From contig NCHB01000015.1 of assembly GCA_002281755.1 (NCBI GenBank), forward strand, positions 1 through 37,928: a stretch of 37,928 nt of DNA, given 5' to 3'. The position numbers and the translations under genes are program-made. This document shows positions 1 through 37,928 of this stretch, piece by piece. Each line of letters begins with the position of its first letter. The stretch's first letter is position 1. Below the pieces are notes generated by a model that made no database searches, was not told where the DNA came from, and was given only the letters and a program-made list of their open reading frames with translations. The DNA comes from Sulfurovum sp. 16-42-52 (GTDB lineage Bacteria > Campylobacterota > Campylobacteria > Campylobacterales > Sulfurovaceae).

Positions 1-111
1 TAGTTCGTAACTTTGATGCGAGAGTCACTTTTTTAATGAGTGAGCAGCAGTCATAGGAAATGTGCTGCTACTTTGGGTTGAATTTGCAAGTGGCTCAATA
101 TAATACTTTTA

Positions 112-216
112 ATCGCCAAAGCAAAAGGAATGGCACAAATAGCCAAAGATACCGGTTTGGGAAGAGAAAGTCTTGATAAAGCTTTCCCTACTGATGCAAA
201 ACCGCAACTTCATTAG
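112..216 (+). pseudogene. Remnant of HI1420-type addiction-module antidote
   Basis: One open frame ends at TAG 214-216 and reads IAKAKGMAQIAKDTGLGRES, then LDKAFPTDAKPQLH. The first part matches the conserved helix-turn-helix core of the HI1420-type (downstream HigA-like) antidote proteins, which typically read KGMTQIAKETGLSRESLYKAL. The N-terminal half is missing, because an in-frame stop lies at 79-81. The last residues of the usual C-terminus are also replaced by an early stop. No partner toxin frame is seen. I read it as a decayed fragment. A second, more degraded tail with the same C-terminus lies at about 950-1036, so the two flank the intact toxin-antitoxin pair. Confidence 0.6.
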
Positions 217-224
217 AACTTTAA

Positions 225-256
225 TCTGCATTCCCATCGGGACGATAGAACGAGTA
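225..256. repeat. REP-like palindrome, decayed copy
   Basis: CTGCATTCCCATCG is followed by GGA and CGATAGAACGAGT. It is a damaged copy of the perfect palindrome at 1065-1096: one G of the second arm is missing and one is substituted. The layout (CTGCATTCCC, arm, short loop, arm, GGGAACGAG) matches the widespread proteobacterial REP-like family that usually carries CACGC-type arms. The family link is from memory and not searched. Confidence 0.55.
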
Positions 257-313
257 AATAAGAGACACTACAATACAAAAAATAGCCTCATGTAGAGATA
301 ACAAACTACGCCA

Positions 314-342
314 TTGACTTACTAATCTACTTCTGATACAAT
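314..342 (+). promoter_or_regulatory. Promoter of the toxin-antitoxin operon
   Basis: TTGACT (314-319) and TACAAT (337-342) each match the sigma-70 consensus at 5 of 6 bases and are 17 bp apart. The predicted start of transcription, 6-7 nt past the -10 box, falls at about 348-350, which is the toxin ATG itself (349). No Shine-Dalgarno sequence precedes that ATG, so the toxin mRNA may be leaderless. Confidence 0.65.
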
Positions 343-348
343 TATCTT

Positions 349-663
349 ATGGAAATAGCTGAAACCACCATTTTTACCCGTGAGATTACCCGTATCCTCT
401 CTGATGAGGAATACAAAGAACTTCAAACTTTTTTGGTGGAACATCCTAAAAGCGGAGCGGTGATTAAAGGCTCAGGCGGATTGAGAAAAATTCGATGGTC
501 AACTAAAAATAGTGGTAAAAGCGGTGGAATACGAAATATCTACTATTATCATGAGGAAAACAGTCTTATTCTTATGATTTATGTGTATGAAAAAAGCAAA
601 ACATCCGATTTGTCTCCAAAACAAATCGAGATGCTAAGAAAAACTTTTATGGGAGGTTTATAA
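349..663 (+). CDS. RelE/HigB-family toxin of a type II toxin-antitoxin pair
   Basis: This 104-residue basic protein has the RelE/HigB fold signature. The N-terminus (TTIFTREITRILSDEEYKEL) is followed by a GLRKIRW strand near residues 44-50, a GIRNIYYYH strand near 60-68, and an IYVYEKSKTSDLS segment ending the core. Family members are mRNA interferases or gyrase inhibitors, which slow growth when freed from the antitoxin; which activity applies here cannot be read off. It belongs with the RelE-like partners of NadS antitoxins. The toxin comes first and its stop overlaps the antitoxin start by one base, as in HigBA-type operons. The start at 349 lacks an RBS but sits at the predicted transcription start. 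The family assignment is secure; the molecular target is not. Confidence 0.87.
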   Translation: MEIAETTIFTREITRILSDEEYKELQTFLVEHPKSGAVIKGSGGLRKIRWSTKNSGKSGGIRNIYYYHEENSLILMIYVYEKSKTSDLSPKQIEMLRKTFMGGL

Positions 664-941
664 TGGAAGATACGATGTTTAACGACTTGCTTGCAAGTGT
701 TGGTGAAGCGAAAGAGATACTGCAATACAAAAAACAGCCCTCGCGCTCATTTATGATTGATGAACCTGATGCAAAATCTATACGAACACAATTAAAACTT
801 ACTCAAGATGAGTTTGCGGGGTTGTTAAATATCAGTGTAAATACACTTAGAAACTGGGAACAGTCACGCCGTAAACCCGAAGGTCCTGCGCGTGTATTGC
901 TAGCGATTGCAGCTACACATCCAGAAGTGTTCGCTCGCTAA
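663..941 (+). CDS. nadS: NadS-like helix-turn-helix antitoxin
   Basis: This 92-residue protein has a Cro/CI-type helix-turn-helix at about residues 40-80 (LTQDEFAGLLNISVNTLRNW, then EQSRRKPEGPA). This segment is typical of NadS/HigA-type antitoxins. The N-terminal 35 residues (FNDLLASVGEAKEIL) match the NadS group, which pairs with RelE-like toxins. Its ATG overlaps the toxin stop codon by one base, and GGGAGG (650-655 region) inside the toxin end is its RBS. The antitoxin is therefore well translated, whereas the toxin has no RBS. It likely neutralises the toxin and represses the promoter at 314-342. The symbol follows family naming and was not checked by search. Confidence 0.83.
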   Translation: MEDTMFNDLLASVGEAKEILQYKKQPSRSFMIDEPDAKSIRTQLKLTQDEFAGLLNISVNTLRNWEQSRRKPEGPARVLLAIAATHPEVFAR

Positions 942-949
942 GTGATTTT

Positions 950-1036
950 TTAGCATCTGACAGAAAAAGTCTTTATAAAGCTTCCGTCATGTATGAATTG
1001 CATCTTCAATTGAATGCAAAACCACAACTTCATTAG
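950..1036 (+). pseudogene. Second remnant tail of the same antidote family
   Basis: The frame ending at TAG 1034-1036 reads RKSLYKASVMYELHLQL, then NAKPQLH. RKSLYKA corresponds to the RESLDKA of the remnant at 112-216, and both end in AKPQLH. The nucleotide identity continues past the stop (TTCATTAGAACTTT). The two remnants are homologous but separately decayed, with an extra 24-27 nt in each half of this copy. Only about 25 codons survive, so it cannot be functional as an antidote. Confidence 0.5.
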
Positions 1037-1064
1037 AACTTTTAGAACTCAAAATAACTGTAGT

Positions 1065-1096
1065 CTGCATTCCCATCGAGACGATGGGAACGAGTA
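1065..1096. repeat. REP-like palindromic element, intact copy
   Basis: TTCCCATCG (1070-1078), loop AGA, CGATGGGAA (1082-1090) forms a perfect 9-bp stem with a 3-nt loop, flanked by CTGCA and CGAGTA. It resembles the REP-like family of many proteobacterial genomes (TTCCCACGC...GCGTGGGAA). It lies just after the second antidote remnant, in the same relative place as the decayed copy at 225-256. Confidence 0.65.
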
Positions 1097-1121
1097 AAAA
1101 ATAAGTGTGATTTTGAAAAGG

Positions 1122-1156
1122 TGTCATTTTGACAGAAAAGTAGTCAGATGTATTAT
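1122..1156 (+). promoter_or_regulatory. Orphan forward promoter with overlapping operator-like palindrome
   Basis: TTGACA (1129-1134, perfect) and TATTAT (1151-1156, 5 of 6) are 16 bp apart. The -35 box is the right arm of TGTCA-TTT-TGACA (1122-1134), a perfect inverted repeat that could be an operator. No forward gene follows: the next gene, at 1246-2145, is on the opposite strand. It could drive a short RNA or be a leftover of the accessory element. Confidence 0.4.
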
Positions 1157-1200
1157 TTGTTATCTTTGTAGCGTTAAGCGCAGGATATAGATGACGCCTC

Positions 1201-1225
1201 TGTTCTTATCAAGATAATAAGAACA
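1201..1225 (-). terminator. Hairpin after the orphan lipoprotein gene
   Basis: TGTTCTTAT and ATAAGAACA form a perfect 9-bp stem around a 7-nt loop, 21 nt past the stop of the reverse-strand lipoprotein gene. There is no T-run on either side, so it is a weak terminator candidate or an RNA-stabilising stem. It would also lie at the end of any RNA from the forward promoter at 1129-1156. Confidence 0.35.
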
Positions 1226-1245
1226 AGAATGCCAAAGTAAAGCAG

Positions 1246-2145
1246 TTAATTACAGCTTCCTGGAAGCTCGTTGCAATTTGCATAAGTTGCAAAGATTGCT
1301 CCATTTAGATAAACTTGAATACTTGTGTCAGAATTGAAAACCGTTCTTAATGCGGAGTTATTTCCCATAACAACAATTTCACCACCAACTGGACAATCTT
1401 CAAAATCAACTGTCATAATAGGTGTTACAGTTTGTATCTGCATCCAACCAGCAACACAGCTTGACTGTATTAATCCAGAAATAGTAAAAGTATTTCCATC
1501 ACCTGATAATTGATAATTTTCAAAGTCTGTCTTTTTGCCGTCCATTGAAACTGAGCCAGTCAAATTCATGCTTAAGGCTTCAGTATTTTCATTAAAATCT
1601 ATTGTGGCACTTGAAATAAAAACATCACTAGAGAAATCTTTTACAGAAAAGTTAGTTAACTCTGAGTGAATAGTGTCTCCATTAAATGATAGTATCTGAG
1701 TACCATTCAATGTTACTCCATCTTCCGTACACTGGTTAAAGATTACTGTGCCACCAGTCTCTTCGTTACCGTTGTAACTTAATGACCCTCCTCCTGAACA
1801 ACTTTCTGTTCCCGTCTCAGCAATATTGTTTGACTTTAGTTTAGAGGAAGCAATGTTACTTGCCTTGCTTGTCTCCAAAGATACTTTTGCGATATTTGTA
1901 GAGTTATCACTTGCCAATGCTAAACCTCTTGGAACATCTACTATATCTATACTTCCCAGTGTCACTGAAAGAACATTTTCAGCATTTTCGGTTGTAATTG
2001 TAGCCATAGTTTTTGCAGGAACGCCACCAACTACATCACTACTTCCAGCACTACCTCCACCGCCACAACCAATCAACACAAAACCTATACACAACAATAG
2101 TAGTTTTTCAACCCTTCTGTTACTTATCATTGAAATCAACTTCAT
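1246..2145 (-). CDS. Gly/Ser-rich secreted lipoprotein, unknown function
   Basis: This 299-residue protein begins with a basic region and a hydrophobic stretch ending in the lipobox L24-I25-G26-C27, so it should be lipid-anchored to the cell surface or periplasmic face. The Cys is followed by a GGGGS linker. The rest is rich in Ser, Thr, Asn and Gly, with repeated beta-strand-like stretches and scattered Cys (SCSGG, QCTED, SCVAG, DCPVG, NCNELPGSC) that could form disulfides. I recognise no domain. It has a good RBS (AAGGAG, 7 nt before ATG) and its own promoter. It lies between the toxin-antitoxin patch and rlmB, and may belong to the accessory region. Confidence 0.8.
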   Translation of the reverse strand: MKLISMISNRRVEKLLLLCIGFVLIGCGGGGSAGSSDVVGGVPAKTMATITTENAENVLSVTLGSIDIVDVPRGLALASDNSTNIAKVSLETSKASNIASSKLKSNNIAETGTESCSGGGSLSYNGNEETGGTVIFNQCTEDGVTLNGTQILSFNGDTIHSELTNFSVKDFSSDVFISSATIDFNENTEALSMNLTGSVSMDGKKTDFENYQLSGDGNTFTISGLIQSSCVAGWMQIQTVTPIMTVDFEDCPVGGEIVVMGNNSALRTVFNSDTSIQVYLNGAIFATYANCNELPGSCN

Positions 2146-2173
2146 ATTTCGCTCCTTATAATTATTACAAATA

Positions 2174-2179
2174 ATTATA
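2174..2179 (-). promoter_or_regulatory. -10 box of the lipoprotein gene
   Basis: TATAAT reads on the reverse strand from 2179 to 2174, 28 nt before the ATG (2145), inside a run of A/T. No clear -35 box is present, as is usual in Campylobacterota. The RBS AAGGAG follows close to the start codon. Confidence 0.5.
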
Positions 2180-2197
2180 ACCTATTAAAACTTTTAT

Positions 2198-2213
2198 GCT
2201 TCCATGTTGAAGC
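2198..2213 (-). terminator. Weak hairpin at the end of rlmB
   Basis: GCTTC and GAAGC form a 5-bp stem with a 6-nt loop directly at the rlmB stop codon, followed on the reverse strand by ATAAAAGTTTT. This may be a weak terminator. Confidence 0.3.
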
Positions 2214-2983
2214 TACAAAAACGCCAACAAAGAAGCCGTCACAGCAACATTAAGCGACTCAACACCTCGTTGCATGGGTATGGCGATGCTTTTGTCACAG
2301 AGGGTTTCGATGGGTTGGCTGACACCTTCACTTTCGTTTCCAAGTACAAAAATGCTTTTGTTGGTGTAGCTTTGTGTTTTGTAGCTGTGTTTAGCATGGG
2401 ACGAAAGACTGTAGAGCGTTGCGCCTTCTTTTTGGAAGGTTTGGAGCGTCTCTTTGAGGTTGGTGGTTTTGATGATGGGCATTTTGAAAAGTGTACCAAC
2501 TGAAGCTTTGATGACCAGTGGGCTTATCTGAGCAGCGCCTTTGGCAGGTAGCAAGATGGCATCGATGTTCCCAGCAGCACAGGAACGGATGATCATACCG
2601 AGGTTTTGAGGGTTTGTCACTCCATCTAGTGCGATGATGCGGTAGGTTGGATGTGCCTGCATAAAGGTAGTAGCATCACCAAAATGTTCCAGCACCAAAT
2701 CCAGGGCAACGCCTTGGTCTTGTTTGGCATTTTTGGAGATACGAGAGAGTCCCTGTTTGTCATGGTACACCACTTCGATGCCTCGTTTTTTGGCAAGGCT
2801 TTTCATCTGCTCCAGTACATCAGCGTCTTTGTTTGACTTCGAGAGATGAAGTTTGTGTAGGGTGACGGTGTCATCTGCGAGTGCTTCCATGACGGCATTA
2901 CGCCCGTAGATAGTCAGTACCTTGTCAAAAAAAGCTTTTTTCGCCAGATACTCTGGAGTATCTTCACTGTGCGCTTTTGGCAC
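2213..2983 (-). CDS. rlmB: 23S rRNA (guanosine-2'-O-)-methyltransferase RlmB (SpoU family)
   Basis: This 256-residue protein has an N-terminal substrate-binding domain (IYGRNAVMEAL near 25-35) and a C-terminal SPOUT methyltransferase domain. The three SpoU motifs are present: NPQNLGMIIRS (124-134), LGNESEGVS (214-222) and IPMQRGVESLNVAVTAS (235-251). The family 2'-O-methylates 23S rRNA (G2251 in E. coli) using S-adenosylmethionine; related TrmH-type enzymes act on tRNA, so RlmB is preferred but not proven. The GTG start lies 3 nt after the fabI stop, with a GGAACGG-like RBS inside the fabI end. It is therefore translated downstream of fabI in one operon. Confidence 0.86.
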   Translation of the reverse strand: MPKAHSEDTPEYLAKKAFFDKVLTIYGRNAVMEALADDTVTLHKLHLSKSNKDADVLEQMKSLAKKRGIEVVYHDKQGLSRISKNAKQDQGVALDLVLEHFGDATTFMQAHPTYRIIALDGVTNPQNLGMIIRSCAAGNIDAILLPAKGAAQISPLVIKASVGTLFKMPIIKTTNLKETLQTFQKEGATLYSLSSHAKHSYKTQSYTNKSIFVLGNESEGVSQPIETLCDKSIAIPMQRGVESLNVAVTASLLAFL

Positions 2984-2986
2984 GGG

Positions 2987-4390
<1,404 letters not shown>

Positions 4391-4402
4391 ATAGACACAA
4401 GC

Positions 4403-5446
4403 CTAGCGATGGTTTGCAACAGTTGGGGGAATATACTCTCCTGAAGCCTGCATACTCAAAGCTTTTGGATACTCTGCATAATGCTTCCTTACTGCCTGAG
4501 CTAAAGCTTTTTTGGTTGCCTCAGTCACAGGGGTAGGAACACCTTGAGGCAGAGCTTCAAGCAAAGAAGCAAGCAGTACATCTTGAGGATAAGGCATTTT
4601 ATTGCGCCATGAAGCTAAAAGTTTTCTGTTCACATGAGACGGGATAGAGCCCATGATACCGACATCATTTTGGTCATGCACCAGCAGTCCTGAAGTGGTT
4701 CCCCTGTCAAGCGTGAGTACTTGGAACAGATAGAGGGTATGATACGCGAGCTGTTGTGCCTTTTCTTCTTCTGTAAAAGTGGGGCACTCACGCAGTTTGT
4801 CTGAAATGATGGCGATATAGCACTCTATAACCTTCTCTCCTACTTGCAACACAAAAGCCTTATCTGCTTCAAAATTGCCGCTGTTGTAGCCTTCGAGGTA
4901 ATAATGGCTTACCCCGCGATGTCTTTCTAAAGCGGGGATGTAAAAATATCGGTTACCCTGTGCAGCACCTTGCTCATAAAGCGCACCCGTTACCTCTTTG
5001 AGTGTTGAGGAAAATCGCTCTTTGTCTGCTTGAGATTCATCTATGAGTGAAGGGTTTAAATCTGCCATCACACGCCAATACCCTGACCCTTCTTTCATTT
5101 GTGTCCATGAAATGTGCATATGCATGGAGGGTGCATGAGGGTTGTTGGGGTGAATGATAGTGGAAATAGCTGTAGCAGAACCCAGTTTTTTTTGCGCATC
5201 GTCATCATAATGCACCTGAGAAACATTGACTGAAGCAGCATCAAATACTATGCTGTCTCTGGCTTCATAGCGTGTGCCTCCGCCATGTATGCCCTCATCA
5301 CGTCCCCATCTCACTGCTTCAAAAGATTTGCCCTTGCCAAAGCGCAATGAAGCAGCATTGAGCTTGGTGACAAAATACGCCTGTAAGCCTTCAACCAAAA
5401 GAGCTGCTTCTTTAGCCTGTAGTGATTTTGCGGGGATTTGAACCAT
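4403..5446 (-). CDS. hemF: Oxygen-dependent coproporphyrinogen III oxidase HemF
   Basis: This protein converts coproporphyrinogen III to protoporphyrinogen IX with O2, a late step of haem synthesis in the cytoplasm. The 347-residue sequence carries the family hallmarks GGGTRY (55-60) and HPNNPHAPSMHMHISW (99-114), plus YFYIPALERHRGVSHYYL in the second half. The length is slightly above the typical 300. RBS AGAAGG stands 8 nt before ATG. It converges with the asparaginase gene, separated by only 12 nt. The presence of the aerobic enzyme fits a microaerobic or oxygen-tolerant lifestyle; the anaerobic HemN is not in this window. Confidence 0.94.
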   Translation of the reverse strand: MVQIPAKSLQAKEAALLVEGLQAYFVTKLNAASLRFGKGKSFEAVRWGRDEGIHGGGTRYEARDSIVFDAASVNVSQVHYDDDAQKKLGSATAISTIIHPNNPHAPSMHMHISWTQMKEGSGYWRVMADLNPSLIDESQADKERFSSTLKEVTGALYEQGAAQGNRYFYIPALERHRGVSHYYLEGYNSGNFEADKAFVLQVGEKVIECYIAIISDKLRECPTFTEEEKAQQLAYHTLYLFQVLTLDRGTTSGLLVHDQNDVGIMGSIPSHVNRKLLASWRNKMPYPQDVLLASLLEALPQGVPTPVTEATKKALAQAVRKHYAEYPKALSMQASGEYIPPTVANHR

Positions 5447-5499
5447 TTAGAGCCTTCTGTTTTAGGCATTATAACATAGTAATTTTTATTTCATTTTGA

Positions 5500-5505
5500 T
5501 ACAAT
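5500..5505 (+). promoter_or_regulatory. -10 box of the small lipoprotein gene
   Basis: TACAAT (5 of 6) in an A/T-rich stretch, 35 nt before the ATG at 5541. RBS AAGGA (5531-5535) follows. Confidence 0.4.
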
Positions 5506-5540
5506 ACCCCCTAGAAATCACCAAAGAATAAAGGAAAAAA

Positions 5541-5942
5541 ATGAGAGCAAAAGTAAGTGCCGTTGCAAGTATTATCCTTTTGGCTGCTTTTGGTTTTTCA
5601 GGATGTACAAGCTCCATGAACGTAGCACCTGAAAAGACCCAACATACGAGAAATACCCAGGCAGAAAAACCGGTATCTCAGCGCATTGTAGAGCCAAGCC
5701 CTGAAAAAAAAGAAGCGTATGAAAATACCATGAGAAAGGTGGCTTCAGGCATCAAAGATGACCCAAACTACAAGCGAATTGCACTGGACACACCTGAAAA
5801 AAGAGCATGGTTCAGAAGTATCACCTATCAACTCTGGGATAGACAAATCTCCAAACAGGAGTTTATGTCCCAAGGGCTTTCAAAGTACCCCAATCACCGG
5901 TATGAATTTCAATTTGTTATCAATGGATTTGATGCAAACTAG
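5541..5942 (+). CDS. Small lipoprotein, unknown function
   Basis: This 133-residue protein has a clear lipoprotein signal peptide with lipobox F19-S20-G21-C22. After it comes a Ser/Pro/Lys-rich linker (to about residue 55), then a compact charged domain with EKRAWFRSITYQLWDRQIS and a C-terminal YEFQFVINGF. I recognise no family. A strong RBS (AAGGA) supports the start. The gene is convergent with queC, 8 nt apart. It is probably anchored in the outer or inner membrane facing the periplasm. Confidence 0.78.
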   Translation: MRAKVSAVASIILLAAFGFSGCTSSMNVAPEKTQHTRNTQAEKPVSQRIVEPSPEKKEAYENTMRKVASGIKDDPNYKRIALDTPEKRAWFRSITYQLWDRQISKQEFMSQGLSKYPNHRYEFQFVINGFDAN

Positions 5943-5950
5943 CGTTCACA

Positions 5951-6616
5951 CTACACATAAGGAATCGGGTCAACAGCACCCGCTTCTCTAAATCCTTTTA
6001 ATCTTAACCTGCAACTGTCACACACACCGCACGCTGTACCCTCAGATTGGTAACAGCTCCAAGTCTCTTCAAGCGGTACACCCAGTTCCAAAGACTTTTG
6101 GACAATTTGGCTTTTTTTCAACGTAACCAAAGGCATGCGTATCTCAAGCACAGTCTCTTTTTTGGTACCTAGATTGATAGCTGTTTGCATCTGCGTGATA
6201 TACGCTTCGGTACAATCAGGATACCCCGAACTGTCTTCTTCCACAACCCCAATAAAAAGTGCCTGCGCCGCATGTTTTTCGGCTATAGCTGTTGCGATGG
6301 AGAGAAAAATACCATTGCGAAACGGCACATAGGTCACGGGCACACCCTCTTCAATACCTCCGGTAGGCACTTCAATGCTGGTATCTGTCAAAGCAGAAGC
6401 GCCAATCTGCCCAAAAAAAGGCAGATCAATCTCATAGTTTTGGCTTGCACCAACAGAAGAAGCAATCTTGCGAAAACACACCAACTCTTTATTTTGGGTT
6501 CGCTGTCCATAATTAAAATGCACAGCAATCACTTCAAAGCCTTCCAACTGTGCCATTTTGGCAGCAAGGGCACTGTCCATGCCGCCGGAGATGATGCATA
6601 CGGCTTTTTTTACCAT
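5951..6616 (-). CDS. queC: 7-cyano-7-deazaguanine synthase QueC
   Basis: It makes preQ0 from 7-carboxy-7-deazaguanine, ATP and ammonia, on the way to queuosine in tRNA. The 221-residue protein has the PP-loop ATP pyrophosphatase motif SGGMDS (10-15) and the VPFRNGIFLSIA segment. A C-terminal zinc site (CYQSEGTACGVCDSC, about 188-202) carries the four Cys expected of QueC. No other queuosine gene is in the window. Its start region shares a short intergenic space with the divergent ybeY, which contains the TTTACC-N8-GGTAAA palindrome. Confidence 0.93.
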   Translation of the reverse strand: MVKKAVCIISGGMDSALAAKMAQLEGFEVIAVHFNYGQRTQNKELVCFRKIASSVGASQNYEIDLPFFGQIGASALTDTSIEVPTGGIEEGVPVTYVPFRNGIFLSIATAIAEKHAAQALFIGVVEEDSSGYPDCTEAYITQMQTAINLGTKKETVLEIRMPLVTLKKSQIVQKSLELGVPLEETWSCYQSEGTACGVCDSCRLRLKGFREAGAVDPIPYV

Positions 6617-6639
6617 AGGGCTTTCCTTTTTGTTTCCAT

Positions 6640-6659
6640 TTTACCAATATTTGGGTAAA
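6640..6659. promoter_or_regulatory. TTTACC-N8-GGTAAA palindrome between queC and ybeY
   Basis: TTTACC (6640-6645), AATATTTG, GGTAAA (6654-6659). It has the same arms and spacing as the core of the site at 3839-3858, again between two divergent genes. On the forward strand the right arm gives GGTAAACT, which as a -10 box would start transcription almost at the ybeY ATG (6668). Confidence 0.45.
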
Positions 6660-6667
6660 CTTTGAGC

Positions 6668-7093
6668 ATGATAGATTTAGATAACCAAAGCACACTTGAC
6701 CTTGATATCGAAGCACTTGAGAAGATTGCTCTGTCTCTAACCAACAAAGAAGTAGAACTCATCATCACTGATGATGCCACCATACAAACACTCAACCATG
6801 CACACAGAGGTAAAGATACACCTACCGATGTACTCTCTTTTCCACTTGAAATTGTCGGTCAAGATATGATGCCTCTAGGCTCCATCGTCATCGCAGAATC
6901 TTTTGTCAGAGACAAAGCCATAGAACTTGGACATACGCCTCAAGAGGAACTCTCTTTGCTCTTTATTCATGGCATGCTGCATCTTTTGGGGTATGATCAC
7001 GAAAACGATGAAGGGCAAATGAGAGAGAAAGAGAAAGCGCTTATCGAACAGTTTGGACTTCCCCAAAGCCTCATCATTAGAACCCAGGAGTAA
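6668..7093 (+). CDS. ybeY: Endoribonuclease YbeY, rRNA maturation factor
   Basis: This single-strand-specific metalloendoribonuclease takes part in 16S rRNA 3'-end maturation and ribosome quality control. The 141-residue protein has the zinc motif HGMLHLLGYDH with H101, H105 and H111, and the conserved HRGKDTPTDVLSFP segment (about 46-59). The frame is open from a TTG at 6662, but ATG 6668 gives the usual MID start. No clear RBS precedes either, and the mRNA may be leaderless (see the palindrome at 6640-6659). The downstream antiporter gene starts 4 nt after its stop, so the two are likely co-transcribed. Confidence 0.92.
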   Translation: MIDLDNQSTLDLDIEALEKIALSLTNKEVELIITDDATIQTLNHAHRGKDTPTDVLSFPLEIVGQDMMPLGSIVIAESFVRDKAIELGHTPQEELSLLFIHGMLHLLGYDHENDEGQMREKEKALIEQFGLPQSLIIRTQE

Positions 7094-7097
7094 AAAG

Positions 7098-8030
7098 ATG
7101 GATTTTGTTATTTTTGTGCTTGCCTTAGCAGTGTTAATATTGGGCTCAGACTTGCTCATCACACAAAGCGAACGCATTGCACTGAAGTTTAACATTCCGG
7201 AGTTTATCATCGGTGCGAGTCTTGTTGCACTTGGCACATCCTTGCCTGAAATGGGCGCAAGTGTGGCAGCAAGTATCTACAACAAACCCCAAATAGCCAT
7301 CTCCAATGCCATCGGAAGCAATATCCTCAATATCACACTGATTTTGGCAAGTGTATTCCTGATTGCAGGAAAAATCAATCCGGACAGAGATTTTTTTGCC
7401 AAAGACAGTACCTGGGCACTTGTTCCTGTACTGGTGTTTATCTTGATGATCATCGATGGGGTTATCTCACGTTTTGATGCGTCTTTGTTACTGCTTCTTA
7501 TGGGTGCCTATCTGGTCTTTTTGATCCAAGATACAAAAGATATGCCACCCATAGAACCCAAAGCCCTGAGTAAAGACACCTTCAGGTGGATAAAAGTCAT
7601 CCCTATGATTGTCGGCGGATTGATGTTACTCATTGTGGGTGCCCATTTTACAGTAGAGAGTGCTTCAGACATCGCAGCCAGTTTTGGTATCTCTGAGTGG
7701 GTCATAGGTATTATTATGGTGTCTCTGGGTACTTCTTTACCAGAATTCACAGTGAGTATCTCAGCAGCCATCAAAGGCAAAGTAGATATGGCTATAGGCA
7801 ATATCATCGGCTCAAACATGGCTAACATCACCGTTGTCCTTGGTGTAGCAGGCTTGGTAAACCCTATGCCGCTTAACAGTATGACGTACCTCTTTGATAT
7901 CGTTACATTATTCAGCGCAACACTTATTTTGGTATTTATCACAGCCAATAAACTCTACACCAAATCAGCAGGTATCAGTCTCGTTATACTCTTGGGGCTT
8001 TTCCTAGACAATACGCTTCAAGGTCTCTAG
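7098..8030 (+). CDS. Calcium/sodium antiporter, CaCA family (YrbG-like)
   Basis: This inner-membrane cation exchanger has 310 residues and about ten hydrophobic segments. It has two inverted alpha-repeats with the ion-binding signatures GTSLPE (46-51 and 211-216), each followed by a GSN motif (NAIGSN 70-75 and NIIGSN 235-240). A polar loop near 145-163 separates the halves. This is the layout of prokaryotic YrbG/NCX_Mj proteins, which expel Ca2+ in exchange for Na+ or H+. The start is ATG 7098, backed by AGGAG 7 nt before it; the longer open frame back to 7053 would overlap ybeY and lacks support. It converges with mrdA, directly adjoining stop codon to stop codon. Confidence 0.92.
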   Translation: MDFVIFVLALAVLILGSDLLITQSERIALKFNIPEFIIGASLVALGTSLPEMGASVAASIYNKPQIAISNAIGSNILNITLILASVFLIAGKINPDRDFFAKDSTWALVPVLVFILMIIDGVISRFDASLLLLLMGAYLVFLIQDTKDMPPIEPKALSKDTFRWIKVIPMIVGGLMLLIVGAHFTVESASDIAASFGISEWVIGIIMVSLGTSLPEFTVSISAAIKGKVDMAIGNIIGSNMANITVVLGVAGLVNPMPLNSMTYLFDIVTLFSATLILVFITANKLYTKSAGISLVILLGLFLDNTLQGL

Positions 8031-9860
8031 CTACTTTTTGTTTGTAACAGTCCCAGACTTTTGCGTGGCTTCTTTTTCTTTTGCAAAATACCCTTTCTCA
8101 TAGAGCCATTTGTAGATATCTGCAGCGATTGGTCCAGACGTACTTCCTCCATGCCCACCATGTTCAACCAAGACGGTAACAATGTATTGGGGGTTTTCAT
8201 ACGGCGCGTAGGTGGTAATCCACGCGTGTGAACGGTGGAAATACGCCAGCTGTTCTTCTTTCAGACGTTTTTGTGTGGACTGAGGAATGGCAGTCACCTG
8301 TGATGTACCTGTCTTGCCTGCTACAATCACAGGCAGGTTACGCATCGTTGCATATCCGGTTCCCCCGGGTACATTACACACATCATACATCCCTTTTCTG
8401 ATTTCATTGATATTGAATGCATCAAAGTCAATGTGTTTGAGTTCAGGTTTAACGGTCTTTCCATCCACCTCTTTTGCGATGTGCGGTGTCGCAAGATAGG
8501 ATGTTGCCATCAACCCTGTATAGCGTGCCAACTGCAAAGGGGTGACCAGATCATACCCCTGCCCGATCGATGCAATCACCGTTTCACCCAAATACCATGG
8601 CTGATTAAAGCGTTTTCTTTTCCATGCCTTATCCGGCATCACACCTTCATGTTCAAGCGGTAAATCTACACCTGTTTTGACACCCAGTCCAAAAGTACGA
8701 AGATTTTTAGCCATATCATCGATGCCTACTTTGAGACTTTTGTTGTAAAAATAGACATCACAACTCTCACGTATGGCTTTTCGAAGCGCTGTTGTACCGT
8801 GTCCGTATTTGGACCAGCATCTAAACTTATGTTTGCTTGAGCCTAAGGTGATATGCCCGCTACAATGTTCAGACGTACCTAAAGTGCCGGGCAATGCCTT
8901 CTCATAAGCCAATGCCATCCCCATCTTAATCGTAGAACCAGGAGGATACGTTCCGTGAATAAATTTATTGGTAAAAGGATGATTGAGGTCTTCTAGGAGC
9001 GCTTTCCAGTCTTTGGCGCTGATGCCACCCACAAACATATTGGGATCATACGAAGGATAACTGACTGCTGCCAGCACTTCTCCGTTGGTTTTCATCACGA
9101 TAGCCACACCGGTAGCCTCACCAAAACGCTCATAAATCATCTGCTGCAGATCGATGTCTATATTGAGCACCAGATTTTTATTGTCTTTGGCTGGTACATT
9201 TTCAAGTACCTCAATCGCTTTATTGGTAGCTGTTACTTTCGTGACTTCGTACCCCAGTTCCCCTTCAAGCACCTTGTTATACTGATTTTCCAGTCCGCTC
9301 TTGCCTATCTTACCTACTTCATTGACCACCGTATCACTGTCATTTTCTTTTTGGTTTGATTTGCCCGTATAGCCCACAATGTGCGCGGCATACCTGCCAT
9401 ACGGATAATAGCGTTTGGTCTCAGCTTCTATCTTGATGCCTTCAACCAGACTCAACTCAGGATACGCCCCCATCATGTCCGAATAGTGGATAAAATCGAC
9501 CACCTTAATAAACTGATGGTTATAAGGAGAGTTGTTTTTTTTGTACACCTTGAGCATGACTGTTTTATTCAGGTCAGGAAAGGTGTCAATCAGTGTGTTG
9601 ATGATTTTATCAAGCCGTACACTCTTTTCTTTCAAATGCGGAGCGATAGAGAGAGAAAAACCTATCTGATTCATCGCAAGCAGATTGCCGTGATTGTCAG
9701 TGATCTCACCTCTGACCGGCTTGAGGAACTGTTTTCTTTCGACATTTTCTTTTGCCAGCTCTTCATAGTAAAAATTTGACTTGATACTCACATGATAAAG
9801 CCTGCTGACCATCACAGCCCAAAAGATAAAAAAGATGACAATGACAATTTTATATCTCAT
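8031..9860 (-). CDS. mrdA: Penicillin-binding protein 2 (peptidoglycan transpeptidase)
   Basis: This elongation-specific transpeptidase cross-links side-wall peptidoglycan with the Rod complex. It is 609 residues long. It has an N-terminal membrane anchor (about 4-22), a PBP dimerisation domain starting at RGEITDNHGNLLA (50-62), and a transpeptidase domain with catalytic STIK (S309, K312), SCD (366-368) and KTGT (516-519). The SxD form of the second motif is typical of PBP2 as against SxN. It is the last gene of a long reverse operon, overlapping the MreD-like gene by 4 nt, the usual mreD-mrdA order. A charged, Lys/Thr-rich tail ends the protein. Confidence 0.95.
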   Translation of the reverse strand: MRYKIVIVIFFIFWAVMVSRLYHVSIKSNFYYEELAKENVERKQFLKPVRGEITDNHGNLLAMNQIGFSLSIAPHLKEKSVRLDKIINTLIDTFPDLNKTVMLKVYKKNNSPYNHQFIKVVDFIHYSDMMGAYPELSLVEGIKIEAETKRYYPYGRYAAHIVGYTGKSNQKENDSDTVVNEVGKIGKSGLENQYNKVLEGELGYEVTKVTATNKAIEVLENVPAKDNKNLVLNIDIDLQQMIYERFGEATGVAIVMKTNGEVLAAVSYPSYDPNMFVGGISAKDWKALLEDLNHPFTNKFIHGTYPPGSTIKMGMALAYEKALPGTLGTSEHCSGHITLGSSKHKFRCWSKYGHGTTALRKAIRESCDVYFYNKSLKVGIDDMAKNLRTFGLGVKTGVDLPLEHEGVMPDKAWKRKRFNQPWYLGETVIASIGQGYDLVTPLQLARYTGLMATSYLATPHIAKEVDGKTVKPELKHIDFDAFNINEIRKGMYDVCNVPGGTGYATMRNLPVIVAGKTGTSQVTAIPQSTQKRLKEEQLAYFHRSHAWITTYAPYENPQYIVTVLVEHGGHGGSTSGPIAADIYKWLYEKGYFAKEKEATQKSGTVTNKK

Positions 9861-10312
9861 ACGATCACCACAATCAACATATCCACAATCAGCGAATAGA
9901 GCAAAATTTTATCCAAGACAATGCTCTGTGTCTGAAAGATAAAATCATACGAAAACAGACACGCCAGATACATACCATCGATAAACAACACACTCAGCAA
10001 AGGCTGACATATCTTGCATCGCCCAAAATGCTTCAAGTACGGATAGATAAAAATAGTAAACAGCAACACCGAAATGACTATCATAAACAGCGGTAAAGAG
10101 AGATTGATTTCAAGATTTAAGGCATAGACAATGGCAATCAAAACAATCAAGGGTTTATTTTTATCGATTCCATACACCAAAAGATATCCCATCGCACCGA
10201 TACACAGTGGCAGAAAAACGTAAATCGAAATGAGCATGGGGTAGAGCAAGACAAACAACACACCCAACAAGAGCAACAAAGGTGTGATGCTTTTCTTGAT
10301 AAGAATATTCAC
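9857..10312 (-). CDS. MreD-like integral membrane protein
   Basis: This 151-residue protein is almost wholly hydrophobic, with about five transmembrane segments and a short polar loop (HFGRCKICQ, about 95-103). Sequence identity to MreD is not obvious by eye. Its size, topology and position directly before mrdA, with a 4-nt ATGA overlap, are those of MreD, the small membrane subunit of the rod-shape complex. No mreB or mreC is nearby. I call it MreD-like by context; it could be an unrelated small membrane protein of the same operon. Confidence 0.62.
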   Translation of the reverse strand: MNILIKKSITPLLLLLGVLFVLLYPMLISIYVFLPLCIGAMGYLLVYGIDKNKPLIVLIAIVYALNLEINLSLPLFMIVISVLLFTIFIYPYLKHFGRCKICQPLLSVLFIDGMYLACLFSYDFIFQTQSIVLDKILLYSLIVDMLIVVIV

Positions 10313-10324
10313 AAAATACCTGCT

Positions 10325-10789
10325 TTAGGAGAGTTTATGGATGAGTGCCACTTCATTACAGACAGGAAAATGAATACACTTGATACAATCAGCCCAGATT
10401 TTATGCTCGGGAATCCCCTCTTTAGCGATCTCTTTAAAGTTGAGCTTCAGAAAAAACTGTGGAAGATAGGTTAACACCAATACATCCTCTTCCACTCCCA
10501 ATGCTTTGGCTTCATTAAGTGTAAATTCTACCATCCTTTGACCCACTTTTTGTCCACGGTATGCCTCATCAACGATCAGACTTCTTATCTCTGCCAAACG
10601 TCTTGAGTGGATGTGCAAAGCCGTATAGCCGACGAGTTTTTCTCCGTCTTTGGCCAAAACATAAGAGCGTATATTTGTAGCCACCTCATCTTCACTGCGA
10701 TGCAAAATAATACCATCTTTGACTTCTGAGACAACCAGTGCCTGCATCTGCGGAATATCGCTCAGTTTTGCTTTGACAAGCTCTATCAT
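10325..10789 (-). CDS. GNAT acetyltransferase, probable short N-acetylglutamate synthase
   Basis: This 154-residue single GNAT domain has the acetyl-CoA loop RGQKVGQRM (about 79-87) and IRSLIVDEAYRG before it. The C-terminal part carries a Cys pattern, WADCIKCIHFPVCNEVAL (about 132-149), which I associate with the short stand-alone ArgA-type N-acetylglutamate synthases of bacteria lacking the kinase-fused enzyme. If so, it makes N-acetylglutamate, the first step of arginine synthesis. It overlaps engB by 4 nt. No other arg gene is in the window, so the specific substrate is inferred. Confidence 0.68.
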   Translation of the reverse strand: MIELVKAKLSDIPQMQALVVSEVKDGIILHRSEDEVATNIRSYVLAKDGEKLVGYTALHIHSRRLAEIRSLIVDEAYRGQKVGQRMVEFTLNEAKALGVEEDVLVLTYLPQFFLKLNFKEIAKEGIPEHKIWADCIKCIHFPVCNEVALIHKLS

Positions 10790-11442
10790 CCCTGCTCCTC
10801 ATCTTCTTTTTGAGTAGCTTCTTGAGATGCACTCATGGCTTTGACACCAAAGATGGTTTCAAGTATGACTCCATGCACACCATCTAGTCCATTTTTTTTC
10901 AGATTTGACACCGAGAGAGAGCCCGGGAACTCTTTTTTGAGTTTACTTTTTTCTTTTTGGTTGAGTTTGTCACTCTTGGTAAATACGGTGACATATTTCT
11001 GATCAGGACGGATAAATTCGGTGATATAACTCTGTACATCATCGTCTATCTTTGCATGAGGATGTCGTGCATCGCGCAGATGGATAAAAAGCCGAATAGA
11101 GACACGGTGCTGGATAAACTCGACGAGATTTTTTTGCCACACTTCTTTGAGTGATTTGGAAACTTTGGCATACCCAAACCCCGGCAAATCGACAAAACGC
11201 ACAGGATAGCTCTGTTCATCAAACACATAGCGCGTCTCAAAAAAATTAATTAGCTGTGTTTTTCCCGGCGTAGCGGAACTTTTTGCTAGGTTTTTTCTTT
11301 GTGTCAAAGAATTCAAAGTGGAACTTTTTCCTACATTGGAACGTCCCAAAAAAACCACTTCGCTCATATTTTCAGGTAAAGAATCTGCAATACTCTGCGC
11401 TGATTTGACAAATTCTGCTTCTACGATACGCGGGGTATTCAT
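10786..11442 (-). CDS. engB: Ribosome-biogenesis GTP-binding protein EngB (YihA/YsxC)
   Basis: This essential cytoplasmic GTPase helps late assembly of the large ribosomal subunit. It is 218 residues long with all G motifs visible: G1 GRSNVGKS (33-40), a G2 Thr in SSATPGKTQ (55-63), G3 DLPGFG (85-90) and G4 TKSD (about 155-158). The C-terminus has an acidic Glu/Gln-rich tail of about 15 residues. Its ATG overlaps lptA by 4 nt and its stop overlaps the acetyltransferase start by 4 nt, so translation is coupled across the three genes. Confidence 0.94.
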   Translation of the reverse strand: MNTPRIVEAEFVKSAQSIADSLPENMSEVVFLGRSNVGKSSTLNSLTQRKNLAKSSATPGKTQLINFFETRYVFDEQSYPVRFVDLPGFGYAKVSKSLKEVWQKNLVEFIQHRVSIRLFIHLRDARHPHAKIDDDVQSYITEFIRPDQKYVTVFTKSDKLNQKEKSKLKKEFPGSLSVSNLKKNGLDGVHGVILETIFGVKAMSASQEATQKEDEEQG

Positions 11443-11903
11443 TCTTTTTTCTCCACATCAAAGGTAAATTTCACCGGCTTTTGTTTAGATCCTTGCACCT
11501 GAGCATTACCCGTGAGCATATCTAGCATAATTACATCTCCGTTGACATGTCGTTTATTGAGCAGATCATCGATGATGGCTTTACCGCTTAAAATATACTC
11601 TGACTTAGTTGGATAATAGGTGACTTTGTTGGCACTTCCGGTGTAATGCCCCTTCTCATTTTTAAATTCAAAGGTCACCGACCCAAGCGCTTCATACTTT
11701 TTGGTTTCATTGTTTTCATCAAAATAGACGATTACCTCATCCGCGTTCAGCCAATCATCGATTTTTTTGATATGGGCATTGCCCACAAAATGGACTTCTT
11801 TTTTCAAATCCTCAGCTTTCATAGAGTCAGAAACGATTTCCACTTTTTGCGCAAAAAGAATGTGGCTTAACAGAAAAAAAAGTAGTATTTTAAAAAAGGT
11901 CAA
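11439..11903 (-). CDS. lptA: LPS transport periplasmic protein LptA
   Basis: It forms the periplasmic bridge that carries LPS from LptC to LptD. The 154-residue protein has a signal peptide (cleavage near FAQ, residue 19) and one OstA-like beta-jellyroll domain with typical strands: VEIVSDSMKAEDLKK, HFVGNAHIKKIDDWLNADE, VTYYPTKSEYILSGKA. The start is a TTG (11903): AGGA stands 7 nt upstream, and the signal peptide needs this start. It follows lptC by 44 nt and overlaps engB by 4 nt. Neither lptD nor lptB is in this window. Confidence 0.85.
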   Translation of the reverse strand: MTFFKILLFFLLSHILFAQKVEIVSDSMKAEDLKKEVHFVGNAHIKKIDDWLNADEVIVYFDENNETKKYEALGSVTFEFKNEKGHYTGSANKVTYYPTKSEYILSGKAIIDDLLNKRHVNGDVIMLDMLTGNAQVQGSKQKPVKFTFDVEKKE

Positions 11904-11947
11904 TCCTAAATCCTGCCTTGCATCATGTGTTGTATTGTATCATTTAA

Positions 11948-12460
11948 TTACTTTTCAGTGGTATACACAACACTGTTGATTGTGGTACCAAAAGCCTCTT
12001 TTTTGCGCATATCATAACGCAAGGTATCGCCTAGCATACTGTTTTTTCCTCTACGAGCTGTAAAGGGTGAAAGAATGGTGAGAATCTCATTTTTTTGATC
12101 ATAACTTGCATGTTGGGTTTCATACCGGTATCCCTCTTTCTCCTGCAAGTCCACATCACCGTCAAGATAGAGCATATCACCCTCCATACGTCCTTTTTTG
12201 GCTAAAAGTGACTCTATCGTGTCAGTATGATACACCAAATTATCCAAGGTTAAAATACCATTTTCTCTCACGCCATATGTGCTGTATGAATGTGACTGGA
12301 TGCTCGTGGTATCTACCTCTATCAGCGTTGTATCGGTAAATTCAAGCTCTTTGGCAAATACCGTATTGCCTGCGCTGGTACTGGTTAATTTTAACAGCAT
12401 CACACCTGAGACAATAACCACAAGAACAACACTGACTACCCATTCTAATCTCAGTCCCAT
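11948..12460 (-). CDS. lptC: LPS export membrane protein LptC
   Basis: This bitopic inner-membrane protein hands LPS from the LptB2FG ABC transporter to LptA. It has 170 residues: one transmembrane anchor (about 8-24), then a periplasmic OstA-like domain. Repeated strands include YSTYGVRENGILTLDNLVYH, MEGDMLYLDGDVDLQEKEGY and NSMLGDTLRYDMRKKEAFG; the last resembles the LptC signature. Sequence conservation in LptC is always low, so the adjacent kdsC and lptA are strong support. The ATG overlaps the kdsC end by 10 nt. Confidence 0.85.
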   Translation of the reverse strand: MGLRLEWVVSVVLVVIVSGVMLLKLTSTSAGNTVFAKELEFTDTTLIEVDTTSIQSHSYSTYGVRENGILTLDNLVYHTDTIESLLAKKGRMEGDMLYLDGDVDLQEKEGYRYETQHASYDQKNEILTILSPFTARRGKNSMLGDTLRYDMRKKEAFGTTINSVVYTTEK

Positions 12461-12948
12461 AGCTCCACATACTTCTTTTCAAGTCCTTCTTGGCTGATGA
12501 GATACTCTATCATCTCACGCACAGCCCCGTCTCCGCCTTTTTTGGAGAGTACCACCGTAGCGATTTTCTCTACATAGACACTTGCATCTCTTGGTACAAA
12601 AGAGAGCTTTGCGACTTTGAGCATCTGCAAATCATTGAGGTCATCACCTATGGCTGCAACATTTTCCATCGTCAAACCGAGTTTTACAAGCAATGACTCC
12701 AAAACCTCTTTTTTGTTCTCTATGCCCTGATAAAAATGCTCTATCTGTAACTCTTTAGCACGACGCGCCACAATGGCAGAACTGCGCCCTGTGATGATAG
12801 CGACCTGTTTACCCAGTTTTCTCCAACTTGTGATAGCCAAACCGTCTTTAACATTAAATGACTTGATTTCATCACCGTTTGCACTGTAGGTGATTCGGCT
12901 GTCCGTCATCGTACCGTCAACATCCAGCACAATCAGTTCTATACTCAC
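12451..12948 (-). CDS. kdsC: 3-deoxy-D-manno-octulosonate 8-phosphate phosphatase KdsC
   Basis: It removes phosphate from KDO-8-P to give KDO, the linker sugar of the LPS inner core. The 165-residue protein is a HAD phosphatase without a cap domain, the KdsC arrangement. It has the nucleophile motif DVDGTMTD (D9, D11), a second motif ITGRSS (about 54-59), and the third motif AIGDDLNDLQML (about 99-110). It overlaps hisB by 4 nt and lptC by 10 nt. The kdsC-lptC-lptA order is shared with many Gram-negative genomes. Confidence 0.93.
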   Translation of the reverse strand: MSIELIVLDVDGTMTDSRITYSANGDEIKSFNVKDGLAITSWRKLGKQVAIITGRSSAIVARRAKELQIEHFYQGIENKKEVLESLLVKLGLTMENVAAIGDDLNDLQMLKVAKLSFVPRDASVYVEKIATVVLSKKGGDGAVREMIEYLISQEGLEKKYVELWD

Positions 12949-13517
12949 AACACACCTTTTGTACTGGGTATGCCCGCATTGGTATTGATGCTCACCGCTC
13001 TGCGAAGTGCGACTGCCAAAGCTTTGAATGCCGCTTCGATAATGTGGTGTTTGTTTTTACCACGCTCGTAGATAAGGTGCAAAGTCAAAGGAAGATTAAA
13101 AGCAAAGGCTTTAAAAAACTCTTCTACCAGCTCCACATCAAAATCCCCCACTTTACCGCCGATAGGCAGTTCAAAAACCAGATATCCGCGGTTTGAGAGG
13201 TCGATATCACAGCTCACACTCGCTTCATCCATCACTACGGTCGCATTGCCGAAACGCTCAATATTTTGTACCGGATAAATCGCTTTTTTGAGTGCCTGCG
13301 CAATGACTATCGCCACATCTTCAACGCTATGGTGATCATCGATGTGCGTATCACCTTTACAGCGTACTTCCATATCGATGTGCGCATGTTTGGTAAAGGC
13401 TTCAAGCATATGGTCGTAAAATCCTACACCTGTATGGATATCTGCCTTGCCGGTGCCATAAAGGTTCAGTTTGACTGAAATCTGTGTCTCTTTGGTTTCT
13501 CTTGTTACTTCTATCAT
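12945..13517 (-). CDS. hisB: Imidazoleglycerol-phosphate dehydratase HisB
   Basis: It catalyses dehydration of imidazole glycerol phosphate in histidine synthesis. The 190-residue protein is the monofunctional form. The metal-binding His-rich motifs are present in both halves: HTGVGFYDHMLEAFTKHAHID (starting about 28), DDHHSVED (about 60-67) and HHIIEAAFKALA (about 159-170). The phosphatase domain found fused in enterobacteria is absent. It sits alone among envelope genes, coupled to kdsC by a 4-nt overlap. The other his genes must lie elsewhere. Confidence 0.95.
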   Translation of the reverse strand: MIEVTRETKETQISVKLNLYGTGKADIHTGVGFYDHMLEAFTKHAHIDMEVRCKGDTHIDDHHSVEDVAIVIAQALKKAIYPVQNIERFGNATVVMDEASVSCDIDLSNRGYLVFELPIGGKVGDFDVELVEEFFKAFAFNLPLTLHLIYERGKNKHHIIEAAFKALAVALRRAVSINTNAGIPSTKGVL

Positions 13518-13544
13518 TCTTTATCCCTGTCTAAAATAATATTA

Positions 13545-14324
13545 TCAATTCGTAATAATAAATGCGCCCGGCATGTTATTGTCATTGGCAAAGTCTCTGG
13601 CTTCATCTTCAGACGCAAAGCCCATCAACCAGACACGATACAAAGGTGCGCCGTCCACATCATCAAAGCGCTTGATAATCGGTCTGTAGCGTCCATCAAT
13701 TTGACCATATTTTCTTTGGTAGCTTTTAGCACCCTCATAGAGTCTAAATGCACCCACCTGTATACCGAAGTTGGAGAGCATCACACGTGTTTGAGTACGC
13801 GTTCTTTTACTTTTGGCGATCATGGCTTCAGACTGTGTTTTACCTGCAAATCCGACAACCTTCACCGAGACTTTTGCCACACCCATCCTGTCAAGCCCCA
13901 GCTCTTTACCTGCTTTGTACGAACAGTCTATAATCCTTCCGGACACAAAAGGACCTCTGTCGTTGATTCGCACAATGGTACTTTTGCCGTTTTGCAGATT
14001 TTTGACCTTTACCATGGTATCCATGGGCCATGTTTTGTGCGCTGCGGTTCTGCCGTGCATATTGTACACTTCGCCGTTACTGGTGTGTTTTCCATGAAAA
14101 GTAGGACCGTACCAACTTGAGATACCCTGTTGTACTTGCCCCACCTCAACATAGGTCGGTGTATAACATTTACCCAGAACCTCATAAGGACGCATCGTGG
14201 CTTTATGACGGGCAGCACTAGTATATTGGGTATCGCAGGCAGATCTTCTTTTCTGTGCACACCCTGTGAACATCGTACCCAAAAGCCCTACACAGATACA
14301 CACGATAAGCCAACGCTGCCTCAT
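13545..14324 (-). CDS. rlpA: RlpA septal ring lipoprotein with SPOR domain
   Basis: It cuts denuded glycan strands as a lytic transglycosylase, or binds them at the septum. The 259-residue protein has a lipobox F19-T20-G21-C22. A double-psi beta-barrel spans about 68-155 (GISSWYGPTFHGKHTSNGE, NDRGPFVSGRIIDCS), with the conserved H and D of active RlpA. A C-terminal SPOR domain (about 187-258; FGIQVGAFRLYEGAK, YRVWLMGFASEDEARDFA) targets septal peptidoglycan. It lies 86 nt after the mltD-like gene and 27 nt before hisB. Enzymatic activity is inferred from the family, because some RlpA proteins are inactive. Confidence 0.92.
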   Translation of the reverse strand: MRQRWLIVCICVGLLGTMFTGCAQKRRSACDTQYTSAARHKATMRPYEVLGKCYTPTYVEVGQVQQGISSWYGPTFHGKHTSNGEVYNMHGRTAAHKTWPMDTMVKVKNLQNGKSTIVRINDRGPFVSGRIIDCSYKAGKELGLDRMGVAKVSVKVVGFAGKTQSEAMIAKSKRTRTQTRVMLSNFGIQVGAFRLYEGAKSYQRKYGQIDGRYRPIIKRFDDVDGAPLYRVWLMGFASEDEARDFANDNNMPGAFIITN

Positions 14325-14410
14325 TCTTTTCCTTCTGTACTCAAGTACCTCTGTGTAGATATTATCCCTTTATTTGACTTTGTTTTTGCTTGATACTCTT
14401 GCGTTAAACC

Positions 14411-15532
14411 CTACTGGGAGACCCTCTCAAATGTAGCCTGCGTGACAGGAATCACCAAAAGATCGCCTACGGTCAAATACGCATCTTTTAAGTGATTGGA
14501 TGCCTTTATCTCATCTTTGTCTGCATCATACTGTTTTGCGATACTCTCCAGTGTTTCACCCAAATGGATAGGGTGTGTAATCATATGTGACTTATGGATA
14601 GTGGGTGCCACCGGTCTTTCATCAGGCTTTTCTTGGCGCAGATAAAAGGCATACACTTTTTCAATCGGAATCGTAATGGTCTGATCTTTTGAGACTAACC
14701 CGTTTTTGATTTCCTTGTTCAGCGCCAACAGTGTCTCTTCTTGCATCTTCAAGCGTTTTGCAAGCTGCCCGAGCGAGGTGCCGTTTTGAACCTCAACCTG
14801 TATCACCTTATCACCCTGCGTCTGATTCATGCCATCATTTTGCACCTCAGCAACATCAAACGTTTGATTTTCGCCTATCATCGCAACAAGCAGTATTTTT
14901 TTAATATAAGCGCGTGTCTCTTGGGGCACATACCTCAAATCATCATCGGCTAAGATACTTAATTCATCCGTTCCTGCCTTCTGGATGGCTCTTTCAACAC
15001 AGCCTTCACCGCAATTGTATGCCATGGCAGCCAGATACCATTTACCAAATTGTTGATGCAGTTTATTGAGGTACGCGATGGCTGCGAGGGTTGCACTTTG
15101 CATGTCACATCGCTCATCATAACTGTTGCACACGGTCAAATCATAATGCCGTGCCGTTGCAGGCATAAACTGCCACAACCCGACAGCTTTTTTAGGCGAC
15201 ACCGCATCAAGAGAAAAGCCAGATTCCACCATCGAAAGATAGATAAAGAGATCACTCACACCATCACCAGCCAGCAAGCCTTGCATTTCAGGGAGTATCT
15301 CTTTGCCTCTTTGCAGGGATTGTGCATAAAAGACTTTCAACTGCTTCTCATGTCCTTCTATAAAAGCAAGAAATTCGTCATCATAGCGATACGATTCATC
15401 TACATCAAACTCATGAAACACATAGGCATAACTGGGATAATTATTTTCCAATGTCAAGGCATGCAGTGGAGCGGTTGTCAGCAGATGCATTGCAAAAAAA
15501 GCTCCAAACATCCTTAAAAAGAAATACATCAA
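14411..15532 (-). CDS. mltD: MltD-like membrane-bound lytic murein transglycosylase with two LysM domains
   Basis: This 373-residue secreted enzyme has a signal peptide (about 1-25). Its SLT domain has the catalytic Glu in YLSMVESGFS (E103) and the GLWQFMPATARHY motif (118-130), with AMAYNCGEGCVERAI further on. Two LysM modules (about 243-292 and 317-362) bind peptidoglycan. This is the MltD architecture, except that the N-terminus has no Cys lipobox, so it is probably periplasmic and not lipid-anchored. The start overlaps tatD by 4 nt. It cleaves glycan strands between MurNAc and GlcNAc to give 1,6-anhydro ends. Confidence 0.88.
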   Translation of the reverse strand: MMYFFLRMFGAFFAMHLLTTAPLHALTLENNYPSYAYVFHEFDVDESYRYDDEFLAFIEGHEKQLKVFYAQSLQRGKEILPEMQGLLAGDGVSDLFIYLSMVESGFSLDAVSPKKAVGLWQFMPATARHYDLTVCNSYDERCDMQSATLAAIAYLNKLHQQFGKWYLAAMAYNCGEGCVERAIQKAGTDELSILADDDLRYVPQETRAYIKKILLVAMIGENQTFDVAEVQNDGMNQTQGDKVIQVEVQNGTSLGQLAKRLKMQEETLLALNKEIKNGLVSKDQTITIPIEKVYAFYLRQEKPDERPVAPTIHKSHMITHPIHLGETLESIAKQYDADKDEIKASNHLKDAYLTVGDLLVIPVTQATFERVSQ

Positions 15533-16299
15533 AATCCAAACAGTCTGTAGGCATTTTGCGTACTTAAATCAGCTATTTGGGTATAGCTCAAGCCTGAAAG
15601 TTCACTCATCTTTTCAGCCACAAATGTCGTATAGCTTGGCTCATTGCGTTCTCCGCGGTGCGGATGCGGTGTAAGATAAGGGGCATCTGTCTCAATGAGA
15701 AGTTTATCTTGGGGGATTTTGGGGTACACATTGATGAGTTTTTTGGCATTTTTAAACGTCAGTACTCCGCCTATACCGTAGTAAAAATTTTTCTTTGCGA
15801 GTTTGAGCAAGGATTCGTCTGCATTATAGCAGTGCAACACCCCGCCCTCTTCTCCTGCATGAGCCTCCAACATCTCCAAACAATCTGCACTCGATTCTCT
15901 GACATGTACAATAAGCGGTTTTTTAAGTGATTTCGCCCAGAGTATCTGATCTAAAAATACTGCTTTTTGTACCTTTTTTTCTTCATCAATCTGCTCTTGG
16001 GTCTCCGGCAGCCTGAAATAATCCAATCCGCATTCACCAATTGCAACACATTTGGGATGCGTCACATAAGTCTCCAAAAAAGCTCTGTCATACCCATGGG
16101 CATCATAAGGATGCACACCGACTGAAAAATACACCGCTTCATACAGTTCAGCCAATTCGACTGCTCTTTGGAGTGTCACCGGGTCAGCTCCGGGGATGAT
16201 AAATTTTTCTACACCTTTTGCTTTAGCCTGCATCAAAACCGATTCGATATCATCCCTATATCGCTCATCATCCAAATGACAGTGTGTGTCTATTATCAT
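15529..16299 (-). CDS. tatD: TatD-family metal-dependent hydrolase / DNase
   Basis: This 256-residue amidohydrolase-fold protein has the TatD metal ligands: DTHCHLDD (3-10), GECGLDYFR (about 92-100), LIVHVRES (about 129-136), LHCYN (about 155-159) and ETDAPYLTPHPHRG (about 203-216). Family members are 3'-5' exonucleases or D-Tyr-tRNA-type hydrolases; the role in the cell is not settled. It leads the reverse envelope operon, its stop overlapping the next start by 4 nt, and has its own -10 box at 16324-16329. Confidence 0.92.
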   Translation of the reverse strand: MIIDTHCHLDDERYRDDIESVLMQAKAKGVEKFIIPGADPVTLQRAVELAELYEAVYFSVGVHPYDAHGYDRAFLETYVTHPKCVAIGECGLDYFRLPETQEQIDEEKKVQKAVFLDQILWAKSLKKPLIVHVRESSADCLEMLEAHAGEEGGVLHCYNADESLLKLAKKNFYYGIGGVLTFKNAKKLINVYPKIPQDKLLIETDAPYLTPHPHRGERNEPSYTTFVAEKMSELSGLSYTQIADLSTQNAYRLFGF

Positions 16300-16323
16300 C
16301 TTTTACCCAGTTATTTTTAATGG

Positions 16324-16329
16324 ATTATA
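16324..16329 (-). promoter_or_regulatory. -10 box at the head of the tatD...mrdA operon
   Basis: The reverse strand reads AGCTATAATCC, with TATAAT at 16329-16324, 25 nt before the tatD ATG. No -35 box is evident; the upstream stretch is T-rich, as in Campylobacterota promoters. The eleven genes after it are so tightly packed that this may serve the whole row. Confidence 0.5.
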
Positions 16330-16420
16330 GCTAAAAAATTCATTTGGTACATTTTCATATCTTATATCTAATCTTGAAAACGATATAGTTAAGTAATAAT
16401 TATGTTTGGGAAGGAGTGCT

Positions 16421-17011
16421 ATGCTTGCATTAACTATCTTATCTGTCTTTGTCCTGATTGTCTTTTTACTTATTTTTCTTGAATATAGAAATGAGAAGAA
16501 ATACCAAGACGAAAGACGAAAACAACGTCAGCAAAGCAACCATCCGACAAAGAAACCAGACAGCATCAAGCAACCTGAGCCAAAAATTGAAGTAAGGCAC
16601 GAGCAAAAACCTGAACCAAAACCTGAACCAAAACCTGAACCAAAAATTGAAGTCAAACCTGAACCAAAAAAATTACCTGAAGGAAATTATCCGCCTTTTA
16701 CGCATATCCGTCTTCTGGAGATGGGACTTTCAGATGAAGAAGCAAAAGAATTTGTACTTGAGCTTATTCCTCAAATACAGACGCAAATCCCCCTCATCCT
16801 AGAAGCCACCCAAGCACTTGATTTTCACAAAATGGAACGATTGACACACAGCATCAAAGGTTCAGCAACCAACTTGGGTACCGGAGGCGTGTCCGATCTC
16901 TTGGTTGCTTACAATACCTACCTCAAAACCGGTACGGACATCGACATCGCCAAAGCCTATTTTGACCATTTGGTGCGTTACAACTCTGAGCTAAAAGAGC
17001 AATACAGTTAA
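16421..17011 (+). CDS. Membrane-anchored Hpt (histidine phosphotransfer) protein with PEPK repeats
   Basis: This 196-residue protein has an N-terminal transmembrane helix (about 3-21), then a highly charged region. A Pro/Glu/Lys-rich stretch follows (PEPK and KIEVKPEPK units, about 48-82), and last an Hpt four-helix domain with the phospho-accepting His in HSIKGSATNLG (about 143-153). Hpt domains relay phosphate between hybrid kinases and response regulators. No kinase or regulator is adjacent, so the partner is unknown. The start is ATG 16421 with AAGGAG 4 nt before it; an in-frame TTG at 16406 lies upstream of that RBS. The stop shares TTAA with the recN stop. Confidence 0.82.
   Translation: MLALTILSVFVLIVFLLIFLEYRNEKKYQDERRKQRQQSNHPTKKPDSIKQPEPKIEVRHEQKPEPKPEPKPEPKIEVKPEPKKLPEGNYPPFTHIRLLEMGLSDEEAKEFVLELIPQIQTQIPLILEATQALDFHKMERLTHSIKGSATNLGTGGVSDLLVAYNTYLKTGTDIDIAKAYFDHLVRYNSELKEQYS
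16610..16669 (+). repeat. In-frame 12-bp tandem repeat in the Hpt gene
   Basis: CCTGAACCAAAA occurs three times in direct tandem (16610-16645) and once more at 16658-16669 after a 12-nt spacer. A variant (CCTGAGCCAAAA) stands at 16574-16585. It encodes PEPK units. A 12-bp unit keeps the frame, so copy-number change would only lengthen or shorten the linker between the membrane anchor and the Hpt domain. Confidence 0.75.
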
Positions 17012-18540
17012 AGAGAACGTAACTTTTTAGCAAACTCTACCGCTTCAGCCGTAGGTTTCTCTCCGGCGATGATGCGTGCTATCTCCACGATGCGTGCGGC
17101 ATCATCCAACACTTCTACCTTTGCATGTTCTGCTGTTTTACTGACAACAAGATGTTGATGTGCTTTGGCGCTCAGATGAGGCTGATGTGAAATGGCAAAA
17201 ATTTGATAGGCCGATGAGAGTTGATAGATCATATCGGCTATGGCTATGGATTCATCCCCGCTAACATTGGCATCTATCTCATCCAAGATGAGTACACCCC
17301 CGCTAACATTTTGCGAGGGGATGGTACTTGCCAGTAGAGCCAAACGCACACGGTTGAACTCACCACCACTAAGAGTTGCTGTTTTGGATATGCCCAGCTG
17401 TGCATCCACAGCGTCTTTACCCTTTGCATCCAAAGCTACAGCAGAAAATACAAAACGAAGGGCTGGGAGTTTCAAAGTACGCAAATAAACCGCCAAACGC
17501 TCCTCGAGCACCAAGGCTTCGTGTTGGCGCATCTGTGAAAGTTTCGAGGCAAGGATGGTGAGCTCTGAAAACTCCAAAGCTAAAAATGATTCCAGCATAC
17601 TTTTGTCTTTTTCACTGTTTTGGTACCCTAAAAGCTCTTTTGCTTTTGCTTCTTTGTACAGCAAAGCCTCTTCTATGCTTCCATAACGGTTTTTGAGTGA
17701 AGTAAGATTGCTTAGACGATCAAGAACTTCTTCGACATTCACCTCATCAAGTTCATCTGCAAGTGCTTCTGTCTCCTCAAAGTCGGCACGAAGCTGATTC
17801 ATAGCATCCCCAAAAAATGAGGCATCTTTATCCAGCAGTCTATAAACCTCTTCTATGCTACTTTCAAGCGTAAAAATACCCATCGCAGCAGAGAGTGCCT
17901 CTTTGATTTTATCCATTCGCGAAAGATGCTGTTTGATTTTGAGCAGCTCCTCTTCTTCACCTACACGCGGATTGATCGCAACGATTTTTTCTATCTCATA
18001 AGTGGCAAACTCTATCAGTTCAGCCAGTTTGCTTTCCTCATCTTTTATCTTGGAAAGTTGTAGTGCTTTTTGTTTGTAAGTGTGGTAGCGTTTTTGGTAC
18101 TCTTTGAGCAGCTGTTTAAACGTTTTGTCTTTTGAGGCAAGCTGTGCATCCAGTATCCCCAAAAGCATTTCAGACTCAAAACCACCCCTGTCACGCACAG
18201 ACAGATAGTTTACATAGGGAGTAAACATCTCTTGGAGTGTTTTTTTGGAGATATTTTGCCCCTCTATAAAATAACGCAGATTCTCTTTTTTCACGGTTTT
18301 GATGGTGAGTTCATCTCCCAGCTCATACGCTTCATGTTCCAGCTTTTGTGGCTTGCGTAGGCTCACTTCACAGACTGAGGCTGCGCCTTGAGTTGTGTAT
18401 CCAAATGCGGACAAGATCGCAGACATCAGGACTGATTTTCCTGCTCCGCTAGGACCGGTCAGTACCACCAAGCCCTTCTCAAACTCCAACTCTACTTCAT
18501 CAAACGCAAGCAGTTCACGCAGATATAGGCGTTCTATCAA
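17008..18540 (-). CDS. recN: DNA repair protein RecN
   Basis: This SMC-like ATPase helps in double-strand break repair. Its 510 residues are a little shorter than the 550 of E. coli, as in other Campylobacterota. The N-terminal half-ATPase has the Walker A GPSGAGKS (29-36). The middle is coiled coil (about 150-330, rich in Glu/Lys/Leu). The C-terminal half-ATPase has the ABC signature LSGGEFNRVRLALLAS (about 387-402), Walker B VLILDEIDANVSGDES and the ISHQPHLSA switch His. It starts inside the nadK end (4-nt overlap), so nadK-recN is one transcript. Confidence 0.94.
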   Translation of the reverse strand: MIERLYLRELLAFDEVELEFEKGLVVLTGPSGAGKSVLMSAILSAFGYTTQGAASVCEVSLRKPQKLEHEAYELGDELTIKTVKKENLRYFIEGQNISKKTLQEMFTPYVNYLSVRDRGGFESEMLLGILDAQLASKDKTFKQLLKEYQKRYHTYKQKALQLSKIKDEESKLAELIEFATYEIEKIVAINPRVGEEEELLKIKQHLSRMDKIKEALSAAMGIFTLESSIEEVYRLLDKDASFFGDAMNQLRADFEETEALADELDEVNVEEVLDRLSNLTSLKNRYGSIEEALLYKEAKAKELLGYQNSEKDKSMLESFLALEFSELTILASKLSQMRQHEALVLEERLAVYLRTLKLPALRFVFSAVALDAKGKDAVDAQLGISKTATLSGGEFNRVRLALLASTIPSQNVSGGVLILDEIDANVSGDESIAIADMIYQLSSAYQIFAISHQPHLSAKAHQHLVVSKTAEHAKVEVLDDAARIVEIARIIAGEKPTAEAVEFAKKLRSL

Positions 18541-19421
18541 TTTGCATCACCCCACGAAAGTTTTTCCCTTAGAACTGAAAAATAATTACGCCCTTTTGTG
18601 TGCAGAAGCTTTGCTCCCTCTGCCGCTCCACCAAGATGCAAGACATCACCTTCTTTTAGGCTGTAGCGTTCTTGCCCGTCTATACTGGCGATCGCATCAT
18701 ATTTTTCTGCATCCAGCTCTATGTAAAATTGGGTTGGCACCACCAAAGGACGCTGATTGGTCAAAGAGTGCGCCATAACAGGAGTTATGATGAATGCTTC
18801 AGTAAGCGGATAAACAACCGGTCCGCCCGCAGCCAGATTGTACGCCGTTGAGCCTGTGGGCGTGGAGATGATGAGTCCGTCACCTCTATAAGAGTTGAAA
18901 CGCGCTCCGTCAATGGAGGCATTGACCTTGACCATCTTGGAGGGTATTGCAGAGGAGATGACCACATCATTCAATGCAAAAAAGTCTATTTTTTCACCTG
19001 AAGCCTTTTGGATATAGCCTGCAATCATCATACGATTGTCTATACGATAATCTCCGGCAAAAAGCTGTTCTAAAAAACTATCAACACCTTCTATGGTAAT
19101 ATCTGCCAAAAAGCCCAAATTACCGGCATTGATTCCCACAACAGGTTTATGGTGGCCGTAGCTTCGACGCACCAAAGAAAGCAGTGTGCCGTCCCCCCCA
19201 AGGGAGACCAGAAAGTCAGACGCGTCACACATCACATCAAAATCCAAACCTTCAAGTCCTATCATATTTGCAGAATTCTTAGCCAAAAGAACCCGTACCC
19301 CTCTTGCTTCAAATTGTGCTTTAATTTTTTCATAAATGGGTTTAATCTCGACCGTATTGGGCTTGAGTACAAAACCTGCTGTTTTAATCTGTGCTAATTG
19401 CTTCAAAAACATCTTCTCCAT
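18537..19421 (-). CDS. nadK: NAD kinase
   Basis: It phosphorylates NAD to NADP, the only route to NADP in bacteria. The 294-residue protein has the catalytic GGDGT (75-79) and the NAD-binding loop GSTAYNLAAGGPV (about 184-196), plus a conserved GNLGFLAD segment. Two starts are possible. ATG 19421 has no RBS, and ATG 19412 lies 3 nt after a GGAG inside the longer reading frame, which is too close to be ideal. The first is kept, with only three residues at stake. The gene is followed by recN with a 4-nt overlap. Confidence 0.93.
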   Translation of the reverse strand: MEKMFLKQLAQIKTAGFVLKPNTVEIKPIYEKIKAQFEARGVRVLLAKNSANMIGLEGLDFDVMCDASDFLVSLGGDGTLLSLVRRSYGHHKPVVGINAGNLGFLADITIEGVDSFLEQLFAGDYRIDNRMMIAGYIQKASGEKIDFFALNDVVISSAIPSKMVKVNASIDGARFNSYRGDGLIISTPTGSTAYNLAAGGPVVYPLTEAFIITPVMAHSLTNQRPLVVPTQFYIELDAEKYDAIASIDGQERYSLKEGDVLHLGGAAEGAKLLHTKGRNYFSVLREKLSWGDAN

Positions 19422-19497
19422 TTATTTAATGAATGTTAGCGTAACATAATGTTGCTTTGGTGTTCAAAACGCTGTCACATTGTCACATTTTTAAGGC

Positions 19498-19569
19498 TTA
19501 AGGGCACCTCTAACTGTTGTGAGCATTACCTATTGCTAGATATGCCCTTAAACTACTTTTGGCTATAAT
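19498..19569 (+). promoter_or_regulatory. aspS promoter with a 9-bp inverted repeat
   Basis: TATAAT (19564-19569, within GGCTATAATCC) is the -10 box for aspS. Upstream, TTAAGGGCA (19498-19506) and TGCCCTTAA (19543-19551) form a perfect 9-bp inverted repeat 36 nt apart. The right arm covers the -35 position. The site could be a two-half operator or a looped regulator site. It is not in the transcript if the -10 is right, so an RNA leader is unlikely. Confidence 0.45.
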
Positions 19570-19602
19570 CCCCCTCAAACTATAAATGACAGAGGATTGC
19601 GC

Positions 19603-21354
19603 GTGAGAACACATTATTGTGCAGAGATAAATGAAAAACATATTGGTGAAGAGGTCACGGTAGCAGGCTGGGTCTCTAGCCGCAGAGACCATGGTGGGCT
19701 TATCTTTATCGACCTTAGAGACAAAGATGAAGTCATACAGCTCGTCTGTGACCCTGCAGAAAATCCCGACGCGCACAAAATAGCCGAAGAGGTAAGAGAC
19801 CAGTTTGTGCTTGTGGCTAGAGGAGTCATGCGCGCTAGAGGTGAAGGACTTGAAAACCCCAAACTTAAAACGGGCAAAGTGGAAATGGTGGTTAAAAGTC
19901 TGGTCATAGAAAACCGTTCCAAACCAATGCCTTTTGACTTGGGTGATGAAAAGGTCAATGAAGAGATTAAACTTAAATACCGTTATCTTGAACTGAGAAC
20001 ACAAAAATCCTATGACATTTTTAAACTGCGTTCCAAAGCAACCATCGCTGCGCGAAATGCCCTTGATGCCTTAAACTTTTTGGAAGTGGAAACACCGATT
20101 TTGACCAAATCAACCCCTGAAGGTGCGAGAGATTATCTGGTACCCTCTCGTGTGCATGGCGGTGAGTTTTATGCCCTTCCGCAATCTCCGCAGCTTTTCA
20201 AACAACTTTTGATGGTAGGCGGGTTTGATCGTTATTTTCAGATAGCCAAATGTTTCAGAGATGAAGACCTTAGAGCTGACAGACAACCAGAATTTACACA
20301 AATAGATGTTGAGATGTCTTTTTGTACCCAAGAAGATGTTATCACTGTGGCTGAAAACCTCATCCATAACATTTTTTGTAAATGCGGTTTTGATATTCCT
20401 GCTACTTTTAAGCGTATGCCTTACGCTGAAGCGATGGAGAACTACGGTTCAGACAAGCCCGATATGCGCTATGATTTAAAGATGGTTGATGTCATCGATA
20501 TTTTTGAGCGATGTGACAATGAGATTTTCTCAAACATTGCAAAAGCACCCAAAAAGAACCGTATCAAAGCACTCAAAGTGCCAAAAGGGGATGAGATTTT
20601 CTCCAAACGCCAAATGAAAAGCTTTGAAGACTATGTCCGCAAGTTTGGCGCTTCAGGGCTTGGGTACTTCCAGATGAAAGAAGATGGTCTCAAAGGGCCA
20701 CTTGCGAAGTTCTTTACTGAAGAGGATTTGCAAGCCATTGTAGAACGATGTGAACTTGAAGTTGGCGATGCGGTCTTCTTTGGTGCAGGTGAGAAAAAAC
20801 TGGTACTTGACTATATGGGTCGTTTCCGTATTTATCTGGCTGAGACAATGGAAATCATCCCACAAGACACATTTGAGTTTTTATGGGTGATGGATTTTCC
20901 AATGTTTGAAGTGGAAAATGGTAGAGTTAAAGCCCTTCACCACCCTTTCACACAACCAAAAACCCTAGACTATGAAGACATCGAAGAGATAGAGTCTATC
21001 GCGTATGACATCGTGCTCAACGGTACTGAGCTTGGCGGTGGGTCTATTCGTATCCATAAAGAGGCAATGCAGGCAGAGATATTTAAACTCCTTGGCATCA
21101 GTGAAGAAGAAGCGCAGGAAAAATTTGGCTTCTTACTCGATGCACTCAAGTTTGGTGCGCCTCCGCATGGTGGTTTTGCTTTGGGTCTTGACAGACTCAT
21201 TATGCTTATGACGGGTGCAAGCAGCATCAGAGAAGTCATCGCATTCCCTAAAACACAAAAAGCACAGTGTTTGCTTACACAAGCACCAAGCCCAGTAGAT
21301 GAAGAGCAGCTCAAAGAGTTAAGCCTTCGCATTAGACAAACACCAAAAGCCTAA
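19603..21354 (+). CDS. aspS: Aspartyl-tRNA synthetase
   Basis: This class II synthetase charges tRNA-Asp. The 583-residue protein has an N-terminal OB-fold anticodon domain ([23 protein letters not shown]), motif 2 with [18 protein letters not shown], a bacterial GAD insert (about 280-410), and motif 3 [11 protein letters not shown] (about 527-537). The start is GTG 19603: AGAGGA stands 6 nt before it, whereas the TTG at 19597 abuts the RBS. In relatives such as Helicobacter the enzyme also charges tRNA-Asn, which GatCAB then amidates; whether that holds here cannot be told from the sequence by eye. adk follows 9 nt later. Confidence 0.95.
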
Positions 21355-21363
21355 AGGATAGAC

Positions 21364-21954
21364 ATGAAAAAATTATTTCTCATCATTGGAGCACCGGGTT
21401 CGGGCAAAACAACCGATGCCAGTATCATCGCCCAAAACAACGACACCATCGTGCACTACTCCACAGGTGATATGCTTCGCGAGGAAGTAGCAAGTGGTTC
21501 AACACTTGGTCAAGAGATAGAAAGCTACATCTCCAAAGGGGCGCTCGTACCTCTTGATATCATTGTAAATACCATCGTGACAGCCATCAACAATGCACCC
21601 GTCAATACCGTACTCATAGATGGCTACCCAAGAAGTACTGAACAGATGACCGCCTTTGATGCACTGGTAGCAAAAGAAGAAAACATCGAACTGGCTTCTG
21701 TCATCGAAGTAAGAGTCTCCGAGCAAGTTGCGCGTGAGAGGATCTTAGGTCGCCGTGCCGAAGCAGCACCGGGACAAGAACGTTCAGATGACAGTGAAGA
21801 AGTATTTAACGACAGGATGAAAATCTACACTGATCCCTTGACAGAAATCCAAGCATTTTATACGCAAAAAAATCTTCTCAAAGTCATATCAGGGGAGAGA
21901 ACACTTGAGGAAGTTGTGGCAGACATGGAAGCCTTTATTAAAAACAATATGTAA
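21364..21954 (+). CDS. adk: Adenylate kinase
   Basis: It interconverts AMP + ATP and two ADP. The 196-residue protein has P-loop GAPGSGKTT (9-17), the AMP-binding STGDMLREEVASGS (about 33-46), IDGYPRS (about 84-90) and GRRAEAAPGQERSDDSEEVFNDR (starting about 127). The lid is only a short loop and lacks the Cys4 zinc finger, giving the small Adk of the Campylobacterota. It is co-transcribed after aspS (9-nt gap), and its transcript ends at the hairpin 21961-21992. Confidence 0.94.
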   Translation: MKKLFLIIGAPGSGKTTDASIIAQNNDTIVHYSTGDMLREEVASGSTLGQEIESYISKGALVPLDIIVNTIVTAINNAPVNTVLIDGYPRSTEQMTAFDALVAKEENIELASVIEVRVSEQVARERILGRRAEAAPGQERSDDSEEVFNDRMKIYTDPLTEIQAFYTQKNLLKVISGERTLEEVVADMEAFIKNNM

Positions 21955-21960
21955 ACCTAT

Positions 21961-21992
21961 CGCCCGCTCATGCAGTGGGCGCATCTCTTTTT
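21961..21992 (+). terminator. Rho-independent terminator after adk
   Basis: CGCCCGCT and AGTGGGCG form an 8-bp stem (one G-T pair) around CATGC, 7 nt after the adk stop, followed by CATCTCTTTTT. This is the clearest terminator in the window. Confidence 0.75.
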
Positions 21993-22077
21993 ATACTTCT
22001 ACAGACACACTATTTAACATAATAAAAACAAATAGTATACAATCAATATAAAATATATGTCAAAAAGCAAAATATCC

Positions 22078-22106
22078 TTTAATATTAAATAAAATTTGGA
22101 TATGAT
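22078..22106 (+). promoter_or_regulatory. fadL promoter with palindrome at -35
   Basis: TATGAT (22101-22106) is a likely -10 box 30 nt before the ATG. TTTAATATTAAA (22078-22089) is a perfect 12-bp palindrome across the -35 region, and ATATCC/GGATAT arms (about 22072-22077 and 22098-22103) bracket it. The area is over 80% A/T. It could be an operator, or just A/T-rich promoter sequence. Confidence 0.35.
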
Positions 22107-22136
22107 AGAGCTACAACAATTTAAAAGGACAAGAAA

Positions 22137-23384
22137 ATGAAAACAACACAAACACTAGGAAAATTGATCGCACTTTCGCTTATCGCTTCAGCAACACTCC
22201 ATGCAACTAACGGAGATAACCTGATTGCAGTCGGTGCAAAAGCAAGAGGTATGGGTGGGACAGGTATTGCTGTGAGCCATGGCGCAGAATCATCACTTGG
22301 TAATGGTGCGATGATTACAAGCGTAGAAGGTACTGAAATTGATTTTGGTGGTACCATTTTTTTACCTGATATTGAAACAACTATTACAGGATTCAATCCA
22401 GGATTTGGCGTAAACTTTACTGATCCATCATTTACCTCTGATGCTGATACAAACATGATTCCTGAAGTATCTATCGTACATAAAATTAACGAAAACTGGT
22501 ATATCGGTGTTGGTATGTGGGGTACAGCTGGCTTGGGTGTTGACTACAGTAATGCTACAGGTGGCGCATTCAACAATTTTAACATGGTAACAAACCTCCA
22601 GCTTCTTCAATTTGGTGTACCCATTGCATACAAAACTGAAGGTTTAAGTCTTGCTGTAACTCCCGTTATGCAATACGGTAACTTGGATATCAATTATGAC
22701 AGTACTGCACTTGGCGGTAGCTCAGTAGGTGCCGGATTGGCTCAAGATTTTGGTTTTGGCTACAATCTTGGTCTCGCCTATGATTTTGCTGCACAAGGTA
22801 TGGCGGGTCTTACTTTTGGTGCAACTTACAAATCTTCAATAGAAATGGAATATAAACATCAGCTTACTACAGCAGTAGGTCCTTTTACAATGGGACAACC
22901 TTTAACTTTGTTACCCAATGGAGATAAACTTGAACAGCCTTCTGAATATGGTCTAGGTCTTGCTTATGTTATGGGTCAACATACTTTTGCTTTTGATTAC
23001 AAAAACATTCAGTGGTCAGATGCCAAAGGTTACCAAGATTTTGGATGGGAAGACCAAGATGTGTATGCTTTTGGTTACCAATATACACAAGACAACTGGG
23101 CATTAAGAGCAGGTTACAATTATGCTGATTCTGCTGTGGTTGAAGGAATGGATCCAAGACTAAACTTCTTTAACCTTCTTGGCTTCCCTGCAACTGCACA
23201 AAGTCACTATACTCTAGGTGGAAGCTATGGCATAACAGAAGCATTTTCAGTTGACCTTGCTTATGTTTATGCTCCTACAACTACTGAAACATACGATATC
23301 AGTGCATTGTTCGGTCCTGGCGCAAATGTCAGTACAGACCACAGAGAAGACAGTCTTTCTATCCAGTTAGCGTATAAATTCTAA
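22137..23384 (+). CDS. FadL/OmpP1-family outer membrane porin
   Basis: This 415-residue outer membrane beta-barrel transports long-chain fatty acids or other hydrophobic compounds. It has a signal peptide (about 1-24), then the family N-terminal hatch signature AVGAKARGMGGTGIAVSHGA. Alternating aromatic/polar strands follow, ending in SIQLAYKF with a terminal Phe, as in outer membrane barrels. RBS AAAAGGACA precedes ATG. It stands alone, with a terminator upstream (after adk) and one after it. The hydrophobic substrate is unknown; in Campylobacterota hydrocarbon uptake is not a given. Confidence 0.9.
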   Translation: MKTTQTLGKLIALSLIASATLHATNGDNLIAVGAKARGMGGTGIAVSHGAESSLGNGAMITSVEGTEIDFGGTIFLPDIETTITGFNPGFGVNFTDPSFTSDADTNMIPEVSIVHKINENWYIGVGMWGTAGLGVDYSNATGGAFNNFNMVTNLQLLQFGVPIAYKTEGLSLAVTPVMQYGNLDINYDSTALGGSSVGAGLAQDFGFGYNLGLAYDFAAQGMAGLTFGATYKSSIEMEYKHQLTTAVGPFTMGQPLTLLPNGDKLEQPSEYGLGLAYVMGQHTFAFDYKNIQWSDAKGYQDFGWEDQDVYAFGYQYTQDNWALRAGYNYADSAVVEGMDPRLNFFNLLGFPATAQSHYTLGGSYGITEAFSVDLAYVYAPTTTETYDISALFGPGANVSTDHREDSLSIQLAYKF

Positions 23385-23404
23385 TCGCTCTTGCGATATC
23401 TTTT

Positions 23405-23428
23405 GAAGAGATGCTTAGTCATCTCTTC
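23405..23428 (+). terminator. Hairpin terminator after the fadL-like gene
   Basis: GAAGAGATG and CATCTCTTC form a perfect 9-bp stem with loop CTTAGT, 20 nt after the stop, followed by ATTCTTCATTAT. The T-run is weak but the position is right. Confidence 0.6.
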
Positions 23429-23509
23429 ATTCTTCATTATCTAAACTATTTCACCACACTGCTTTTAAAAACAAAGCGATAACCCCTCAATCATTTACAT
23501 TTTATAGGG

Positions 23510-23515
23510 TATAAT
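23510..23515 (+). promoter_or_regulatory. -10 box of the SYLF gene
   Basis: TATAAT within AGGGTATAATAAAT, 28 nt before the ATG at 23543; RBS AAAGGA at 23531-23536. Confidence 0.5.
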
Positions 23516-23542
23516 AAATCAAATGATTTTAAAGGATTTTAC

Positions 23543-24094
23543 ATGTACAACAAACACAACAAGCTTCTTGGTATATTCATGGTTATCTCCTTTCTTTTGG
23601 TGCAAGGTTTATGGGCAAAATCTGCAAGCAACATCAATGCAGATACAGATGCTGCCATAGAAAAATTTAAAAGAGAAGTACCAGGAGGAGCTAATTTTCT
23701 CTCTAAAGTCAAAGGATATCTTGTCTTTCCTTCGGTGATAAAAGGTGGCTTCATAGTCGGTGCAGAGTATGGAGAAGGTGCATTGCGCATCAATGAGGAA
23801 ACAAAATATTATTACAGTATGACCTCAGGTTCTTTGGGTTGGCAAATTGGAGGACAGGTTTACTCTGTAGTGATTGCTTTTGTATCTCAAAATGCTTTGG
23901 ATAATTTTATCAGAAGCAACGGATGGGAAGCGGGTGTAGACGGCTCAATCGCTGTCGCAGAATGGGGAAAAGGTAAAGATCTTACCAGTATCAGCTATGA
24001 AAAACCGATTGTCGCTTTTATCTTTGATCAAAAAGGTCTCATGGCAAGTGCAAGTATCAAAGGAACTAAGTTCCAAAAAATCATACCAAATTAA
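23543..24094 (+). CDS. Periplasmic SYLF-domain lipid-binding protein
   Basis: This 183-residue protein has a signal peptide (about 1-25, ending LWAKS) and then a SYLF (Ysc84/DUF500) domain filling the rest. Typical segments are FLSKVKGYLVFPSVIKGGF, VGAEYGEGALRI, YYSMTSGSLGWQIGGQ and a C-terminal LMASASIKGTKFQKI. SYLF domains bind phosphoinositides or other lipids in eukaryotes; bacterial members are secreted, with unknown roles. It has its own promoter and good RBS. Its 3' end overlaps the convergent radical SAM gene by 14 nt. Confidence 0.88.
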   Translation: MYNKHNKLLGIFMVISFLLVQGLWAKSASNINADTDAAIEKFKREVPGGANFLSKVKGYLVFPSVIKGGFIVGAEYGEGALRINEETKYYYSMTSGSLGWQIGGQVYSVVIAFVSQNALDNFIRSNGWEAGVDGSIAVAEWGKGKDLTSISYEKPIVAFIFDQKGLMASASIKGTKFQKIIPN

Positions 24095-24953
24095 ACCTTT
24101 CTTTGTAAGAACACTTCTGGCAAAGCTCTTCACTCGCTTTGCCTACTTTAAATCCTTCCACCATAGCAACAGCGCGCTTAGAGTTTAAGATACTCTCCAA
24201 ACGCTCCTCGTGTAAATCTCCAAGCTCTATAATCCCGTCACAATCCAAACAACAAGGCACGACTTTCCCGCTTGCTAAAATGGCAACATGGGACTGAAGC
24301 CCTTGGCACGTGCCGTCTCCGTAATGGGTGTTTTTTAGTGAGGGCCACTCAAAATAAGTATCAAAATGTACAAGCACTTTGGGTGCCAAACGTATATTTT
24401 TGGGTCTTTGGGCGTAGATAGTATCCAAATCAAGCCTCACACCAAACGAGGAAGAAAGTGTCTCAAAAAGTGTTTCGTTGAAGTTCTGTTCACTCATTTG
24501 TTCATCCAGATTCCACACACGAAGGTTGATAAACACTTCCTCTGCTTGTTCAACCTTGGCTTTACAAAGCGAAAGCACAGGTGTGATATATTGATCAAAG
24601 GTTAAAGAAGTGTCATTTTTGTTAAAGCTGTTAAGAGAAATATTGATCTGTTTTACGCAGGGATGAAACAGAGTATCATACGAGTGTTTTTTTAAAAAAT
24701 ATCCGCTCGTTGTCAGCATGGCTCTGAGTCCATGTTTGTGCAAGATATCCAGATAGGCTTTCAAATTTGGCTGTGTAAGCGGATCGCCTACCACATGACA
24801 GGCTATCTCTTTGGTATAGTCTTTGGCTTGCATGACTACAGATTCAAAAAAGTCAAGATCCATTGCATTGGTAGGTAGAGACTTCGTAGGGCAAAAACTG
24901 CACGAGAGTCCGCACACATTGGTAATCTCCATATAGATACGGTAAAACTTCAT
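24081..24953 (-). CDS. Radical SAM enzyme with SPASM domain
   Basis: This 290-residue protein begins with the iron-sulfur and S-adenosylmethionine site, CGLSCSFC in the CxxxCxxC spacing (C14, C18, C21). A radical SAM barrel follows, with HVVGDPLTQPNL and TTSGYFL. The C-terminal SPASM-type Cys cluster runs CQGLQSHVAILASGKVVPCC, then LDCDG, and ends with ELCQKC. SPASM proteins modify peptides or small molecules through extra iron-sulfur clusters; the substrate here is unknown. ATG 24953 is chosen because AGGG lies 4 nt before it; a GTG directly upstream (24956) is possible. It follows the Cys-rich periplasmic protein gene by 6 nt and is therefore in the same operon. Confidence 0.88.
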   Translation of the reverse strand: MKFYRIYMEITNVCGLSCSFCPTKSLPTNAMDLDFFESVVMQAKDYTKEIACHVVGDPLTQPNLKAYLDILHKHGLRAMLTTSGYFLKKHSYDTLFHPCVKQINISLNSFNKNDTSLTFDQYITPVLSLCKAKVEQAEEVFINLRVWNLDEQMSEQNFNETLFETLSSSFGVRLDLDTIYAQRPKNIRLAPKVLVHFDTYFEWPSLKNTHYGDGTCQGLQSHVAILASGKVVPCCLDCDGIIELGDLHEERLESILNSKRAVAMVEGFKVGKASEELCQKCSYKERFNLV

Positions 24954-24959
24954 CACACC

Positions 24960-26018
24960 CTACTTCATGCAAGCAGAGAGATCGGTAATATTAAGGGCGC
25001 GATTGATACACGCCATGCGGGATTCCAACTCAATGAGTTCATCTTCTACACTATCGAGCAAGAGACTTTTCTGTTTCTCATCCCAAAGTAAAATATAACT
25101 CTGCCCTTCTGCTCCAAGCTCTGTTTTTATCGCGTTTAAGCTTTCCATACATTCATTTGCAGCGACAGGGTCATTTGCAGTCTGAAGGCACTCGCGTGCT
25201 TCTTTGATCGATATCAGCAAGGCAGGCAAAAGTTCTTTTTGTCTTTTATAGATATTTTGTCCCAAATAATTAATAAACTTGACTCGTTCTTCATCCGTTA
25301 TATTGTTATCACCATAAGATGTGTTATTCTCATTGATATCATACACTGCCTCATTAAATACTACCGAAAATTTCTCTGGCTGCAAAGCGTTTTGTGTTGC
25401 GATAGTATCATGAATCAAGGCAAACTCTTGCATAGGAAAATCGGGTGTATCACACCCTTCTTTAGAGGCATTGATATCAAGGGTGACACTGTTGGCTCTC
25501 TTGGTGTAATGCATATCCAACACTTTTGATTCTGACAGGAGTACAATGCCTTTATAGATACATTTTTTGATGCCGACCCCTTCCCATACATCGCAAGAAA
25601 TCCCGGCAACTTCCTCTTGTCCATTTTGTGTCAAAAAACGTGTTTGCTCTTCTGCGTTATACCCTGTCGCATTTTTACGTTCCAAAAGCTGTTCATTTTC
25701 ATAATCAACGGTAATCACTGAATCCTTTGTGTATTTCTTAAAACGCTTGACTTTTTGCTGGTGTTTCAGTGCACCTGTTGTTGATACAAGGTTCTCTTCT
25801 TCTTCGATGCGTGTATCACCCCAATCACTGAAGCGCAGCTTACCTTTACCCTTGATACTTAAATTTGTATCGGGTGTCAACACCGCTTCACTGGTGATAT
25901 CATAGGTAACCATACCTGTCTCTACCTCAAAAGGATGGGGCAGCGTTTGTGCACCAAAAGCAGAAAGACTCACTGCACACACAGCCGTAAGAACTCTAAG
26001 AAGATAACCTGAAGACAT
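24960..26018 (-). CDS. Cys-rich secreted protein, unknown function
   Basis: This 352-residue protein has a signal peptide (about 1-22, ending SAFGA). The N-terminal half is beta-rich (MVTYDITSEAVLTPDTNLSI, KGKGKLRFSDWGDTRIEEEE), resembling periplasmic lipoprotein-carrier-like or DUF4412-like domains, though I cannot confirm either. The C-terminal half is helical and Glu/Lys/Leu-rich. It has seven Cys in the mature part (SCDVW, KCIYK, GCDTP, ECLQT, ECMES, ACINR, ACMK). ATG 26018 has AAGGA 5 nt before it; the open frame further up (to 26087) overlaps the exporter gene. It lies 40 nt after the MMPL exporter and 6 nt before the radical SAM gene. Confidence 0.78.
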   Translation of the reverse strand: MSSGYLLRVLTAVCAVSLSAFGAQTLPHPFEVETGMVTYDITSEAVLTPDTNLSIKGKGKLRFSDWGDTRIEEEENLVSTTGALKHQQKVKRFKKYTKDSVITVDYENEQLLERKNATGYNAEEQTRFLTQNGQEEVAGISCDVWEGVGIKKCIYKGIVLLSESKVLDMHYTKRANSVTLDINASKEGCDTPDFPMQEFALIHDTIATQNALQPEKFSVVFNEAVYDINENNTSYGDNNITDEERVKFINYLGQNIYKRQKELLPALLISIKEARECLQTANDPVAANECMESLNAIKTELGAEGQSYILLWDEKQKSLLLDSVEDELIELESRMACINRALNITDLSACMK

Positions 26019-26058
26019 ATGTATCCTTAACGTTGTAGTATGTTTATTGCACACGATT

Positions 26059-28437
26059 TTAGCGAATCCACCCGCGTTTACTGACAAATATCATCCATGC
26101 AGGTGAGAGCAAAAGAGATGTAAAAAGCGCTAAAAGTATGATACTGCCACTAAGTAAGCCAAAATGCGCCACACTACTCTGCTCTGAAAACATCAATGCA
26201 TAAAAACCTAAAGAGAGCGCAACCCCTACAGTCACCATCGCTTGAGCGACTGTATGAAAAGTCTGTTCCATGGCTTTGATACTCTCTTGAGTTTCTTTAT
26301 AGTAGCGTTTAAATGTGTACATAAAGTGTATTGTAGTCTCTAAAGAAACGACAATAGCGATGAAGGCGACAAAAAGCGTCACCATATCCAGAGAAAGACC
26401 TAAAATGTACATCATAAACAATGTGACTAAAAAGGGTGCTCCCATCGGTATCATGGCACTAAGACCCAAACGCAATGTACCCAGAAGGAACATCATCGCT
26501 ATTGCCATACCCATAAAGACATTCATAAAACTCCAAACTGCTGCGTCCACTGCACGAGAGACTGTTGTGATCAGCAACGGCAGCATACCCGTTGTGATAC
26601 TCTCATCATCGGGAAATGTTTTCGCAGCTTGTTTTTTGATGTAACGTAGCACCTTCATCATCCCTGTAACGTCAGTTAAAGGGAGTTTAAGGGTAATACG
26701 TGTTTTCGAGAATTGACTGTCAACTACATCCTGAAGGTCATCTGATCCTGAGCTTTCAAATAAGAGCAATGCTTGTGCAACACTTTGCGCATCACCCGGA
26801 ATCACGTAGAATTTTTCCTGATTTTGATGTAAGGCTCTGTTTGTCTCTTTGATAATCGTAGCCAGTGAGACCACTTTACCGATACGCGTATCGCCGTCTA
26901 CATAGTTTTCCAAATCTTGCGTGAACAGATTTAGATTTTCCAACCTTTGAAGGTCACTCCAGCCATTTTCTTTTTTTGTATCTACGATGAGTTCTATACT
27001 CACCGATCCATGGAGTGCTGCATCGACCTCTTGGGTTGAGACACGCTCATTCGCTGAAGAAGAAAACCACGTCAGCGGATCATCTGAGATACCCAGCTTC
27101 ATCGCCGCTAGCGCTGAGACGATCATCACCAACACCGATGTGATGATAATCGTTTTATAGTACTTGACGGGAATCAAAGAAATTTTGGTAATCAGCCGAT
27201 GCCATCTATCTGCATGCAGAGGAACTTTTGGTTTGAGCGGAATGATACTCAGCAGTGCAGGCAAAAGTGTGAGCGTCAAAAACAATGTCACCAACACACC
27301 CAAAGCAGTATACATGCCAAGTTCGGCAAGTGACGCAAGATCAGAGTATGCAAATAAAGCCATGACTAAAGCGGTAATCAATACCAAGAAGACGATTGTA
27401 GATCCAGATTGTATGAGTGCACCGATGACTGCATCTTGCTTATTGCCTGTAGTATTAAATGTTTCAAAAAAAGAAGTAAGCAGATGCACAGATGCACCCA
27501 TACCTGATACCACAATGACAAATGGTACGATTTGCATAAGATCTACAAGACAAACACCCATCCAAGCCATCGTACCGACTGTGGCAAATACCGAAAGTAT
27601 GCTGACCACTAAAACAATGACGACCGCACTCACTCGCCTCAGAAGTACAAATAATGCCAAGAGGCTTACAGCCAAGAACAGACACATAGACCCTAACATC
27701 TCTATGTGCATCTGCGATGTAAATGCTTCAGTCAGTAAAGGTGAACCCGCGATATAGATCTCTAACCCTTCTTGCTTATACTTGCCTACTATCTGCTTAA
27801 GCGCTTCAATGAATGCTGCGTTTTGCGCATCACTTAAAAATGTTTTACTGCTTTTTGTTTGATTGTGTTCTAAAGATGGGTGCTCTGAAGTATTGGCTTC
27901 ACTTGCTTGCGAAAAAGCATCCGTCTCAAGTAAGATGGCTGTCATCTTTCCATCAGCACTTAAAAAGAGGTCTTTATAAAAATGCGATTCCATCGCCCTT
28001 TTTTTGATGACTTCTATCTGCTGTTGTGTCTGAGGAAAATGTGCCAGCAGATTCTCGGTCAAAAGCTTTTCACCCTCACCTCTGGTGTATCGTGCATTGT
28101 ATAAAGAGTTGATTTCAGCTAGATACGGTAAATTGCTCTCTAAATCTTCATGCATATCGCGCAGCATCTTGAGAAAATCCAGTGTAAAAATGGTATCGCT
28201 TTTAAGCCCTATGATAATCCGCTCATCACGTCCGAACTCTTCTGCGAATGTTTGGTATTGCTCCATCAGAGGACTGTTGTCGTACACCAAAATTCCGCTA
28301 CCGGAGGTTATCTTGAGTTGTGGCAGTTGGGAGAGGGGAAAAGCCAAAAGCAATAGCGTCACAACAATCACCCCTATGGGATTTTTTGTGATAAATCTTC
28401 CTGCTTTTTGCATCATCATTTCTAGTCGTTGGCGCAT
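26059..28437 (-). CDS. MMPL/RND-superfamily exporter
   Basis: This 792-residue inner membrane protein has the two-fold RND layout: TM1, a periplasmic loop (about 40-220), a TM2-6 bundle, TM7, a second loop (about 455-620), and TM8-12. It resembles the predicted RND exporters of COG1033 and hopanoid or lipid exporters, which are driven by the proton gradient. It is shorter than the drug-efflux RND proteins and has no adaptor beside it. The frame is open from ATG 28458, but AAGGAAGG stands just before ATG 28437, so I start there. A Cys-rich secreted protein and a radical SAM enzyme follow. Cargo unknown; a lipid or modified compound is an inference. Confidence 0.82.
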   Translation of the reverse strand: MRQRLEMMMQKAGRFITKNPIGVIVVTLLLLAFPLSQLPQLKITSGSGILVYDNSPLMEQYQTFAEEFGRDERIIIGLKSDTIFTLDFLKMLRDMHEDLESNLPYLAEINSLYNARYTRGEGEKLLTENLLAHFPQTQQQIEVIKKRAMESHFYKDLFLSADGKMTAILLETDAFSQASEANTSEHPSLEHNQTKSSKTFLSDAQNAAFIEALKQIVGKYKQEGLEIYIAGSPLLTEAFTSQMHIEMLGSMCLFLAVSLLALFVLLRRVSAVVIVLVVSILSVFATVGTMAWMGVCLVDLMQIVPFVIVVSGMGASVHLLTSFFETFNTTGNKQDAVIGALIQSGSTIVFLVLITALVMALFAYSDLASLAELGMYTALGVLVTLFLTLTLLPALLSIIPLKPKVPLHADRWHRLITKISLIPVKYYKTIIITSVLVMIVSALAAMKLGISDDPLTWFSSSANERVSTQEVDAALHGSVSIELIVDTKKENGWSDLQRLENLNLFTQDLENYVDGDTRIGKVVSLATIIKETNRALHQNQEKFYVIPGDAQSVAQALLLFESSGSDDLQDVVDSQFSKTRITLKLPLTDVTGMMKVLRYIKKQAAKTFPDDESITTGMLPLLITTVSRAVDAAVWSFMNVFMGMAIAMMFLLGTLRLGLSAMIPMGAPFLVTLFMMYILGLSLDMVTLFVAFIAIVVSLETTIHFMYTFKRYYKETQESIKAMEQTFHTVAQAMVTVGVALSLGFYALMFSEQSSVAHFGLLSGSIILLALFTSLLLSPAWMIFVSKRGWIR

Positions 28438-28471
28438 ACCCTTCCTTGTGCTGTGCATTAAAGGTATGATT

Positions 28472-28489
28472 TTAGCGTAAATTCGCTAA
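28472..28489. repeat. Inverted repeat between the MFS and exporter genes
   Basis: TTAGCG, TAAATT, CGCTAA is a perfect 6-bp inverted repeat 20 nt past the MFS stop. No T-run follows. It may be a weak terminator for the efflux operon or an operator for the exporter, and decides little. Confidence 0.3.
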
Positions 28490-28509
28490 CTCTATACTGC
28501 CACCATGTA

Positions 28510-29661
28510 TCAAGACAACTTTTTGAGAAACACAAAGAGTACAGACAAACTCAGCGTACCCCAAAACGAAAACTGCAATGTGATGTGCATACCAAAGTAT
28601 TCCCATAAAAGACCGCTGATATATGCACCTAATGCACCAAAGAGTGCGACACCTGCATAAAATATGCCATAGACAGAACCTTTATTGTCTGCTTTTTGTG
28701 AAATGTATGCGCGGTTGGCATTGAGTGAAGCAACGGTAAAAAGTCCAAAGAAGATATAGGCTATCCACGTATATACAGGACTTTGCAGATAGAGAAATCC
28801 CTGTGAAACTGCCCCGCAGACATAGGCAAATGCCAAAATCTGCTTCACGCCAAATTTGTCTATGAGTATTCCGAAAAAATAACTACTCACTGTCTGCACG
28901 CCTGCAGATAAAACAAAAAGCAAAGGAATGACTGTTGTGGCTATCCCTACACTTTTGGCCTGTACAGTAAAAAAAGCTGTACTAAAAGCAAAAAGTAAAA
29001 ATACAAAATAAAAGAAGAGTGATGTGATGGTTTTTTTATCGTTTGGGGTCAATGAAAATGATTGTGTACTCTCCATCTTTTGCCTAGATGTATCCTGCAC
29101 AAAAAATATAAGAATGATAAGTCCCACTACACCAGGCAGGATAGTCGCATAAAAAATATTTCGTATCACAGTTTCATTCTGTCCAAAGAACCATAAGAGT
29201 CCAAAAAGGATCAACGCACCACTCAGTTCCCCGGCGATATCCATCATCTTATGAAAGCCGAAGGTTTTTCCTGAAGCATTCTCTTTACTGTACAAAGAGA
29301 TCATCATATCTTTAGGTGCAGAACGTAATCCTTTCCCCAACCTCTCAAGCGCCTGCAGTCCGGCAATACTTTGATATCCGTGTGTCAACCCTATCAAAGG
29401 CTTACTGAGAGCCGAAAGTGCATATCCTCCGACTACAAGAGGCTTTACGATGCCATACCTATCAGAGATATAACCCGAAAACAAACGCAAGGCATAAGAG
29501 ACAAAAGTAGATATCGCAACGATAATACCCAGTTTGTCCATTCCCTCATGCAAAATCAACACCACAAAAATAGGCAAAATAGGACTAATCATTGCAGATG
29601 CCATGTCGGTGAAGAAACTCACCCAGCCTAACATGACTACATTTTTATTGATGCTTTTCAC
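28510..29661 (-). CDS. MFS transporter, drug-efflux type
   Basis: This 383-residue protein has twelve predicted membrane helices. Between TM2 and TM3 it has the major facilitator signature GYISDRYGIVKPL (about 62-74). Loop segment LERLGKGLRSAPKDMMI (about 110-126) is typical of a subgroup of bacterial MFS exporters. It starts 10 nt after the RND permease stop and is therefore most likely the last gene of the tetR-controlled operon. A secondary exporter after a tripartite pump suggests they share an inducer. Substrate unknown. Confidence 0.84.
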   Translation of the reverse strand: MKSINKNVVMLGWVSFFTDMASAMISPILPIFVVLILHEGMDKLGIIVAISTFVSYALRLFSGYISDRYGIVKPLVVGGYALSALSKPLIGLTHGYQSIAGLQALERLGKGLRSAPKDMMISLYSKENASGKTFGFHKMMDIAGELSGALILFGLLWFFGQNETVIRNIFYATILPGVVGLIILIFFVQDTSRQKMESTQSFSLTPNDKKTITSLFFYFVFLLFAFSTAFFTVQAKSVGIATTVIPLLFVLSAGVQTVSSYFFGILIDKFGVKQILAFAYVCGAVSQGFLYLQSPVYTWIAYIFFGLFTVASLNANRAYISQKADNKGSVYGIFYAGVALFGALGAYISGLLWEYFGMHITLQFSFWGTLSLSVLFVFLKKLS

Positions 29662-29671
29662 GACAAACTAT

Positions 29672-32600
29672 CTACTCTGCCTTTCCATTCTCATAATACT
29701 TTCTTAGCCATCTGTCAGCCGGGTTAATGAGTCTGTACATTACAGGCACCACAAGCAAAGTCAATACCATTGAGCTTAAAAGTCCTCCGATGATGGAGAC
29801 TGCCATAGGTGAATTGGTCTCAGAGCCCAGTCCTGTTGCAAATGCAAGTGGCAGCATGGCAAATATCATCGCGATGGTCGTCATCAAAATTGGTCTGAGT
29901 CTTTTTTCTCCTGCTTCGATGAGTGCTTCATCGGCACTTTTGCCCTCACTCATGGCTGCATTGGCAAAATCGACCAGCAAAACGGCATTTTTACCTACCA
30001 TACCCATCAGAAGCATAAAACCAATCATAACAAAAAGACTGAACTGTTGTCCGCTCATAAACAAAGCCAGCATCACCCCGATAATACTCAAAGGTAGCGC
30101 CATCATGATGATAATAGGCTGTATCAAAGACTCATACAAAATCGCCAAGATGATAAACATCAAGATCACTGAAAGCCCCAGTGCAGCCCCAAAAGCCTGA
30201 CCTGTTTTGACCATCTCTTCTGCAAATCCCGTAAATCGGTAGGTCACACTCGGTGGCAAAAGAGAATCTATGGACTCTTTGGTGTAGCCAACAGCCCCAC
30301 CCAAATCAAGCCCAAACAAATCAGCATAGACAATCACCTGTCTTTGTCTATCAAAGTGGTTAATCGCAGCCAGTGCCGAACTCTTTGAAAATGAAACCAA
30401 ACCATCCAGATAGACCAGCTCTCCTGAGGCTGTACGAAGCTGAATTTTCTTGATATCTTCGATGGAAACTCTATTGGCATCATTGAATCTAAGCGTAATA
30501 TTGTACTGCTTGCCGTTTTCTTCAAAATAAGATATCTCCAAATCACTTGAAAATGCAATGGCTATCGCAGAGGCGATTTGTGAAGCGCTGATGCCCAGTT
30601 TATTGGCATTGGCTCTTAAAATATTGATATCGATTTGTGGTTTTCCGTCATCGAGGTTTGTATCGACATCCACAAAGCCTTTTTTCTTTTTTAAATGATC
30701 GGTCAATTTTTGTGTCGCCACTTTTAAGTCCTCAAAAGAATCAGACTTTAAGACGATCTGATAGGGAACAGAGACACCCGTACCTTTGATATTGGGTATA
30801 GCCGCAGCCGTGATAAACAAGTCCTTTTTAAAGGGCTCCAACTCATGTCTAAAATTTTGAACGATTTGTTCTTGCTTGAGTGAACGGTCTTTTCTATCTG
30901 AAAGCTTGACGTAGATCACAGCTTTATGTTTTTCACCTGCTGCATTAGAGCCGATACTCAAGGTAGTGTAAAGTACATCTTTGTTTTTACGCACCACATC
31001 TTCAACTGCTTTGGATTTTCTGATCATCTCCTCCAAAGAGACACTCGGATTGGCTTTGAGAGCTATCTCAAACTCGGCTTTATCTTCTTTGGGGATAAAA
31101 TCCATACCGATTTTAGGAAAAAGACTCAGTGAAGCAAAGAAACCAATCAGCACCATCAGCAAGGTCAGTTTTTTATACTTCAGTACCCACTTTAACGCAT
31201 TCTCATACACCTTTTCCATACGCTTAAAGATGGGTTCTGTGATGGTATAAAACCTGCTCTCTTTTTTATGTAACACCCTTGCACTCAAACTCGGTATAAA
31301 ACTCAGTGCCACAGAGTAAGAGATGATAACCGCAAACCCGACCGTCATCGCAAAACTTTCAAAAAACTTGCCTACGATACCGCTCATAAAGGAGACAGGG
31401 ATAAACACCGCCAAAAGCATCGCAGAGATAGCCAAAATGGTAAATGCCATCTCTTTTGTCCCTGCCACGGCTGCTTCAAATTTTCCCATCCCCTCTTCTA
31501 GCTTTTTGTAGATGTTTTCAATGACAACGATGGCATCATCTATAATAATCCCAATCGCCAAGGTAAGTCCGATCAGCGTCATTTTATTGAGCTCAAAGCC
31601 CATATAGTCCATCAGCGCAAAGGTTCCGAAGATGGAAGCTGGTATGGACAGAGCTGAGACAAAAGTAATGGTCAGGTTTCTTAAAAATACAAAGATAATC
31701 AACACAGCCAAAATCGAACCGTAAATAAGGTCAAACTTCACATGCTCCAAAGAGGCGATAATAAAAGGAGAGGTGTCATTTAGACTCATGACCCCGTATT
31801 TATCTCCAGCCATAGTCTCAAGTTCAGGCAGCACCTCTTTTACTTTTTTGACGATATCAATCGTGTTGGTACCGGAAATTTTTTGCACTTCAAGCATCAC
31901 ACCCTCTACGCCGTTGTAAGAGGCGTAACTTTTAGAATCACTGAGGGAGTCTTCCACTTTTGCGATATCTTTGAGCCTGATTTCATCTTTTATTCTGATG
32001 TTTTCCAACTCTTCTATACTCAAGGCATCTGATTTGGTTTTAAGGGTAAACTCTTTAGTGGAAGAGATGAGTTTTCCGCCTCCTATTTTTGAGTTTTCAT
32101 TGGCAACGATTTGGTTGAGTTCGCTCACTGTGATACCAAATTTATTGAGCAGATTTGGATCAGGGTAGATCTTGATCTCTCTGTCTTTGTATCCGATGAT
32201 GTTAATCGCCCCGACACCGTTTATTTTTTGTAGTTTGGGCTTGGCTTTTTCATCGGCAAAAAGCATAAGATTTTGAATCGTGTCATTTTTTGCGGTTAAA
32301 AACACATTGATGACTGATGCCCCGCCGATATCTAGCTTGCTGACCAAAGGTGTTTTGACATCTTTTGACAAGACAACGGCTGAGACTTTGTCACGGACAT
32401 CGTTGGTCGCTTCATCGATGTTTCGTTCCAAAAAGAACTTCACCATAATGACACTCACGCCTTCAGAACTCGTTGAAGTAACCGAATCCACGCCACCTAT
32501 GCGGGAAATCGCCTCTTCAATCTTATCTGTAACCTCTGACTCCACTGTTGAAGCCTCTGCCCCAGGATAGACTGTCTGAACCGTGACAATAGGAAAATCG

Positions 32601-32713
32601 ACATTGGGAAAAAGTGCTGAAGGCATAGACTTGAAACTCATTAGTCCAAAGATTACCAACGTCACCACATACATTAAGGTCGTAATGGGTCTGTTTATCG
32701 CTAATTTATACAT
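29672..32713 (-). CDS. RND efflux permease (HefC/AcrB-like)
   Basis: This 1013-residue proton-driven inner-membrane pump is of the HAE1 type. The N-terminus is typical (INRPITTLMYVVTLVIFG), followed by periplasmic porter and docking domains (about 30-330). TM4 has the proton-relay pair D392-D393 in GIIIDDAIVVIENI. The second periplasmic loop (about 540-850) and TM8-12 follow. In Helicobacter pylori the matching gene is hefC, and the order TolC-adaptor-RND is the same. It lies 6 nt after the adaptor gene. Likely substrates are detergents, bile-like amphiphiles, dyes or antibiotics, by family only. Confidence 0.93.
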   Translation of the reverse strand: MYKLAINRPITTLMYVVTLVIFGLMSFKSMPSALFPNVDFPIVTVQTVYPGAEASTVESEVTDKIEEAISRIGGVDSVTSTSSEGVSVIMVKFFLERNIDEATNDVRDKVSAVVLSKDVKTPLVSKLDIGGASVINVFLTAKNDTIQNLMLFADEKAKPKLQKINGVGAINIIGYKDREIKIYPDPNLLNKFGITVSELNQIVANENSKIGGGKLISSTKEFTLKTKSDALSIEELENIRIKDEIRLKDIAKVEDSLSDSKSYASYNGVEGVMLEVQKISGTNTIDIVKKVKEVLPELETMAGDKYGVMSLNDTSPFIIASLEHVKFDLIYGSILAVLIIFVFLRNLTITFVSALSIPASIFGTFALMDYMGFELNKMTLIGLTLAIGIIIDDAIVVIENIYKKLEEGMGKFEAAVAGTKEMAFTILAISAMLLAVFIPVSFMSGIVGKFFESFAMTVGFAVIISYSVALSFIPSLSARVLHKKESRFYTITEPIFKRMEKVYENALKWVLKYKKLTLLMVLIGFFASLSLFPKIGMDFIPKEDKAEFEIALKANPSVSLEEMIRKSKAVEDVVRKNKDVLYTTLSIGSNAAGEKHKAVIYVKLSDRKDRSLKQEQIVQNFRHELEPFKKDLFITAAAIPNIKGTGVSVPYQIVLKSDSFEDLKVATQKLTDHLKKKKGFVDVDTNLDDGKPQIDINILRANANKLGISASQIASAIAIAFSSDLEISYFEENGKQYNITLRFNDANRVSIEDIKKIQLRTASGELVYLDGLVSFSKSSALAAINHFDRQRQVIVYADLFGLDLGGAVGYTKESIDSLLPPSVTYRFTGFAEEMVKTGQAFGAALGLSVILMFIILAILYESLIQPIIIMMALPLSIIGVMLALFMSGQQFSLFVMIGFMLLMGMVGKNAVLLVDFANAAMSEGKSADEALIEAGEKRLRPILMTTIAMIFAMLPLAFATGLGSETNSPMAVSIIGGLLSSMVLTLLVVPVMYRLINPADRWLRKYYENGKAE

Positions 32714-32719
32714 CTAAAC

Positions 32720-33427
32720 CTACTTCATTTGTGTGGTAATCAACCCATCACCAAAGAGTCCCACAGGTAAATCTTTGGCATGGACTTCCGCTTGCATCTT
32801 TCTGTTATTGGCATCAGCAGACGGATAGACTTTGAGGATTTTACCTTCATACTGCCTGCTGTCACCATCGAGTTTATAGCTAAAGGTATCGCCCACTTTG
32901 ATCTCTTTCCAGTACTTCTGATCAAAAGAGAGTACCAGTTTTCGTGCATGCAGACTTTGAAGCTTCAATACGGTTCTGAGTAATGCACCGCTCACCGTGT
33001 CACCTACTTCAAGTTCTTTCCAAAAGATAATGCCCTCAAACGGCGCTTTTAAAATCGTTTTATCAAAAAGTGCCTGCTGCAAAATCACTTGGTCTTTGGC
33101 ACTTTCATATTTGTTGGCATACTGATCCAAGCTTTCCTGATCCACAAGATGTTTGACTTTGAGTTGGCGTTCAAAATCTTTTTTGGCATATTTGAATTGC
33201 GTTTTAGCCAGCTGTAAACTGGCATTAATGTCATCACTTTCCAACGTAGCCAAAATCTCATTTTCTTTCACCACACTTCCGATGTCAATATTGACATTAC
33301 CGACGATACCACTGGCATTAAATGCCAATTGTGCACTCTTTTGTGCCTCAACGGTAAAAGTAGCATACACCTCACCCGCTTGTAAACCCAGAACCAAACC
33401 TACTACACCCCAGATTATTTTTTTCAT
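32720..33427 (-). CDS. Periplasmic adaptor (membrane fusion protein) of RND pump, HefB-like
   Basis: This 235-residue protein has an N-terminal signal peptide (about 1-16), a lipoyl half-motif (VNIDIGSVVKENEILATLES), a short alpha-hairpin with coiled-coil pattern (about 70-110), the second lipoyl half (DKTILKAPFEGIIFWKELEVGDTVSG) and a beta-barrel. It is much shorter than AcrA (397), lacking a long hairpin and part of the proximal domain. H. pylori HefB is equally short. It overlaps the TolC gene by 4 nt and links TolC to the RND permease. Confidence 0.9.
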   Translation of the reverse strand: MKKIIWGVVGLVLGLQAGEVYATFTVEAQKSAQLAFNASGIVGNVNIDIGSVVKENEILATLESDDINASLQLAKTQFKYAKKDFERQLKVKHLVDQESLDQYANKYESAKDQVILQQALFDKTILKAPFEGIIFWKELEVGDTVSGALLRTVLKLQSLHARKLVLSFDQKYWKEIKVGDTFSYKLDGDSRQYEGKILKVYPSADANNRKMQAEVHAKDLPVGLFGDGLITTQMK

Positions 33428-34671
33428 CGTATAAACTCCTTCGGGCTTTTGCCTGCATAATAATAATAAATTGACTTATTGATCTCGTAGGTATAAAGCG
33501 TCTCTTTATACCGTGCCTGTGCCAGTGTTTTTTGTGCCAGTGCATCCAAAAACGCGATGTTATCGGCTAGCCCCACTTCAAACTTCTGCTTCAACACACT
33601 ATATGTACTGTTGGCAGCCTGAAGTTCACTCTGTGCACTTTTGAGCTGTGTACGGGTTGTCTCTAAACTCTTTTGGGAAAGCGAAAAATTCATTCTTTGC
33701 TCTTTTTTAGCATAGTCAATCTCTGAGAGAAGTGACAACTTCTGATAACGAACCGCTTCACTCTCCTGTGAAATTTTACCCGCATCAAAGAGTCTCATCC
33801 CCACCGAAAGTGTCAACTCATTTTGATGATCAATCAAGATGGAATCACCGCCAAAACCTGCTGTGTTGACTGTATCGTCAAACTTTGACTGATGATAAGT
33901 GTCTGATAAATCAACATGCGGCCCATAACCAGCTTTGATGGCTTTGGAAGCTTCACCCACGGCGCCTGCTTTGGCTTCAAGTGCCCTGATGGTCTCCAAG
34001 GTTTCAAACCGGACATTCTTAGGCTCAGCAAAAGTGTTTTTTTGTAAACTGTTTACCGGTAAACCCGTAAGGAGTTTGAGATTTTGTTCACTGGTCTCAA
34101 GTGCCAACTTCGTCTTTGCCATCGTAAAATCATTGGCATCATAGACTGCCTGAAGTTTATACACCTCTTCCTGGGTCGAGAGTCCTGCAACTTGAAACTT
34201 TTCTACCCGTTCTATCTGTGCTTTAAGTTCACTTGAACGCTCCTGCAGTGCTGCAAGTACGGCTTTTTGCGTTTGTATGGTGTAGTAGTGGCGCACGATT
34301 TCAAGCGCGATGCTTTTTTCAAACGCACTTTTTTCAAACAAAGCCGCCGTGTACTCAAACTGCTTTTCGCCCAAAAGCGCACTTTTCCTGCCTCCATCAT
34401 AGAGATTGAGGTTTGCTGTAGCAAAACCTGTAAGTGTTTGACCTGGTGAGACGATGTTGGTAGGTGTAGCCTGCGTGCCGTTTGCCCCCACATCTACCGT
34501 TGGCCAGTACGCACTTTGTGCCGCACCGACACCCTCTTTTGCCGCCTTAATGGAAATGGCTTTGGCTTCAATCCGCCCATTTTTGCTGTTGGCATTTTCT
34601 ATCAAGGTTTTAAGCCCGTAACTCTGCGAAAATGCAAACAATGGCAGTAACACACCCCATAGTATCTTCAT
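33424..34671 (-). CDS. TolC-family outer membrane efflux protein, HefA-like
   Basis: This 415-residue protein has a signal peptide (about 1-17). It also has two OEP repeats of long heptad helices with short strands, the TolC architecture (GVGAAQSAYWPTVDVGANGT; ANLNLYDGGRKS; LSVGMRLFDAGKIS). It forms a trimeric channel through the outer membrane and periplasm. It comes directly after the tetR stop with no gap, and overlaps the adaptor gene by 4 nt. The order tetR-tolC-adaptor-RND differs from cmeR-cmeABC of Campylobacter jejuni and agrees with hefABC. Confidence 0.92.
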   Translation of the reverse strand: MKILWGVLLPLFAFSQSYGLKTLIENANSKNGRIEAKAISIKAAKEGVGAAQSAYWPTVDVGANGTQATPTNIVSPGQTLTGFATANLNLYDGGRKSALLGEKQFEYTAALFEKSAFEKSIALEIVRHYYTIQTQKAVLAALQERSSELKAQIERVEKFQVAGLSTQEEVYKLQAVYDANDFTMAKTKLALETSEQNLKLLTGLPVNSLQKNTFAEPKNVRFETLETIRALEAKAGAVGEASKAIKAGYGPHVDLSDTYHQSKFDDTVNTAGFGGDSILIDHQNELTLSVGMRLFDAGKISQESEAVRYQKLSLLSEIDYAKKEQRMNFSLSQKSLETTRTQLKSAQSELQAANSTYSVLKQKFEVGLADNIAFLDALAQKTLAQARYKETLYTYEINKSIYYYYAGKSPKEFIR

Positions 34672-35265
34672 CTACTCCCCTTTTTTATTTGTTGTAAGTA
34701 CCATATCTAAAAATAGATTGATTTCATTTTGAACATCATAACCGCTAAGACGCGAATCAACAACCAGCCCCGTTGCAAAAACAGCAAAAGAACTCACGCT
34801 GATAGCTATGGAAGACTCTATCTCACCTGAAGCTTTCGCTGCTTCCACAATACCGCCCAGTATCACCATAAACCGTTCTCTGCACTGTGCACTAAAGTCC
34901 AGCATCTCTTGGGATTCCTGCATCAAAGAGATAGCAAGAAACTCTTTATAAACTTTGAGATGTTTTTTTGCATTTTCATCTTCAAACAGTATATTGAAAA
35001 AATGAAAGAGCTTTTGCCGTGTCGAGTCTGAAGTTTCGATGCGCTCTAACAGTTTTTTCTCATGGTCTGCGATGAATGTGGTGATGATTTCAAAAACAAT
35101 ATCTTCTTTGTTCTCAAAATACTCATAAATCGTCCCTTTCCCCACGCCTGCAGTTTGCGCGATGTGCGAAATGGTCAATGAATTGATACCGTACTCAAGC
35201 AACAGTTCCCTGCAAGAGAGTGCGATATTTCTTCTTTTTTCCTCTTTGTTTACTACGATTGCCAC
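34672..35265 (-). CDS. TetR-family repressor of the efflux operon
   Basis: This 197-residue protein has an N-terminal helix-turn-helix (about 20-62; GINSLTISHIAQTAGVGKGT, then IYEYFENKEDI) of TetR type and a helical ligand domain. It is the first gene of the operon it is predicted to control. GTG start, RBS AAGGA 5 nt upstream. A palindrome TGACCG-T-CGGTCA lies just past the -10 box (see 35284-35310), so it should repress itself and the pump until an effector binds. Its effector is likely a pump substrate, by analogy to AcrR/TtgR/CmeR. Confidence 0.92.
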   Translation of the reverse strand: MAIVVNKEEKRRNIALSCRELLLEYGINSLTISHIAQTAGVGKGTIYEYFENKEDIVFEIITTFIADHEKKLLERIETSDSTRQKLFHFFNILFEDENAKKHLKVYKEFLAISLMQESQEMLDFSAQCRERFMVILGGIVEAAKASGEIESSIAISVSSFAVFATGLVVDSRLSGYDVQNEINLFLDMVLTTNKKGE

Positions 35266-35283
35266 TGTATTCCTTTTTTTGAC

Positions 35284-35310
35284 TGACCGTCGGTCAATGA
35301 TTGGATTATA
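35284..35310 (-). promoter_or_regulatory. tetR operon promoter and TetR operator
   Basis: The reverse strand has TATAAT (35310-35305, in TGTCTATAATCCAAT), and directly downstream the palindrome TGACCG-T-CGGTCA (35296-35284). The predicted start of transcription is at about 35298, so the operator covers +2 to +15. The half-site TGACCG/CGGTCA is close to the GACCGACNGTC-type boxes known for several TetR efflux regulators. This fits repression by blocking the polymerase. Confidence 0.75.
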
Positions 35311-35385
35311 GACAATGATTCTTTAAAGATTCTTAAATAAAAGGAGAAAAAGGAGAAAAAATGTCCGAAAAGAACAGAGCTGAGA

Positions 35386-35958
35386 CTAAAAGCGTCTCAT
35401 ACCCTCTGCCACTTGGGTTTCCAGCTGTGAAAATGCGCTGTCCATCGCTTGCACGATACTCTTGGCAGTGTCACCCGTTTTAACGCTGGTACTAAAAAGT
35501 TTTGCCTGATGCGAGTTGTTTTGAAGGTTGGCTATCTCCCAGTTGGCATCAAGATAGACCCTATCACCTTCAGCAATAAACCGCGTCACCTGTACCCGCA
35601 CCTTCAACTCAGGCTGCGTGTGGGTATCCCACGGGTACGCATACACTTGTGGCTGGTGAAAAGTTTTTTGCAGGTACCCTATGAGTCTGTTCGTCAGACC
35701 TGTGTTCATATCTTCTGCCCACACGGCACTTGAATTGAAACTGATCTGAGAGCTTGAGTGCGCCACGGCAAGCAGTCGCTTATCGAAATAGCTCGGCAGC
35801 GTAACTTTTTCTACGCCTACGCTTTTACCCAAAGCCGTGTAGGTTTTTGCAGGTATCGTAGGAACTGAAAGCATATAATAACTGCTTGTTGCACCACACC
35901 CTGCCACTATCATAACCGCTACAGGGATGGCTATCGTTTTGAGTAATCGTATTATCAT
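35386..35958 (-). CDS. pqiC: PqiC-like outer membrane lipoprotein (ABC transport auxiliary)
   Basis: This 190-residue protein has a lipobox ending VAGC (C21) and the ABC_trans_aux/DUF330 fold. Segments include YYMLSVPTIPA, VGVEKVTLPSYFDKRLLAV, WAEDMNTGLTNRLIGYL and a final AMDSAFSQLETQVAEGM. In E. coli PqiC is the outer-membrane lipoprotein of the PqiABC intermembrane lipid transport system. Here it directly follows the MCE protein gene, with a 1-nt overlap (TAATG). No terminator is visible after the stop. Confidence 0.87.
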   Translation of the reverse strand: MIIRLLKTIAIPVAVMIVAGCGATSSYYMLSVPTIPAKTYTALGKSVGVEKVTLPSYFDKRLLAVAHSSSQISFNSSAVWAEDMNTGLTNRLIGYLQKTFHQPQVYAYPWDTHTQPELKVRVQVTRFIAEGDRVYLDANWEIANLQNNSHQAKLFSTSVKTGDTAKSIVQAMDSAFSQLETQVAEGMRRF

Positions 35959-37574
35959 TACTGTTCTCCAAAAATAAGTGAATCGGGTTTACGGTTGAGC
36001 ATATCTAAAAACTGCTGCATGGACTTGGATGTTTCGGTAACTACTTTCAGCGTCTGGGCTATCTGACTGGCTAAAAGCGACTGATCATCATAGCTTTTGA
36101 TGGTTTGTTGTGCCGTAACCAAAGTTTTAGTGAGCTCTTTAAGTGTTTTATCCAACTCATCCGGCATGGTCTGAAATGACTTCTTGCCACTGAGCGCATT
36201 GAGGTCTTTGACTGATTTGCCCAGATCACTTAAAAGTCCATCTGAGTTGTCAACCACTTTGTTAAGCGAAGCAAGCAGCTGCTCAAGCGGTAGCGCATTG
36301 AGCTTTTGTAGCAATTTCTCAGCTTCATCCATCACTCCACCCCCATCACTCTTCACTGAAGGCAAGAGTGCAAACTTTTTACCCTGAACAAGGGTCTGTT
36401 TTGTGACATTTGCTTCAAAGCCCAAATCAACGAACAATGTACCGGTCAAAGGATCAGAGGGTTGCATCTTGGCACGCAACCCCTCTTCAACCATCTGTCT
36501 AAAATTTCGGTATGCTTTTGTCACTGTGTCGTCTTTTTGGGCAAATGCCGAGGTATCGATGTCCACCACCACACTACCTTGCATGACATGTGTCTCTTTA
36601 ACATACTGCAGTGCAATATTTTTCACCCTCCCAACTTCATAACCGCTATACTCCACCATCGCACCCACTCGTAATGCCGAAAGCGACTCTTGTGTCATGA
36701 TCTCGAAAGTTTTGACAAACTCACCGCCCTTGCCTACTTTGGTTCCTTCCGCGGCATTGGAGTTTTTATACAGACGAAAGACATAATGATCAGGAACAGG
36801 ATCATTGACGTCTTCATGGGTGGAGGAAAACTCTATACCGCCTTGCACCAGGTTGGATAAAGGGGCAACATTGATGTCAAACCTACCGTTTGCATATCTC
36901 AAATCTATGGTACTGGTGACCCAAAACTTAGAATCTCTATGGACATAAGGAACATACTGCTGTTGTATGAGAACGATAAAGTCAATATTTTGGCTGTCAA
37001 GTGAGATGTTGACATACTCTACCCGGCCAACGGTCAGATTTTTAAAGTGTACGGGTGTTCCCCTGCTGATGTTGAATCCTGAAGGTGCGGTCAGCTTGTA
37101 GTAAACACCCTCTTTGTTTTGATGAAAAGCATCTTTGAGTCCATAAAAATTATCTTTAAAGCGTCCCTCTTTTTCAGAATACATATTGATATACGTTCCT
37201 GAAAGCAGGGTATCCAGACCTGAAACACCCGTAACCCCTACTTCAGGTTTGACAATCCAAAACTTTGCTTTTTCATTCAGATAGGGTTTTGCCAGCTTAT
37301 CGATACGGGCAACCACCACGACCCCCTTGCCATTTTTTTGCAACTCGATCTTCTCCACAGTACCGATGGGAACATCTCTAAATTTAATTTGACTCTGACC
37401 TGCGTTAAGCCCTTCATTTTTAGGAAATATAATGCGAATCTCTTCGCCCCGTTCTGAGAAATATTGAAATGCCAGCCAACCTGCAACCATCAACGCAACA
37501 AAAGGCACTATCCATATCGAAGTGAGTAGATTGAAGCGTGAAGACTCTTCTATAAGCGGGGTCTGTTCTGACAT
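35958..37574 (-). CDS. pqiB: PqiB-type MCE protein, lipid transport across the periplasm
   Basis: This 538-residue protein has one N-terminal transmembrane helix (about 17-35), three MCE/MlaD domains (about 45-140, 160-250 and 285-390), and a helical C-terminal needle with heptads (about 415-525). The MCE signatures are visible as GQSQIKFRDVPIGTVEKIEL, RGTPVHFKNLTVGRVEYVNI and VGAMVEYSGYEVGRVKNIAL. PqiB hexamers form a hollow syringe that spans the periplasm and carries phospholipids. It starts 1 nt after the pqiA-like stop and overlaps pqiC by 1 nt. Length and domain count match the PqiB family. Confidence 0.93.
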   Translation of the reverse strand: MSEQTPLIEESSRFNLLTSIWIVPFVALMVAGWLAFQYFSERGEEIRIIFPKNEGLNAGQSQIKFRDVPIGTVEKIELQKNGKGVVVVARIDKLAKPYLNEKAKFWIVKPEVGVTGVSGLDTLLSGTYINMYSEKEGRFKDNFYGLKDAFHQNKEGVYYKLTAPSGFNISRGTPVHFKNLTVGRVEYVNISLDSQNIDFIVLIQQQYVPYVHRDSKFWVTSTIDLRYANGRFDINVAPLSNLVQGGIEFSSTHEDVNDPVPDHYVFRLYKNSNAAEGTKVGKGGEFVKTFEIMTQESLSALRVGAMVEYSGYEVGRVKNIALQYVKETHVMQGSVVVDIDTSAFAQKDDTVTKAYRNFRQMVEEGLRAKMQPSDPLTGTLFVDLGFEANVTKQTLVQGKKFALLPSVKSDGGGVMDEAEKLLQKLNALPLEQLLASLNKVVDNSDGLLSDLGKSVKDLNALSGKKSFQTMPDELDKTLKELTKTLVTAQQTIKSYDDQSLLASQIAQTLKVVTETSKSMQQFLDMLNRKPDSLIFGEQ

Positions 37575-37853
37575 TTAACTGTTCTCCTTAATCAATCGTT
37601 CATCAAAGGCATGGGCTGAGAGTAGGGTAAAAAATACCGAAATCGCAAATGCCGTAGCAGCAGTTCCAGCGACAATCTGTATGTTGGCAAGATGAATGAG
37701 TGCCGCCAGTATAGCGACTACGAACACGTCTATCATCGACCATGGTCCCACAAACTCTGTGAGGTAGTACAGTTTAAATTTACGCATTCTCTTATCTTTT
37801 CCCAGCGGGTATTTTACACTAATTAACAGATAGAACCCTCTGATTAACCCCAC
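37575..37853 (-). CDS. Truncated PqiA-like membrane protein (C-terminal half only)
   Basis: This 92-residue frame with two hydrophobic helices carries the C-terminal PqiA signature WSMIDVFVVAILAALI and LLSAHAFDERLIKE. Typical PqiA domains are about 200 residues with four helices and an N-terminal Cys-rich zinc site; here the frame starts at the loop before helix 3. TAG stands directly before the GTG (37853), and stops occur in all three frames within the 75 nt beyond, so no upstream half remains in the window. An ATG at 37787 is the alternative start. It may be a non-functional remnant or a small working subunit. Confidence 0.6.
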   Translation of the reverse strand: MGLIRGFYLLISVKYPLGKDKRMRKFKLYYLTEFVGPWSMIDVFVVAILAALIHLANIQIVAGTAATAFAISVFFTLLSAHAFDERLIKENS

Positions 37854-37928
37854 CTAACCACGATAAAACCGAAATTTAGCTAAAATAGAACTATCAAGAG
37901 CAACAAATATCTATCAAGGGATTATCGT
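37854..37928. other. Noncoding stretch at the window edge
   Basis: 75 nt with stops in all reverse frames. On the forward strand it carries TAAAAT near 37880, and AAGGGATTATCGT at the very end resembles the start of a leader for a gene beyond the window. Nothing firmer can be said. Confidence 0.3.

Follow-up and report, generated by a model that had tools for sequence, protein, structure and literature searches.

A Pqi-type intermembrane transport locus of Sulfurovum that carries a putative LolA-fold secreted protein and a BtrN-like radical SAM enzyme

The window analysed here, 37,928 nt of contig NCHB01000015.1 from Sulfurovum sp. 16-42-52 (GCA_002281755.1), ends at position 37928 and carries a long row of minus-strand genes. 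The row begins with the 3' end of a gene for PqiA, an inner-membrane protein of Pqi/Let transporters (37575..37853; PF04403, 66.1 bits, cut-off 23.8). The contig ends at 37928 as well, and stops occur in the frames of its last bases. PqiB follows, an MCE/MlaD-domain intermembrane transport protein of 538 residues (35958..37574; PF02470, 104.1 bits, three MlaD stretches), and overlaps by 1 nt with PqiC, the Pqi system's auxiliary outer-membrane lipoprotein (35386..35958; PF03886, 96.4 bits, cut-off 26). The NCBIfam models for PqiB (NF008070) and pqiC (NF033620) were matched below cut-off, at 366.6 bits against 525 and 34.6 bits against 200.

An exporter cassette comes next on the same strand: a TetR regulator (34672..35265; PF00440, 47.9 bits), a TolC-type outer-membrane channel (33424..34671; PF02321, 103.6 bits), a periplasmic adaptor (MFP; 32720..33427; PF13437, 42.5 bits; TIGR01730, 97.4 bits, cut-off 94.9), an AcrB-type RND pump (29672..32713; PF00873, 929 bits), an MFS transporter (28510..29661; PF07690, 97 bits) and an MMPL/HAE3-type RND protein of 792 residues (26059..28437). 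The last matched Pfam MMPL (PF03176) at 73.7 bits (cut-off 20.5) and TIGR00921 at 124.5 bits, under its cut-off of 351.9; a second in-frame ATG lies at 28458. The row closes with a secreted protein of 352 residues (SEC; 24960..26018) and a twitch/SPASM radical SAM protein of 290 residues (rSAM; 24081..24953), which exceeded the Pfam cut-offs for Radical_SAM (41.9 bits, cut-off 29.5) and SPASM (46.7 bits, cut-off 21.5). An in-frame GTG stands 3 nt upstream of the assigned rSAM start, and the radical SAM motif starts at residue 14. On the plus strand, a secreted SYLF (Ysc84) protein (23543..24094; PF04366, 46.1 bits; NF049970, 169.2 bits, under the cut-off of 200) converges on rSAM and overlaps its end by 14 nt. 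An earlier note on this DNA had described MMPL, SEC and rSAM as a one-strand row with gaps of 40 and 6 nt, adjoined by a convergent SYLF gene; the open frames, the gaps, the SPASM radical SAM identity and the SYLF gene were all borne out. That note mentions neither the upstream PqiA-PqiB-PqiC (MCE lipid-transport) operon nor the TetR-to-MFS genes that connect it with MMPL on the same strand.

The comparison set comprised 150 related genomes from the host group, the Sulfurovum-like Campylobacterota. SEC and PqiB shared one contig in 33 of the 50 genomes holding both. In 31 genomes, PqiB and SEC were less than 20 kb apart, on the same strand every time, and in 14 of these the gap between the two was 687-797 nt. 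PqiC filled that gap where such loci were mapped (L176-L179, matching the L153 PqiC identified by Pfam). Twelve loci were mapped, the window and 11 chosen from the linked genomes; 11 showed the order PqiA-PqiB-PqiC, 0 to 8 other genes, SEC, rSAM, SYLF, and the map of the twelfth (L175) stops at TolC. In L175-L185, comparison with L153, both of whose genes match PF04403, places two PqiA-type genes next to PqiB. The genes between PqiC and SEC formed a variable exporter set of RND pump, MFS and MMPL proteins, the last sometimes accompanied by a LolA_like protein and a DUF1302 barrel. SYLF was convergent with rSAM and less than 1 kb away in at least 46 genomes. MMPL, SEC and rSAM most likely form the 3'-terminal part of a Sulfurovum intermembrane transport locus of Pqi (MCE) type, with lipid as the predicted cargo.

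In 48 of the 49 genomes holding both, SEC and rSAM were adjacent on the same strand, their aligned ends 2-31 nt apart, which indicates an adjacency beyond chance. In the remaining genome (G005) they lie on separate contigs, and the rSAM fragment begins at base 1 of its contig. Among the 33 genomes with SEC and PqiB on one contig, two one-contig genomes (G024, G051) have PqiB far from SEC and still have SEC and rSAM joined; the tightest tie is therefore between SEC and rSAM, not between SEC and Pqi. Within the genus, the two genes co-occurred above expectation (Fisher p = 1.8e-5 in 78 genomes, kinship ignored); at a completeness of at least 90% (42 genomes) p was 0.077, and at 97% or more (29 genomes) it was 0.29. 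Each gene was also found singly: 36 of the 85 genomes retained for rSAM, among them every one of the 22 outside the family, had no SEC above 90 bits, and nine genomes had SEC without rSAM, although in one of these (G063) the contig ends within SEC. Three order-level genomes (G097, G115, G129) encode weak relatives of the SEC N-terminal half (35-40 bits), and two of them (G097, G115) also have rSAM, so that a distant SEC relative may exist there alongside the absence of clear SEC outside the family.

No Pfam family matched SEC at E ≤ 1, and its sole NCBIfam match scored 13.8 bits against a cut-off of 160. The N-terminus resembled a signal peptide when judged by eye, with Cys 14 inside that stretch. 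The mature part holds the seven cysteines counted earlier (142, 153, 189, 277, 290, 337 and 350), six of which were kept, as one CX10C and two CX12C pairs, in at least 35 of 36 sequences encoded beside rSAM. An AlphaFold2 model (mean pLDDT 78.6) found LolA (9gtx, E = 1.4e-5) as its best Foldseek match and also matched VioE and RseB. VIA gave Z scores of 7.2-9.6 for LolA/VioE/RseB-like folds over residues ~30-200 (LolA 4ki3: Z 8.1, rmsd 4.2, 140 residues). Foldseek TMt was low, at about 0.4, the VIA Z scores of 7-10 are middling, and unrelated helical entries stood between the matches. From these moderate scores, the N-terminal half of SEC is predicted to be a LolA-type half-barrel, and from that fold the protein may bind lipid.

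The rSAM alignment showed a CX3CX2C motif (Cys 14/18/21) in 44 of 45 sequences, the remaining one (L135) reading X there, and Cys 216, 234, 278 and 281 in all 45. In a profile alignment counted by hand, these four align with Cys 169, 187, 232 and 235 of BtrN. A profile search of the PDB placed BtrN first (E = 1.4e-18; next best protein 1.1e-7), as did a fold search with the rSAM model (mean pLDDT 93.3), in which BtrN 4m7t matched at E = 1.4e-10 and TMt 0.71; SuiB and DesII followed within two orders of magnitude. The peptide- or protein-acting SuiB, EpeE, SkfB and anSME were in the same fold match list, and the presence of SuiB, EpeE and SkfB makes a BtrN-like fold compatible with peptide-acting enzymes as well. 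Outside Sulfurovum, rSAM adjoined GlyS, GlnD-GlmS, transketolase with an rRNA methylase, RseP-YggS, a release factor, DnaG and others, part of these names being read by eye from translations, and no partner gene was common to the contexts across the families seen. We consider rSAM most likely a putative BtrN-like enzyme with one auxiliary cluster, spread more widely than SEC.

Taken as a whole, we put roughly even confidence in a lipid-transport locus of Pqi type to which a LolA-fold carrier has been appended, together with a wider-spread BtrN-like enzyme, all functions being predicted. SEC would be a periplasmic carrier, stabilised by disulfides, that delivers a hydrophobic molecule, such as a lipid, to the Pqi channel or collects one from it. 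In the cytoplasm, rSAM, with one auxiliary [4Fe-4S] cluster, would oxidise a small molecule: the SAM radical would remove a hydrogen atom and the second electron would pass to the auxiliary cluster. Since the other Campylobacterota families searched have rSAM without clear SEC, the enzyme probably works independently of SEC. That it keeps its position behind SEC hints at a product which, in Sulfurovum, may be the molecule handled by SEC or may affect such a molecule; this is the weakest step of the proposal.

The pairing could also be an inherited old gene order, with rSAM independent and functionally tied to none of SEC, Pqi and MMPL. The unrelated rSAM contexts elsewhere, the single loss of either gene and the higher conservation of rSAM (54-85% identity between the window protein and its relatives in the genus, one fragment 96%, versus 28-85% for SEC sequences above 90 bits) are consistent with this. 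However, the pair persists where PqiB has moved off or where cassettes separate PqiC from SEC, and we infer that neutral order alone would rarely preserve such a pairing. We regard inheritance without function as a somewhat unlikely explanation.

A closer tie would exist if rSAM modified the SEC polypeptide before export, making the two maturase and substrate; the earlier note had remarked that SPASM enzymes often modify Cys-containing peptides. Besides the near-constant placement of rSAM immediately downstream of SEC, a C-terminal SEC motif under strong conservation, mostly NITDLSxCMK, and the fold shared with enzymes that act on peptides or proteins fit this proposal. Concerning a RiPP precursor, the gene adjoining rSAM encodes a 352-residue protein with a signal-peptide-like start, and rSAM carries no fused precursor-binding (RRE) domain, with only Radical_SAM and SPASM over Pfam cut-offs. 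The six near-invariant cysteines were also kept in all nine SEC relatives without rSAM that were compared (six close and three distant relatives, a set that does not fully coincide with the nine genomes holding SEC alone). At SEC positions 139, 173, 343 and 348 the close clade without rSAM carries other residues, but all four are also changed in the rSAM-bearing, long-branched L170, and rSAM-bearing sequences also lack Ser348 (L096, L171) or Asn343 (L034). Together with the occurrence of each gene singly and a predicted N-terminal half of LolA/VioE type, which is unlike a Cys-rich peptide substrate, the retained cysteines, the variation at these four positions and the lack of a fused RRE domain argue against the substrate role, and we judge the maturase proposal unlikely. 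We consider it similarly unlikely that SEC and rSAM form an add-on dedicated to the MCE transporter, in which rSAM would oxidise a lipid or head group and SEC would pass the product to PqiABC.

A close relative of MMPL was kept in 39 genomes, 18 of which also had SEC; 14 of the 18 had both on one contig, and in four of these (the window genome, G064, G026 and G030) nothing lay between them, with gaps of 43-276 nt between aligned ends. MMPL showed no enrichment with SEC (odds 0.42, p = 0.13, 78 genomes) or with rSAM (odds 1.6, p = 0.45), and in the 42 genomes at least 90% complete it was rarer with SEC than expected (odds 0.1, p = 0.014). The earlier note's single modification-export system of MMPL, SEC and rSAM, to which those four adjoining loci lend some support, is largely refuted and in our view very improbable: MMPL lay within 2.5 kb of SEC in just 12 of the 49 genomes carrying both SEC and rSAM, and in relatives it accompanies LolA_like and DUF1302 genes even where SEC is missing (L067, L169). 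The outcome that the earlier note named as refuting, rare adjacency of the three genes or a radical SAM protein found mostly alone, was seen for the trio but not for SEC and rSAM inside the genus. The window MMPL belongs to a group of several exporter genes that are exchangeable and lie between PqiABC and SEC-rSAM.

These results describe a Pqi-type locus in Campylobacterota that carries a predicted LolA-fold secreted protein and a site where whole exporters swap in and out, and they highlight a BtrN-like radical enzyme conserved in several families of the Campylobacterota. Should SEC prove to be a carrier for PqiABC, it would offer a testable soluble partner for lipid entry or exit at the Pqi tube. 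Were SEC and rSAM a dedicated add-on, that would link intermembrane lipid transport to a radical SAM enzyme.

Among known systems, the AmeABCD HAE3 cassette of Castellaniella defragrans, as described in PMC6394551, combines an HAE3-type MMPL protein, a DUF1302 outer-membrane protein and a LolA-superfamily protein. The Sulfurovum relatives L185, L067, L169 and L154 have a similar arrangement (Pfam was run on the L075 pair), although L067, L154 and L169 have two MMPL genes. The window has one MMPL gene, with no DUF1302 and no LolA/DUF1329 gene among its neighbours. In its own genome, the best LolA_like relative (34% identity) is on another contig, and a search that had no positive control found no DUF1302 relative.

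BtrN, a 2-deoxy-scyllo-inosamine dehydrogenase (PDB 4m7s/4m7t), has four Cys ligands to its auxiliary cluster and catalyses a two-electron oxidation, according to PMC9012708. It was the best match to rSAM by profile and by fold, and shares the CX3CX2C motif and four auxiliary-cluster cysteines with matching spacing, at ~270 residues against 290. The two differ in that identity over the fold match is 15% and rSAM has a fifth invariant cysteine (235) beside Cys 234.

SEC resembles LolA, VioE and RseB in its N-terminal half only, residues ~30-200; sequence matches to them are absent, and SEC has an additional helical C-terminal half with the two CX12C pairs. DUF4412 (PF14371) was touched by two of 15 SEC-family sequences (best E = 0.0039, far under safe assignment), and the window SEC itself did not match it.

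E. coli has a single, longer PqiA, whereas the mapped Sulfurovum relatives have two short PqiA genes. The Sulfurovum locus shares with PqiABC of E. coli (PMC10897342) the genes for PqiA, the MCE-domain PqiB and the lipoprotein PqiC, in the same order on one strand and overlapping or nearly so. A word search of the accessible text of that source returned no mention of LolA. In contrast to E. coli, the Sulfurovum locus continues downstream with genes for a secreted protein of predicted LolA fold and a radical SAM protein, with exporter cassettes in between.

The gene row lies in a draft genome of 1,987,317 bases in 66 contigs, and the closest named relatives found were Sulfurovum and unclassified Campylobacterota assemblies. 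On the minus strand the order is MMPL exporter (26059-28437), the secreted protein SEC (24960-26018) and the radical SAM protein rSAM (24081-24953), separated by 40 and 6 nt, in agreement with the earlier note. Pfam likewise returned the identities named there: MMPL for the exporter, Radical_SAM and SPASM for rSAM, and SYLF for the convergent gene at 23543-24094. SEC is, as described, a protein of 352 amino acids; its N-terminus resembles a signal peptide, and the mature part has seven Cys. It had no Pfam match, and rSAM reached no NCBIfam cut-off (best 25 of 39 rows). A promoter and terminator scan gave 31 promoter-like sites, no more than chance (mean 30.4), and 20 terminator-like sites (mean 11.2), and supports no statement on transcripts.

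We searched 150 related genomes with the MMPL, SEC and rSAM proteins and then compared match positions. Genomes were retained as rSAM-bearing when the best row was at least 93 bits (85 of 111 with any match; those dropped have no row above 31 bits, and their matches are other radical SAM proteins) and as SEC-bearing above 90 bits (58 of 69; the rest have relatives that are distant, partial or limited to the N-half). For the linkage, co-occurrence and PqiB-distance counts, positions, scores and completeness values were transcribed by hand from match listings. After weak rows were dropped, SEC was present in 58 of the 150 genomes, rSAM in 85 and both in 49. The two genes adjoin on one strand, with 2-31 nt between aligned ends, in 48 of these 49, with a 61-bit SEC fragment beside rSAM in G008 scored as adjacent; in the sole exception, G005, they are on separate contigs. 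This strict adjacency argues for some tie between SEC and rSAM. Within the genus, 47 genomes had both genes, 7 SEC only, 9 rSAM only and 15 neither (n = 78; p = 1.8e-5, relatedness not corrected). Among 42 genomes at least 90% complete, 31 had both, 4 SEC only, 4 rSAM only and 3 neither (p = 0.077); among 29 at least 97% complete, p was 0.29.

SEC and rSAM have also been lost separately. SEC occurs without rSAM in six Sulfurovum genomes (G002, G009, G050, G055, G065 and G076; 84-99% complete), for which the rSAM search listed no match. At the rSAM-less mapped loci SYLF follows SEC in five, and the contig ends there at the G076 locus. On the SEC tree the label "no rSAM" requires three changes, and three of the nine rSAM-less rows are distant relatives; one rSAM-bearing row, L170, sits on a long branch inside the close rSAM-less SEC clade. 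Conversely, rSAM is found without SEC above 90 bits in G006, G011, G017, G018, G019, G021, G040, G044 and G066. SEC lies directly upstream of rSAM in 14 of the best 80 named loci, in some of them truncated by a contig end. At other loci inspected, the neighbours of rSAM read by eye as GlyS (L097), GlnD-GlmS-GGDEF (L101, Sulfurospirillum), IspA-transketolase-rRNA methylase (L123, Sulfuricurvum) and RseP-YggS (L136, Arcobacter); Pfam placed rSAM of further relatives by DnaG, a release factor, an HhH-GPD repair protein, an FtsX/MacB-type permease or a riboflavin-synthesis gene. No steady rSAM partner common to the families seen was found outside Sulfurovum, and the neighbours that recurred among 20 loci were families with many weak, low-identity matches. 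That each gene can be lost alone, and that rSAM has unrelated neighbours elsewhere, argues against an obligate tie.

A HIT-domain gene was joined directly to rSAM in 6 of 110 loci (L049, L065, L099, L100, L101 and L102) and lay within 1 kb in two more (L103 and L126), mostly in Sulfurospirillum and in partly non-independent loci. It is downstream of rSAM in Sulfurospirillum-type loci and upstream in L065, and may hint at a nucleotide-linked step.

The earlier note had suggested that the exporter, SEC and rSAM might form one new modification-export system. We kept 39 genomes as MMPL-bearing (at least 340 bits) of at least 104 with any match among the matches listed. The exporter shares a contig with SEC in 14 of the 18 genomes with both: directly beside it in four (the window's own genome, G064, G026 and G030), about 2.3-2.5 kb away in eight, 5.3 kb away in G009 and 17 kb away in G039. 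MMPL showed no positive association with SEC or rSAM in the 78 genus genomes, and its association with SEC was negative in the 42 genomes at least 90% complete (odds 0.1, p = 0.014). On adjacency and co-occurrence MMPL was rejected as a core member, and the three-part system is not supported. In mapped relatives (L075, L081 and L185) an MMPL-SEC gap of about 2.4 kb holds a LolA_like protein and a DUF1302 barrel (LolA_like PF17131 at 184 bits and DUF1302 at 85 bits in L075; called from gene sizes only in L081).

The data support instead a conserved SEC-rSAM pair that ends a Pqi-type lipid-transport locus. Upstream of its exporters the window carries PqiC, PqiB and the end of PqiA. With 68 PqiB rows kept (at least 328 bits), 50 genomes have both SEC and PqiB, and in 33 of them the two are on one contig. 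In 31 genomes PqiB and SEC lie no more than 20 kb apart, on the same strand every time, and a gene-sized gap of 687-797 nt parts the two in 14 of those 31. In two one-contig genomes (G024 and G051) PqiB is far from SEC, yet SEC and rSAM are still joined. Maps of the window and 11 loci, picked from genomes with SEC-PqiB linkage already known, share one order: PqiA-PqiB-PqiC, 0 to 8 variable genes, SEC-rSAM and convergent SYLF; one of the 12 (L175) stops at TolC, short of SEC. Between PqiC and SEC we found nothing, an unrelated gene group, MMPL, TetR-TolC-MFP-RND, MFS, or RND with MMPL-LolA-DUF1302. The PqiC-SEC interval is therefore an exporter exchange site, and the window MMPL is one of its contents. 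Openly licensed PMC literature, where absence carries little weight, yielded no report of Sulfurovum PqiB and none combining an MCE protein, a LolA-like protein and intermembrane lipid transport.

Other features of these loci varied. In L180 and L181 a different gene group sits between PqiC and SEC: two genes on the opposite strand, about 175-230 and 530-620 aa long, plus one of about 600-620 aa. PqiA at 37575-37928 is cut by the contig end, with stops in the frames of the last ~75 bases; mapped relatives have two PqiA-type genes at this place. SYLF genes, up to three in tandem and convergent to rSAM, were seen in L067, L075, L167, L068 and L185, and the window has one. A convergent SYLF gene lies within 1 kb of rSAM in at least 46 genomes; this is a lower bound, since only some SYLF rows per genome were used, hand-picked near rSAM.

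The SEC Cys were also considered as sites modified by rSAM, and this was rejected: no near-invariant Cys was specific to rSAM-linked rows (36 with and 9 without rSAM). Positions 139, 173, 343 and 348 at first appeared rSAM-specific; this impression was undone by the rSAM-bearing L170, which differs at all four, and by single exceptions in L096, L171 and L034. Of the 36 SEC rows next to rSAM, at least 35 have Cys 142/153, 277/290 and 337/350, as do all 9 rows lacking rSAM, and these three spaced pairs would most simply be periplasmic disulfides. A second SEC-type paralogue, its paired Cys pattern alike by eye, lies directly upstream of SEC in two loci (L025:1-1116 and L079:752-1885).

The AlphaFold2 model of SEC (15 sequences; mean pLDDT 78.6) predicts a run of about 11 strands and, after it, a half made of helices. 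Foldseek placed LolA at the top (9gtx, E = 1.4e-5) and also matched VioE and other LolA structures; a second comparison returned DUF1849, VioE, RseB and LolA at Z 7-10 over residues ~30-200. These scores, on a predicted model, are moderate. Matches of the helical C-half were helical bundles, receptor or fusion-tag chains and were judged uninformative, and three weak sequence matches to solved structures (best E = 0.0089) were taken as chance. SEC thus has the build of a carrier or envelope protein rather than of a Cys-rich precursor peptide; it may be a periplasmic carrier of a hydrophobic molecule near PqiABC.

The radical SAM Cys were kept in 44 of 45 aligned rSAM sequences, the remaining row reading X there, and Cys 216, 234, 235, 278 and 281 in all 45. 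The predicted fold (mean pLDDT 93.3) had BtrN 4m7t as its top match (E = 1.4e-10), and an rSAM profile against the PDB also ranked BtrN first (E = 1.4e-18; next protein 1.1e-7). SuiB, DesII, EpeE, SkfB and anSME are on the fold list too, so a peptide could still be the substrate.

Known systems resemble parts of this locus. The export cassette of the AmeABCD type (HAE3), as outlined in PMC6394551, has the same MMPL, LolA_like and DUF1302 set-up as the mapped Sulfurovum relatives. BtrN, for which PMC9012708 describes a two-electron oxidation and a four-Cys auxiliary cluster, aligns its four cluster positions with rSAM Cys 216, 234, 278 and 281; rSAM may likewise be an oxidising enzyme acting on a small molecule.
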